From assembly GCF_021130785.1 (NCBI RefSeq), contig NC_060215.1, positions 69,258,501-69,322,500 of the forward strand: DNA of 64,000 bases, given 5' to 3'. This document shows, piece after piece, positions 1 through 64,000 of the stretch. The notes below the pieces were generated by a model. It was not told where the DNA came from, ran no database searches, and saw nothing but the letters and a program-made list of their open reading frames with translations. A program made the position numbers and the translations under genes. Source of the stretch: Homalodisca vitripennis. Lineage: Eukaryota > Arthropoda > Insecta > Hemiptera > Cicadellidae. Numbering within the stretch: position 1 is the stretch's first letter; the number at the start of each line of letters is the position of its first letter.

Positions 1-153
1 CCCACGAGTGGCAAAACAGACAACCATACACGATGAGTGCTGAGAGCACACTGACTGGGTTACTTAACAATGGCGCTGTGCAATAGATCTACGTCATGCG
101 CGTCTGGCGCGAGGCAGCCGTGCAGTAGATCTACCGCACCCGCATTGAACGTG
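1..153. mobile_element. Right end of a piggyBac-like element, cut by the window edge
   Basis: A TTAA at 154-157 directly follows sequence whose reverse complement starts CACGTTCAATGCGGGTGC. This resembles the end of the element at 50977 (CACTTTGAGTGCT). Two copies of a subterminal motif, GTGCARTAGATCTAC, lie at about 77 and 120. The rest of the element is outside the window. Confidence 0.5.
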
Positions 154-157
154 TTAA

Positions 158-898
158 CAAATTGAGTACTGTCTGCTGCAAGTTCAATATTTGAAAATAT
201 ATCTAAATCTATTTATTTAGATTAAGTGATTAGTTTCTTTACCTACAAATAAACATAGTTTATAATATATTTATCCAAATTCATAATAGTTCTACTTAAG
301 TTACTAAATCCGTCAGCAGCCTCAGTCCTGGACACTATGTAATAATTGTGGTATTGTACAATTGGTCTTACACTTTACAGGTGCAGACTGTGGATTGCCA
401 CTCGGTGAGCTATTCAATTCACGAGAAGTTTGCACAAACGTCTCAGAATATTGTTTCAGAGGCCTGAAATAGGCAACGGCTCGTAGTGAAAGAGCAGGTA
501 GACAGAGCTAAGCAGTTCCGACTACCACCGACAAACCCCGAACATCTGCTAGCCTTTCTTACAGGGCCATGAATTTTGCGTGTAGGCGAGGGGTTAGGGA
601 AGGGAGGGACTGATGGGTGAAGCGATGGTTGTGACTCTGGAGGTGGGCACGCGAACCACTTAAAACTGCGTACACTGGCTGTTCATACCTGTCCCGTAGG
701 AATGATATATCTTTTCAGAAGGATTCGTAAACAAGGGTGATAGGTAATTTCTGTCCTACTGATCTACATCTTCCACGAATAGATATTGCTTGAAGGTTTG
801 GTGGATTCAAGATTCATTTTCAACACATGACTATTTGTGATATTGTAACTTTCCAATCAGGCACTTCTGTTAATTTTATTAATTATTTTGTGACAATA
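158..898 (+). other. Intronic sequence, no gene seen
   Basis: No coding frame or PKNOX-like exon is visible here. Base composition is less AT-rich around 400-680. I see no repeat that I can name. Confidence 0.4.
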
Positions 899-900
899 TA

Positions 901-1611
901 CAAGGGCTATTCAAAAAGTAAGGAATGTTTCCACCTAACGCCACCAGGTGTGCGCTAATCACGTATATATTGGTATCCATGGTGTACAAAATTACAATCC
1001 ATGGAGTGGGGGTAAACAAATTTCCCTAAAAAATCAAAGAAATGTCTGCAAGGAAGATCATGGCAACAGTGTTCTGGGACAGGCAAGGTGATCTTCTTAT
1101 TGATTTTTTTGAGTTTGGTGCAACAGTTAACTCTGAGTGGTACCGCCAAACATTGCAAAATCTTAGGAGAGCTGTCCAAAACAATTTTGGAAAATTGTCA
1201 TCCAAAATTTTGCTCTTGCATGAAAATGCCCGACCTCACATGGCAAACCGTACACAAGAACTCTTGAACTTGTTAAACTGGGAAGCTTTCCTCATCTCCC
1301 CTACAGTCCTGATCTTGCTCCACAAGTGATTTTCACTTGTTACTGTAATTGAAGACCTGGCTATCAACCCAGCATTTTGACAACGAAGAGGAACTCCAAG
1401 TACGGATCACTGAGTGGTGAAATCATAGGCGGCAGAATTCTATGACACAGGAATTTCAAAGCTTGTCCACCGCTAAGATAAGTGGTTGAATGTGTATGGT
1501 GATTATTTAGAAAAGTAGTATTTTAGTCCCTCTTTTAAATAATAAAATGTTTTTCTTGAACTTTGTTTTTATTTAACTCCAAAACATTCCTTACTTTCTA
1601 AATAGCCCTCG
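901..1611 (+). mobile_element. Internally deleted mariner element with intact ends
   Basis: The element has 29-bp terminal inverted repeats with few mismatches (CAAGGGCTATTCAAAAAGTA at the left, its counterpart at the right end), flanked by TA at 899-900 and 1612-1613. At 711 bp it is about half the usual mariner length. Only the C-terminal half of the transposase remains, so it could move only with transposase supplied elsewhere. Confidence 0.85.
1042..1329 (+). pseudogene. Mariner transposase fragment, C-terminal half
   Basis: The 95-residue frame reads SARKIMATVFWDRQGDLLI and then LLHENARPH, both hallmark blocks of DD34D mariner transposases. The second catalytic Asp, normally in LLHDNARPH, is Glu here. 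The frame is lost after WEAFLISP, before the third acidic residue. The helix-turn-helix N-terminal half is absent. It cannot encode an active enzyme. Confidence 0.85.
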
Positions 1612-1907
1612 TACTTAAATATTGGTATTGGAATCTAGTAAAATGAGCTGCAATATTGAGAATCCTTGATATCGATTTGAATTGAGTTACCGACTATTGG
1701 ACACATTCCTATCTGTAAAACAATTTTATTTCCTATACTTATGATTATCTGTTTATAATATATAAGTACAATCAATATTATATTTATATAAATTCGACTA
1801 TTTTATGTACATATATAAATAACTGTATAATGGATCATATGCTACAAGTTTTTTTATTCCTTAGGACATTTTTGAAATTGACAATACCAGCAAATGTTTT
1901 GTTACAG

Positions 1908-2079
1908 GCATCCATTGTTTCCCCTGTTAGCACTGCTGTTTGAACGATGTGAGCAAGCCACTCAGTCAGCGGAGACTCCCAATTCCGAGAGCTTTAACAT
2001 GGACATACAAGCATTTGTACAGCATCAAGAGAGAGACTGCAAACCATTTTTGATCAATGACTCTGAAGTTGATGGCTTG
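1908..2079 (+). CDS. PKNOX exon: first half of the MEIS/PKNOX N-domain
   Basis: The acceptor is TTTTGTTACAG at 1907 and the donor is GTATGT from 2080. Base 1908 completes a codon begun upstream, then 57 codons follow. It encodes [18 protein letters not shown] and ends SEVDGL. This is homology region 1, used for binding the PBC partner. The segment is short and highly conserved, which makes it a reliable anchor for strand and phase. Confidence 0.93.
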
Positions 2080-5000
2080 GTATGTTAATATTCTTTGTAT
2101 AAACCTTATGATTTATTGAGTAAACAACATATGTATACAATTTTAAAGTGCTTTAAACAAATCTGTTTTAAAGAAAATTGTACAATATTTGGAACTTCTT
2201 TTCTCAGTATCACCATAGTGAGAATATGTAACCCCCCTTTTCATTTATCAGTAGGCTAGAGTATTTTTCCATGGAATACTCATAACATAATCATAAAATT
2301 ATTTTTGTGAGTTTCAACATTTTCCTAAATTTGTGTTACAGTCAAATTGAAGATCTAGATAACGACTCTCAAAACCAATGGTAACCAAAAAACCTGAAAT
2401 CTAACCACTTTATCAAAAATGGTTAGCACTTCAAAAAGAGAACTAAATCATCAGAATTGTTCACACAAATTTTTTTTTTAACTTTTACTTATTAAATTAA
2501 GTTGATAGTTAATAAATTAGTTTTAACTAGTGATCAGTTAGATCATCTGTAATAGTGAAAAGGTTTTTCAAAATGTACATTTCATATTTAACTCTTTTAG
2601 AACCATAGGCTATCAGATTTGTTATGTAAAAACCCCTGCAGTTTTTACTGGACACCCTAAATTATGATGCAAACAAGCTCAAAATAATGTTAGGAAGCTA
2701 CCTATCTATGGGCTATTGGATGTAAATCACAACAGAAACCGAACTTCAAAGAGAGTGATTTTCAACTTATTGTTGCTTATTTCCCGGAGGAGGGGAAGAA
2801 TCGTTGATAGTTCAAACATGTACCATTTATGTCATATTCAGAGGAAGTGTACAAGGCTTCAATTTTACAGTCATTAAACTGGAATGTATCACAACACTAC
2901 TGGGCTGAAACTTTAGCAACATAATTAACCCTACAGCGTCGCACCTAAAAAATTACGTTACTGGTCGCAATATATCTGAAAGATACATTTTTCTTCAAAC
3001 CGCTTTAATAGTATTACGCAGTAACATATGTGTATGTTAAATATTAATAGCAAAACTGTAATTCCTTACCTTCATATACAGGTGTTTGGTTCTTATGAAA
3101 TACATATGGCTAAAATAAAATATAATAATTTATACACGAACTACATTTTGAAAGAAAAAAGAGCCGATGGCAACTGTCCCACCGTATCTGTTAGATACTC
3201 TGTTGTTACTAGTTATTGTATATTTGTTACTATATGATAATTTACTACTATAGTGTCACCTGTTTTAGCAATTACATTAAATGGGTTATCAAGACACCAG
3301 ATCAAGAACTTAAAGCGTCTCAGACTCATGGTCATTCTAAACTTCTCTATACCAGAGCCATCTGTGGCCCAAACTTCTTCCAAATTGTCTGTTAGAATGG
3401 TTAACTCCAAGAAGATAAAGGAGGCCATTACATGCTTTCAATTCAATCATACTGTGGGCTTTGCATCACAGACTCGTCCAAACCTATCCAGAGTACTCTC
3501 AATGTACTGGATTTTGAACTTAAAAATTGATTGAAGCATTGCCTCTGTAAAAAATAAATACTTTTTAGGAACATCTCTTCTACGTTTAGCAACTAAATAT
3601 AAACCTTCGTTATGATATAAATGTTGAGGCTAGGGTAATGGCTGTTGTGGCTGAAGCAACGGGGCTGTTGTTCAACAGGCCTACCTTCTTCTTCAGTAAC
3701 AGGGACATTATGTTCTCCTTGAACATCTTCATCATCAATACTCTTTTCACTTTCAGAACCCTCACTGCATTCCTCCACGTTATCTTCACTGTCAGTGTCA
3801 GATTCTTCACTAAATTCAATTAGATTTACACTATTACCTTCACTAATGTAATTGAAATATATCTCATTTAGATGTGTAATGTCTTCTTCATGCTCTAAAT
3901 CAAAATTAGAATGGTTACTAGCCATAACACAACATTAAAATACGAAAAACTACACGAATAATACTGAAATAAACCTAACATTAAAAGATATGCTGTATCT
4001 AGAAGATACAAACACAATAATTACAGGGTATGTCGCACTGTATCTGTTACCTTATAATGTGTTAACTCACAAAACTACATTCATTACTGAAGGGTAGGTG
4101 GATATAAGGGGAACTCGCTTACAGGTTGACATGGCTGATAGAGAGGATGAACAAAAATGGTGGCAATATTTCACTCCTTGGTATCTAATAGATAAGGTGT
4201 GACTGCTGCAGGGTTAAACAGTGAAATATTTAATAGTGTGATGTAACAGAAAATAAAATTATATAACTATTTAGTGTATATATTTTCTGTAATTGCACCT
4301 TAGCAATGTATGTTGTTGCAACCTGTTACCCAACAAATGACATGTTAATTCAGAGAACTGTGAACTTTTTGTTAAGATAGTAATATGTCTGTTAAGTGTT
4401 CCCACACAATCTATTTGCATCTCAGTCATTAATTCATGTTAGTTCAGTGATTTAACTATTAATTTTTGCATAGACTAAAAGTGTGAGCCATCTTCACACT
4501 GGCCTGTGCACCATCTCAGAGTATTTAAAATACAATTTGGAATATTTGTTAGTTCTTGAGTTGAGCCACAAAAAATGTTAGTACCGCTTCCCATAATTTT
4601 TAAGACTTCTTTAAATGTATGAGCCAACTTCACGCTATCCTGCACACACTGATGATTCAACTAAAAATCAATGTAATTGTTGGATTTGAGTTAAATCTTA
4701 ATAATTCAGACATAAAAGTGTTGACTTCTGTCTTCATGTTTTGTAGATTTTACTAAATGTTTGGGCAAGGGTGAATTTGACCTGCACATGCTAAATCCAA
4801 CTAAGAATTAGTGCACTGGTTATATATTTGTTAGTTCTCGATAGTTCAGTAATAAAAAACTAGTCTTCCTCGTATTTTTAATCGATTTTACATATTGTGC
4901 GGGTAAGCATCTCCTCTATTATGGGTAGTAAAGCAAAATTGCGTAATAGTTTTAAATTTTAGGTTTTATAACAAATTTTGCCCTTTTACATTTTTATGTT

Positions 5001-8000
5001 CTGAGAGGTTTTAAGATCCAAATTTGGAAAAAAATATGATAGTAAAACAACAAGCCGTCCATAGTTTCTAAGTGATTGTAGCCAAATCGTGCATGATTTT
5101 ATTTGACATTTTCTGAGTGAGAAAATAAGCCATGACTACAAAATTAAATATAGCACATTGATGACTGTTTATGTTGCTATAAAATATTCTTTTAGTATCT
5201 TATATTAATTTGGAGGTTTAAACTGTAATATTCAACTACTGAGGAGCGAGTTAGCGAATGTGCTATATCAAAATGTATATTTTGTGTAAAGTAACAATTG
5301 ACATTAATATTAATGGCTATAACGATTATAACCATGTGTAAATTCCTAAGATTTTAGATATCCACATTCAAATTGCTACACAAAATGAACATATGGACTG
5401 ATGAGAAAGTGCTTCTTTACATTAAAAATGAAGTAATTATTTCCAATACATTTTACTCAAACGCCGGACCACCCATGTGGATTGTCTAGCACATGATCTA
5501 ATGTGTTGTGATAAACTTTTTTGTTATTAAATCATCCTCGAAGGATGTTTATTCTATATGCAAGTTCAGTGTTCTAAAAGAGTAAGATCCTGTCAGTATT
5601 TCAAAATGTATGAAATCATAATTGAAGCTCTTAGTGTAGTGTTAATATCAATTGTGTTGGCATAGGTTGATCTATACATATTTTAATCTAAAAGGACTAT
5701 CTTGTAACACTACAACACAAGTAGTGTACAACAGTACTTGTAACAGCATAATTTGTAATTTTTAGTGAACTTCACAAATGTATTATTAAAATTCAGAAAA
5801 TTATATTGTTTTCAAATGTTACAGATGATAAAAGCTATTCAAGTACTACGTATTCACCTGCTTGAATTAGAAAAAGTACAAGAACTTTGTAAAGACTTTT
5901 GTAATCGCTATATTACATGTCTTAAAGGCAAGATGCAAAGTGAAAACCTACTGAGGTCCGATTACTCCACTGGCTTTGTTGAAAACAATAACAACAGCCA
6001 CTCAAGTAACTCAAACTCCCCGACTGTCTTCAGCCCACACAGCTTGCAGGTGAGAATCCTTAGTTATAGAATGGTATAATTTATTTTAAAGCTTTGACTG
6101 TAAAAATGTATTACAATTGTTACTTAACTTCATATTTTTATGTTTATATATAAATATATATTACACACGCACACACACACAATAATAGATTGAATTAATC
6201 TTTTTCAAATAACTGATACAAGGGCGTTTTTAATGTTTTATATTAGTCATTGAAATATGCATTTTTTGTGAATGCATATATACATCTATACTATATCAAT
6301 CAATCAATATCTTTATTCAAGACATACATAAAATGTACATGAATGCGTCATTCTTAATAAATAAATTCAAGGTGATGTTATATTAGTTGCACATATATAC
6401 AATCCTTTTAATGTAAATTATTTTCAAAATCTTAATATAGTTGAAAATAGGTTTAATATTATTTAAATAGTTTTTATTACCAAATTATAAATAATTCCAC
6501 TAGACTTCAGAAATCAAAATTAAAATACATGGCTCTGGGAGTAAAACTCTTCAAAGTTATAACATGATAAATCCATTAAAAACTGTTTTAATTTATTTTT
6601 GAATCTAACACTATTGTTTTCATTCCTGATGCTACCTGGCAGGTTCCCTATAAACTTGATTCCCATTTAAGTTGGGCTTTGCTTAAATTTTTCTTTATTA
6701 TGTTGTTTTATTACAAAGTTATTTTTGTTTCTTGTATTATAATCATAAACATGTAGTTGTCGTGGTAATTTAGTCTCATTATTTTTTTACATATAATACT
6801 GTTCTATATATATATATAAAGGCTGTATACAGTCATAAACTCGAGCCCTTTAAAATATAACTTACATGACTCATCTTTTTTGAGTTTTAGAATCACTCTA
6901 ATTGCCTCCTTTTGTAGACTTAAAATTTTATTCAGGTTTACAGCACTTGTTCCCCCATACACTTCAATCCCGTATGCGATATGTGAATGAACCGTGGCAT
7001 AGTACACTGATTTCAAGGTTTGTTTATTACAAAAAGGTGCTAGCCTTCTTAGTGCAAAAATTTCTGAACTTATTGTGTTACATATTTTTTGTACATGAAT
7101 GTTCCAATTAAGTGTATTATCTAAATGTAGCCCTAAAAATTTAGTTTCTTTATCCAGGTTTTTCATATTAATTTTGTTTGATTCAACATTTTTGCAAGTA
7201 AACTGTATAAAAGTAGTTTTATTATCATTGAGTAGAAGATTTCTGTTATTTAAATAACTTTTTAACAATGAAACTGATTCGTTAATTTCTTCTTAGTTGT
7301 ACCTAATTCCATATCGGCAATGCACAAGCTTATATCATCAGCATACAAACAAATGTTACTATTCTCAATATTATATCATACAGATAATTAGGTAAACCCC
7401 CCAAGTAGCACAAGAACAGGAAAGGGCCTAATATTGACCCCTGTGGGACAGAGTAGGTCACATTTTTTGTATGAAACCTAACATCATGCTGATTATTTTT
7501 ATTAAAATACTTAACATTAACAAACTGTCGACGGCCTTCCAAGTACGACTTAATCCAGCTAAGCTCTTTACCAATGATACCATAGCTTTTTAATTTTTCT
7601 AGTAATATTTTATGATCAGCACTGTCAAATGCTTTGGTCAAATCTATGAAGGTGTCAACAATGTTGTATCCCTCATCTAAGTTCTCTAAAATGTGTTCAA
7701 TATAATTTCTTAATGCTGTTAATGTGGATCTATTTTTCCTGTATCCATGTTGATAAATGTCAAGTAATTTATTGTTTTCAAAATAGTCAACTAATTGAAT
7801 CATCACACACTTTCAAATATTTTAGATAAGGACGGTTAAATAGCCAATGGTCTGTAGTTAAGAGGATCAGTACAATCCCCTTTTTTATGTACTGGTATTA
7901 TTTTTGAAATTTTTAATTGAGAAGGATATATTCCAGTTACGAGTGATGCATTAATAACATGTAACAGAGGTTTAATTAGTGGTAATTTCGCTTTCTTAAC

Positions 8001-11000
8001 AATTTTCATGGGTATGTCATTATACCCTGCTGACCACTTAGGTTTTATTGAATCAATTATCTGATGTAGAGTTTTATCATCAATTGTGTTACAAATAAAT
8101 CTGGATTCCGTTACTTGCTGTATCGAATCCTCTGTTTGAACATAATTTTTACTTAGATTAGGGATAACATGAGTATCAACCATTTCAACAAAATTGTTAT
8201 TAAAAATATTTGCAACTTTGTATGGATCCTCTATACGAATACCATCCTTTTTAAGTGCAATATTAGGTGACTACTTTTCTTTTTTATTTTTTGTTTCACT
8301 ATTAATGATATGCCAAATTGTTTTGTTAACATTAGTGGACTTTTTTATTTTTAAATCAAAATGTTTTTTCTTTTTACATAAAATTGTTTTTTTGAGATAT
8401 TTCTTGTGTGCTTGTATAGTTTTTTTTTTTTAGATTTATATTACTCTTATCTTTCCTACTGCTGATGCATGTCAATAAGCTTATCATGCTCATTAACAAT
8501 TTCATCATCTACCCACTCTTTATTTTGGTTTCATTTTGTAATTTTAGTCAGAAGAAAATGCAAATCAAAATAATATTTGATCAAGTTGTAAAAATAAAGA
8601 AACTTATCTTCAACAGAACTTTGGTAAAGTTCGGTCCAGTCTTGTTTCTCCAAGTCGCCTTTAAACAAGTCAATTTTATCTTTTCCATACTTCCTGCCCA
8701 TTACTGTATTTTTTATATTATGACCTCTTTTATTATTAATGTTTACTATTTTAAAAAGTTGTGCATCATGATCGGATAGAGCAGTTATCAAACATTCCAC
8801 TTCAAAAGAATTTTCGTCTAGGTTTGTGATGAAATTATCAATAGCAGATTCATATGTTTCTATTATTCTAGTAGGTATTTTTGTAGTATACAGGGTGTAT
8901 ATTATGTCTGGAAACACCCAAATATATCCTTTAATAATTTAAATATAAATTTGAAACCTCTTACAATCGTGATAGAGATTGGGCATCTACTTTTTGGAAC
9001 AATGTTTTGTTGTGTCACACCAACGGGGGACGTCCTGCCGAGGGTATTGTGAATATTCTTAATGGAAGCCTATACCTTGTGATACATAATTTTAAAGGTA
9101 ATAGCTTACTGAATTGAATGCCACAAACCGCATCTCAAGGGAATTATTCTATCAGAAAATAGAGCATTTTTAGTATTGAAAATTTACTGATGTTCAACAA
9201 TGTAATTTTAACATGGTTCTTGCCACAAAATGTGTTACACTAATTTTTTAGCATTTTTTTAAATGTTCAATTAAATAAAACAAAAATTTCATTTTAAGCT
9301 GGTTCTATTAGCACAAATTTGCCAGTTTTTATTACAGTACAATTATGGAAATACTTATGTTATTGATTTCTTATTACAAATAAAAAATAATGTATGCTGT
9401 TAGAAAAGTCTTACAACAAACGTTTTACCTGCATTTGGTGTCAAAGCAATTGTTCGAACTGTGTTCCTTCTACGGTTTGACAATGAGCCAATCTTGTGTA
9501 AAATGATTCGACAGAGTTGCCTAACATTTCTTCAGTTATCAAAGCAATCTCCTCTATAATCCTGTTTCTTAGGTCTTCCAAATTATGAGGCTTTCTTCTA
9601 TAAACATTGGATTTTAAATGACCCCATAGGAAATAATCGATTGGTGACAAATCCGGAGATCTTGGAGGCCATTCGATTTCTCCTCTTCGGCCAATCCATT
9701 TATGAGGAAACCTTAAATCCAAATACTCTCTTACCTGTCTCCCATAATGGGGTGGAGCACCATCCTGCTGAAACCATACATTATCAAAGTATTCTCCTGA
9801 TGCAATTTGAATAGCTGGGATTATTTCATTTTGGAGCATATTGTAGTAAAGTTCGGCATTTAAATTTCCATTGATGAAAAAGGGTCCAACAATTTTGTTA
9901 CCTAAAATTCCACACCATACGTTCAGTTTTTGTGGTTGCTGTGAATGGGACTCAGTAATCCAATGTGGGTTTTCACTAGCCCAGTAACGGCAATTGTGCC
10001 TGTTAACATTGCCATTTAGGAAAAAAGTTGCCTCATCAGAAAATAGTATGTTGGTCAGAAAATCTCTATTGTCATCACATTTGCGCATCACAAGTTCACA
10101 AAACTCAACTCTTCTGTCGTAATCATCCTCACTTAACTGTTGGACTAAATGAACTTTAAATGGTTTGTATTTATTAATTTTCAAAATCTTACTCACAGAC
10201 ATAGGGTGCATATCATGTTGCTGTGCAGCTTTTCTGAGCGATGTATGTGGGTCTTCAATAAATGTTTGCAAAACATCTAGTGCATGTTCTTCATCTGTTG
10301 CAGATTGTATCCTTCCCGACTTTGGCCGATTACGTACACTCCCTGTCATTTCAAAACGCTCAATAGTTTTTGATATTGTTGAAACACTTATGGGATTCCT
10401 TTCTGGGAAAGTGTCATTAAACAAATTACAAACTTCCCGATAAGATCTTTGACGATCGCCATATCCTCGCATCATCAACAGAGTAATTCGTTCTCTTTCA
10501 GACAATTCCATTAAAATGCCAAATAAAAACTGAACTACTGTAATTAGATAACTTGTTGACAGCAATGCTTCAGAGACACTGATTAACTCAACAGGAATGA
10601 TATGACCTTTGTCCATTTGTAATTCCCAAGCTTAGACCTGTCTAGTGAAAGCTCCATGCTCAACAAACTGAAACCTGTAGACCAGATGATTAATAACACA
10701 ATAATGTTTCTCATAGGCTAGTGACCTTTGTCTCTTTAAACCTTCCTGCTGACTGGAAAACACCAAGTACAGATTCATAAGTAATCAGAGAAAGTGACTC
10801 ATAAGTTTTATTCATTGTAATAAAAACTGGTAAATTTGTACTAATGAAACCAGCTTAAAAATAAATTGTTTATTTTATTTTAATTGAACATTTAAAAAAT
10901 GCTAAAAAATTAGTGTAACACATTTTGTGGCAAGAACCATGTTAAAATTACATTGTTGAACATCAGTAAATTTTCAATACTAAAAATGCTCTATTTTCTG

Positions 11001-14000
11001 ATAGAATAATTCCTTTGAGATGCGGTTTGTGGCATTCAATTCAGTAAGCTATTACCTTTAAAATTATGTATCACAAGGTATAGGCTTCCATTAAGAATAT
11101 TCACGATACCCTCGGCAGGACGTCCCCCGTTGGTGTGACATAACAAAACATTGTTCCAAAAAGTAGATGCCCAATCTCTATCACGATTGTAAGAGGTTTC
11201 AAATTTATATTTAAATTATTAAAGGATATATTTGGGTGTTTCCAGACATAATATACACCCTGTATTTAAACCCATGCATATTGATAACCCTAACAAAGTC
11301 TGTTTTCTTCCTGCCCTCCCTCAAAACATCCACATTAATATCCCCACCTATTAAAACGTTTTTGTTGATTCTACAAATTTCTGCCAAAAATGTGTTTAAT
11401 TTTTCAAGAAAAATGTCTATTTTCTCAGAGGGTGTTCTATAAAGTCCAGCCACAATAAATTTTGTCTGGTCTATCTTAATTTCTATAGTACATGACTCAA
11501 AAACTTTATCTTGATTTAAAGTGTTTATAGCATTAACAGAAATTTTTTTCACACTACTTAATTTCTCTGATACTAGTATTAAAACCCCTCCCCCCTGACA
11601 AGAATTTCTTACATACCAGTTTACGCAAGAATAGCCAGGTATTTTAATTTAATCTATTACATTTTCGTTTAATTTGTGTTCTGTTAGAACTACTACATCG
11701 GGATTTATTTCCTGTAATGTAATAATTAATGCGTCAATTCTAGATTCCAAATGTTGAATGTTTTGATGGAAGACAATTAAGTGATTTGGTAACATATTCC
11801 CTGATTCCCTGTATTATTATTATTTTTAGATGTATGATTAGTGCCTAATTTTCTATGTCTGTTAGAATTGATGCAGTTATTATTTATGTTAATGGTGAGA
11901 ACACCGTTAGATCTAAAAAACTTGAGCCCTTATTCTCTATGTCCAAAGAGAGGCAATTTTGTGACGAAGATCCTCTGCAAAGTCAGTGACTGATAGTCCA
12001 TTCCACAGTTGTCAGTTTGAATTTTTATTACGTATGATGATTGAAATAGAAGCTCCTGTGGTCTGCTTAAAGTTCACTATATTGGCAGCAAAGATGTCTA
12101 ATGGAATATTATCCCGAACACAACCCATAGGAGAACATATTAATTTCTTTAAACCCCTTCTTTTAAAGTCTTCTGTGAAATGTCTGGATGCAGTGTTGTA
12201 ATCTGATATATGTGGTTTACTATTATAATGTGGTTTTGTGACTAAACCGTAGAAGTTTTCTCCATTTGGAATTTCTTGATGGGTTAGATGTTTACTCTGG
12301 AGAGATGATGGTTTACCAATTAGATTTTTTAAAACTGTTGCCACCCCGGCACTCATATTTCTTTCATGATCAAGGTCTCCAGAAATCCAGTGGGCAAAAG
12401 CCCAGAGATCCTTGTTTAAGTTTGATTTAATTAATTGTTTCATATCAGATTTAATTACATCTATCTGGCACTGCCACTTCATTGATTTAAAAGGATCGTC
12501 TTTATCACCTGTTTTATTATTTGGTAATTCCCCATCAGGATATAAATGAGCATTACTAAGAGAATTTATTAACATATAAGCCAACTTTCTTTTACCTCGA
12601 TAATTAAGGTGCAAGCCATGTCGAGTAAAGTGAAACCTTATCAGCCAGCCGTTCTTTCCGTTTTCTTCAAGATCAATGACCACTACTCTGTTCATCCTCA
12701 CTGCAAGTTCTCTTATATAGCTGTTTACCAAACATATTTCATCATGAAGAGGATCACACAGTTCTAGGTCGTAACGATGGGGTATAGTGGTTATTAGTAT
12801 AGTTTTACTTTTACTTAGCAATTTCAAGTCTTTTTCTAAGTTACTGTAAATGTTCATAGTTGTTTTATTTGTAACATCATTTGTACCCACAATTATTATT
12901 ACTGGATGGTGGCCAGATCTTGCAGCTTGTCTATAAACTTCCTGAGTTGATGCCCCGGGTATAACTAGACCATTTATTCTAATCTTGCCCTTACTACAGG
13001 TGTCAATTATTTCTGGAAGATCTCTCCCATGGCTGTCTGTATAAAACTCAACTCTCATTGGTAGAGCCTCATCCACACCTCCTTTACGAGTTTCTTCCAT
13101 GGTTGTAGATTTGTTATCATGCTGCATCCTCAGTAAGTCATTACTGTTATTGTGCCGAAGAAGAGCCAAACAATTGGCTGCACTTTGGACCGAAAGAGAC
13201 TCCCTTACACGTGATTTAAATAAGAGTTCTTTTACTGTAGAGCAATCAAATTTCAGATATTGGTTATTAAACCATAAATAAGCAAGACATGACCTCTTCA
13301 TTATTATGTCACTCTCATGTATATGGAGCAATGATGAACTATTTATGATCAAATTTGAGATGTTGTTTTCAATGATTCCTTTCATCAGCCAGTCAATGAA
13401 CAGCAGCATGTATATGCCGCAGTCAAGTGAATTGTTCTGCTGGGGACAAACAACGCTTTTAAAAGTAGCTTTTTCAGAAGAGACACACTTTGATAGTTTA
13501 TTGAACATTTCTACGGCTGGTTTTAAGTTGTTGTTTGATTGAATCAAAATAGTAGAAAGTATTGTCAGTTCTAAGATAAAACAAGAGACTCCAGTGTGTG
13601 CCTGAACCCTCCCCTTCTGTTACCGCATTATTAACTGGAATAAAAATGTAGCTTTTGTCTTTTAGCGAAGATACCACCAAATTGATATCACTGATTGCAT
13701 GGCTAAGCCCTGGGTCTATAAAAGCAGTATTGAGAGCTTCCATTTCACAGTTGTTTAAAGTTTTAAAATATACTTCAATAGTATCGTCGGTTATCCATTC
13801 ATTCCCCAAGAGAGCAAGACTGTAGCTACTATTGTCTATGGTTTGACTGCCAATGCTTTGTTGATTTATTTTTAGTCGTGTATTGTTGGAGGAAGGTAGT
13901 ATACACTTTTTCTGGGAAGAGTTTAGAAGCGATTTCTGAATTTTATGTTCTGTTTTCAAGTTATTAAGTTCTTGGGATACATTCTCATGCACTGAAATAA

Positions 14001-17000
14001 ATTCACTTTTTTGCTTGTCGGCACTGTTCATGAGCATTTTAAGGTGTTTTACTTCTTGCAAGGCACGTTTCAATTTATCTGCACATTTTTGCTTATCCTC
14101 TTCAAGTTTAAAAATAAGATTACTTTGGAGTTCTGCGTCAGTATTAGATTTTTCATATAAAAAATTAATTTTACTAATTAATTCAGTTTCCATCCTCTCC
14201 TTTTCCTTTGCTAAGACATTGATTTTATTTTACATTTCCTGTATTTTGCAATCCATTTCTAAATTCACTTTTGTTTCATAATGTTTTAATTGAAAAATTT
14301 GTTGCTTTATTTCTCATTTTATTCTACTAATAAGGTAGCAGCTAGTGTGAGAGTGGAATTAATATCAACTTCATTCTCATTGCCAAGGTTCTGAATTTGC
14401 TCCTTTAAATTGTCCAAACTGATGTTTAGATTGGGATTATTTAAGTTACGAATGCAATTTAAACATTTCCAGTTGTTTGAATTTTCTTTACTCAATTTAT
14501 TAAACTCTGCATCAGTCATGCTAGTACATTTTTTATGATACCACAATTTACACATACCATTACAAAGTACTGCTGATGATCTAATCCTTGACCCACAAAC
14601 TCCACAAAGAAATTTAGGCATTTTTTATGTTTTTCTTTTTTTTTTTTGCAGCGATAAGTTTGATAGTTTAATAATAAATATAGTTAAAGGAGAGATAAAT
14701 TAATAAACTGTTATTATCCAATTATTCACATATAGCAAATATATGTTTCTCAATAATATTGTAACTGTAAATAATTACTGTGTTTTTATCTGAACTACAC
14801 AAATAATATTGCTGGTAAAAAGTAGTCTCAGTTTGCACCCAATCCTGGGAAGTAGGCATACAGTAACAGTTGCCAGTGACCTTGACTATTGAGCCATTCA
14901 GGATGGCAAGATAACAGCTGCAGTCTGTTTAAAGTTAAAGCTGTTTGACCTTTGTCTGGTAATAATCTAGTGTGCCTGTTCCTGTTTCCAAGTTACTACA
15001 TGAATCAGACTAGTGTTTCACTTCCTGTTCAGCCACTAATTAATCAACAAATATTAATTAAGACAATTTTTATTTTTACTTATATCTCACTTGTAACTTT
15101 GGATATTATAAAAAAAGAAAAGAGAAGGGCAAGACCTTTCATCTTAAACATTACATTATTAAACTTACTTTAATTTTATTTCAATTTTGCTTTGGGGAGA
15201 ACCACTTAGATTTTGTTAAAGTATAACTCTGAATTAACCCATATGCTTTTTCTCTAGTTTGGGGTCTCCAAAAGTTTTAATCCGAAAACTAAATTGTAAA
15301 AGGAGGCATACAGCCTGAGTATTTCAACTGTATTTTAGTGGAAGATAGTATGATTGATATGTATACAATCCATAAGAATTGAAAGTTTTACAGTAACTAA
15401 TGTAGTAGATATCTTCAAACATTTCTTTACAAAATACAATTTTTTATTTACTGAAATTAAGATTCTTCTGAGTTGTTGACAATACAGTCGCGTTTTTCTT
15501 CTCTAGAGCCATCCTTTGTCTTTCTTGTGATGTGTGAGATTTATGTAGTTGTTTTTGGCAGAAACACTCAGTCCACCCGAGCTCCCAATTTGACACAACC
15601 TTCACCAAAATAGTTACTAGGTGCTCATTAGAAAGGTTTTCTCTATACTTAGATTTAATAAACATCATTTTCAAAAAGGTTTTGTGACAAATACATGTAT
15701 ATACAAAAATTGAAAACATTCTTCTTGCAATGTTTTGCTCGTTTGAAGTCATGCGAAACCATGGATGTTTAAAATCTTTCTGATTTGAGTATTAATAAAT
15801 TATAAATCAATACAATTAATTAATAAACCTAGACTTGGAAATATATTTAAAAACCTACTTGTAAAATGGAAGATCTGTATTTTTAACCTGTTAGATCTCG
15901 CTGCCGCACAGTTGCGGCCGAGATAAGTGTGCAGTCGTGGCCTATCGGCACATGGTTGCGGCCACTTGCAAGCCTTTTAATTTTGTGTTTTCTTGGACAC
16001 ACCTTGCTAAATTAAATGACATACAATATACTGAGATTCACAGCAGAATACAGGCTTTCTCGTGATGTCTATTTCGTTTTACACTACGATACTTGGCAGC
16101 CTGTTTTTACTCCAAACATTGAGACGATACAGCCGGCAGCTGTTGTTCGTAAACACAAATATGGCTTCGCGTAAGTGTAAGTACTCGATAAAGATATCAA
16201 AGAATTATTGTGTTATGAGTTTAGTGAGTTTTCTGATAGTGATGAAGAAAGTGAAGTGGATATTTTAAGTATTAAAAGACGTGATGATTTTATTTTTAAC
16301 AAAATTTCAACTTTAAAAAATGGCTTTGTCTCTTCTGTCAATGAATCATCAGTATCAGCAAATTAAGTTTTTAATTCGTCTTATTTTCATGGCGGCACCA
16401 ACTTTACATACTTCAATGGGAAAAGTAAAGACATTGCAAGTTCCAAAGTGGTCCAAATTTGTTTTTCTTAATTGATTTTTTAAAGAAAGCAAGGTTTATT
16501 CTAAACACTTGGACTTGGATCAAATAATTTACAAATGATTTTTCATCTTAAGTATTTAGGTAAAAAAGAACTGAGATGAGAGGTAATATTTACTGGAAAT
16601 GCAAGTTTCTAAAGCCAATGATTATTTAAAAGCTCTTTTACTGGCTTCGGCTTTTCAATCATGAATATAGCTTGATTGTGAAAGAACACCTGACTAATGA
16701 GAACCATAACTCACCAATTGCAATAATAATTTAAAAGTAAAAAATGTCCTGTCATGAATGTCCTTGAAAATTAAAAATGTTTTGGAAATCACAAAAATAA
16801 TAAATGTATACATAACATACTGTATTCTTGTCTATAACCGGTTATACACTGAAGTTTAATTATTTATATTTCTTCATTGTGTTGAGTCATTTTGTGTGTA
16901 TATTTATTTGTTTTGTGATAATTTAAATCATGACTACATGTTCAGTTTTTAACAAATTTGATGATCTGATGTGTTCCCAAAACTAACTATCTAGTTTAAA

Positions 17001-20000
17001 AAATTGGATTGAAAATGGTCTTGTTATATAATTTTGAATATAATAGGTTGATTTAAAAAATCTTAACCACTGCTTAATATCACAATAACAAGTCATGCCT
17101 GAATATTAACGAAATTTCTGGAAGAAAAGTCTTAAATCGGCGATGTTTCAGAGCGTTAGACCTAATACCATTGACTGTCTTACCAACATTCTGCATGACT
17201 TCTAAAAGACGTTTCATACTTTAATCTATATCTGTAGTTATTTAGATGATGTTGGAATAAAGAAATATTTTGATATACCCTAAATAAAAGTTTCTGTCCC
17301 AGTGATGTTACTTTCCATGTAATAAAAATCATTAAGACCCTCTGATTCTTACGTCACTGTTAATATCACGAATTAAAAATTGGACTAAATTGGACACATC
17401 CGTTGACTTATCCAAAAAGCAAAAGAATACCATCAAATTTCTTGCTGGCATCTTCAAACTGGTGTCCAATGTCAGTGTAATTTCTAGCACACAACTTTGA
17501 ACAAGGTGATTGAAATACACATTTGCTGATTTTAGGGACATAATTCCTCAACAGCCCCTTTCAATTCACGTTTTACTTACTCATGGTCAGAAAAAAGCTT
17601 GCTAATGTTTGAGTTTTATTTTGAAACTCGCTCTAATATCGGTCTCGCTCTGAGGTTTATTCTTACTGATAATGTCATAGGGAGATTACATAGACTTTTT
17701 CAGACTGCATTTTCTCTACTCTGGACTAACTTGTATTTTAATGTATTTGCTTAATTTGAATGTTTTGTTTCACAATGTATATAAATATTGTAGTTTTTCA
17801 CTGGATCTTGTTTTGTTACACACTAGATATAAAGTGGTGATAACCAAAAACCAGCTGACACTCTACTCATTATTAAACACATGACACTCGTTACCAACTT
17901 TCCTCTTCGTAGTGAATTAGGTATTACAAACTATCAGTGAAAGTAAGCCCCAACAAACAGTTAAGTCAGTCTAGCTAGACATAACTCCCTCACTCGCAGT
18001 ACTGAAACCTATCCCTTTACTAATGACAGAAATTAATTTTTGGCGATGGGCTGCGTGTTGTAGTTTGAGACCCCTGCTCTAATCCATGAAGTTTTGATGA
18101 GTGACATAAAGATAATTTTGTTAAAACTGTTACATTATTGTGTACAGATTTAAATTATAAAATTCATCAGATATTACACGATAACATTTATTTTCAGTTT
18201 AACTAGTATTCATTTTAGTTTGGATGAGATGTGAGGAACACAAAAAGGCCTATACAATTCAAAAGACAAAGACAAGTGATTGGAACCAAGATCAAGTATA
18301 TAACACCACCCATCACACGAAAAATACTAAAATGTTTGCTATTGCTTATGCAACTAAAATCTGTTTGATCTTCTTTCATCTGTCTCTAAAAGTGCTTTGT
18401 ATACAATTATTAGGAATTTAATGTTTTTTTTTTTAATTAATGTGTAAAAACCACCAAAAATAAACCAATGCTTATGAAACTTATTAATTGGTTTTTCGTC
18501 TTTTGATCCTGTTCCTAAAGACATTTATATACAATTTTGGAATTTTTTATTTTATTTTAATGTAAATGGACCATTCCTGACAAGTTCATCACCTGCCATC
18601 ATCTTGTGGACAGTAAATATTCTAGAATATTAACATTTTGAATTTATGACCCTTAATCTTATTTGTAAGACATCAAATTTATAATCTCATAAAGCTCACA
18701 AAAATATAATTTAATAAGTTATTGCCGCTTACAAAACACTTATATCATGTCTTCATCCAAAATAGCTTGTTTTTTTAATGTCATATTAAAAATTTTGTTC
18801 ATAATCAACTTCAATGAGCATAAATTTGTTATCTGTTGTGAAGTTGTTCAACAACTTCATGTTTAGTATTTTCCTACTAAATGTGCTTTGCTCATTTTTT
18901 ATATTTGTAAGGATTTTAAGCCTTCCCATGCCATAGACGGATATATTAGGCTCGTCAGTTCTGTCTCCAACAGAGCCATAACCAAACATAATTGTGGCGT
19001 GTATACTTTCTCGGTTGTCACGAGCACATGCTCTCACTCGCGCGCGTGTCTACTATGTATCTCTTCATTATTCTTCATCTTGTGGTAGTGTTGTGATTAG
19101 TTTGAAATGTTTACCTTGTTTTATAGTATATGTAATTAAACTTTTGTTTAGTTACATTTTACAATGAAATTGAAATCTATTTAAAATAAACAGTTTTGTA
19201 AATAGTTATTTTATATTTTTTTATATTAAATACGCTATTTTTAAGTAGAATACCCTCTTTTATACTTCTTTTGCTTTTACCTTTTATAATTTACTTATAA
19301 TAAAAATTAGCTTTAAAATTAAAGAAACCAAATTTTGTTACTTGTCTTAGCGTTATAGGAAAGTTAAGGGATTTATTAGTGGTGTGTGAGTGGTTAAGTA
19401 CATTTTATCATTACTGATCAACAAATATCAAGACATAATAATTTGGTCAACATTCAAATCATTCATTAAGGTTTAAACAAGAATGGTACATTTAAATCTC
19501 AATGTACTTTTACATTTGTAGTTTTGCACATTTAGTTTAGTACTAACTCTCTTTATTGATAAATCTTTATATAGCAACAATTGTTATTTATATTTATTAT
19601 TATTTTTTAATTTTTAACAGAAATTGTTTCTTGCTTATTTCCCATCACAAACCCCAAAAGAACATATTAATCAAAGTAGGGAATGAACAAAAATAGTTCT
19701 AATAATGTCATGGGAAAACCAAATTAGTTGGATTGTATCCTGTAAAGTCAGGCAAAAATTATAGGCAATTTGAAACCAATTTCATTGATGTTTTGGCATT
19801 GTCATAATGGTAACTGATATACCATTGCATTAAAATAAAATCAAAATGAAAATGTAATTTTTATTAGTACATTAATTTCTCACTTAATATTTTAATGTGC
19901 ATCTGCAAACTACTGATATACAATGCACTATTTACAAAAAAATAAAAATAAGTTTCTTATATGAATTTTTTGGTGGGATTCATGTAATGTAATAATGATT

Positions 20001-23000
20001 CATGTAATAATGAAATTTTAGTTCTGTCTGAATACTACACTCATTGGTAAAAACTACATAAATATCTATTTCATAGGTTAAACTTAATACATTTGATCTA
20101 TAAACCTAATATAGTGTGCCAAATTTCCCTGCACATAGTATTATTTCCTTAAGACTAAAAAGAGTATTGTCTCCTTTCTACAAAAAATTCATTCCCTCAT
20201 TATTAATTTATGATTTGCTTAAAAAGTGTCATTGTATTTTGAAAAATGTAAGTTTTTTTGTGACTTTATCGACAATTAATTTCTATTAATACCATTGCAA
20301 TGAATAACAACACTTGTTTTAGAATCCAGTTAAATGTTGATTCTCTAGTAATTTGGCACTCTTGATTACAGTTTTTTAGTAATTTGGCACTCTTGATTAC
20401 AGTTTTAATAAAGAGCAGTACTGTACAGGATGTACTCAACTCATTTAACATACATCATTTAGTTATATCTGGCTTTGTCTTTTTTACTAATGTCTTCATA
20501 AAGAAAAAATATCAAAGCATAAGTATATAATTTAACCTGCTTAAACCAACCTGAAACAGACCCCTATACTATTTTGTCATATAAAATTGCAGCTATAGTA
20601 GAAGCCCTCTAGTTTGACCTCAGTTAATCTGATACTCTGGTTGGTTGCATCAAGTTGTTAATGACCGAATTATTTTCACATAAGCTAGTTTTATGAGAAA
20701 AAGGCTGGTGTGAATGCTATCAGCACTAAACACGGCACGTGAAGCCCCAGTTAAATGGTTTCCATGCAGCTTATTTACAAATTGTGGTCTGGATCAGGTT
20801 AAAATTTTGCTTGCGTGATTTATACCTCACTGGTTAATGAAGTACACTGTCTTGTTTTACTGCCTCATTGAGTTTGCTTCTACATACTGTTAAGTGTATA
20901 TTTTGTTCTTAATGTTTAACATTTTAATAACTGTTGACAGTTTGTAGTGATTAAATATTCTTTTTGCACTTAAAATATCCAATCACAATTGTTCTTATTT
21001 AATAATTATTTTGTAACCTTTTTATAAGCCAAATCTAATCACAAGGGACAGATCAATGAGGTTCTACAATAAATTTATAAGTAGTACAGATTTGAGTAAT
21101 TATAACAGTACAAATGGTTAATTAAATACTAATAAACAGTTGGGTAAATACAAAGCACAATATTGTTATATATTATGAGAAGTCAGGAATGTTCAGTTAT
21201 GAAAGTTTATGGATCTGAAATACAATCACACTTAAATACCATAATTCATCTCACTAAATTCAACACTTAAGTGCGGCCCTGAACGTATGAAGGTGGAAAT
21301 GATGCATTATACAATTAATTGACCACCTATGCATGTTTCAAAAAGACAAGAGTTTTGAGTAAAACTTGTTGGTTGCCTAACCGAACCACCTCAAAAATTG
21401 TCATAGGCTGAGGTGGAAGGGAAATGGTAAACGCAGTTCTCAGGTAGCAGAGTTAATTTGGAGACTGTTGCTTTCTGTACATAACATGTTCTTGGCTTGC
21501 AGAGACAGCTAGCTGTCCAAAGACTGTAATGGTTGTTATTGTAGTAATACAAATGTAATAAAATATCACACTTTAGTGCGCTATTTATGTATTTAGAATG
21601 TGGGTTGTAAGTTGCTTAGTGTGACACAAAGCAAATTATGGTAATTTCTCAAAAGTAAAATAATTTAAAATAAATAAAAACTTATAAGTGGCACAAACTT
21701 TCTTCTATTCCTCATGCCTCCTCACAAAACCATGTGTGTTTGATTAGTTGTATGAGAGCTCTAGGTCAGTAATCCTGTTAATAAAATGAAAGTTTATAAT
21801 AATTTCTATAAATCATTCATTTAATTTGTTTGTATTAGAAGGGTAGAAATAATTTAAAATTTGAGCATTAAAACTTATTGCAACATGATTTTGAGCAAAT
21901 CTTGAAATAATAAAATTACTACATTTTATTGTAAGTAGTAGTTTAGAACTGGTCCTAGGTGTGTATTTTAAAGTTTTAATTCCAGTTATTGATTAATTTG
22001 ATATCTGTTACAATAATGTGAATTTTATTCAGTCTTTTTTCACTCTATTAACCTTTAATTTTTTTTGCTATGATTTTGTACTTCTGAAACCTTAACAGGC
22101 TATTATCAGCTAGTGTGAATTTGATGTCAACATGCCATTGTTATTGATTTCGTTATGTCTTTTTATCAACTGCTATTATACATTGTATCAGGATTACTTT
22201 ATACATACACAAGCTTTGCTGTGAAATCTCTGTCTCACTGTTCTGCAAGTTGGTATCAGATATACAGTATACCAAATCACCGGATTGCAAATATTTTTCA
22301 CAAAACTGCAAACTGATATCAGCTGTACATAGCTTTGCATGAGTCCTGCTGTAAACTGGCATCAGTCATATACTTTCTTTAGTTTCAAATCTTTGCTTCA
22401 CTAAGCTGCAAGTTGGTAAGAGGGTGTGTCAAATATAAATGGAACTGGTTATTTAAAAACTTTCAAAGGAGTCACTGACCTACAATTAGGTGATGCTCTG
22501 ATAGCCTATAAAATGTTAGGGAGATTAAATGAAAATCAGATTAAATTCAACTTGGTGGTGTAAATATTTTTGCTACTTTTTATTCACTCTTATATCTAAT
22601 ATCTAACAAATTCACCCAAAAAAGCTAAATTTAGTCATAAATGATATAACTCTGCTTTGCATAGTTTTTATTTGCATTCAAATTGTTATTGTTATTTTTA
22701 TTTTATTACTTTGGTGGAAAGTGTTAAGTGTTAACTAATTTTACTAAATCTCTTGTACAATATACATTGGGATGAGTTAATTTCAGTTTTATTTAAGGTT
22801 TCTAGCTATACTACCTGTTGCCTATCAGACCAGGAAATAAGGGGAGAGGTGGTAACAGAAACATTGAAGGAAACAAATAAATGAAGAAGTTTTCAAAAAT
22901 ATAAATTTGTCACTAAACGTTAATTGAGGAATGTTAAAGAAGGAGGAAGAATAGCTGGAAATAATGTTCCATCTCATAGTAGAGCATGCTGTAGGAATTA

Positions 23001-24658
23001 AGAATGCATTAAGAGCAAATGAAGGGCTCTACATAAACTGGCAGAGATGTAGGTCCAAGCATTTTATAAATTTGGCAAGATGTAACAGATGATTTGGGCA
23101 CATTGCAAAGCACTGCAATAGGACAAAGCCAAGTTGTTATTGCTGTGGTAAAGAACATGACTACCACAGCAATACTGCATGCTGGAACTGGCGGTCATAT
23201 TTCTCTCAGTGGCAAGAGTGTTTTTGGTACTTCATACATTGCCTTATATTTATTTTATTATTACATGTTTACTATAAAGTACCTATGTCATATTATATAT
23301 TTATTTATTCAGCATTGTTCAAGGAACATTTTTCACATAATATAATTAAAACAAAAAAAATACCCTTACTCTACCTCTTCATGAAAAAAAAGTTTTTTAG
23401 GAAAAAGAAAGGTAGTTCAAAGTTTTTGATTTGTAAAATTGTTGTTGTTAGTGATACGCAAAATCCAAAATATAAAAAAGGAAGAGCATTTAATTCTGAG
23501 TAAAAATAAAACAACACATATTTTATTTATTTTTACATGTGGTAAAGGATACAAAAATCGTATACTGACATTCGAAAGTGCTACTTACCAACAAAAGTAG
23601 GAACTTCAAAGCTTACTTGGATTTGTACAATCTTGTAACTATTAGTTTATATTAATTGTCTATTTTTTATTATATATTTTTTCTCGTTGCTTATTTCATG
23701 TACAGCTAGTTCTCGAATGTCACTTGAACGATCGCGGAAATTACGATCCATTACGTAAACACGCACAAAAAACTTACTATTATTGTGTCATATACACAAC
23801 CATCATTACAACGAACTCAAACAAACAATAAACCAGACAGAACACCATGCAGCTGACGAAATAACAATAGCCGAATGAACCAGTTGACTCATCGCTGCGC
23901 ACGCAACTAGCGCGGTACGCGGGAGAATGTAAACAAACAGTTCAGAGATTATAAAACGTATGGACGTGTAACGAAACGATAAAATTATTTATTAGTGTAT
24001 TATTTACATAAATTGAACCTTCCTATTTCGATTGGTATCAATACCGATACTCTTTGATCGTGTTTTAAGTACGTAATATTAAGAAATAAAAGACGTATTA
24101 AAACGGCCGATATCTGGCGCTGCCATCTAGGATGCGACTAAAACTCCCGATATCAGGCGTTTGCCAGTTCCAGGGTTAAAGATTGTACCAAAGTATGGGG
24201 GGTACACTAATAAAGAAATCTTAGCCTTCAGAGCTGATAATAATTTACTATAACCCACTGATGTTATGTACTGGCACTTTTCCTGGGACGAATATACCTG
24301 ATAGACCTTTTTAAGTAACAGCCTGATTTAGAAAATATAGTCTTAATACCCCTAACACTTCCTTCTTGACATTGCAAAGTACTCCAAATAATTTTCTTAA
24401 TAGAAATATTTTCCTTTAACTGTACCATGAATAATTATGTACATGAAAGCTGATAACGACAAAATGATCTTCACTTTGAGACAGCCACAAAATGTTTCTG
24501 TTACGAAACAATGACCATAAGCTCATCTAAAACTGTCCTAAAGTAATTACTAAAGCTGAGACACTAATTGATAAGATAAAACTGCTTCACCAGAAGGGTT
24601 GAATTGAATTATCAAAAACTAAAAGGAATGAACTGAATTATTTTTATATATTATAATT

Positions 24659-24727
<69 letters not shown>

Positions 24728-27205
24728 TATATAGGCCAATTTGTCTATTGGATATCACCACATTTATACCAGAAATGAGTGTTTAACTGATCCCCATAAA
24801 ATAAATCAGAGGTGTTGAGGCTGTTTTATAGTAACATTCTATACTATAATCAATATAAGATGATAATAGTAGTTAAAACAAGGTAGGCTGCACAAACTAC
24901 AAGAGGGAAGGTGGTGCAGACTACCACCACAATGCTGGATGGGGGAAATGCCCTAATCCACAAGAGAGCTATGGAGAAACTAAACTAAACTTATAGTTTA
25001 CAAAGTCTAAGTAAAAGGATTAAAATTGCTGAAGATACAGGGAAGATGGAAATAAAGGAAAAGGGAAGACAAAAGAAACCATGATCCTCAGCATTTAGGG
25101 TGCTATTGGAAGGTGGAAAGATGTGTAGGATTGTGTACAAATATAAGATTAAGACATATTGTAAGACAAAAATAATGAAAATGGAAAGATGCCTTTTGAA
25201 ATAGATCTACAATTTATTTTGGGGATGAAGGCAAGAACAATATCTATCACTTTACATGTCATTGCTCTGTTGGCTTCCTTGGCAGTCGTACTTCCTTTGT
25301 TTGATTAAAAACAAATAAAGGACAAGTATCATTCTGTTTGACTGATTAGCATCGTTACATTGGCAGTCAGGCATCTCTTTAAGATAGTGGCTGTGCACCT
25401 TCTGGAAGTTAGTGTAATTGATTAACACAAACGAAATAGATGGTGCACAAGAAGGTGGTGGCAGTTTATTTGATGCCATATGAACTGTGGCACAAGAGCA
25501 GTTTTTGATGAGAGATGCTTAAGGCATCCGAAGGAATCAACAAAAATGATGACAAAATATGTGTTATTGACTCAAGTAGTAGGTGTATTGAGCTGTTTAT
25601 ATGTCATGAAGGTGGTCAAGTATCAGGAAAAATTGGGTGCCTTTTTCTTGAAAGTATAATATTGTCATTAATTTAAATAGCATTGTCTTTATTTATATCT
25701 TAATGATTACTTAGCATGGATATTAAGTACTTAGTAAGTTTGGATCAAATGTCTTTGGTGCTTAGGGGAATCACCTCAACAGTTTCCCTATGAGATGTAT
25801 ATGAATTTTTCTTAGAGGAACAAGTTAACCACCAGGTCTGTGTGAGGTCATTTAGTTTGCTCATTCATTCCCCTTGGGAGGGATAAATGGGATCAGTATT
25901 GGGGGTCTCAGCATCGTTCTTGTCATTCCTTCCCTATTATCACCCCTTTTACCATTTTTTTCTGGCAGTGTTGAAAAAGTGGTTATTATACCTAAGTAGT
26001 TAGGGAAAGGATAGTACAAAATATTGTTGTGGAAATGTAACTTATCCTCTTGTCTGCATCCCAATGGTACATTTGAACTGTGATATTGACTGGAATCTGA
26101 GTATTAAATATCTTTGAAATGTTATAATTTCATTTAAGATATTGCATGTTATGTGACAAACAGTAACATAGGTATCAGTATTGCTCTAAAACCTAACCTA
26201 AAATGCTTCTCAGTAATCCTGAAACAAAAGTGCTAAGAGCACACAAGAGTATCAGTATGAGTAGGGATTGTTTTTTAAAACAGGTGGTGTCCCCTACAGG
26301 CTCGTTTGGAGGGTGCGAGGGAAGTTTTGTGAAGAGTGCATCGATGTTGGAGATCCCTGGTCCCCATCCGAGTCCCCACTACCCCTCCACTACCTCCCCG
26401 CCCTGCCTGTCTCCTTCTCCCAGCGTTGTCCACGGCAGCACTCCCTTGTCCCAGATCGGAGCCAGTTGTCTTCCACCGACCTCGGACCTCAACTTGCACC
26501 AAGGTAATACTCTACTCATATTGCATGCAACAGTAGTAGTCATCTGATTTTCCCATAATGATTTCCATCGTGGTGGGTTCCAGCATCACTTATTTTTTTA
26601 AGGCTTTGTTATATAATATTTATGGGTAAATAAGGTTGCGTTGAAGTTTCAGGGTTATTAATATTTGAATAACACTTCCCACGTTGTAAGTGTACATTAT
26701 GAAATAATATCTTAACCCTTTGAGCAGTAACTATCCACACATAAAACAGGCATAATCAAAAAGTGAGTTTTTTTTAAAATTTAGTAAATAACTTTTTTAT
26801 AAGATGTTGATATTTAATATTGTGCTGGTTCGGAAGTTATTAAATTGTTAGACAAATTTCATTTAACCAGTTTTTTATATGAAGGAAACTTTTTTATAAG
26901 AACCCTCAAATTTTTAGTAAGCAGTAGAAAGCTTACTAAATCCTTTCTTTAATCCATTTTTTAAGCCTTGTCCCAAAATATAAGGCTAATTCACAAAAAC
27001 AACACCAATCAAGAAATATGTTGCTGGTAGCTGTGAAACAGCCAGCGGTAAAGGCATAAAACTAATCCTAGTATTTGGCGGGAGCTAGCCTGCTCCGCCC
27101 CATAGTGCTACACATTACTCCCAAAACACACTGACAACAAGTGGATGTGATTAGAGCTACAATAAATTTGCTTCTAAAAATTACTAAGTGATAGGCAGTT
27201 CACAT

Positions 27206-27250
<45 letters not shown>

Positions 27251-30200
27251 TTTATTTATTTATTCAAATTGCTTGTATTTCATAATGTTCAAGCACTGTT
27301 TAGTACAGGAAATATAACAAAATTAGACTGAACAAGTTTCAGAGAATTAGCAAATTGCCCCAATTAGATACCAACATAAATCTTTGTATATTGAAATACT
27401 AAACAGTTTTAAAAGAAGTGTTTATATATACGTAACAATCCTTTGATAGTATAAAAATGAAAATATTTTTAGAATTCTGTATTTGAATGAAACATATACT
27501 ATTGTACATCATGCTATTGAGAACATCCCATATAGTTCAAATATGATCTTAAAAATTATTTATCACGTAGTTTAACAAGTTTTGTTACTAGGTAGAAAAA
27601 TACATTTCATTTTTTAAATCAGTAAATTAAAACTTCATACTGCAAAAAATTATGAAATGGCCACTTTATAAAATGTTATTTGAAACCATATGTATAAATT
27701 TCAGAACAATGTTTACCCTGTGAAAAAAGTTATATACGTACAGTTAAACCAATGCACTATGCAGGAAATGGCCATATGGGAAAGAGCTACTGCTGTTTGA
27801 GCAGTTCTATTTTGTTTGTCACAGCTGTTGTCCTGTATAACTTTAATTGTTGTAAGAGGGGACGAATACTTAGTTACTACCAGTTCTGAGTATAATATAT
27901 ACAAAAAATATGTACAGAGGTGAATCGAGAGAGGTGAAGTATATCAATGTTAAATTGTTGATTCATCAGAAATTTTGGTAGCAATAGAAAATAGAGCTAT
28001 CATCATTAGAATCAAATGTATACAAAACAAGAACTTGGTAACTAAACTCATTGAAGTATTGTTATAAAAAATATATTGAGTTCTATACAAAAAATATGCT
28101 TAGCATAAAACTTTATACACAATTCATGAGAGAAAGAGGGAAAAGATTAAAAAATTAGAGTATATTAAAGCAGGTTTTTAGTTTATAAAATATTATAAAC
28201 TATATATATTATATACATGAGAGAAAGAGGGAAAAGATTAAAAAATTAGAGTATATTAAAGCATGTTTTTAGTTTATAAAATATTATTAATACATTTTTG
28301 GGAAACGTTTATGTTACATGATTTCCTTTCACACATTGTAAAAATTAGTTACAGTGAAACTGTTTTGTTGTAAAAAATTGTAAATATAAATAAATCTCTT
28401 TAGATATAAAAAGATTCAAATATTATAGTGGTTAATTAGTGAGTAATTATTATAGGTTCACTCTCCGCAACCAGTGGAGGTTCTGGTGATGAGGATGATG
28501 ATTTGTTTGGAAATAGAAAAAAACAGAAACGAGGAGTTCTTCCAAAACAAGCTACCAGTATTATGCGTTCCTGGCTCTTTCAACATTTGGTGGTAAATAT
28601 ATTTTGTTATTTGTGTTTTTGAATAAAATGTTTAATAATTATAAATACATATTTCTGTTTACTGTCAAGAATAAATTGTATCCTTCACATCTGTTTTGTT
28701 TATATATATATATTTTTTTGTTAAATAAAAAGTCTTAGCTAAAACATAAAATTGTACATATTTTTCATATAACAAATGGACAACATGGTACAACAAGCGA
28801 ATATTGGCATTTCAAGTACAGTTTAGTTTGAGGATAGTGTCTCTTCACATTATCATTGAAACCACTTAAGAATTTGACAATACTAAATAAGGTTTTAGTT
28901 TTATTACGTGTAAAGACTACAGGGTGGTAAATTTACAAAAATTGGCTTTATTAAAGCACATACTGATTTATAGCACCTGTAGTAAATTAAAAATATCTTC
29001 TGAATGTCTGAAATTTTCATGTAGAACCAAAAAGACTTATTTTAAAGTTAAAATTATTTTCCTTCAAGTGGTTGACGTATTTGTGGCCTGAAGATAAACA
29101 TTATTCTAGTGTTAAAATTAAAATTGTATTTAATAAAAACATAATTTAAAAAATAAATATACACAAAACATAAAGATAAAAAATAACTACAATAGTGTGG
29201 TTAGAAAGCTTCAAATTTAACACTTAAAATTTATACAATTAAAATTATCACTCAGTAACATATATGGAAAAAAAATTGTGCAAGTTATGTTTCCAATTGT
29301 AAAATTCACATCTAAATGGGTGCATGAGCTCTCGTGAACGCTGCCGCAACCAGTGTTGGACAGTTGTTTGCAAGAACTGAAGATCAATGTCGGCTATTAA
29401 AATTTCAATTATAAACATTGCCAAGATATCACAGCACTGTGTGAACAGACTTCGTATTGACTCTCGGACAACCAGCAATAAAACTGTATTAAGTACTTGT
29501 GACAGTTTTCATGAGTAAAATTGCTTATCTTGTTCATATTATGTGATAGTAGTTGTACAAATTCTCGTAACTTTGTACCGTTGGACGATAACACATGAGG
29601 GTGGTGACTTCTGAGGTCGTAGTAATAAATACTAGAAATGCAAAGTTTACTTATAAGTTCAGTTTAATTACGAAAACTTACAAGCACCACTTTTAGATGG
29701 TAAAGGAAAAGTATGTAATGCCACGTTGCTGCCAATTAGAACACAAGAACTAAAAACGAATATCTTCTAAGTGGGCCTAAAATATCCAATGTTCTCTGGA
29801 ATTATGCCTACGATGTTCTACTTTATAAAACAATAATATTTCACTTCCCTTCGCAATATGTAGACTCACAAACCGGGTGTCGGCGTCATGGCACGAGACA
29901 TTGAAGCTGTAGTCTAAGAACGGTTATTTCTAGAAGAGGAGTAGAAGTTGGGAAACTGGTAGCCATCTACTCAAACAACACGTGAGATACATCAGGTACG
30001 TGAGCTACGTGAACTCGCCTAAAACAAATTCGCGACGGTATTAGCCATTTAATGATACAAATTACTTATTATAACAATGTGTTCGCCATTAAGGACGACG
30101 CCACAACTTTTATCTATCTCAATCAAGCAAATAAAAGATCTTCAAGGGTAAGTAACTTTACTATTTACAACTTTACTTTACGTTACATTCATTTTTATAT

Positions 30201-33200
30201 GTTTGGCATCAAAGGGCTAATTTAATAATACGAAAAGATAAATTTTACTTACGGACAAAGCGCGCAAGGTCTGATCGGTCACGTAGTTGGGCTGCTACAA
30301 AGGGTGAGAAGAAAATATACATCCGCGAGCCAATTAGGTAGTTACTCCGCCGATAATTTAATAATAATAATAATAATAATAAATGCGTTTATTTTTTCTC
30401 TCTTTTTTTTTAAATACATGTAAATACAGTATACAACAATATACAGATTACAGAGAAAAAATATACCAACCCAAAAAGAAAATAATCTTGCACTTGGGTG
30501 GGAGCCATCATCAGCTTCTTAATTTAACTTAAGTTCTATAATAACAATATGAAAATACAACAAATAATAATAAACAAACTAAAATTACTCTTAACCATCA
30601 AATTAACACACATTAATTAGAGGAATCCAACTCACCTTCAATATAAAAACATACATTTACAATTTATAAAATAAGAACAAAATATTTTTACTGAACAACT
30701 AAATATAAATTTTCAATATCTTTAACACTTCTACTCAATAACCAAACCTTCAGCCTCTTTTTAAAAATAAATATAGATCTATTAATTTTTAATTTCACTT
30801 GGAATTAAATTAAAAAACTTATAACTTAAAAACACAAAACATTTTTGAAAACAAAGAACAGTTTTGGTTTAGGCAATCGCAAATACTGTTGATTACTGAG
30901 TCTAGTAGAATAACCAGAGTTGTCAATAACAGGTCCACTGTTACCACTTAGTATGAAAAAAATTACTAAAACTTTAAAAACATATAAATATCTTAATGGT
31001 AAAATAAAATTTCTAACAAAAAGCGGAAACGAATGTTCTCTAATATTAGAATTACATATCAATCTTATAAATTTTTTCTGAAGGACTATTAGACTAGATA
31101 AATTTGAAACATATGAACTACCCCACAATGACAATCCATACTCCAGCCTAGAATTAATCAATGAAAAATAAGCCAGTCTCATAACTGAGGGAGGACAAAC
31201 TGATTTCAAATGAAAAAATGCCCTAAGTGATGACCGTAGAGACTTTTTCAGAGAACCTATATGAGGTTTCCACGATAAGTTTTCATCTAGAGTCAAACCC
31301 AGATACTTAATCTGACTACATTTATTAATTACGCCACAATCACACAGATCCTTGCTGCAATTTATTGAATGTATTTCTTAAGGCTGTGCCAAAGTTGCCG
31401 GATTGGGACAAAGAAAAAATCATATATAATGTTTTTGATACATTCAAGGATAATTTATTACAAGCAAACCATATAGATATTTTATTTAGGTCATCCTGCA
31501 ATCCTTGAATATAATTCATCAACTGTTGACGCACTATAGGAAAAATGCTGTGTCATCAGCAAATGCTGTCACCTTACCATTGAAATTTCCTGAGTAAAAG
31601 TCATTAACAAAGATTAAAAACAAAATAGGCCCAAGAACTGATCCCTGGGGGACTCCAAAATGTAGACTTTCCAAGCAGCTGGTGCTACTGTTTTATTTTG
31701 ACGAATTGCTGTCGACCAGTTAGGTATGTCTTAAACCAATTCAAAGGGACACCTCGAATACCAGCAGATTCCAAACATTCCAAATTTAGTCCCGGAACAT
31801 TGGATAAAAATAATATTAAATTATACTGGCTGACTAGGTTGCGAAAATTACATTATATGAAATTTAATTAATCAATTAACGGTACAACTTTACTTACCAG
31901 TGTAAACGCAGCTTATGTTGACGCCTGTCTATAGACGGCCAGCGGACCAAATCATCTAAGCACATCAATTTTCGTCGTCAGAGCGGGATTGGTTGGACGA
32001 AAATAAGAAATCCAGTCAGTTCTCCGATCAACTATTTACCTGAATCACTTCTCTGCACACGTAACGATAGGTTGGATGATTCGAACTGTTCAAACCAAAT
32101 AGTTCAACATGTATAAGGAGTCTTATGCCATGTTGTTTCGTAGTCCATGACTATAATCTAATCTAACATGCACAGCCTTTCGTGCATTTATTTACTTTGT
32201 AGTTGTGTTTTTGTGATGGGGTGATTCTATTCTTGCATTATCATAAAGTTTATTTAACACAAAAATATTTAGGAGCCAGTCATTGATCAAATTAATTGTA
32301 CTTGTTTTCTGGGTGCAACTGTAGAAGGTACTTTTTTGTATTGTTGTCTATTTACTTATTCTACAGATCGCATACTAAACACACTTTTGTAACTTCCGTA
32401 GCAGATAACTTTCTGATGAATTCTTTATGTATTAGCTCTGTTAGTGGGATATATATTTAGAGCCACGGTACTTTCGCGGGACTCTAACCAAGGCTACCGC
32501 CAATGATGAGAATATGTAAAAGCGTGCATTACGCATGAATTTTGGACTCCAGGAAACGTGTGGATATGTGTGAATTTTTATAATTGCCCCCCAAATTATT
32601 ACTAGGGATGGATCGTTTCCGATACTCTATACTGCAGCCTTTTCACTTGATACCAACAGAAGTGCTTAAATACGCTTGAAAAATTACAATTTCACAATAT
32701 CCTACTGATATGGGAAAGCTGTATCTCGAATCCAAAATTAATTCTATTTGTGGACGACTACTGATCGGCAGTACGCATATTACAGATTGCTGAAACGTTT
32801 TTGTCCTTTTTGTATGAAAAATGTTGATTAAATAACCAAATTAACAAAGTACTGTAGTTTAATAAATAATATTTTAGCTATAATTAATATTTTTAAAATT
32901 TTTTTATTATGGTGCATCGTTGAGAGCCTGCTCCGTCGTTGGACAAAAACGATCGGCAGTATGCAAATTATCGATTGGTAAAACTTGTTTTTGTCCTTCT
33001 TTTTGTATACAAACTATTTATAAATATACAGTAGCAAAATACCGCAACTTATAAATAATATTTTTATTTCTATGCCTATATTTGTCAAGGCCATTGTGTC
33101 TGATGGTTCTATGCACAGATGTTAGCTGCTCAGCGAAAAACAGGCGATCGCTAATTTTAATTTTATCTATACGTCGTACTTTGTGGTTGTACATAAATAG

Positions 33201-36200
33201 ATTCTCTATAAATGTAAATATATCCATACATTTTTACATAAATGGAATATATTCTGGAAGCTCATTTTATAATCTACTATTTCTATTGTTTAAAAGGAGA
33301 AGATAGAGGTTATGACTTGTAATTTTAAATATATTAATTTCCCTGAATCTCTGCAAATTACTTTGAAGTATGGTATTCATAGAGTTGCTTCCCCCCCACC
33401 AAGGATAAATTAATTAAGTAGAGTTGGGATGAAAGTATTTGATGAGGTATCAGATGGACCGACCTCATGTATCGGCGAAATCATTGTCACATGTTGAAAG
33501 TTGACCTGCAATGCTGGACTGCAGTCTGTGCCACGGTAGCGCTGTATTGGTATTTATTTGTTATCCTTGTTTTTCCCTATTTGATGCATTTTCCAAATAT
33601 CACAGAAAGGAAAGTTATTAGGTATACACGATTTTTATGTCGACACATTGAAAAACATAGAGATAAAAACTAGGAGCTTAAAATAGGTAGTAGCGATAAA
33701 TCGTCACTGAATTTCTTGCATATCGCTAGCGACGAAATGTGTTAGAGCATCGCACTTCTTGCGAATACAGCTGATTACGATTAACCATCACAGCTGCATT
33801 CAGCATAAGGGTAAAATACAGTATTAAAGTTGTTTATTTAGCTTGAAAATCAACAAGAGAATCCGAAATTTTCGACTGGGAAAACCAGGAATTTCAAAAG
33901 CTGATTTGAGTGGCCTCCCTTTTACTATAAAATTTAATGCATAAGTAAATTGGACTATTCTCAAAAATGTTTAGTCTATGATGAGGATATTGAAGATTTA
34001 AAACTTGAATTCCACACATAATTAGTCTGTATTGCATAATTAACTAAATATACACACAGTATACTGTTCTACTAACCTCCGTTGAAGTACACTGTGATAA
34101 AACTGACTGGGCAAAACAGGATGAGGATAGCCTTTTACAAAAATAATCTATATGAAACTTCAAACTTAAGTTTTTATGAATGTAGACTCTGAGACAAAGG
34201 TGAGACTCAGAAAAGTACATTTTATTGCCATTGTACACAATATTTTACTAAGCTATTTTTGGATTATTTTGTACAAGTAGAGATATATTTAATATTAAGT
34301 AGAGAAAAGTATGAATTGAATGAATTATACAAGTCATTAGCAATTAGAGCGTATGAATCAAATGAATTAAAGGAGTCACGAAGATGGTTACAAAATTGGT
34401 ACATTTATTCTTTAGTTAACTTACTTTTTTTACCTATCTGTTTCGTATGTTTTATTGTACTATGGGGACACAGTGCTAAAAATAAGCATTATGATTTAAT
34501 TTCTCTCTAAGATCTGATATCAGATCAGACTGATTTTTAATTTACCTTCAAGCTGGTTTTTTTAAAAATTTTTAATTGTTCTGATGTTTCAGAGATCCTG
34601 GGAATAAGCTGGCAATTGTTATTTAGAACCGGGAAAATCTCAAAAACAATTTTTCTGTCTCTAAAAACTTATGTAATCAAGAAATAATTTAACAGTTTCT
34701 TGAATCAGGACCTTATTAATCTCAATACATATTGTGTTTTACGCGAAATGGTCTGTGAAACAGTGAATGAAGATTGACATATGTTCACCAGCCCCATCTG
34801 ACGCTGGTTGATCCAAGATCGCTCCCACTAGTGTAGTGGAGTTTATCATTGTTATTCTACCTCTGTGTTGCGGCAAGCTCCTCAAATTCGTAACAATCCT
34901 TTGGACACCCAAAATCGCCCAACCGATCATCTCAGGCCTCGACCACTATACGAGCAGTATACTGTAAGTGGTAAAGCGACAGGACGGCAGAACTATAGTG
35001 GCTACGATACAAACGATATTTTTGTGTTTCGGTTTTAATCAGACACCGAAATAGGGTCTCTGGACAAAGTTTTCCAACTCCTACACTTAAGTGAAAATAG
35101 CATTTTAAAAAGACATGTTAGATAGATTGTACAGGCCTAAAATTAACAGTATTTATCATATAAACAGGCTTTGAGTTTGATTCTTTGAATATTATTATCT
35201 GTTTGAAGTGTTGATAAAAGATGCAACTAGGGCTTTTGAAGTACACTAGAATGTTTGGTGGATTTTACCAGACCTAATAAGACACCTTTTGGAGAGGAAA
35301 ACAAGGATTTGCGAGAACAAGTAAAGCCGAGAAGGAGGCATTTGTGTCGCAACATAAATTCACAACAATAACAAAATGAGCTGAGAGTTGAGCTGCAGGA
35401 GAAAATTTTAATGTCTGGGGTTAGCAGCCAATCAGTGGCACTGTATGTCATGGCCAATGTCAAGCGCTCTCCATATATACAATACAAATATTAAACTTGT
35501 AAGTTGTCATCCTAATGCAGACGGCCATCCACTTACCACTTGTAGCGCGGCCAAGGCCTCAGTTTACCCATGAGGGATCACTTCTGGCTGGATTATACCT
35601 TCCAGTTGAACCTACCACTGGGCACAGCAAAACACGATGTATCACTTAAATCTGGGAAACCTTATTAATGTCCAGGAACGGCACTTCACTAACCACAAAT
35701 GTCAAGATTCTGGGTTTAAGGGCAATTCGATAGGTCTGGTATACTGTGGGAGATGGCTGTTGGAGTTGGTGGGGTTTGTTCCCTAACTTCAGAAGTTCTT
35801 GCTAGCCTCAACAAGGGTGTGCCATCCCCCTGCCTACTTTAACTGGAGAGGCTGGTTCAGAGCTGGTCTTCCCTTCTTTTGGGGAGACATGACTTTGAGA
35901 TTAGTGCACAATTTTTCCTTATGGATCTCGATAGGAGGCGGCCCCTACCCCTTAACCTTACCCATCCTGAATATCCTGTCACTCCGTAAGCAGCGCTAAG
36001 GTTCTTACAGGACTAAGTGCAATTTCTAGTGCAAGCTTCTTGTCCTAAGAGAACAAAAAAAAAAGAAAAAAAGTGATGTTACATTGAAACCTTGACTGAA
36101 CTAGCTGCGTTTACAATGGCAAAAAATAAATATTGCTTATCTAAATGGGTGCAAGAGCTCTCATGAACTCTACCGCAACCAGTGTTAGACAGTTGTCTGC

Positions 36201-37358
36201 AAGAACTGTTTTGCCCATTCAAATTTTAATTATAAACATTGTCGAGACATCACATCATGTGTGAACATACTTCGTATTGAATTCCGCAATAACCAGTGAT
36301 ACAGCTGTAGCAAGTACTTGTAACAATTCTCGTGAGTAAAATTGCTTATCTTGTTCACATTATGTAACAGAAGTTGCGCAGATTCACTCCTAACTTTACT
36401 TCCCAGTGTAAACGCTGCTTAATATTGTTACCAGTCTGCAAATGGCCAAATCTACCACACGTCGGTTTTCATTGTCAGCGGCATTGGCTAGATGGAGGCT
36501 GATGAATATCCCTTCAATTCTCCAATCAACTATTCATCTGAACGACTTCCCCACTCAAGTGACGATCTGTCAGACAATTGGAATTGTTCAAACTTTGGTC
36601 CAACTTGTATGACATGCCTTACGTCATATTGTTTTGTAGACCATGACTACAACCTAACGAACACAATGTGACTTCAACCACAGCATTTCGTGTGTTTATT
36701 TACTTAGTAGTTGTGTTGTCGTGATGAAATAGTTCTATTCTTGAATTATCTTAAAAGCAAACACAAAATATCTAATAACCAGTAATTGATAATGTTAATT
36801 GTGCTTGTGTTCTGGGGGCAACTAAGGAAAGTGCTGTTCTGTACTTGTAGAATGTGAAGGAAACACACTTTGGTAACTTCCGTAGCAGATAATATTCTGA
36901 TGCATTCTTTTAATATTAGCCGGTAGTAGGATATATTGGGAGCCTCGACACTCACTGGACTGTAACCAGGTCTGTCACCAATGATGAGAATCTGGAAATG
37001 TGTGATTTATGTATGATTTTCGGACTCCAGGAAAACGTGTGGATTGTGCGTGAATTTTTACTAGAGATAGATCTATAACGATACCCAATACCCACAGCTC
37101 TTTTATATCGATTCTGATAACAACACAAGTGCATAAAATACACTTGGAAAATCATGATTTCACAATATTACAACTAGTGAGTGTGGAAGCTAAATCTTGA
37201 ATCCAAATTGTATTTGTGGACGACAGTTTTTCGGCAGTACGCAAATTACCGATTGCTAACAAATTCATGTACTTCACGTATGAAAAAATATAGGTAGATA
37301 GGTTAACAAATAATATTTTTGTTATAATTTGTATTCTCTCTCTCTCTTTCTCTCTCTC

Positions 37359-37442
<84 letters not shown>

Positions 37443-40400
37443 GCACCGTCGAGAGTCTGCTGAGTCTATTTGTGGATAAGAACTATGCATTGGCAGTATG
37501 CGAATTACTGATTGCTAATACCGGTTTTTGATGTAGAAAAACTATTTTGAAGCGTACTGTAAGATAATACTGTAATTTATGAATTTTATTTTAATTGATG
37601 TTCGTATTTTCTGTATATATTTGTCAACGCCAGCATGTCTACTGGTTCTATGTGCAGACGCTGAATGGTGGTAAACAGATCATTGCCGATTTTTATTTTA
37701 TCAATTTGTCGTATTTTGTGTCGTAGATAAATAAGAATCTCGATAAATATATATATTGATACATTTTTACATAAATGGAGTATATTCTGGAACCTCATTT
37801 TATAACCTACCATTTCTATGATTTAAAAGTATAAGGTAGAGGAATATAACTTATACTTCTAAAAAGATATTAATTTCCCTGAATCTGCAAATTCCTTTGA
37901 AATAGCTTGTTATTCCTAGGCTTCTTTCCCTCAAAAGGTTAAAGAAAGTTAAAAGTATAATATCAGTATAAATAAGGTCAGATGAAAGTATTTGGTCTAC
38001 TTTTTGGTTGTTCTGGACCCACCTTGTGTACTGGCAAAATCGCGGTCTCATACAGAAAGTTTGTGCACCTCAAACACCTGATCTGCAATGCTGGACTATA
38101 GTGTGCCCCATGGTAGCGCTGTTTTAGCAATTGTTTGTTCTCTTTTTTTTTCAAATTGGATACATGTATTTTCGAGACATCACAGAAAGTATGTAACATC
38201 CAGAAAGGAACAGAAATGATATATATATATATTGAGTAAAGTAGTTTATTTGAAACTATTGTTTTTTATGAATGTTCTTTACCTTTATCTGTTGAAATTC
38301 CACATAATAAAAAACGTGCATTCACACACTGCAAGAGTAAGTAGTTGTTTTTTTGTACTTAATTAGATGATTACTTCATATTAACTACAATTTAACATAT
38401 CTGTATGGTGTAAATTCTTAAAAACTTTTTCCACACTAAAAGAAAATAGTTTGTTCTATTTATAGGAATTCATTTATAAATAAAGCTGGCATTTCCACAA
38501 CTGCTACCCAAAGGCCTTATAATTTGCAGTAGTCTTTTAATTCTTATATAATAGTGTAGAGAAATGGAGTAAAAAATCAGCCTGAGTCTAAATCGTTTAA
38601 GACTCTTTGCTCTTTTTCAGTATGATTAGTTAGGAAAAGTAAATTTCATTTTGGTTGGGCAGTAAACCATAAACTTATAATGTTTATTAATTTTATTTAT
38701 TTTTCATTGGTTTCAGTTGCATGAAGTAAATTAATTCTTAAGTAAATTAAGAGTTCTCTAAAGCATTCTGAATTCTTTCTATTATAATTTTTTATAAGTA
38801 TCACATAGTTGTTTTTATTATTTACCAAAAGTTTGTTTGTTTTGTTAAACAGAACCCATACCCCAAAGAGGATGAAAAGAGAGAGATAGCTGCTCAAACA
38901 AACTTAACATTATTACAAGTAAACAATTGGTTTATAAATGCGCGACGGAGAATCCTGCAGCCTATGCTTGATGCATCTACTCCATCAGATGTTACAGGTC
39001 AGCTGAATCTTCATCCCAATTATTTTAGTTTGTTTTTTTTTCGTAAGCTCGGAAAGCTTGAATAAAGTTATTCATCTTCAATATAACAAAAGGATGCACA
39101 ATTTGTATCTGTATAATTTAGTAATTTTTTTATGTAATTAAACTGTTTAGTGGGGAAGTGTCTAGGAGTTCATAGAGAAGAAGAGAAATTTTTCATTCCT
39201 GAAGCATTAGTCCAGTTCGCCATACAGAAAACCTATTATAAATAATTTAAGAAGTTCTTTTCAACAACTACAATGTGTAAGTTGTTTTATTACATTACTA
39301 GAGAGAGTAAAAGCTCTGTGTTACGAACATGTTTAGATAAATACACAAGACAAACAATCATTAGAATGTTTGGTTCCAAAAATCATATTTTCATGCCTTT
39401 TTTGTATTTTAATTATTCCTAATGAGAGTTTGTTCTATATATTTATCTTCTATAAAATTGCTTTCAAATCTATGTATTTTTCTCTTATAGCATATTTACC
39501 GTTTTTGGAATGAAACTTCAAATTTTAGAATAGTAACTTTTTTATTTGTTTAATTGAAATTTTGACGTTATCTGCAAAAAGGTAGCGATCCAATTCATAC
39601 AATAATGTTTTGTTCCATTTTCATTGATGTATCATAAAAGGAAGATTGCTATTTAAAACTTTTTAGGGGTTGGGCACCCCGAGACAACCTGCCTTGTGGG
39701 AAATATACCCCTCAGGACACTTGAATATTCCAAAAAGTGGTTCCCATTGACCTAGGCATATTTACTGTATTTCCTTTTTTGATTTGATATTGTCCAAAAC
39801 ATTAGCAGGGGGAATGCAGGCTTGTTTTTCACTGTCAGTTTTATGTTTGTGTCATTTGTTTTCAAGATTGACTCTCACTCACCCCTACGCCTCACTGATA
39901 ATCACACTAGCCAGTGTAACAGAGAGCAGAACTCTCAAAAAAGTGTCCCAAACAACCCTGAGGCATTCAAAGAAATAAGATTACATATATTACACTGCAT
40001 TAGTCACACATGTTCTCAAATTCTGTGCACTAGTAAACATTTTATTTACTTTTATGAGAGTTTTCAGTCTGCACTGTCCTTTTGTCTAGCTGATTTTTAG
40101 AACCTCATTTCCCAGTACAATTGTTGGAGTAGTGTTTTTATTGAATCATCACATTATGTGGTACTGTTTCATAGACATATTATTTTTATACTTTCTAAAT
40201 TTTATTATGTTTTAATATTAAAAAGATTAAATGTTTAATTGAATTATTGAACTATAACTTTTCTTTGAATAGGTCAAATAAGAAATTGTGTGTTTGATAT
40301 ATTTAACTACAATAATATTCATTTTAAAACTATTGGACTCATACAGCAGTTTATTCTTTCTTCATATTAAAATGTGTTTAAACGATTTCATGGCCCCAGT

Positions 40401-43400
40401 ACATCTAAATATGAGGTCATATCATGAAATAGAGGTAAATAAATGGCCTCTTTACACAAAAGATATATTTTTAAAACTTTAGGCATACATTTTCTGCTGA
40501 TATATATTTTTTTTTCTTTCCTTCTGAGGGAACTGCTGATATATTGTGACCATATCTGTATAGAAAAAAAACCAATCAACCAATGAGCTGTATGAAATTG
40601 AAATTTCTTTTGCACATCGACTACAACCAGTTCCGGAAACTTCCAGACCACGAAAGGAATTCTACCTGCACAACCTAGATTGTTATAACTATATAACCCC
40701 AGTCTTAATTTATGACAATGGTGGCATACACATGGGGGTTTTACACCAAAAATCTGTCAAGCATCAGGCAAGAATCTTTATTGTTTAAAAACTAGGTGTT
40801 ACACCTAAGAAGACAAGTTCCCCGCAGATCTCGAAATATCACTGCTTACAAGTATTACAAAAAGAGGAAAACCCCAAGTAAAATATCCACAAATGCATAT
40901 TAAAATTAATAACAGAGAGACTGATAGCCCTCAGGAAATAGCTGAACATTTTAATACTTACTTTACTAATGTAGCCGAGCTGACGCTGAAAAAGAATAGA
41001 CAGGCCATAGGGAACCATGGCACAAATGCACCTGACCTTCTAACAGAAATAATCTGCCAAGAGTCCTTAATTCTTACACCAACAAACAATGACGAGGTCA
41101 GGGGTATTATAAACTCCCTTAAATCAAAACAGTCAAGTGGAATGGATGAATACTCATCTAAGCTTGTCAAATACTGCAGAAAAGAACTGACTCTACCTCT
41201 TGTAAGTATAATAAACAAATCATTCAGCCTAGGCCAGTTTCCCTCTGCACTAAAGTTATCAAAAGTATACCCGAAGCACAAAAAAGGATCTATAAATGAT
41301 GAAATGATGTGCAAAATTATCGTCCTCTCTCCCTGATCTCAACATTTTCAAAGATTATTGAAAAAGTTGTCCTCATCAGACTTATGACACACCTCAAGAA
41401 GCTAAATTTAATCAATGACTGCCAACATGGATTCTCAAAAGGAAAATCTACCATTTCTGCCACTATCAGCCTAATTGAAGACATTATTGACCAAATAGAC
41501 AAGGGATAATACATCTCCGCACTTCTTCTCGATTATAGTAAGGCATTTGACTGTTTGGGACATGACCTCATCTTAAGGAAACTAGCATTACTGGGAATTA
41601 CAGACACAGCAAACAAATGGTTTGCAAGTTACCTGTCAGGATGAACCCAAGTAGTTGAGGTACAGACAACCACACTTGGAATTACAAAAACACACCAGTC
41701 AAAACCACTTCCTATCCTCCGAGGAGTTCCACAAGGGTCTGTACTGGGTCCAGTCCTCTTTATTCTATTTATAAATGATTTCCCAACACATACCCAAGAT
41801 AATAATACATTTTGTGTAATGTACGCAGACGACACAAAACTCCTGATAAGGAATCACACTGCAGAAGGTGTTTGTGCAGCTGCTACAGCGTCTCTAAACA
41901 AGGCTCTGAATTATTGTAAAACAAATGACCTGGCTATAAACCCACAAAAACAATACAAATTAATTTCAGTAAGAAAAGAGACACTACTCCCAGCATCGCC
42001 AATGTAACAGTTGAAAACCATGTAAAATTTCTTGGAGTCATTCTGGACAGAAATCTAACCTGGACTGAGCAAGTGAACAATGTCTGCAAAAAATTAGCAT
42101 CTGGAATATATGTTATTCGACGCATTAAATGGATCAGCAACTTGGAATCAGCCAAAACAGCTTACTACTCGTTTGTAGAAACTCACATGAGCTATGGACT
42201 TGCGGTTTGGGGTGGCTCCTCAGTTGGAAACTTCAACGCACTATTTAATTTGAACTGAACACCCCCTAAGTGGTCCACTTCATTTCTTGTTTTTCACAGT
42301 TTTGTGACAACATTACCTATACATACATTAAATGATTTTCTGTTAAGCCTATACTTGTAAAAGTGATTGTAATGCTAAAATATAAGTATACCCATACAAA
42401 CATGTACAAAATACCATTACAACATTTTTTAAGACATGTTTACTGGAAGTTATTTGCTGTAATTACATTAGAAATTAGCAACTGTGTGATATGTCTTGAA
42501 GCAGTCCTCTAGTCATAGGCCAGCCTCACATTGGGGACACCAGTAGATTGTGTCCCTTCTTCTGCCATGTTTGTAGCAAACCACACATCTCCTTTGAGGC
42601 TTTGCTTTTTTCCCAGTTGGTGGAATCTTTTCAATAAAATGTCTTTCAGTTAGGCGCATTGGTGGAGGCTCAGTGGATGGTCTGCCTTGAACTGTTCTTG
42701 GTACCTCTTGTTGAAATCTTTCCAAAATTTCTTTTACTAGACCTAATCTAAATGTTAAGTGATCAATATTGTTGTGTTTTGACCTCCAAATGATGTATGA
42801 GTTCAGAATTGTAATGTTTAGCAAATGCTTGAAGACTTTCATGTACCATTTAGTACCTCTTTTCCTTTCCAGTAGATAGTTTCTCTAGCACTTGATCTCC
42901 AAGGTCCACACCCCCTATATTCTTATTATATTCTACTACAATACCAAACATAACCAAACAAATAGACAGCTAAACACAAACAATAACATCGTCATGCCAG
43001 CAGACAAAGTCGTTACACAGTCAATTGCGTAGTTAGAAACAGCTGACAGCAAGCGCCACCTTGATCGATGTTTTTCGTCTACTATAAACTACATGTTGAA
43101 CGGCTTTCGATACATAGGTATCGATACACCGATAGTTCATTTCATCTTCTTTCCAACGATGTATAACTCAAATGTATTACACCGAAAATAACCGAAATAT
43201 ATTCATTATAAGATCTGACTGCGCGATGCGTACAGCGAGTTCAGCGGTAAACACTAGACGTACGGCGTACGTCGCGGTGCGTCGAAGGGTTAATAGAGTT
43301 CTTACCCTACAGAAAAAAGCCATCCGAGTTTTGGCTGACTTAGAACCAAGGCAGAGCTGCAGACATGCCTTCCAGACACTCCAGATAATGACTTACTGCG

Positions 43401-46400
43401 CTATACATCCAAGAAGTTATCATGTATGCACACCAGAAGAATCTCAAAACTGGAAGGGACCTTCATCACTACAACACACGTTATGCAACAAGCTACACTC
43501 TACCCATACACCGCACAGCACTTTTCGAGGAGAAACCAACCTACATTGGGCGAAAACTATGGAACCATCTACCACAACCATTAAGAGAGCTTCAGCGTAA
43601 CACTTTTAAAAAAGCACTCCATGACTTACTTGTTGGACAGCCTTTTTATACCATTGACGAATTCTCGAACCAAGACTGGAGGCCTCAACTGGAACTCAAC
43701 AATCGCCCTCAAATGTGATGTATCATTGGACTCAAAAATTATTTTTCCAAAACAAGTTTGTCTAATTTCTGACTCTATTACTGTTCTTGATGAATACGCT
43801 AATAAAGAAGTTTGTCTATTGTCTAATAAGATCCGTTTCTCAGTAAAAATTTCAAGCAGCAAGTGAACAGTGCAATGTGTATTGTGCACCGACTCCCAGC
43901 ATACCTTGCATACGAAATGACGCCATTTGCAGTGAAATCATTGTAGTGCAATCTCAGCACATTAAATATTTTCAGAGACAAAACTATGTGGCTATTTAAG
44001 GTCTTACTTAGGTGGTAATATCCTATAACAGCATCACTTTTTTTCCATGTATCATGTTTATGATACTCGTAATTAAATTTTAAAGTATCTTGATGGTTAA
44101 AGATGTACATACCAATATCAAATTATAAAGTATAAATTAATTACAGTTTGTTTTTATACATGCACAAAAAGTGGTCTGCAGTGATCTCTTCAACCTGCCT
44201 TGGTCATGATTTTTTTTTACATTATCAAGATTTCCTTAGTTCTGTTACAGTTCCCCCACAAAGTCAAACCATATCTATAAACAGACTGGAAATAAGTAAA
44301 ATAAGTTGTTCTGGCATAGTTTTTTATTACTATATGATTCAAAAGTCTAATTAGATATATAACTCGGGACAATCTATAACTTAAATAATCTATATGTGGA
44401 CTTCACGATAACTGACTGACTGCCTATAAGAGTTCCCAAACATTTGTTTAGTAAGAATCCATTCAAACTGAACCAAGTGGCTCATCCCCCAATTTGTTAT
44501 CAAGTTCACAGAGACTCAACCATTAAAAAAGGTTGGGTCATCTGTATAAAAAATGGTTTTACATTTGACTGCCAATGATAAATCATTTTTATACGTTATA
44601 AATAGCAGAGGACCCAGGACTGAGCATTGTGAAACACGCCATTTCACAATAACCTCATCCGACCATCTGCCACTCACATATAAAATTTGTCTTTCGGATT
44701 TTCAAGGTACGATTTAAAAAAATGTAGGCATGAGCCCTGGAAACTGTAGCATTTTTATTTTGTAATGAGACTTTTGTTGTTAACACAGTCAGAGGCTTTG
44801 CTCAGGCCACACAGCGTAGTCTGAGCATATGTATTTTCAAAAGTTTGATAAATTTGCTTGACTAAGTAATCTAGTGCACAAACAGTTGATCTTTCTTTTT
44901 TAAAGCCATACTGAGTTGGATTCAAAAGATTATTTGATTCCAAAAATGTGGTAAATTTGTTCATATACTATTGATTCTATCAGTTATCGTAACAAGGAAA
45001 TTATTGAATTAGGTCGGTAACTCTATGGTTTTTAGGTCATTTTTGTAGATCGAGAAACTAAGAATATCTGAAAAAATGCCTTTATTTAGTAGACTATTAT
45101 TACATTTTGGAAGAGGATCAGCCAGAGTTGGAGCTGTACATTTCAATAGATTGTTTGAGATGTTGTAAACACCAATACTTTTGGATCTTTTCAGACTTTT
45201 CATAACAGACAGGACATCTTTGGTGTAATAATCTTCCAATTAAACCTTACAGTGTTGTTATTTCTCTCATCAAGAGGTTCACAACTATTTAGAGTTATTT
45301 GTTTTTTGTTTTATATAACTTACAGAATTAATGAAATATTTATTAGGAAAATCAGAGTCCATATCTGACTTAACGTTTTCTGTATATTCTGTATTATTTC
45401 TTATAACATTCCAAGCTGCTTTGCATTTATCAGTACTTTGTACAATATAATAAATGTTATTTAGTAATTATGCTTCTTTTATTGACTTTTTATAATTGAA
45501 TTTTAATTTATTATATTTACTTTTAAGTGCTTTGTTATTGCTATTATTATTGTTAGTTGTACCCTTCAGCAATTTATCAAAGGAACAATAGTTCATCTTT
45601 CATTTTTGCCATTTCCTTAGTGTACTACTTTTGAGTGAGCTTCTTATTTTATAGTATTGTTAATTAAAATATTAAATACAAAATTGAACATTATTTCTGG
45701 ATTGCTGTTATCAAACATGGATAACACATTTTGCCAATCATAAGCAGAGAGACTTAAATATAAATCATATAGCTTATTCCGGGATATATGAAATTTAGGC
45801 AGGTCTGGCATTGAAGGCATACCATGTACAATATGTGACCTGTCAATTAAACTCACATTAACCAATACACCATCATGATCAAAGTAAGGGAAGTAAAATA
45901 TTTTTACTAAAGAAATTTAAGCAGTTTTTGTATGTATGTATAAAACATGATGAAGGCATCATGCTTCTTGTAGAGTATTCATTTAAGTAAAATCATATTG
46001 TTTCAAAAGATTACATAACTCCACAACAGGTTTATACGAGACATGTTTTTTAAGTAAGGTCCGTTTGAACATAAGTACACAACATAAGGTTATTTCAGAA
46101 AAGTAAATTTATTTTCAGATAGTGCATACTTCACTCTATTTTTCTACATAGTTACTAAGTTTGTTCAAACACCTATCATACCTCTCAACCAATTTTAAAA
46201 TACCCTCTTCATAAAAACTTGCTGCCTGCTCCGATAACCAAGATTTCACTGCCGTTTACATGTTGTCATTGTTGTAATGGTTGCCATTTAGGTGTTCTTT
46301 GAGGTGGAGGAACAGATGGTAATCGCTCGGCGCAAGATCACAAGAACTGTAGGTGGGTGGTCAAAAACTTCACAGCCAAAACTCTCCAATAACTCACGGG

Positions 46401-49400
46401 TCTAACGTGCCATGTGAGGTCATGGAGAAGGACAATTCCCTTTGTCAGCATGATGCGTCTTTTGTTTTGAATTGCTCTGAGAGCTTTCTCAGGGTTTGGC
46501 AGTATGCTTCTGCATTGATAGTGGTTTCTCATTGCATGATGTCGAGTAATAAAACACCATGCCTATCCCAAAACACCTATGCCATGATTTTGCATTGGGA
46601 CAGGGTTTTTTTAACCTTCACCTTTACAGGCAAGTGTGTGTGTCTCCATTCCATGATCTGTTGCTTCGATTCTGGTGTGATATGCGAAACCCATGTTTCA
46701 TCTCCAGTTACAATTTGATTCAAAAAGCCGTCACCTTCTTTGTGATAACGAGTCAAGAACTTCATTGCACACTCATCTTTGGTTTGTGATCCTCTGTTAG
46801 GAGTTTCAGGACCCAACAGGAGCACGGTTTCCTAAACTTTAGGTGTTCAGAAACAACGTTGTAAAGCACTGATTTCGACACATCAGGAAATTTGTTTAAG
46901 GGACCTACCTGTTATTGTGAAGCGCCAGTTACCGTCACCTTTACTATTTCCTTACAGTATAGTAGTATAGTACACAAATGATTATTGCTACATTTATTGA
47001 TCACCACAGGTGCAGGACTCATTTTATAGTGTTCTTAGTCTTTAACATCATACTAGAGATCGTGAATGGTTGTAATCTGAATTCTCCCACTTATCGGTTT
47101 TCTCTCCCTGAAGGATAAGCTGTACAACTAGTTCAGTGAAGAGTATCATGTAATCTCCACACTCATATTGGTTGGTCTGTTGAGTGGCTTTCTAACATTA
47201 CATTTGCTTTCATGTGTACTTACTAGCTTGCTTTGCAACACTTCAGTGAGTTTTCCAGGACCATTGATAAACTGTTTAGACTGGTTACCCAGTTTTGTTT
47301 GGTTGCAAGATAGATGAAAGATTGTCTGATAATGGATATAATGAATTACCTCATACACTGTTGTTAACAGCTAACTAGACCTTTCTTATTTCTAAAGAAT
47401 TGCAAGAAACCGAAAATAACAAAGATTCTCAAAATTTTTTATTATATATATATTTTTTTTAAGATAAAGTGTTTAAAAGTACAATTTCTTAAAATGGAGC
47501 ACCAAAAAAACTGCACAATTTCACACAAAATGTTCAAACAAAACCACTTTTAAACCACTTAAAAACAAGTTTGAGGAGCTGAAAAATAATAAGTCTCTAC
47601 ATCCCACTCCTGGCTAAACGTTCTGGTTAGTGTATGATTAAATTTCAAAGTCTGGTATATCAACTTTTTGATCCAAGAGTAGTTTGAACTATGCAGTTCA
47701 TGATTTGATGTGATTAACTAAATGCTACGATTCTATTAAAACCTCAGTATACCTTGCAGTTGTTTAATACAATTCCACTGAATTATCTAGCTATCAAACG
47801 GTATTGAATAACACAACCTACTCTCAATGTACTTAACTGAGAGGCTTAGTTCTAATTACTAATAGAAGACAAAATATTTAGAGAATTGCCTAATTTATTC
47901 CCAATTAGTTAGTTTAGGGGTACTACACTCACATGGAGACCTGCTAACCTTCATGCAAAAGCATTCAGTGAACAAAGATTTATTATGTGAGTAGCTGTCT
48001 CCACTTGGGTTTCAGGCATTTCCTCTACCCAACTGTGCTAAATCTGTTTAAAGCAGACAATTCCTCCTGGGAAGATCTATACCATCTATCAGTGTTGTTG
48101 TATGTGGTACGAAGATGTTATTTGTCCTTTAAAACCTCCAAAGTATTCAACTCTTATCATCATATAAGGAACACAATATTCAGTTGTCAAAAACACCCAA
48201 GGGAAAAAAGTTGAAGTACGGAGAATATTCGTGTTAGTTTATTAGCTGTATGCTGCACCATGGTTGCTTTGGGTCTAATGACAACAATACTTTGGACATA
48301 GCTTGTAAGTGTCAGAGAGCAAAAGTACTACAGGTATCTGTTATGGCAAAGAGGAATGTCGTCGTTAAGCCTGTAATTAACAAATCTGTGTTGAGATAAA
48401 AAAAATAGGTTATATCCATTTTTGTGACAGATTCAAATCAACAGAACGTCTGTTATCAATAGGATACTATAACACAATCAGTTATGTTCCAATAATATAA
48501 AATATATTTAATTGTGTTATTCCGAAAATGAATCGATGTTTGATGTTTTTGTGTGCAGTGTTTCTGGTTTCTATACTTCTAAATAGGACCTAAAACCTAT
48601 TCCATCTCCATATTACAGCCTCCTTCATTGTTTCCTTAAGAGCCGCAAGTCAGCACTGGGAAATATAAAATATAAACACAGATCAACCTGTATATGGTTT
48701 TAAAGGTGTGTATGAGAAAAACAGAGATAAATTGAGATATAATTTGATTAAAATTATAGAAATTTCAGGATTTTTATTGTTTAGTATTAAATTAGACCTA
48801 TCTATTTGTGTCTACGATTTACCTACAATAATATTTAATGATGAGAGCTAAAAATAATTTATCACAAGTGGGGTGTTAATTTATCACACACGCACGTACG
48901 TTTAATCAGGTTGACAGTTGAAAAATAATAAGTTTCCTCTTATGTTCGGACAATTTTCTGTACATAGTGTTCTAGTACGTGAACGTTGATATTTTGATCA
49001 CTTATCCAGTATTCTATGACAAATGTTGGTAATTGAGGGATACGTGGTGTACAAATGTACACAAATTTGTAATACATTGAAAATCCTGATCCATTACAGG
49101 CTTCTTCTCATATAACATCTATTCCTACTACCCTCTCTATACTGATGTCAGTTTTTAGCCAAGGATATGTCTATATACTATATATTTTTAGAATAGTACA
49201 GTCATTTGCACTCAGTTGTATTCTATTTTGATATTTCCTTATACAATGCTATAATTCATAGATATACTTTAAAATTCATAGTTATAACTGTAGATTCTTT
49301 TACTTAATGTTTTAAAAATATATCCTCTTAAAACTATAAACTTGGTGATTTCCAATTTTCCTCATTTCAATGGTAAATCTTAAAAATTATTTTATCCCAT

Positions 49401-52400
49401 TCAATGTTGATTCCTTATACAACAAAAACAGACCAATTAATACATAAGTAGTCAAAGTCAAAATTTCTTTATTCAAAATTTGTACATATACAGTTACATA
49501 CACATACAAACATTGAATGGTGTCAGCTATAACATACATAACATAACATACATTTACATAATAAATGGACATCATTAAATTACCTTATTTTAACAGTGTA
49601 TTTCACAACCACCTATCAGTTTATCAAAAACTCATCAAAAGAATACAAAGATTTACTTATAAGATATTGTTTTACTGTTTTTTTAAAAAGTAAAAAAACT
49701 ATAAATTTTTAAAATATGTTCTGGTAAGCTATTATAAAACTTAATACCTGCTACTTTACCTGGTTTTTTTAGGTAATTTTTAGATTTATATGTGGTGCTG
49801 CAAGCTGATTACGATTCCTAGTTAAATAATTGTGCGAAGCCCCCAATTTTGGTAATGTGTCATTTACTTTTTTTACTACAAGTACCGTTTCCAATATGTA
49901 AAGTCTGTAAATTGTTAGAATGCCTAGATTCGAATAAATGTCTTGATTTTTGATGGTGTAGTTTAAGCATAATCCTTATGGCTTTTTTCTGTAATATCAA
50001 ATTGCAAGTTTTTATCACTTGTTGCTCCATAAAGCACAACGCCAAAGGAAATGTGGGACTGTATATGAGAATAATAAACCATTTTCAAGGTATCAAGTTC
50101 ACAGTATTTTGAGAGAGTATATAAAACAAATAACCCCGAGGATATTTTCTTTTCAATGTGCTGTATATGATTATCCCATGTTAAGTTCTTATCCACAATT
50201 AATCCTAGGAACTTAGTCTGGTTTACCTGTTTTATTTGTGTGCCAAGCACTTCAATTGAAGGTACTACATCATTTCTGTTTTGCCTAGTACTGAAAGAAA
50301 TAAAATTTGTTTTATCAGGATTTAACAATAGATTTTTACTACTAAAATAATTAAGTATTGATATTAAGTTAAGATTGGATACATTTTGAATTTCGTTAAA
50401 AGATTTATGAGAAACAAGTAGATTGGAATCATCAGCACACAGAAACATCCTACTGTTAATGCTAGATACAGATTTTGGCAGACCGTTAATATAGCACAGG
50501 AATAGTATTGGCCCCAAAATAGAACCTTGAGGCACTCCATATTTAATAGTTTTAATTTGTGATTTTACAAAGCTAATTTGGCTGTCCTTATCAATATAAG
50601 ATAGTTCAACATACTGGTTTCGATCTTTTAGGTATGAGATAAACCAATCTAAAACGATTCCTGATATACCTAAGCTGTTTAAAACTCTGATAAGGCTGCT
50701 ATGGCAGACACTATCGAATGCTTTACTGAGATCCGTGAAGATACCAACAGCATGGTCTCCTCTATCGATAGCATCTAATGTTGATTCAACAAACAATGCC
50801 AGCAGTAATAACAGACCAACCAGATCGGAATCCGTGCTGCTCATCATCAAATTTATTATTGTTCTCAAGAAATTCAACAAGCCTTATATACATGACTCTT
50901 TCATATATTTTAGAGAATGTTGGTATTATAGACAATGGGCGGTAATTACTTGGGTCAGTTGTGTTACCTTTCTTAACACTTTGAGTGCTGGCCCTAAATA
51001 ACATGCAACTCTGTAGAATGCTGGGCGTTTTTGGTGGTTTTTACAAATTTATTAAAAAAAAAGTATTTAAGATATAAGAAAAATATTTACATGCCTTAAT
51101 TCAGCTTACTTTCGTCTTTATTTTAACGTAGGATTGTTAGTGTTTTTTTCAAAAACTACACATAAAATCTTTTTTTGAAAAACATATATTTTTGAAAAAA
51201 AAAATTATTTTTTGAGACAGTTTTTTTATCTAAAAAACTAAACTAAACATATATACAATTATTTACAATGACCCATTTACAAATATAAACTGTCCTTTGA
51301 ATAATACAAATCATGTTTTTATGTTTTGTAGTTTTTTGACAAAAAAACTATGCCGACATGTTGATGCGTCGGCATCACTTTCGCCGTCAGTACTGTTTTC
51401 AGCATCTGTAACATAATAATATACCGTGTAAAATATGAGTATGTTTTCATTTTATTCATATAAATAGAATATTAGTTGAATAAAGTTAATTTATTTTAAC
51501 AAATTATAGTTTGATTCACGAAAACAATAACATAACCAAACTTTTAGACTGATGTTTATATAGACTTATTCTTACCTGAAATATGTATCTCATCTTCTTC
51601 CATGAAATCAGGATCGATGTCAGAATCGTCAAAAATACTATCAACACCAATAAAACTATCTTCATCTAATACATCACTGATCGCAACCGTCGTTCAAGCT
51701 GCGATAAGCCATGATTGCGACATCGACTGCCGGCTGCAACGAACGTCACGTCAGCGGCACGTAAACAATGCGACCGAAGTCGCTTTGTCATTAAGCTCAT
51801 TCAATACATCTGACGCTTTTTAGCGGTTAATTGTGTTACTAAAAACCCAAATAACATTGTAGATTAGGCAAAACCCGTTTAAATACGGACAATGTAATAT
51901 AATACCAATTGAAATGACAACCACGTAAAACTACGGGATTAGCATTCTTCGGAAGTTTCGCTGTTCTGTAAAATTACGGGATTAGCACTCTAAGTGTTAA
52001 ATATTGTTTTAATTTTAGAAATTTTTAATCTGTTAAGGAAAATGCCACTCACAAAAGAAGAGTTAATTACATGAGCCAAAGGCTTAATCAAAAGATGCTT
52101 AACATTCTTAATAATGGGCATAGGAACTTCGTCATAACCAGCAGAATATTTATTTTTAAACGATGATGTAATTTTGTCCAGTTCAATTTCGTCAACTGGT
52201 GTTATATGGAAACGCTTATCAGATAAATTTTGAATGACAAAAGGTAAATTGTTAGGATTTGCATCCTTTTGCAAGTTTGGAATGACACAATTATCTACCA
52301 TACCTATATAATAATTGTTGAAAATTTCAGATACTTTGTAAGGATCAGAGGTATTCTTACCATCTGTGATCAATCTAATTTTACTCAAAAGTTCCTCATT

Positions 52401-55400
52401 AGGTTTTATCTCATTATTTATTACTTTCCATGTAGACTTACAAATATTATCTGAGTTCTTAATTTTGTTGTTGATGAAATCTTTTTTTAAATTTTGAGCC
52501 TTTGTTCGATACATTTTTTTTTTGTAATTTAATATTTGCTTTGTTGCTCTGTGTTTTGTTACTCGAATATTCTGACTTAAGTGAATTAACTCCTCTTTAT
52601 CCTTCCTAAGTTCATTATTTATCCAGTCATTTTTATTTCTATAAACCCTAGTTCTTAATAATGGGAAGAATACATTAAAATGATAAATAAATATATTGTA
52701 GAATAAGTCATATTTTTGATCAACTGGTGCAAGATATAAGCTCAACCATGATTCTGCCTCTAATTTCTTTTGGAATAAGATTGTATTTTGTTTTGTAAAT
52801 TTTCTTTTTAATTGTGTAAAACACTGCTTTTGCTTGACAGTTTTAAAGCAACTTCCACCAGTTGAGCATCATGATCTGATAGCTCTGTTATCACACCAGA
52901 CACCGCTACTTGTGACCTATTAATATTTGTAAAAACATTATCAATTGAGCTTTGGCTTTCTAATGTAACTCTTGTTAGGAAATGAACTAAATATTGAAAA
53001 CTGAGTTAAAATATTTTTTTAACATATCACAAGCCCTAGAATTCTTTAACATGTCAATATTAATATCCCCTGCAAATATAACATTGATATAGTTTTTACA
53101 CAAGATACCCAGCGCAATATCAAGTTTTCCTAAGAGCACTTGGTCATAAGTGGCTCCAGGTGTTCTATAAAGACCAACTACAATAATTGAATATTTCCCA
53201 ATTTTACCTGCAACTGAGCAGCATTCAAATTCCTTTTCAGTTACAAGTTCTTTAATTTGATGGATATCTACTTTTTTAAATTGGTGGGACACTGAATCTT
53301 TACAAAGAATCATAACTCCTCCACCTCGGTAAACTTTGCGACAGTAAAATGATTTGATTGTATAGTTGTTAATGGTAGAGTTAATAATTTCTAAGTTGTG
53401 TAATTTGTGTTCCGAAAGGATGACAATGTCAGAATCAATTTCACCCAGGATAATTTCAAGTGTCAATTTACGTGATTTTAAGTGCTGGATGTTTTGATGA
53501 AATATAGTAAAGAGATCGGTATTTCAATTTTTTTTGCTGTGTTAATAATGAGTTTGGAGGAGCTAACTCATTATCAATTAAGCACATTTAGGTGCTTAAT
53601 TGATCTAGAGTTTGTTATCTCGGGGTAGTCAGTATTATTTGAGAGGAGTTTAAAGGTAAGGTGTTTAAAGAACAAGTGATCACAGGTGGTTGTGAAGTTA
53701 TTTGATGATCATCTGTTTGTGAGGTTGAAGGTCCAATCACAGGGAAAGTTAGAAAAAAAGGACATGGTAGGAGAGGTGTGCTGTATGATTGAGGAGTTAT
53801 TTTCAGATTAGGTTGTTGGGGAGTTACTGGAGATCCAGATGTAGGTAAAGTGGTATCTGCTACAGTCTGTTCTTCCTCACAAGGTGCTGTAATCACTTGT
53901 TCCACAGATTCACTTTGGCTGGTGAGTAGTTCTCCAAGTTTCTCCAGGAAAACAGGGTGAGAAAGGCCCCTTCTCAGCTCTCTTGTAGACTCCTGATTGT
54001 ACGAAATGATGTATACCACTGCCTTGGTTTGTTGTTGGAACTCCATGATCCTTTTGGTGAAATGTTCAGGTTGTACCAGGTCTCTCACACAACAACCCAT
54101 CGGAGAACATACTAATGTCTTAAGGCCCTTCTTCTTAAAGTCCTCAATGAGTTGGTAAAAGGCACTGTCATAATCTTCTATTGAAGGTTTCCCGCAGTAA
54201 TTCGCTTTTGTTACAAGACTGTAGACAGAGACTTCATCTAACCGTCTCTGACACGTCAGCTTTTCATCCACATAGTCAGAATAGCGTGGCCTTCCAAACT
54301 TGCGTCTGAAGATTACAGCGAGACCACCTGACATGTGTCTCGGATGGTCAAAGTCCTTGGAAATTGTATGGCTGAAATCGACTGCTAGGTCCATTCTCAT
54401 TTGGTCTATGACATCTTCCATATCAGCATTCACCACGTTGATAGCACTTTTGTGTGTGCTTCTGTCAAACTTTGGAGGTTTTTCTTGCGGTCTCTGAAGC
54501 AGATTTTGGCTTGATCGATGATGGATCTCTGCAACAGGTTCATTGAAATAATCCAATGCCCCTGGGTCTGCAGTCAACCGCTTCTCTGTAGGCTCAAGAT
54601 CTTCAGGCGAAAGCATCAATGATCTTGCAATTATTTTAGCGACTTTGGATTTGTCCTTTTTATTCAGATGGAGACCATGTCCTGTATAGTAATGTCGGGG
54701 CAACTCGTGAAGAGGGAGTAGTTGTATTTTAGTTTTTGAGATTGATACTATATTTTGTAGTTCTGTGTTTATCCTGGTGATTTTAGCATCTAGCTCTGGA
54801 TGGTCATGTGTCATAGTCAGTGTTGCTAATATGAGATTGGTGTTTGTTGTTTTGTTAATTAGCTGCTTTACTTCAGAGATGAGGTGTTTGATGCCAGTAC
54901 TTTCAACATTATTTGTGCCAGCTATCACTAAAATGTGGTCTTTTTTAGTCAGTTCAGCTGTAAGTTTGTCAACTTCCTCGGTTACACATCTGAATCTAGC
55001 TCCAGAGCGTACAAAAGCTGATACATTAGTTTTAGGGATCCTCTGCTGTACCATTGTGCTTAGGTCCCTCCCATGGCTGTCAGCCAAAATCACCAACTTG
55101 GAAGTAAAATTTTGGTCTTTGGTTAGTTGTACATCTCTCTTCATCCAAAGTATAAGCCGCATCCTCATGAGTTTCAATGCTTTTACTGTATGTTTGTTGA
55201 AAGAATAGAATATGTATTGTCACACACAGTTACTGAACTGGTAGTTCTGGGCTTGGAAGCAGTGTTTTAGGCCTAATCCAAACATTTTCAGTGCCACCAT
55301 TAGGCTTACTTACTAATGAGGGGAAGCAAGTTAGGCATTTACCAGTGGTTGTTTTCGTTTTGGTTAATGAGACTTCTTCTAACAAATGTTTTTTATCTTC

Positions 55401-58400
55401 CTGAAGAATTTGAATTATAGATCGCAAATTTTGTAGTTCTAACTTTATTTCTTTTAACTCCCGTACAAGAATTCGAGTTTGAAAATCTTGCAAATTCTCT
55501 TCAGTTTTGTTTTGATTGTCCGTAACTTTAGTTAAATCGATTTTTGGTGTGCTACTAACTTCTAACAGGGTTTGTTCAAACTCTATGCATCCATCAGTAA
55601 CAGTATTCAGCTGTACAGTCAAATCAAGTTCAGCAGGTGTATTAACACCTACATCGACAGTATTCTTTGCCATTTGTAAAGAATTAATTTCCTCCTTAAG
55701 TTTTATGATTGCTATTTCCTTTTCACTTAGCTCTTCCTCTAATGTCTTTATCCTTTCATTGCTTGAGACAACATCAAAATGATCTATCCACTTTGTTTTT
55801 ACCAAAGTTTTTGGTGTCATATAAAAGTCTTCACTTTTGTTGTATTCATTGTTCATGTTTTCTGTATTTTGTCTAAAAGTTTTTATTATTTTATCTTTTT
55901 TAATAATTTCTTTCTTAAGGTTATCATTCTCTCTTTTTAAGTTTGATAATTCTTCAACTATCTCTTCGTTTTCTTCTTCTGCTATACGTAAAGATGTTTC
56001 AATTTTTTGTTTTTCATGTTGTAGTTGATTGTTTATTTCACATATTTTGTTTTGATCTACAAAACCCTCACAACCATTGTCAGGGTCAAAAGTAAAAACG
56101 TCATCTTCATCTTGGTTTAAATCAAAATTTTCAACTTCCCTTAACGCGTTTTGCAATGAAGGAGTTACTTTCCTGTTTGTTAGATTTAGATTTTTGCCCT
56201 TTTATCTTTGCAAAATCTTTTTCACAAACCCCAAACAATTATATTATATTAATCTGTTTATAAATCAGTTTAGTAATAAGACAGTTTATAATTTTATAAA
56301 GCAGATACACTCAATAATTTGATGTGTTTTTTACATAATATAATATTAATTTTTTTTTTTTTTCAGTAAAAATTTTACTGCCTCTAGGTGGATTTGAACT
56401 AGGGACTTTGAAGTCAGTTAGTAGTAGTGATTTTATTCACTGGGCCAATTATTATTCCAGTTGCCCAGGATCAGTTATCAGTCACTGATAAGATGGACTT
56501 TGTATTAAGCCTTGTTTACTGATGGTTGATTGACAGCTTGTAGACAACCACTAACTGTTTGATCAGCAAACAGCTGTTTCTGTAATTGAGTTGGTTAGTT
56601 GGCTGGTGGAATGATGTGATTGGTTATAACATGCTACTTGAGTCAAATTTCACCTTCCTATTTCCTGTTTAAAATATTTTGCTGCTTTATTAGAAAAATT
56701 GTCTTGTTTATAAAAATATTAATCAAAATTGTCACTAAGATAACATTAAGTGAAGAAACATTAAATACTTGTGTCTGTGATATTGCTTTAAGGTATACAA
56801 CTTCATACAGTGTGTATTCATAAACATGTGGCTTTTACCATCATGATGTAAGTAGTATTTTGAAACTAATTTATTCAATGTTGTAACTGACAAAGAAAGT
56901 AAACCTTTTATTTGAATACTTTCAGAATACTTATCTGACCATTTTCTAACACATTTGTACTTCAGAATAATACCAGAAATGTCACTTAGATCAATAAATT
57001 GTAGAGATAAAATTTAGCAGACAACACACCACCATTCACATGGGCAACCATCATAGAGTATGTTTATGCATGATTAAATAAAAATATCAAATGATGTAAA
57101 AGTTTAGGTTATAGCCATTGCCTCATGAGGCTGTTCTTCCTGCTTAGATCTTTGTCATATCATAACAATCATCTCAAGAATTAAACTTTATATCAATGTT
57201 TTTCACAGTTTATATTAATTTATCAAACATTTTTAACAGGATCCACTGGAGCCTCAACAGGAAACAAATCAAGCAGTTCCAACAAACATAAACCCGGAAG
57301 TAATGGCACGCAACGCGTTTGGCCACCCAATATTTCAAAAGTAAACTCTGTTGACAATACTGAAGGTAATTTTGTTACTTTTAATGTGTAAAAAGTGCAA
57401 TAAGTTTAGCTATTCAGTACATTATTCACTTCTCAAATCAGTTTACTTAAGTAAACATATGACCCATCATGATAAAATACAATAATATAACTTAAGAGTT
57501 CCTAGTCATTCAATTACAAAATTATTACACTGATTATAGATGCAACAAAATATATTGCAATAGTTTTAAGTTTAGTAACTACGGAATAACGTGTTGTAAC
57601 AGTGTAGAGTTTTACATTACAAATAACTAAAGTACTGTACAATTTTTCGATTGTTGTTACATTATTGACAGAACATTTTGGCTCTTAAGTTCCTTAACAT
57701 GTGTATTCTATCAATAGAGAACACAAAATCACTGAGTTTAGATCCGCAGTGAAAATGTTAAAGTGTTACTATCGTAACAGATCCTTATTGATTAAACCAG
57801 GACTCTTAATCAGATAGTGTTGGAACCATTGGCTCAGTATGCTGTCATCACTGTTGTAGTGTCCATTGTATTTTTGTAGCACGTAAGACATGGAGAGTGT
57901 CATAATGTAATTGATGTGGTATATTTTCCTGTGTGGCTCTTTCTGTAATTTTACTTGTCATGATGCTCTGTTATTATTTTTTAAACTTTACTCTACAAAT
58001 TAGTAGCTGGATATTAAGAGATGCCTTATTTATTTCTAATAGTGGAATACTGTAATTACATTTATTTCTTTGTTGCATGATTTTTTACATTATGGCTAAC
58101 TTGGGCATTGCCAGAACATGAAAATATCTTTTCTCTTATTTCCTGTGGACTTAATACATTTGGTGAAATATCTTAAGTAATACTCACTGTTGTATAAATA
58201 TATTACTGTAGCCAAATTAATGTAATAAAATTTTCAGCCTGTCTTAAGAGCCTGTCTGTAGTGAAACTAGCTTGAGTTTACCCCATAAGATCAATGGGGT
58301 CAACCTCAAATACTTTTCTTTTTTGTCGTAGAATTATGGTTGATGTCTCATTATAAATATATAATTAATATGCATCCAAATGCTTTTGAATTTTACTTTT

Positions 58401-60105
58401 AAAGTGTATACTTTTGAGTATTTAAATTATAACATTAAAAAAGTTTGAAATTTGATTTCTAAAAAAAAAAAACTATAAAAATATAAAAAAGCATTTGGAA
58501 ACATATAATTTAAATCTATAAAATTACACATCTCTATTGATAATATGGCCAAAAATAAGGGCGTAAATGTGTTTGAGGTTCAACATTGTTCCTCTTACTG
58601 GGCTAAATTCAATATGGCCACCAATATAACCAAATTCACAACCAATATACAAGGTGATCTGTTATTAGTGTTAAGAAAAAAACTGTGTTAAAATACTTGG
58701 TATGGGCTCCTAAATGGTGCATATTTAAGGGGTCATGCTCTAACTGTAAGAAAAAAATAATTTTGTAGAACTTACTAAAATAACGTGACTTGTTCAAGTA
58801 AAATGGCCATTTCTAAGTTATATCATTATTTTTTGTTATTTTTAGTGTCATTTTCAGAAGCTTCATAAAACTGACCATAAGACAAGGTGCAATATGTTTA
58901 GATTTAATTATGTCTGTAAACTTACATTCATGTCTGAAGTTAAAATCTGTACTAATTGGAAAATGTTAAATACCATTTAAAGCTTTAGATTTAGCAAACC
59001 ATATACTCTAAAGGGTTTCAATAATTATTAAAAACATCAATAAATAAATGTTAAAATAGTATTATTTGGATAAAAAACATCATTTTCTTTATGTTTAACA
59101 CAAAATTGGTAATAAGTTAGGGCATTTATGTACAGTACTTGTGTTTGTGTTTATATCAACATAGTTTAAGAAATGTCTCATTTATCTGCCAGACACCATT
59201 TTGTATTTTGTTATAAAGAAATTATTATCTCTAAAACTAGTTAAGCTGACAAAACCAAATTTGGTACATAGGTTTGACTAGATAATAGGAAAACAATTGT
59301 GTTGTTATCTTAAATATTAACAAAATGACGTGTGTCAAAATTTTTTAAAGTCAAATAACAAACAAATAAAACCGTATAGTTATAAAAATTTACAGACACC
59401 AACTATATCAAAAATATTATTAAGATTTCAACGGTATTTGTTCCAATGAAATCCGTCAATGCATAAGCGAGCACAACCACTTAAAAGATACTCTTGCACA
59501 AGCCTGGAACAACAAACAACTGATACCTCTCAACCATCACATGTTTGGCACTACCTACATAACATATTTACCTACATAAATTTTGTATTTTAAAATATTA
59601 AAAAGTTTCTAAAAACTATGTTTTGCAATCCTTTAATGGTATCAAAAAAAAACCTTATAAAATTATTAAAATTCGTTTTTTAACTAGTTTTCCTATTTCC
59701 TTCCAACAATTTCAATAGTGTTTAACCCTTTTAACTCCAATGTCCGTATTATATGGAGATCGTAAAAATGATATCAACTCCAACGTCCGTATATTGCGGA
59801 CAAGCACTTTTTATTATTTTACTGGCCACCTATTCTACTAAATGCTTTTAAATTCCTCAGACTTGTGTATAAAGATGTATTTCACTAAAATATATTAGTT
59901 TGTAAAGCTTTGACTTCTATTTTGTAGTAGAAAAGATTATGAACAAGCACAGATTATTGTGACATCGGTTGAAACTAAACTTAAAATAATATTTTTTTTA
60001 GATTCAAGTTTGTTGAGTGGTGAAGAATCAGAGAGCAGTGGAGGTGGAGATGACATGAGTGACATTGGCAAACCTCACAGTGAAGATGACTCCTCGGAGC
60101 AATAA
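1908..60105 (+). CDS. PKNOX (Prep) ortholog: PKNOX/Prep-type TALE homeobox gene, seven exons, 5' end outside the window
   Basis: This is the host gene, a nuclear TALE homeodomain transcription factor that in other animals pairs with PBC (Exd/Pbx) proteins on DNA. Seven exons (1908-2079, 5825-6049, 26284-26503, 28456-28592, 38853-38997, 57240-57365, 60002-60105) join without frame breaks through GT/AG borders and encode about 375 residues ending in TAA at 60103-60105. The order is MEIS/PKNOX N-terminal domain, Ser/Pro linker, homeodomain with WFINARRR in helix 3, basic linker, acidic tail. I prefer PKNOX over Meis/homothorax because the homeodomain runs on into [10 protein letters not shown] (Meis has RIVQPMIDQ) and the N-domain reads HQERDCKPF. 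The first visible exon opens one base before the [12 protein letters not shown] block, so roughly the first 60 residues are expected upstream. Introns of about 20, 10 and 18 kb hold nearly all the transposons. Confidence 0.93.
2080..2924 (+). other. PKNOX intron sequence, nothing recognised
   Basis: AT-rich sequence between the first visible exon and the piggyBac-like element. No coding frame of interest on either strand. Confidence 0.4.
3213..3428 (-). pseudogene. piggyBac transposase core fragment
   Basis: The translation contains [19 protein letters not shown] followed by [13 protein letters not shown], which matches the insect piggyBac block with W-TDGTG-ERFR-TMSLQRF. The rest of the RNase-H-like catalytic core, including the later Asp residues, is missing. 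It follows the acidic N-terminal fragment in the right order on the same strand. Confidence 0.75.
3593..3925 (-). pseudogene. piggyBac transposase, acidic N-terminal part
   Basis: The frame starts [16 protein letters not shown] and contains runs of Glu, Asp and Ser ([14 protein letters not shown]), the acidic N-terminal region typical of piggyBac transposases. It ends near PRCFSHN. The next part of the transposase is found in another frame at 3213-3428, so the gene is broken. The 110 residues are a fraction of the usual 550-600. Confidence 0.7.
4480..4900. repeat. Degenerate direct repeats of about 140 bp
   Basis: Phrases recur at roughly 140-bp steps: a GAGCCA..CTTCAC..CCTG..CAC block near 4490 and 4622, a related block near 4767, and TTTGTTAGTTCT near 4546 and 4828. 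The copies are diverged. I do not recognise the family. Confidence 0.35.
4901..5824 (+). other. PKNOX intron sequence, nothing recognised
   Basis: AT-rich sequence without a convincing frame on either strand. The last 20 bases are the acceptor tract of the 5825 exon. Confidence 0.4.
5825..6049 (+). CDS. PKNOX exon: second half of the MEIS/PKNOX N-domain
   Basis: The acceptor is TTACAG at 5824 and the donor is GTGAGA at 6050. The exon is 75 codons, phase 0 at both ends. It opens [18 protein letters not shown] and continues with the Cys-rich stretch ending CLKGKM (homology region 2). A low-complexity Asn/Ser run and [11 protein letters not shown] follow, which begins the linker to the homeodomain. 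The upstream tract is rich in T, as expected for an acceptor. Confidence 0.93.
6804..8183 (-). pseudogene. LINE A ORF2: reverse transcriptase, broken into three frames
   Basis: Three successive minus frames cover the reverse transcriptase: 8183-7836 (fingers, ending [17 protein letters not shown]), 7806-7330 ([13 protein letters not shown], then [16 protein letters not shown]) and 7268-6804 (thumb, [16 protein letters not shown]). The catalytic YADD lies at about 7337-7348 in a shifted frame ([10 protein letters not shown]). The enzyme makes cDNA from LINE RNA at the nicked target. The frameshifts mean this copy has no active enzyme. Confidence 0.88.
8531..8890 (-). pseudogene. LINE A ORF2: endonuclease (EEP) C-terminal part
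   Basis: The frame reads [20 protein letters not shown] and then [14 protein letters not shown]. The SDH triplet carries the last catalytic His of EEP endonucleases. If the transposon and one TA copy are removed, it joins the fragment ending NMHGFKY without a frame change. This shows that the endonuclease was split by insertion. Confidence 0.82.
8891..11262 (-). mobile_element. DD41D Tc1/mariner-superfamily transposon with about 450-bp inverted repeats
   Basis: The element is 2372 bp, inserted at TA (8889-8890 and 11263-11264) inside the LINE A endonuclease. The ends read CAGGGTGTATATTATGTCTG and its inverse. The inverted repeats are unusually long: about 8891-9340 pairs with about 10812-11262 with only scattered differences. 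One uninterrupted transposase frame lies between them on the minus strand. Intact ends, TA duplication and open transposase mean that it inserted recently relative to its host LINE. Confidence 0.93.
9441..10616 (-). CDS. DD41D transposase of the IS630-Tc1-mariner superfamily, 391 aa
   Basis: This is the complete transposase of the 8891-11262 element. An N-terminal helix-turn-helix region (about residues 35-110, [20 protein letters not shown], then [12 protein letters not shown]) precedes the DDE/D core. The catalytic acids are in [20 protein letters not shown] and [14 protein letters not shown] count 41 residues between the second and third, so DD41D, as in the rosa-type lineage; DD34D mariners have 34. 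The first ATG (10616) adds about 35 residues ahead of [14 protein letters not shown], so the true start may be that internal Met near 10511. No stops or shifts interrupt it. Confidence 0.9.
   Translation of the reverse strand: MDKGHIIPVELISVSEALLSTSYLITVVQFLFGILMELSERERITLLMMRGYGDRQRSYREVCNLFNDTFPERNPISVSTISKTIERFEMTGSVRNRPKSGRIQSATDEEHALDVLQTFIEDPHTSLRKAAQQHDMHPMSVSKILKINKYKPFKVHLVQQLSEDDYDRRVEFCELVMRKCDDNRDFLTNILFSDEATFFLNGNVNRHNCRYWASENPHWITESHSQQPQKLNVWCGILGNKIVGPFFINGNLNAELYYNMLQNEIIPAIQIASGEYFDNVWFQQDGAPPHYGRQVREYLDLRFPHKWIGRRGEIEWPPRSPDLSPIDYFLWGHLKSNVYRRKPHNLEDLRNRIIEEIALITEEMLGNSVESFYTRLAHCQTVEGTQFEQLL
11211..11900 (-). pseudogene. LINE A ORF2: endonuclease (EEP) N-terminal part
   Basis: The best frame (11552 down to 11263) contains [16 protein letters not shown] and [12 protein letters not shown], which are conserved blocks of apurinic-like (EEP) endonucleases of non-LTR retrotransposons. 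The catalytic Asp is the one in GGDIN. Earlier EEP parts lie in decayed frames up to about 11900; the stretch near 11660-11700 reads ELNEN in place of the usual E-T-H/K block. The frame runs directly into the DNA transposon at 11262 and resumes on the other side at 8890 as TKIPTR. Confidence 0.8.
12012..13547 (-). CDS. LINE A ORF1, part 3: C48 protease C-half, SGNH hydrolase and OARD1-like macrodomain
   Basis: This is an open frame of 511 codons; the nominal first codon is not a natural ATG start. Residues about 1-60 finish the Ulp1/SENP fold: [14 protein letters not shown] holds the Gln (36/37) and the nucleophile Cys43. Residues about 165-340 are an SGNH/GDSL hydrolase: [10 protein letters not shown] (Ser172), IPGAS, VGTND and RHGLHLN are blocks I, II, III and V. 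Residues about 355-505 resemble the macrodomain of OARD1/TARG1: [25 protein letters not shown], and SPMGCVRDN, with the Lys and Asp that are catalytic in TARG1. SGNH domains are known in CR1/L2 ORF1 proteins. I know of no published LINE with the other two. Confidence 0.8.
   Translation of the reverse strand: MIQSNNNLKPAVEMFNKLSKCVSSEKATFKSVVCPQQNNSLDCGIYMLLFIDWLMKGIIENNISNLIINSSSLLHIHESDIIMKRSCLAYLWFNNQYLKFDCSTVKELLFKSRVRESLSVQSAANCLALLRHNNSNDLLRMQHDNKSTTMEETRKGGVDEALPMRVEFYTDSHGRDLPEIIDTCSKGKIRINGLVIPGASTQEVYRQAARSGHHPVIIIVGTNDVTNKTTMNIYSNLEKDLKLLSKSKTILITTIPHRYDLELCDPLHDEICLVNSYIRELAVRMNRVVVIDLEENGKNGWLIRFHFTRHGLHLNYRGKRKLAYMLINSLSNAHLYPDGELPNNKTGDKDDPFKSMKWQCQIDVIKSDMKQLIKSNLNKDLWAFAHWISGDLDHERNMSAGVATVLKNLIGKPSSLQSKHLTHQEIPNGENFYGLVTKPHYNSKPHISDYNTASRHFTEDFKRRGLKKLICSPMGCVRDNIPLDIFAANIVNFKQTTGASISIIIRNKNSN
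13498..14193 (-). CDS. LINE A ORF1, part 2: coiled coil and first half of a Ulp1/SENP (C48) protease
   Basis: Residues 1 to about 85 are charged and heptad-like (coiled coil). From about residue 128 the sequence follows the Ulp1/SENP protease family: [15 protein letters not shown] matches the W-x-D-x-x-I-x-x-Y start block, [19 protein letters not shown] holds the catalytic His, and the next residue is the catalytic Asp (FDS). These enzymes cut SUMO or NEDD8 from proteins; the spacing is closest to the NEDD8 protease SENP8. The frame ends 12 residues after FDSIKQ, and the protease continues in the overlapping frame at 12012-13547 with the catalytic Cys. One frame change near 13520 is therefore needed, either by mutation or by programmed frameshifting. 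Confidence 0.78.
   Translation of the reverse strand: METELISKINFLYEKSNTDAELQSNLIFKLEEDKQKCADKLKRALQEVKHLKMLMNSADKQKSEFISVHENVSQELNNLKTEHKIQKSLLNSSQKKCILPSSNNTRLKINQQSIGSQTIDNSSYSLALLGNEWITDDTIEVYFKTLNNCEMEALNTAFIDPGLSHAISDINLVVSSLKDKSYIFIPVNNAVTEGEGSGTHWSLLFYLRTDNTFYYFDSIKQQLKTSRRNVQ
14319..14621 (-). CDS. LINE A ORF1, part 1: PHD finger
   Basis: The 100-residue frame opens [16 protein letters not shown] and shows a C4HC3 zinc-binding pattern: Cys6, Cys9, Cys20, Cys24, His29, Cys32, Cys53, Cys56, with a Trp just before the last pair (NWKCLNC). This is a PHD finger, a module that often reads histone tails and is known at the start of ORF1 in some CR1-like elements. The start is the first ATG on the strand and gives the complete finger. 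A stop at about 14319 separates it from the downstream coiled coil. I read this as decay, because the next part continues in order on the same strand. Confidence 0.8.
   Translation of the reverse strand: MPKFLCGVCGSRIRSSAVLCNGMCKLWYHKKCTSMTDAEFNKLSKENSNNWKCLNCIRNLNNPNLNISLDNLKEQIQNLGNENEVDINSTLTLAATLLVE
14641..15251 (+). other. PKNOX intron, possibly including LINE A 5' leader
   Basis: A less AT-rich patch at about 14820-14960 stands out. It may belong to the LINE A 5' untranslated region (minus strand), but I cannot place the element's first base. Confidence 0.3.
15444..15775 (-). pseudogene. hAT transposase C-terminal dimerisation region
   Basis: The translation reads [20 protein letters not shown], then [19 protein letters not shown]. 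This matches the hAT C-terminal block (usual form ..FSVMKFIKSKYRSSLTDEHL) found in GTF2IRD2/ZBED-like hAT proteins. The piece ends at a stop and lacks the RNase-H core, which is partly at 17332-17541. Confidence 0.75.
15887..16370 (+). mobile_element. piggyBac-like left end and transposase start, nested in the hAT
   Basis: TTAA at 15883-15886 is followed by CCTGTTAGATCTCGCTGCC. Downstream, from about 16160, a plus-strand frame begins [11 protein letters not shown] and continues after one indel as [20 protein letters not shown], the acidic N-terminus typical of insect piggyBac transposases. I could not find the right end. It probably lies between 16400 and 17300. Confidence 0.55.
17332..17541 (-). 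pseudogene. hAT transposase core fragment
   Basis: It contains [20 protein letters not shown], which matches the hAT core with its first catalytic Asp (usual form ..FSLALDESTDVSDTAQL). Here the motif reads LDKSTD, with Glu changed to Lys. It lies upstream (in the minus direction) of the C-terminal fragment, as expected for a single interrupted transposase. Confidence 0.7.
18085..23189 (+). other. PKNOX intron, no gene recognised
   Basis: About 5 kb of AT-rich sequence. Short frames (for example the minus frame at 18786-19037) show no motif that I recognise. A 33-bp unit is repeated in tandem at about 20347-20415. Confidence 0.4.
20347..20415. repeat. Tandem duplication of about 33 bp
   Basis: The phrase AGTAATTTGGCACTCTTGAT with its following TACAGTTTT occurs twice in a row. 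Confidence 0.85.
23190..24175. mobile_element. Possible piggyBac-like non-autonomous element
   Basis: The right end reads TTTGCCAGTTCCAGGG followed by TTAA (24176-24179). The left end, near 23190, has CTGGAACTGGCGGTC, an inverted match to the right end, but no TTAA precedes it. The interior around 23860-24170 is GC-richer than its surroundings. I see no clear transposase. The left border is weak. Confidence 0.4.
24180..26283 (+). other. PKNOX intron, no gene recognised
   Basis: It includes a long TA microsatellite at 24662-24725. No convincing coding frame apart from the exon that starts at 26284. Confidence 0.4.
24662..24725. repeat. (TA)n microsatellite
   Basis: About 32 TA units in a row. 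Confidence 0.97.
26284..26503 (+). CDS. PKNOX exon: Ser/Pro-rich linker
   Basis: I chose the acceptor TTTTTTAAAACAG at 26283 because it keeps frame from the previous exon. The next AG, at 26299, leads to an early stop. The donor is GTAATA at 26504, leaving one base for the next codon. The 73 codons are rich in Ser, Pro and Gly (for example [17 protein letters not shown]) and much more GC-rich than the surrounding intron. The linker is poorly conserved in this family, so the support is reading frame, composition, splice signals and phase. Confidence 0.8.
26712..26740. mobile_element. Solitary piggyBac-like left end
   Basis: TTAA at 26712-26715 is followed by CCCTTTGAGCAGTAAC, the style of terminus seen on other piggyBac-like elements in this window. 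No matching right end was found up to 28450, so this may be a decayed element or chance. Confidence 0.25.
27209..27246. repeat. (TA)n microsatellite
   Basis: About 19 TA/AT units. Confidence 0.95.
28125..28296. repeat. Tandem duplication, 91-bp period
   Basis: A unit starting CATGAGAGAAAGAGGGAAAA at 28125 recurs at 28216 with a single obvious substitution (GCAGG to GCATG). Confidence 0.92.
28456..28592 (+). CDS. PKNOX exon: homeodomain N-terminal half
   Basis: The acceptor is ATTATAG at 28455 and the donor is GTAAAT at 28593. It encodes an acidic patch (GDEDDDLF), then the homeodomain start [22 protein letters not shown]. The donor falls inside the TALE three-residue loop region. Phase fits both neighbours: two bases complete the first codon and the exon ends on a codon boundary. 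Confidence 0.93.
28593..29309 (+). other. PKNOX intron, no feature seen
   Basis: AT-rich, no coding frame or repeat that I can name. Confidence 0.4.
29310..29576. repeat. Unidentified 2-kb repeat, copy 1, first part
   Basis: It is similar to 36139-36400: shared phrases include ATCTAAATGGGTGCA, CCGCAACCAGTGTT and GAGTAAAATTGCTTATCTTG. The similarity stops at about 29576 and resumes at 31885, so an insertion of about 2.3 kb splits this copy. Confidence 0.85.
29577..31884. mobile_element. Composite insertion inside repeat copy 1
   Basis: Copy 2 of the repeat (36139-38189) shows the unoccupied arrangement. The junctions read AACTTTGTACCGTTGG (left) and AACGGTACAACTTT (right). This gives an inverted GTACCGTT / AACGGTAC pair with AACTTT duplicated outside. 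The insertion holds an unknown 780-bp segment (29577-30356) and LINE C (30357 to about 31810). The family is not recognised. Confidence 0.55.
30357..31810 (-). mobile_element. LINE C: 5'-truncated non-LTR retrotransposon
   Basis: A minus-strand reverse transcriptase tail is followed by a 3' end in a (TAA)n repeat at 30357-30383. Catalytic blocks are legible: [16 protein letters not shown] and FADDTAFF (about 31550-31670), then thumb pieces at 31534-31340 and 31296-30826. The thumb includes [15 protein letters not shown] sequence and [11 protein letters not shown]. The 5' end is lost at about 31810, as is common for LINE insertions. Frames are interrupted, so it is inactive. Confidence 0.85.
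31885..33608. repeat. Unidentified 2-kb repeat, copy 1, second part
   Basis: It matches 36400-38189 over most of its length. Inside it, a segment of about 200 bp occurs twice (near 32760-32890 and 32945-33070, each with a GATCGGCAGTA..GCA..ATTAC/ATCGATTG phrase), so the repeat has an internal tandem duplication. No coding frame spans it. Confidence 0.8.
33609..34043 (+). other. PKNOX intron between repeats, nothing recognised
   Basis: Short AT-rich stretch without a gene. Confidence 0.35.
34044..34238 (-). pseudogene. LINE reverse transcriptase thumb fragment
   Basis: The 64 residues contain [20 protein letters not shown], then [13 protein letters not shown] and SRTVYCVYI. This matches the region after the catalytic core of Jockey/CR1-like reverse transcriptases (usual form FLGV-ID-NLSW..HI..L..K.S). 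Nothing else of the element remains recognisable nearby. Confidence 0.6.
34259..35509 (+). other. Intronic sequence with one unexplained small frame
   Basis: A plus frame at 34259-34510 (83 residues) has a hydrophobic stretch, [20 protein letters not shown], that could be a membrane helix. It has no family resemblance and no visible gene context, so it is likely chance or the relic of a mobile element. Confidence 0.2.
35510..36070 (+). mobile_element. Probable retroposon 3' end with A-rich tail
   Basis: A GC-richer block of about 560 bp ends in an A-rich run (AACAAAAAAAAAAGAAAAAA) at about 36050-36070. Just before it lies a hairpin-like pair, TTCTTACAGGAC and GTCCTAAGAGAA. The composition differs sharply from the intron. 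No coding frame is conserved. It may be the untranslated 3' part of a LINE or a SINE. Confidence 0.35.
36139..38189. repeat. Unidentified 2-kb repeat, copy 2 (uninterrupted)
   Basis: This is the full-length partner of copy 1 (29310-29576 plus 31885-33608), in the same orientation and about 7 kb downstream. Shared phrases run from ATCTAAATGGGTGCA to ATCACAGAAAG. It contains a (CT)n and long (TA)n tract where copy 1 has ordinary AT-rich sequence. No terminal inverted repeats or coding frame were found. It could be a non-autonomous mobile element or a segmental duplication. Confidence 0.85.
37335..37440. repeat. (CT)n and (TA)n compound microsatellite
   Basis: A CT-rich tract at 37335-37359 passes into about 38 TA units (37364-37440). 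Confidence 0.97.
38190..38852 (+). other. PKNOX intron, no feature seen
   Basis: AT-rich sequence leading to the acceptor of the 38853 exon. Confidence 0.4.
38853..38997 (+). CDS. PKNOX exon: homeodomain C-terminal half with recognition helix
   Basis: The acceptor is TTGTTAAACAG at 38852 and the donor is GTCAGC at 38998. It encodes [18 protein letters not shown], then [18 protein letters not shown] and [11 protein letters not shown]. The isoleucine in WFINARRR is the TALE hallmark at homeodomain position 50. The family usually has HPYP at the start of this exon; here it is NPYP. Confidence 0.95.
38998..40820 (+). other. PKNOX intron, no gene recognised
   Basis: A less AT-rich patch at about 39660-40000 has no conserved motif in any frame. 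Confidence 0.35.
42249..43289 (-). mobile_element. piggyBac-like remnant inserted in LINE D
   Basis: TTAA copies flank it (42245-42248 and 43290-43293). Removing the insert and one TTAA restores the LINE D reading ALFNRVLTLQ. The right end is canonical (..GGG before TTAA), but the left end starts TTTGAACTGAAC and does not mirror it, so the ends are asymmetric. Internally only the C-terminal transposase part remains. Confidence 0.75.
42513..42842 (-). pseudogene. piggyBac transposase C-terminal part with Cys-rich zinc domain
   Basis: The 109 residues begin [17 protein letters not shown] (end of the catalytic fold, usual form ..HLLD..V.NS-I-Y). They continue with [19 protein letters not shown] and the Cys-rich end [20 protein letters not shown] followed by QCEAGL. 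That CxxC..CxxC domain binds the transposon ends in piggyBac enzymes. The whole upstream catalytic region is absent. Confidence 0.85.
43721..44449 (+). other. PKNOX intron, no gene recognised
   Basis: Short overlapping frames on both strands here show no known motif. Confidence 0.35.
44450..45890 (-). mobile_element. Decayed LINE remnant (endonuclease end plus reverse transcriptase)
   Basis: Minus-strand pieces in order: 45865-45644 ([29 protein letters not shown]; the stretch after the EEP endonuclease), 45239-45009 ([16 protein letters not shown], reverse transcriptase fingers), 44964-44755 ([17 protein letters not shown] and [12 protein letters not shown], core), then [10 protein letters not shown] and YTDDPTFF at about 44650-44530 in place of QGSVLGP and YADDTTF. 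Catalytic YADD is changed to YTDD, so it is dead. Confidence 0.78.
46050..46970 (-). mobile_element. Dead mariner element, transposase broken
   Basis: Mariner DD34D transposase pieces on the minus strand: 46825-46577 reads [20 protein letters not shown], then [20 protein letters not shown] (first catalytic Asp). 46532-46338 reads [20 protein letters not shown] followed by a damaged Asn-Ala-Arg-Pro-His block ([10 protein letters not shown]), which holds the second Asp. The frame between them is shifted and the third acid block is not recognisable. Terminal repeats were not identified, so the borders are approximate. Confidence 0.78.
46971..49446 (+). other. PKNOX intron, no gene recognised
   Basis: About 2.5 kb. 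The frame at 47987-48214 has no recognisable family. Confidence 0.35.
49963..52745 (-). pseudogene. LINE B ORF2: reverse transcriptase, split by an insertion
   Basis: Residues before the insert (52745-52001) give the linker and fingers, ending NRLKISKI. After it (50972-49963) come [66 protein letters not shown] and [16 protein letters not shown]. The catalytic box is ADD, with Cys in place of the usual Tyr before it. One frame shift lies near 50800. If the insert and one TTAA copy are removed, the reading [12 protein letters not shown] is continuous. Confidence 0.88.
50977..51996 (-). mobile_element. 1020-bp piggyBac-like element in the LINE B reverse transcriptase
   Basis: TTAA at 50973-50976 and 51997-52000. 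The ends are CACTTTGAGTGCTGG and, inverted, CACTTAGAGTGCTAAT. Minus-strand sequence at about 51590-51690 encodes an acidic stretch, [14 protein letters not shown], typical of the start of piggyBac transposases. A second acidic stretch ([15 protein letters not shown]) lies near 51360-51415. Most of the transposase is missing, so it is a deletion derivative. Confidence 0.85.
52860..53510 (-). pseudogene. LINE B ORF2: EEP endonuclease
   Basis: It starts [16 protein letters not shown] at about 53510 and continues through [39 protein letters not shown] and [11 protein letters not shown] to [13 protein letters not shown] near 52870. These are the EEP endonuclease motifs, including the acidic SEHKL block, GDIN and SDH. 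The main frame (53466-52987) stops at FNSVFNI, and the last part is in another frame, so a break exists near 52985. Confidence 0.82.
53615..55177 (-). CDS. LINE B ORF1, part 2: SGNH hydrolase fused to an OARD1/TARG1-like macrodomain, 520 aa
   Basis: Single open frame. Residues 25-190 are an SGNH hydrolase: [10 protein letters not shown] with nucleophile Ser34, RSGARF, IAGTNN (87-90) and GHGLHLN (His170 or His167 as the base). Residues about 246-395 resemble the macrodomain of TARG1/OARD1: [20 protein letters not shown] with FRRKFG, then [15 protein letters not shown] (Lys324), then [14 protein letters not shown] (Asp366). In TARG1 the corresponding Lys and Asp cleave ADP-ribose from glutamate and aspartate. 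The remaining ~125 residues are Pro/Ser/Thr-rich. LINE A shares this domain pair, so it is inherited and not chance. An activity on ADP-ribose is inference. Confidence 0.85.
   Translation of the reverse strand: MKLMRMRLILWMKRDVQLTKDQNFTSKLVILADSHGRDLSTMVQQRIPKTNVSAFVRSGARFRCVTEEVDKLTAELTKKDHILVIAGTNNVESTGIKHLISEVKQLINKTTNTNLILATLTMTHDHPELDAKITRINTELQNIVSISKTKIQLLPLHELPRHYYTGHGLHLNKKDKSKVAKIIARSLMLSPEDLEPTEKRLTADPGALDYFNEPVAEIHHRSSQNLLQRPQEKPPKFDRSTHKSAINVVNADMEDVIDQMRMDLAVDFSHTISKDFDHPRHMSGGLAVIFRRKFGRPRYSDYVDEKLTCQRRLDEVSVYSLVTKANYCGKPSIEDYDSAFYQLIEDFKKKGLKTLVCSPMGCCVRDLVQPEHFTKRIMEFQQQTKAVVYIISYNQESTRELRRGLSHPVFLEKLGELLTSQSESVEQVITAPCEEEQTVADTTLPTSGSPVTPQQPNLKITPQSYSTPLLPCPFFLTFPVIGPSTSQTDDHQITSQPPVITCSLNTLPLNSSQIILTTPR
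55230..56156 (-). CDS. LINE B ORF1, part 1: long coiled-coil protein
   Basis: The 308 residues are mostly Glu/Lys/Leu heptads (for example [20 protein letters not shown] at about residues 70-95, and [19 protein letters not shown] later), a strong coiled coil that would let ORF1 proteins trimerise as in other LINEs. A Cys pair (KCLTCF) lies near the end. The nominal start is not an ATG, and a frame upstream reading [14 protein letters not shown] may be the real N-terminus after a shift. No PHD finger or C48 protease is seen, in contrast to LINE A. The next ORF starts 52 bp downstream. Confidence 0.75.
   Translation of the reverse strand: MQNALREVENFDLNQDEDDVFTFDPDNGCEGFVDQNKICEINNQLQHEKQKIETSLRIAEEENEEIVEELSNLKRENDNLKKEIIKKDKIIKTFRQNTENMNNEYNKSEDFYMTPKTLVKTKWIDHFDVVSSNERIKTLEEELSEKEIAIIKLKEEINSLQMAKNTVDVGVNTPAELDLTVQLNTVTDGCIEFEQTLLEVSSTPKIDLTKVTDNQNKTEENLQDFQTRILVRELKEIKLELQNLRSIIQILQEDKKHLLEEVSLTKTKTTTGKCLTCFPSLVSKPNGGTENVWIRPKTLLPSPELPVQ
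56349..56460 (-). ncRNA. tRNA-like sequence with A and B boxes and poly(A): candidate SINE or tRNA pseudogene
   Basis: On the minus strand, TGGCCCAGTGAA matches the RNA polymerase III A box (TGGCNNAGTGG) and AGTTCAAATCC the B box (GGTTCRANNCC), about 50 nt apart from start to start. A GACTTCAAAGTC stem lies between them, and a run of 15 A follows about 20 nt later. The acceptor stem does not pair well, so it is not a working tRNA. It lies just upstream of LINE B in that element's own direction. Confidence 0.5.
56461..57239 (+). other. PKNOX intron, no gene recognised
   Basis: A moderately GC patch at 56460-56640 contains repeated AGTTGGTTAG-like words; it may be LINE leader or intron. Confidence 0.3.
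57240..57365 (+). CDS. PKNOX exon: basic/Ser-rich linker after the homeodomain
   Basis: The acceptor is TTTTTAACAG at 57239 and the donor is GTAATT at 57366. The exon completes a Gly codon split with the previous exon, then reads [20 protein letters not shown] and ends [12 protein letters not shown]. It is compositionally unlike the AT-rich intron around it. Support is phase at both ends and splice signals. Confidence 0.88.
58272..58612. repeat. Inverted-repeat unit of about 340 bp with a hairpin at its left end
   Basis: The left end, 58272-58308, is itself a hairpin: TTGAGTTTACCCCAT pairs with ATGGGGTCAACCTCAA. The right end, about 58571-58612, begins GTTTGAGGTTCAACATTG and is an imperfect inverse copy of the left end. 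This resembles a small foldback element. Target duplication not identified. Confidence 0.5.
59726..59815. mobile_element. Possible solitary piggyBac-like end
   Basis: TTAA at 59722-59725 is followed by CCCTTTTAACTCCAATGTCC, and the phrase AACTCCAAYGTCCGTAT is repeated about 50 bp later. No right end seen before the exon at 60002. Confidence 0.3.
60002..60105 (+). CDS. PKNOX terminal coding exon: acidic tail and stop
   Basis: The acceptor is a T-rich tract ending TTTTTTTTAG at 60001. The exon completes an Asp codon, then reads [15 protein letters not shown] and [18 protein letters not shown] before TAA at 60103-60105. The acidic Ser/Glu/Asp C-terminus is typical of PKNOX proteins. Confidence 0.9.
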
Positions 60106-61474
60106 CAGCTCCATCATTATGGACTTTTAAAAGTTGCTCAGGAGACCGCATTTGCGATGGCTACAAACGCCATGTCTCTACTTAGTTTAGTCCATATACA
60201 TAGATTAAGCTTTGATGCAATATATTTTCTGTTTCTGGATTGGGTATGAGCGTAAATAAAATGTTCCTTCCTGTTAACTTTCTTAACGTAGGATTATAGT
60301 GGGTCATGTGATAACGGAGTTAGTTCCAGTGTTACCAGGTGTGTAAGTAACCTACATTACATTGTTGTCAGTTGCTGCATTCTTTTTATCTGTGTTTATT
60401 TTTATGTTAAATATACAAATCAAGTAAGAGTTTTTCACTGATGTTTGCTTTTATTGATTGAGTGTAGCACATTTAGTTTTAATTTAAATTTGCATTGTTA
60501 AGTGTACCCGCTAATTTTTCTAGACTTACTAGTTCAATTAGTTTAGAAATAGATTTCTTCATAAACTTATCAATGTGAATGGTTGAGCGCCTGTTTAATT
60601 GTTTAGTTTTATTTGTAGTTAACAAGGAAGACCAAATTTTGAAACCAATAAGTGTGTCTTCCATATGTATGTTGCTTACATTGTTTAGCACTTGAATTTT
60701 AGTGCCATGTTTCGGGACTGAGCAGTCTAACATTATATATCTAGTTTCAGAATGATGAGAGTTTGCAATTTGAATTTAAAATAACATTGATTTACCCAGT
60801 TCATACAAATATTATTGTAAAATAATTATACATGAAGGAGTGTAAGTAATGGTAATAACTTACGATTTGTCAATGCTGTTAGATTTATAACCCAATGGAG
60901 ATAAGGAATTACCTGTTTATGCCACTGAAATGTATGTTTATCAATAACTTACATTGTTAAGATACTGTAAGTCAATTGTGTTGTCATGATTGTTATTTAT
61001 GTAGTCATATTGGTGTTCTTTAATAGTAAATAGACACAGTCCTACAAAACATTAAGTGTAAATGTTTAAATGAAGATGTGTAATAATATCATTGTGCTAA
61101 TATAATTATCTGCGTGTCTTTAAAGTATCATATTGTTAAATACTGAATTACACATACTTATTAAACTAATCTGATACCATTTGTAGTACAAAAAGAACTA
61201 CAAAGTGTTGCAAATATTGAAAACAAAACTGTCTAAATTATCAAACAATTGCTGCTGTAAAATCCTTCTAATCAACAAACTAATGCAATGAGTATTTTAT
61301 TTTGTCCAATTGTATTTCTTGATTCAACCAACTATTTTGTTCTACCCTAAACAATTTGATAATAGATGCAGCTTAAAGCCAGTGGTGTGGGTTATGTTTT
61401 ACAACTAAATAATTTTATTTAGCAAACAATTGGAATTTTAACCATGATTGGTAGACACTTGTGATACCAATAAA
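60106..61474 (+). other. Probable 3' UTR of the PKNOX gene
   Basis: Non-coding sequence follows the PKNOX stop. AATAAA occurs at 60255-60260 and again at 61469-61474, either of which could direct polyadenylation. I could not fix the transcript end from sequence alone. Confidence 0.5.
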
Positions 61475-61619
61475 AACAACACACAGCTGTTAGCTGTTAA
61501 AACACTTAACTGTGATTGGTAGATCACTGCTGCTTCTGTAGTGTTAAAATATGTGTGGCCAAGAGAAAGTATGTAAAGGACAGAGAAAATTCAAAAACTA
61601 ATTTTGTCATTTAATATCC

Positions 61620-62480
61620 CAACTTGTCTTGATGCTTCAGCTTTAAAATGTTCTGCTTTAAATGTTGTTTCAAAGCCGTTGCGTTATAGATTGTCTTTTT
61701 TCATTCTTTCCATGCTTTCTCTCAATGCTGTGATATCTGAGAGAAGAACCTATAACATTTCTTCCAGAACCATTTTTTGAGTTTCCAAGTCACTCTCATT
61801 TTTACTTAGCTGTCAGAGTTCAATATCGCTTTCTAAAAGACACTCACTCAAAGCCATTATTGTTTCTTGCATAGTGTTCAGTGTAATTTCATGTTTTTTG
61901 CAATTCATTCTGCAGTGTTTTAATGCTTCTTCAAAAGTATTTGCTTTTTCTGGCAGTTCAACTATTGCTAGTTTCTTAACTAAATCATACTGTACTAATT
62001 CATCTCTTTGCTTCTCAACTTTGCACAATTCTCTATACATGTATTACATCTCTCATCTGCTTCTTGAATGTCCTTTAAACTACGTTTTCTTTTTCATTTA
62101 AAAATGTATTTAAATCTTTAATGGTTAAAAAAATGTCATCATTTTGTTGTGCATTTCCTGTTTTTATGTCAAATTCAGGAGAAAAGAAATATACCTGAGT
62201 CTGAAAATCAACTTGAACTTTTTGATGAGCATCAGAAAATTCAAGCTCAAAGTTTTCTACTTTAGTGTTCAAACTTCTTCAAGATTATTTATCCAGATTC
62301 TGTTGCAATTTCTAAATATAACTCTTATAACCTTATTATTTCTTGTGAATACTTCTTGTTTTCCTCTCAAAGAGATTGTGGATCTCTCTCCAAGTCTAAG
62401 TAATCATCATTTATTGGAACAATAACATTATGTTTTTCTGCTAATATAAACGCAATATCCTCTTTTCATCTTGTAATGCT
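61620..62480 (-). pseudogene. Decayed coiled-coil coding region, possible LINE ORF1 relic
   Basis: Two minus frames (62272-62075 and 62040-61813) encode charged coiled-coil sequence (VEKQRDELVQYDLVKKLAIV, then ANTFEEALKHCRMNCKKHEI). Similar but broken sequence extends on both sides. The style resembles the coiled-coil parts of LINE A and B ORF1, but I see no shared diagnostic motif, so the assignment is tentative. Confidence 0.35.
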
Positions 62481-64000
62481 GAAATCTCTTCACTTAGTAT
62501 ATCAATTAATTATATATAAGGCTTAAGTTTCCTTTGTACAAACAATATTATATTGTATGTAAACATTAAATGGCCTCAATTATTGCTAATAAATAATATT
62601 AACATTTCTTAGATATAAGTTTAATTTATTAAATGAATTAGGTTTTAAAAACATATTCATTTGTATTTCTTCAAAATTTCAAAAGAAAACCATACAAAAT
62701 ATGTATAATGTTACACTGCTCATGTCTATAGAAAGTGAAACCAGTGTATACGTATTATAAATAACATAGTATACCAAATTTGTATACGACATAGATTAAG
62801 TAAAAGGTAAAGTCTATTTATCGAATAGCTTCTGTCTTCACTCTAGTCTGCCTCTATAATATATGTCCTTTTTCCTTTACAACATTCGTTTTTTGCCCAG
62901 CTATTAAATGTGTACATTAACTGTGATTATAATGATAAATGTGTATACGAATTAATTTTAGGCCAGATAAAGTTATATTCTGTCAGGATAATCCAAGTAT
63001 CTTAAATTTAAGAGTTAAATTAAGTTGTAGTTAGACAAGTTGAAAGTGTGATTTGTTGTGTTATAAGTAAGTTAAGCTAGCTAAGAAGTAGTCCCTTCTA
63101 AATAATGCAGGATCAATTAAGTCCTTTTGTATGGACTCTTTGAATTTTAAAACTAATCATGAGGTATTTGCATATAAAGTTAAGTATACCAACTGTCAGA
63201 ATGGCAGTCACAATTAAAATTTCAAGCTTGTTACCACCTTGGATTTAGATTTTCCATTGTTAAATGCTCATAAATTTTAGGTCGGGAGAATTGATTATAA
63301 TGTTTGTTATCAAATGATTAATTATAATCACATATTTTCGTTTTGGTTTTATATATTGGATGAATATTCAGAATTTTAAGACATAATAATGGCAATAGCA
63401 TTATGTACCTGTTACACCCACAAGTTATGAGTTAGTAATTGAAAGTACAATAGAAATAATGTCTTCATAAAGTAAATTATAAATAATCCAACATAAACAC
63501 CATAAATCCTACTTATCATGCTCGATTTTGTCATGGACAATTATAGTGAAAATCAGTGCCAAATGAAATAATTTTACTATACAAAACTTGTGTGACTAAT
63601 TCCACAAAAAAGTATAATTGATTCAAGAAATAAAAATCTTTGGGAACAAACACTTTGTTTCATATTTAAATTGGGATTACCCATTAATAATACTGAATCA
63701 ATTTATATTTGTGTGTTAGTTATGCAGAAAACTCAATGAAATCATTACTGCTAGGTTTAGCTTTATATTTTGCTTGAAATTTATTTTTAGGTTTGCTCTA
63801 ACATGCTTAATCATTAATTTTTTTGGTGACACAACTAAAATGTACCTGATAAATGTGAAATAAACCAATATAGGTATAATAATATTGAACAACTCTTTTT
63901 AAACTTCCTGATTATTACTTACCACCAGGTTAATGTAAGAAAGCACCTAATGACCTAACTTAGGTTGGTAAAATAAAGAGCTCCTGTAACTGTTCATTAT
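62481..64000 (+). other. Sequence downstream of PKNOX, nothing recognised
   Basis: AT-rich with no conserved frame on either strand. Confidence 0.4.

What the first reader, a model, noticed from the sequence alone, without database searches (positions are those of the whole stretch)
12012..14621. LINE ORF1 with PHD finger, coiled coil, Ulp1/SENP (C48) protease, SGNH hydrolase and macrodomain
Read in order on the minus strand, LINE A ORF1 shows a C4HC3 PHD finger, a coiled coil, a C48 protease with His (GTHWSLLFY), Asp (YYFDS), Gln and Cys ([10 protein letters not shown]), an SGNH hydrolase and an OARD1/TARG1-like macrodomain. PHD and SGNH domains are known in CR1/L2-type ORF1. A SENP8-like protease together with an ADP-ribose-type domain is not something I know in a LINE. 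A retrotransposon that can strip ubiquitin-like and ADP-ribose marks could be countering PARP- or SUMO-based silencing. The function is inference.
Basis: partly seen in the sequence, partly recalled or inferred. Interest (0 to 1): 0.88.

Follow-up and report, generated by a model that had tools for sequence, protein, structure and literature searches.

The report
LINE ORF1 with mark-erasing enzymes
A family of insect jumping genes carries, in one protein, look-alikes of cellular enzymes that remove two kinds of regulatory tags (NEDD8/SUMO-type tags and ADP-ribose) plus an esterase-like domain and often a chromatin-binding module, which suggests, but does not prove, that the element edits host marks to get copied.

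Summary
On the minus strand, ORF1 of LINE A (14,624-12,012) has a PHD finger, a coiled coil, a C48 protease of the SENP8/DEN1 type, an SGNH domain and a TARG1/OARD1-type macrodomain; endonuclease and reverse transcriptase pieces follow. This copy is a fossil: ORF1 lies in three pieces and ORF2 carries a mariner-like insertion. It is not chance or misassembly: 27 of 67 proteins found in two searches carry all three enzyme domains in one predicted protein (a few cut short), 12 of them in permuted order (macro-C48-SGNH), and N-terminal modules vary (PWWP, MBD, FLYWCH). Catalytic residues are invariant wherever a row covers them (C48 His 31/31, Asp 33/33, Gln 35/35, Cys 35/35; macro Lys 51/51, Asp 51/51). 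A second LINE in the window (LINE B) has SGNH and macro without the protease. Weak points: PHD and protease were not seen in one intact ORF; the SGNH lacks the usual catalytic Asp; no activity is shown; the window's own genome could not be searched. Ulp1-type proteases are known in NeSL and one Utopia element, PHD and esterase in CR1/L2; a macrodomain in a LINE was not found in the paper listings seen. Most likely an eraser module countering host tagging; function inferred.

The parts
14319..14624 (-). LINE A ORF1 piece 1: PHD finger (about 14,454-14,606), ATG at 14,621
   Evidence: PF00628 E 5.5e-6, residues 7-57
13498..14229 (-). LINE A ORF1 piece 2: coiled coil (read by eye from the sequence, similar to the P0050 stretch), then N-half of C48 protease (about 13,501-13,839) with His and Asp
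   Evidence: PF02902 E 8.2e-5; family C48 profile E 2e-27; His and Asp present; P0050 match 13,995-13,531
13317..13544 (-). C-half of C48 protease with Gln and Cys, in another frame
   Evidence: PF02902 E 6.7e-6; family profile E 2e-15
12546..13070 (-). SGNH hydrolase-type domain
12015..12464 (-). TARG1/OARD1-type macrodomain, Lys-Asp pair present
11310..11774 (-). LINE A ORF2 endonuclease (one in-frame stop)
   Evidence: 43% identical to the LINE B endonuclease over 157 columns
8888..11265 (-). mariner/IS630-like DNA transposon inserted in LINE A ORF2: 124-base perfect inverted repeats at its ends; DDE ORF 9,441-10,631
6804..8707 (-). LINE A ORF2 remainder with reverse transcriptase (RVT_1 in 7,330-7,812), several frames
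   Evidence: PF00078 E 2.4e-14; homology to LINE B
55230..56201 (-). LINE B ORF1 piece: coiled coil
53615..55219 (-). LINE B ORF1 piece: SGNH (about 54,608-55,114) and macrodomain (about 53,924-54,442), no C48 detected
   Evidence: family profiles E 8e-24 and 2e-79
52987..53523 (-). LINE B endonuclease
   Evidence: PF03372 E 1.4e-6
49963..52868 (-). LINE B ORF2 remainder, reverse transcriptase in 49,963-50,883
   Evidence: PF00078 E 5.3e-18
47084..47182 (-). 33-residue relic of a C48 active-site stretch
   Evidence: tblastn with P0008 E 3.2e-5 and P0009 E 1.3e-4

Best explanation
Shown: an APE-type LINE whose ORF1 carries a SENP8/DEN1-like C48 protease, an SGNH domain and a TARG1-like macrodomain behind a coiled coil and, in this copy, next to a PHD finger; these enzyme folds occur together across a diverse family, with protease and macro active-site residues invariant. 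Inferred: ORF1p multimerises on the element RNA; the N-terminal module (PHD here, PWWP/MBD/FLYWCH in relatives) brings it to chromatin or DNA; the protease removes NEDD8, SUMO or ubiquitin-like tags and the macrodomain removes ADP-ribose from ORF1p/ORF2p, target chromatin or nicked DNA. This would counter SUMO-dependent silencing and the PARP response to the nick made in target-primed reverse transcription. Which tag and which substrate is open.
Against: No activity is shown. LINE B and many relatives (24 of 71 entries) have SGNH-macro without C48, and 7 have C48-SGNH without macro; both sets include truncated gene models, but some members look full-length, so neither eraser is indispensable. 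The SGNH lacks the Asp three residues before the catalytic His in 66 of 67 covering rows. The PHD is not shown to share an ORF with the protease (0 of 67 proteins). The window copy is dead, and its own macro stretch alone gives only E 0.51.
Confidence: 0.45

Rival explanations
1. The C48 protease is a processing protease: it cuts the element's own ORF1/ORF2 products (as the related adenovirus protease does for viral proteins; recalled), and the macrodomain is an independent module.
For: The adenovirus endoprotease Pfam family matches weakly in P0017 (E 0.084) and P0068 (E 0.0076, below cut-off); long low-confidence linkers lie between domains.
Against: By profile and fold the closest relative is the deNEDDylase SENP8/DEN1; sister elements without C48 have the same SGNH-macro unit, so processing would not be general.
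Confidence: 0.18
2. The macrodomain and N-terminal modules work as readers for targeting: they bind ADP-ribose at DNA breaks and modified chromatin to place integration; hydrolysis is secondary.
For: The N-terminal modules found are chromatin readers or DNA binders; PHD as a targeting module was proposed in PMC4120745 (passages).
Against: The catalytic Lys-Asp pair of TARG1, not only pocket residues, is invariant in 51 of 51 covering rows.
Confidence: 0.22
3. The enzyme domains act on host signalling or RNP state in general (for example deneddylation of cullins, lipid or acyl removal by SGNH at membranes) and not in counter-silencing.
For: Closest protease is the NEDD8 protease; the SGNH esterase of ZfL2-1 ORF1p was tied to lipids (PMC3905857, title and passages).
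Against: Chromatin- or DNA-binding modules in the same proteins point to the nucleus.
Confidence: 0.12
4. Host genes or misassembly: the domains were captured by chance beside a LINE.
For: Four of the 31 proteins are Homalodisca models named sentrin specific peptidase 8; one Macrosteles protein is macro plus C2H2 fingers.
Against: Two divergent LINEs in this window carry SGNH-macro upstream of EN/RT, one of them with C48; 27 divergent proteins keep all three domains.
Confidence: 0.03

Closest known systems
SENP8/DEN1/NEDP1 (C48 deNEDDylase)
   Same: Best profile and fold match; His-Asp-Gln-Cys all present
   Different: Encoded by a LINE, in one protein with SGNH and macro; specificity unknown
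TARG1/OARD1 (C6orf130) ADP-ribosyl hydrolase
   Same: Best profile and fold match, catalytic Lys (K84) and following Asp (D125, its role recalled) invariant
   Different: 22-25% identity in the structure alignments; part of a LINE ORF1
NeSL and Utopia-1_TSP non-LTR elements
   Same: Ulp1-like protease N-terminal in the element protein (PMC4640811, passages)
   Different: Utopia elements generally have one protein with a restriction-like endonuclease; here an APE-type endonuclease in ORF2, and SGNH and macro besides
Type III/IV ORF1 (PHD; esterase) of CR1/L2 LINEs
   Same: PHD finger; SGNH domain (PMC4120745, passages; PMC3905857, passages)
   Different: No protease or macro is mentioned in the main text of PMC4120745 (0 hits for Ulp1, protease, peptidase, macro)
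Ginger1 DNA transposons with Ulp1/OTU (and PHD)
   Same: Ulp1 with PHD in a mobile element (PMC2836005, passages)
   Different: DNA transposon; no macro or SGNH named in the passages seen

Membership tests
SENP8/DEN1-type C48 protease | C48 fold, SENP8 closest | tested here: met
SENP8/DEN1-type C48 protease | His-Asp-Gln-Cys catalytic residues | tested here: met
   31/31, 33/33, 35/35, 35/35 covering rows of 36; the window has all four, in two frames
SENP8/DEN1-type C48 protease | cleaves NEDD8 | not testable with these tools
   needs an enzyme assay
TARG1/OARD1-type macrodomain | macro fold, TARG1 closest | tested here: met
TARG1/OARD1-type macrodomain | catalytic Lys and Asp | tested here: met
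   51/51 and 51/51 covering rows of 56; Lys role from PMC8501950, Asp role recalled
TARG1/OARD1-type macrodomain | ADP-ribosyl hydrolysis | not testable with these tools
   needs an assay
SGNH esterase as in type IV ORF1 | Ser, Asn and His | tested here: met
   Ser 61/61, Asn 66/66, His 66/66 covering rows of 68
SGNH esterase as in type IV ORF1 | Asp three residues before the catalytic His (D279/H282 in ZfL2-1) | tested here: not met
   Of 68 rows: His 43, Gln 10, Lys 5, Arg 4, five other letters once each (one of them Asp, P0057), one gap; the window has His
APE-type LINE | ORF1 followed by APE endonuclease and RT on one strand | tested here: met
   LINE A and LINE B
APE-type LINE | clade (CR1, L2, Jockey ...) by RT phylogeny | not tested
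   no reference RT set on hand; LINE B RT against PDB gave no hit at E<=0.01
NeSL/Utopia | Ulp1-like protease in the element | tested here: met
NeSL/Utopia | restriction-like endonuclease C-terminal to RT | tested here: inconclusive
   An APE-type endonuclease precedes RT (PF03372 in LINE B), which argues against membership; the RLE itself was not searched for
PHD-type ORF1 of CR1/L2 | PHD at the ORF1 N-terminus | tested here: inconclusive
   PHD present but not shown in one ORF with the rest; tail against the P0050 linker reached by 46 of 2000 shuffles

The most novel reading that the evidence does not exclude
A LINE family whose ORF1 protein is a chromatin-guided multi-eraser, with a deNEDDylase/deSUMOylase and a TARG1-like ADP-ribosyl hydrolase joined to an esterase-like domain, used as counter-defence against SUMO- and PARP-dependent restriction; in my searches the first macrodomain hydrolase seen in a retrotransposon, with modular swapping of the chromatin-binding module.
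Probability: 0.4. Interest if true: 0.9.

Novelty: new variant of a known kind. Interest (0 to 1): 0.75.

Why it matters
What ORF1 enzymes do for LINEs is an open question. A family in which protease and ADP-ribosyl-hydrolase active sites are kept in every row that covers them, in two domain orders and behind several different N-terminal modules, makes 'do LINEs erase host marks?' directly testable; in the one insect with data seen here, Drosophila, SUMO is required to silence the R1 and R2 elements. It also warns annotators: four such proteins are annotated as SENP8 genes in the Homalodisca genome.

Tried and rejected
Chance or misassembly was rejected because of the relatives and LINE B. Pfam lists no macro match in the window ORF nor in the tables for all 67 proteins at E<=0.01, so Pfam alone would miss the domain. 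Scans of viral contigs and genome contigs (prokaryotes) with the macro alignment found 0 relatives (35 and 31 pattern matches, none confirmed); neither collection holds insect genomes as such, so this says little. The third protein search, with alignment A5, was swamped: 3 hits among 7,994 scored, namely P0050 again, P0068 (a further protein with all three domains, not in my counts) and a slime-mould SENP8. LINE B RT against PDB gave nothing. The PHD tail was compared with five proteins: P0050 46/2000 and P0068 13/2000 shuffles reach the score, P0067 777, P0022 938, P0002 1955 of 2000; the P0068 alignment lies elsewhere in its coiled coil, and no correction for five tests was made. So this is only suggestive. 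Trees of macro, C48 and SGNH (FastTree, midpoint-rooted) differ in topology, for example for P0020, P0058 and P0067, and many supports are low; I read this only as a hint of module shuffling. SGNH matches of the single sequences stay below Pfam's cut-off for GDSL_2.

Counts by architecture are of proteins found by searching with these same domains, so they do not estimate frequencies in genomes; database clusters are at 90% identity, several Homalodisca models are truncated or near-duplicates, and rows not covering a site were set aside as stated.

Full report
What is in the window. On the minus strand, three stop-to-stop ORFs cover ORF1 of LINE A: 14,624-14,319, 14,229-13,498 and 13,619-12,012. 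Pfam finds a PHD finger (E 5.5e-6), the N-half of a C48 protease (8.2e-5), its C-half (6.7e-6) and a GDSL/SGNH domain (2.4e-6, below the curated cut-off). The last 150 residues match nothing listed in Pfam; in a single-sequence PDB search that stretch matches only OARD1/C6orf130 entries, best E 0.51. Downstream lie an endonuclease (11,774-11,310) and RT pieces (8,707 to about 6,804), split by a mariner-like element with 124-base perfect inverted repeats at 8,888-9,011 and 11,142-11,265. The copy is therefore dead in both ORFs.

Relatives. A search with the 535-residue ORF found 31 proteins, many of them annotated proteins of the glassy-winged sharpshooter Homalodisca vitripennis (P0001, 94% identical over 64% of the query). 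The window is thus probably from that leafhopper or a near relative (inference). A search with the macro region of P0018 found 38 proteins, 36 of them new. Domain profiles built from the family give, for 71 entries (67 proteins and 4 window ORFs): C48-SGNH-macro 16 (one is the window), macro-C48-SGNH 12, SGNH-macro 24 (one is LINE B), C48-SGNH 7, SGNH alone 8, macro alone 2, C48 alone 1 (LINE A piece 2), none 1 (LINE B piece 1). So 27 of 67 proteins have all three domains; in P0013 the macro is only a short start and in P0006 and P0008 the C48 is cut at its start. These 27 are not copies of one another: the best match of any to another is 37-73% identical, in part over the macro region only. 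P0002 (906 residues) holds PWWP, C48, SGNH and macro in one predicted protein, P0050 (1,076 residues) likewise, P0007 has an MBD in the same place. Over all 67 proteins Pfam finds PWWP in 14, FLYWCH in 7, MBD in 6 and PHD in 1 (P0028, which has no C48) at E<=0.01 (31, 8 and 28 of the 67). The MBD protein P0042 has the permuted order.

Active sites. C48: His 31/31, Asp 33/33, Gln 35/35 and Cys 35/35 of the rows that cover the position (36 rows). Macro: the Lys aligned with TARG1 K84 51/51 and the following Asp 51/51 (56 rows). In TARG1 the K84A mutant is inactive, and TARG1 removes ADP-ribose from thymidine in DNA (PMC8501950, passages). SGNH: Ser 61/61, Asn 66/66, His 66/66 of 68 rows, but the Asp that forms the triad in ZfL2-1 (three residues before His; PMC3905857, passages) is replaced, by His in 43 of 68, and the position of the oxyanion Gly is Gly in 32 and Asn in 27 of 68. 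So the esterase may work differently or not at all, whereas protease and macro look active. With a mean pairwise identity of 34% among 30 C48 rows this conservation speaks for selection on catalysis; dN/dS was not possible without DNA of other copies.

LINE B. At 56,201-49,963, same strand, lies a second LINE: coiled coil, SGNH and macro in ORF1, then endonuclease (PF03372 1.4e-6) and RT (PF00078 5.3e-18). Its ORF2 is 43-48% identical to that of LINE A in the endonuclease, the middle stretch and the first RT block, and 30-40% in two further pieces. Both LINEs of this type that I found in the window thus carry the macrodomain; only LINE A has the protease. A 33-residue C48 relic sits at 47,182-47,084.

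How it may work. The coiled coil and LINE context suggest RNP assembly; the N-terminal module suggests chromatin or DNA binding; the two erasers suggest removal of ubiquitin-like and ADP-ribose tags. SUMOylation is required for Piwi-dependent silencing and for silencing of R1 and R2 (LINEs, recalled) in Drosophila ovary (PMC8733420, passages), and ZAP restricts human LINE-1 (PMC4423928, title and start of abstract in a listing; that ZAP is PARP13 is recalled). That nicked target DNA activates PARP is general knowledge. Counter-defence is therefore the reading I favour, with reader-guided targeting and own-protein processing as rivals. None is tested.

What is known. PHD and esterase in CR1/L2 ORF1s (PMC4120745, abstract and passages); Ulp1-like proteases in NeSL and Utopia-1_TSP (PMC4640811, passages); Ulp1, OTU and PHD in Ginger1 DNA transposons (PMC2836005, passages). 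Literature searches for macro domains in retrotransposons (3 papers listed; 14; 17; 15 of 71), for Ulp1 in non-LTR elements (20 of 125 listed; 8 of 28) and for PWWP/FLYWCH/MBD in non-LTR ORF1 (at least 4 of 6 terms, 0 papers) listed nothing that I recognised as describing this combination; I judged by listings and opened passages of six papers in all. Subscription papers and Repbase were not available, so priority is not established.

Limits. The PHD lies next to the rest but is not shown in one ORF with it: 0 of the 67 proteins combine PHD with C48. The clade of the LINE was not determined. Copies in the window's own assembly could not be searched in eleven attempts.

Noticed in passing
window 53,615-56,201 and 49,963-53,523, minus strand: Second LINE (LINE B) with SGNH and TARG1-type macrodomain but no C48 in ORF1; several of its closest relatives carry an N-terminal PWWP.
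   Followed up: yes
window 8,888-11,265: Mariner/IS630-like transposon with DUF4817-type HTH, DDE ORF (396 aa) and 124-base perfect terminal inverted repeats inserted in the LINE A ORF2.
   Followed up: partly
protein P0054 (Macrosteles quadrilineatus, 'zinc finger protein 391-like'): LINE-type macrodomain with complete catalytic pair joined to C2H2 zinc fingers on a chromosome-size contig: possible domesticated or chimeric host gene, or a gene-model fusion.
   Followed up: no
proteins P0018, P0032-P0042: Permuted order macro-C48-SGNH; they form one clade in the C48 and SGNH trees, and in the macro tree a clade together with P0043 and P0046.
   Followed up: partly
68 SGNH rows: The canonical catalytic Asp is replaced (mostly by His) while Ser, Asn and His stay: an altered esterase.
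   Followed up: partly
window 47,084-47,182: Short C48 active-site relic of a further element, outside LINE A and B.
   Followed up: no
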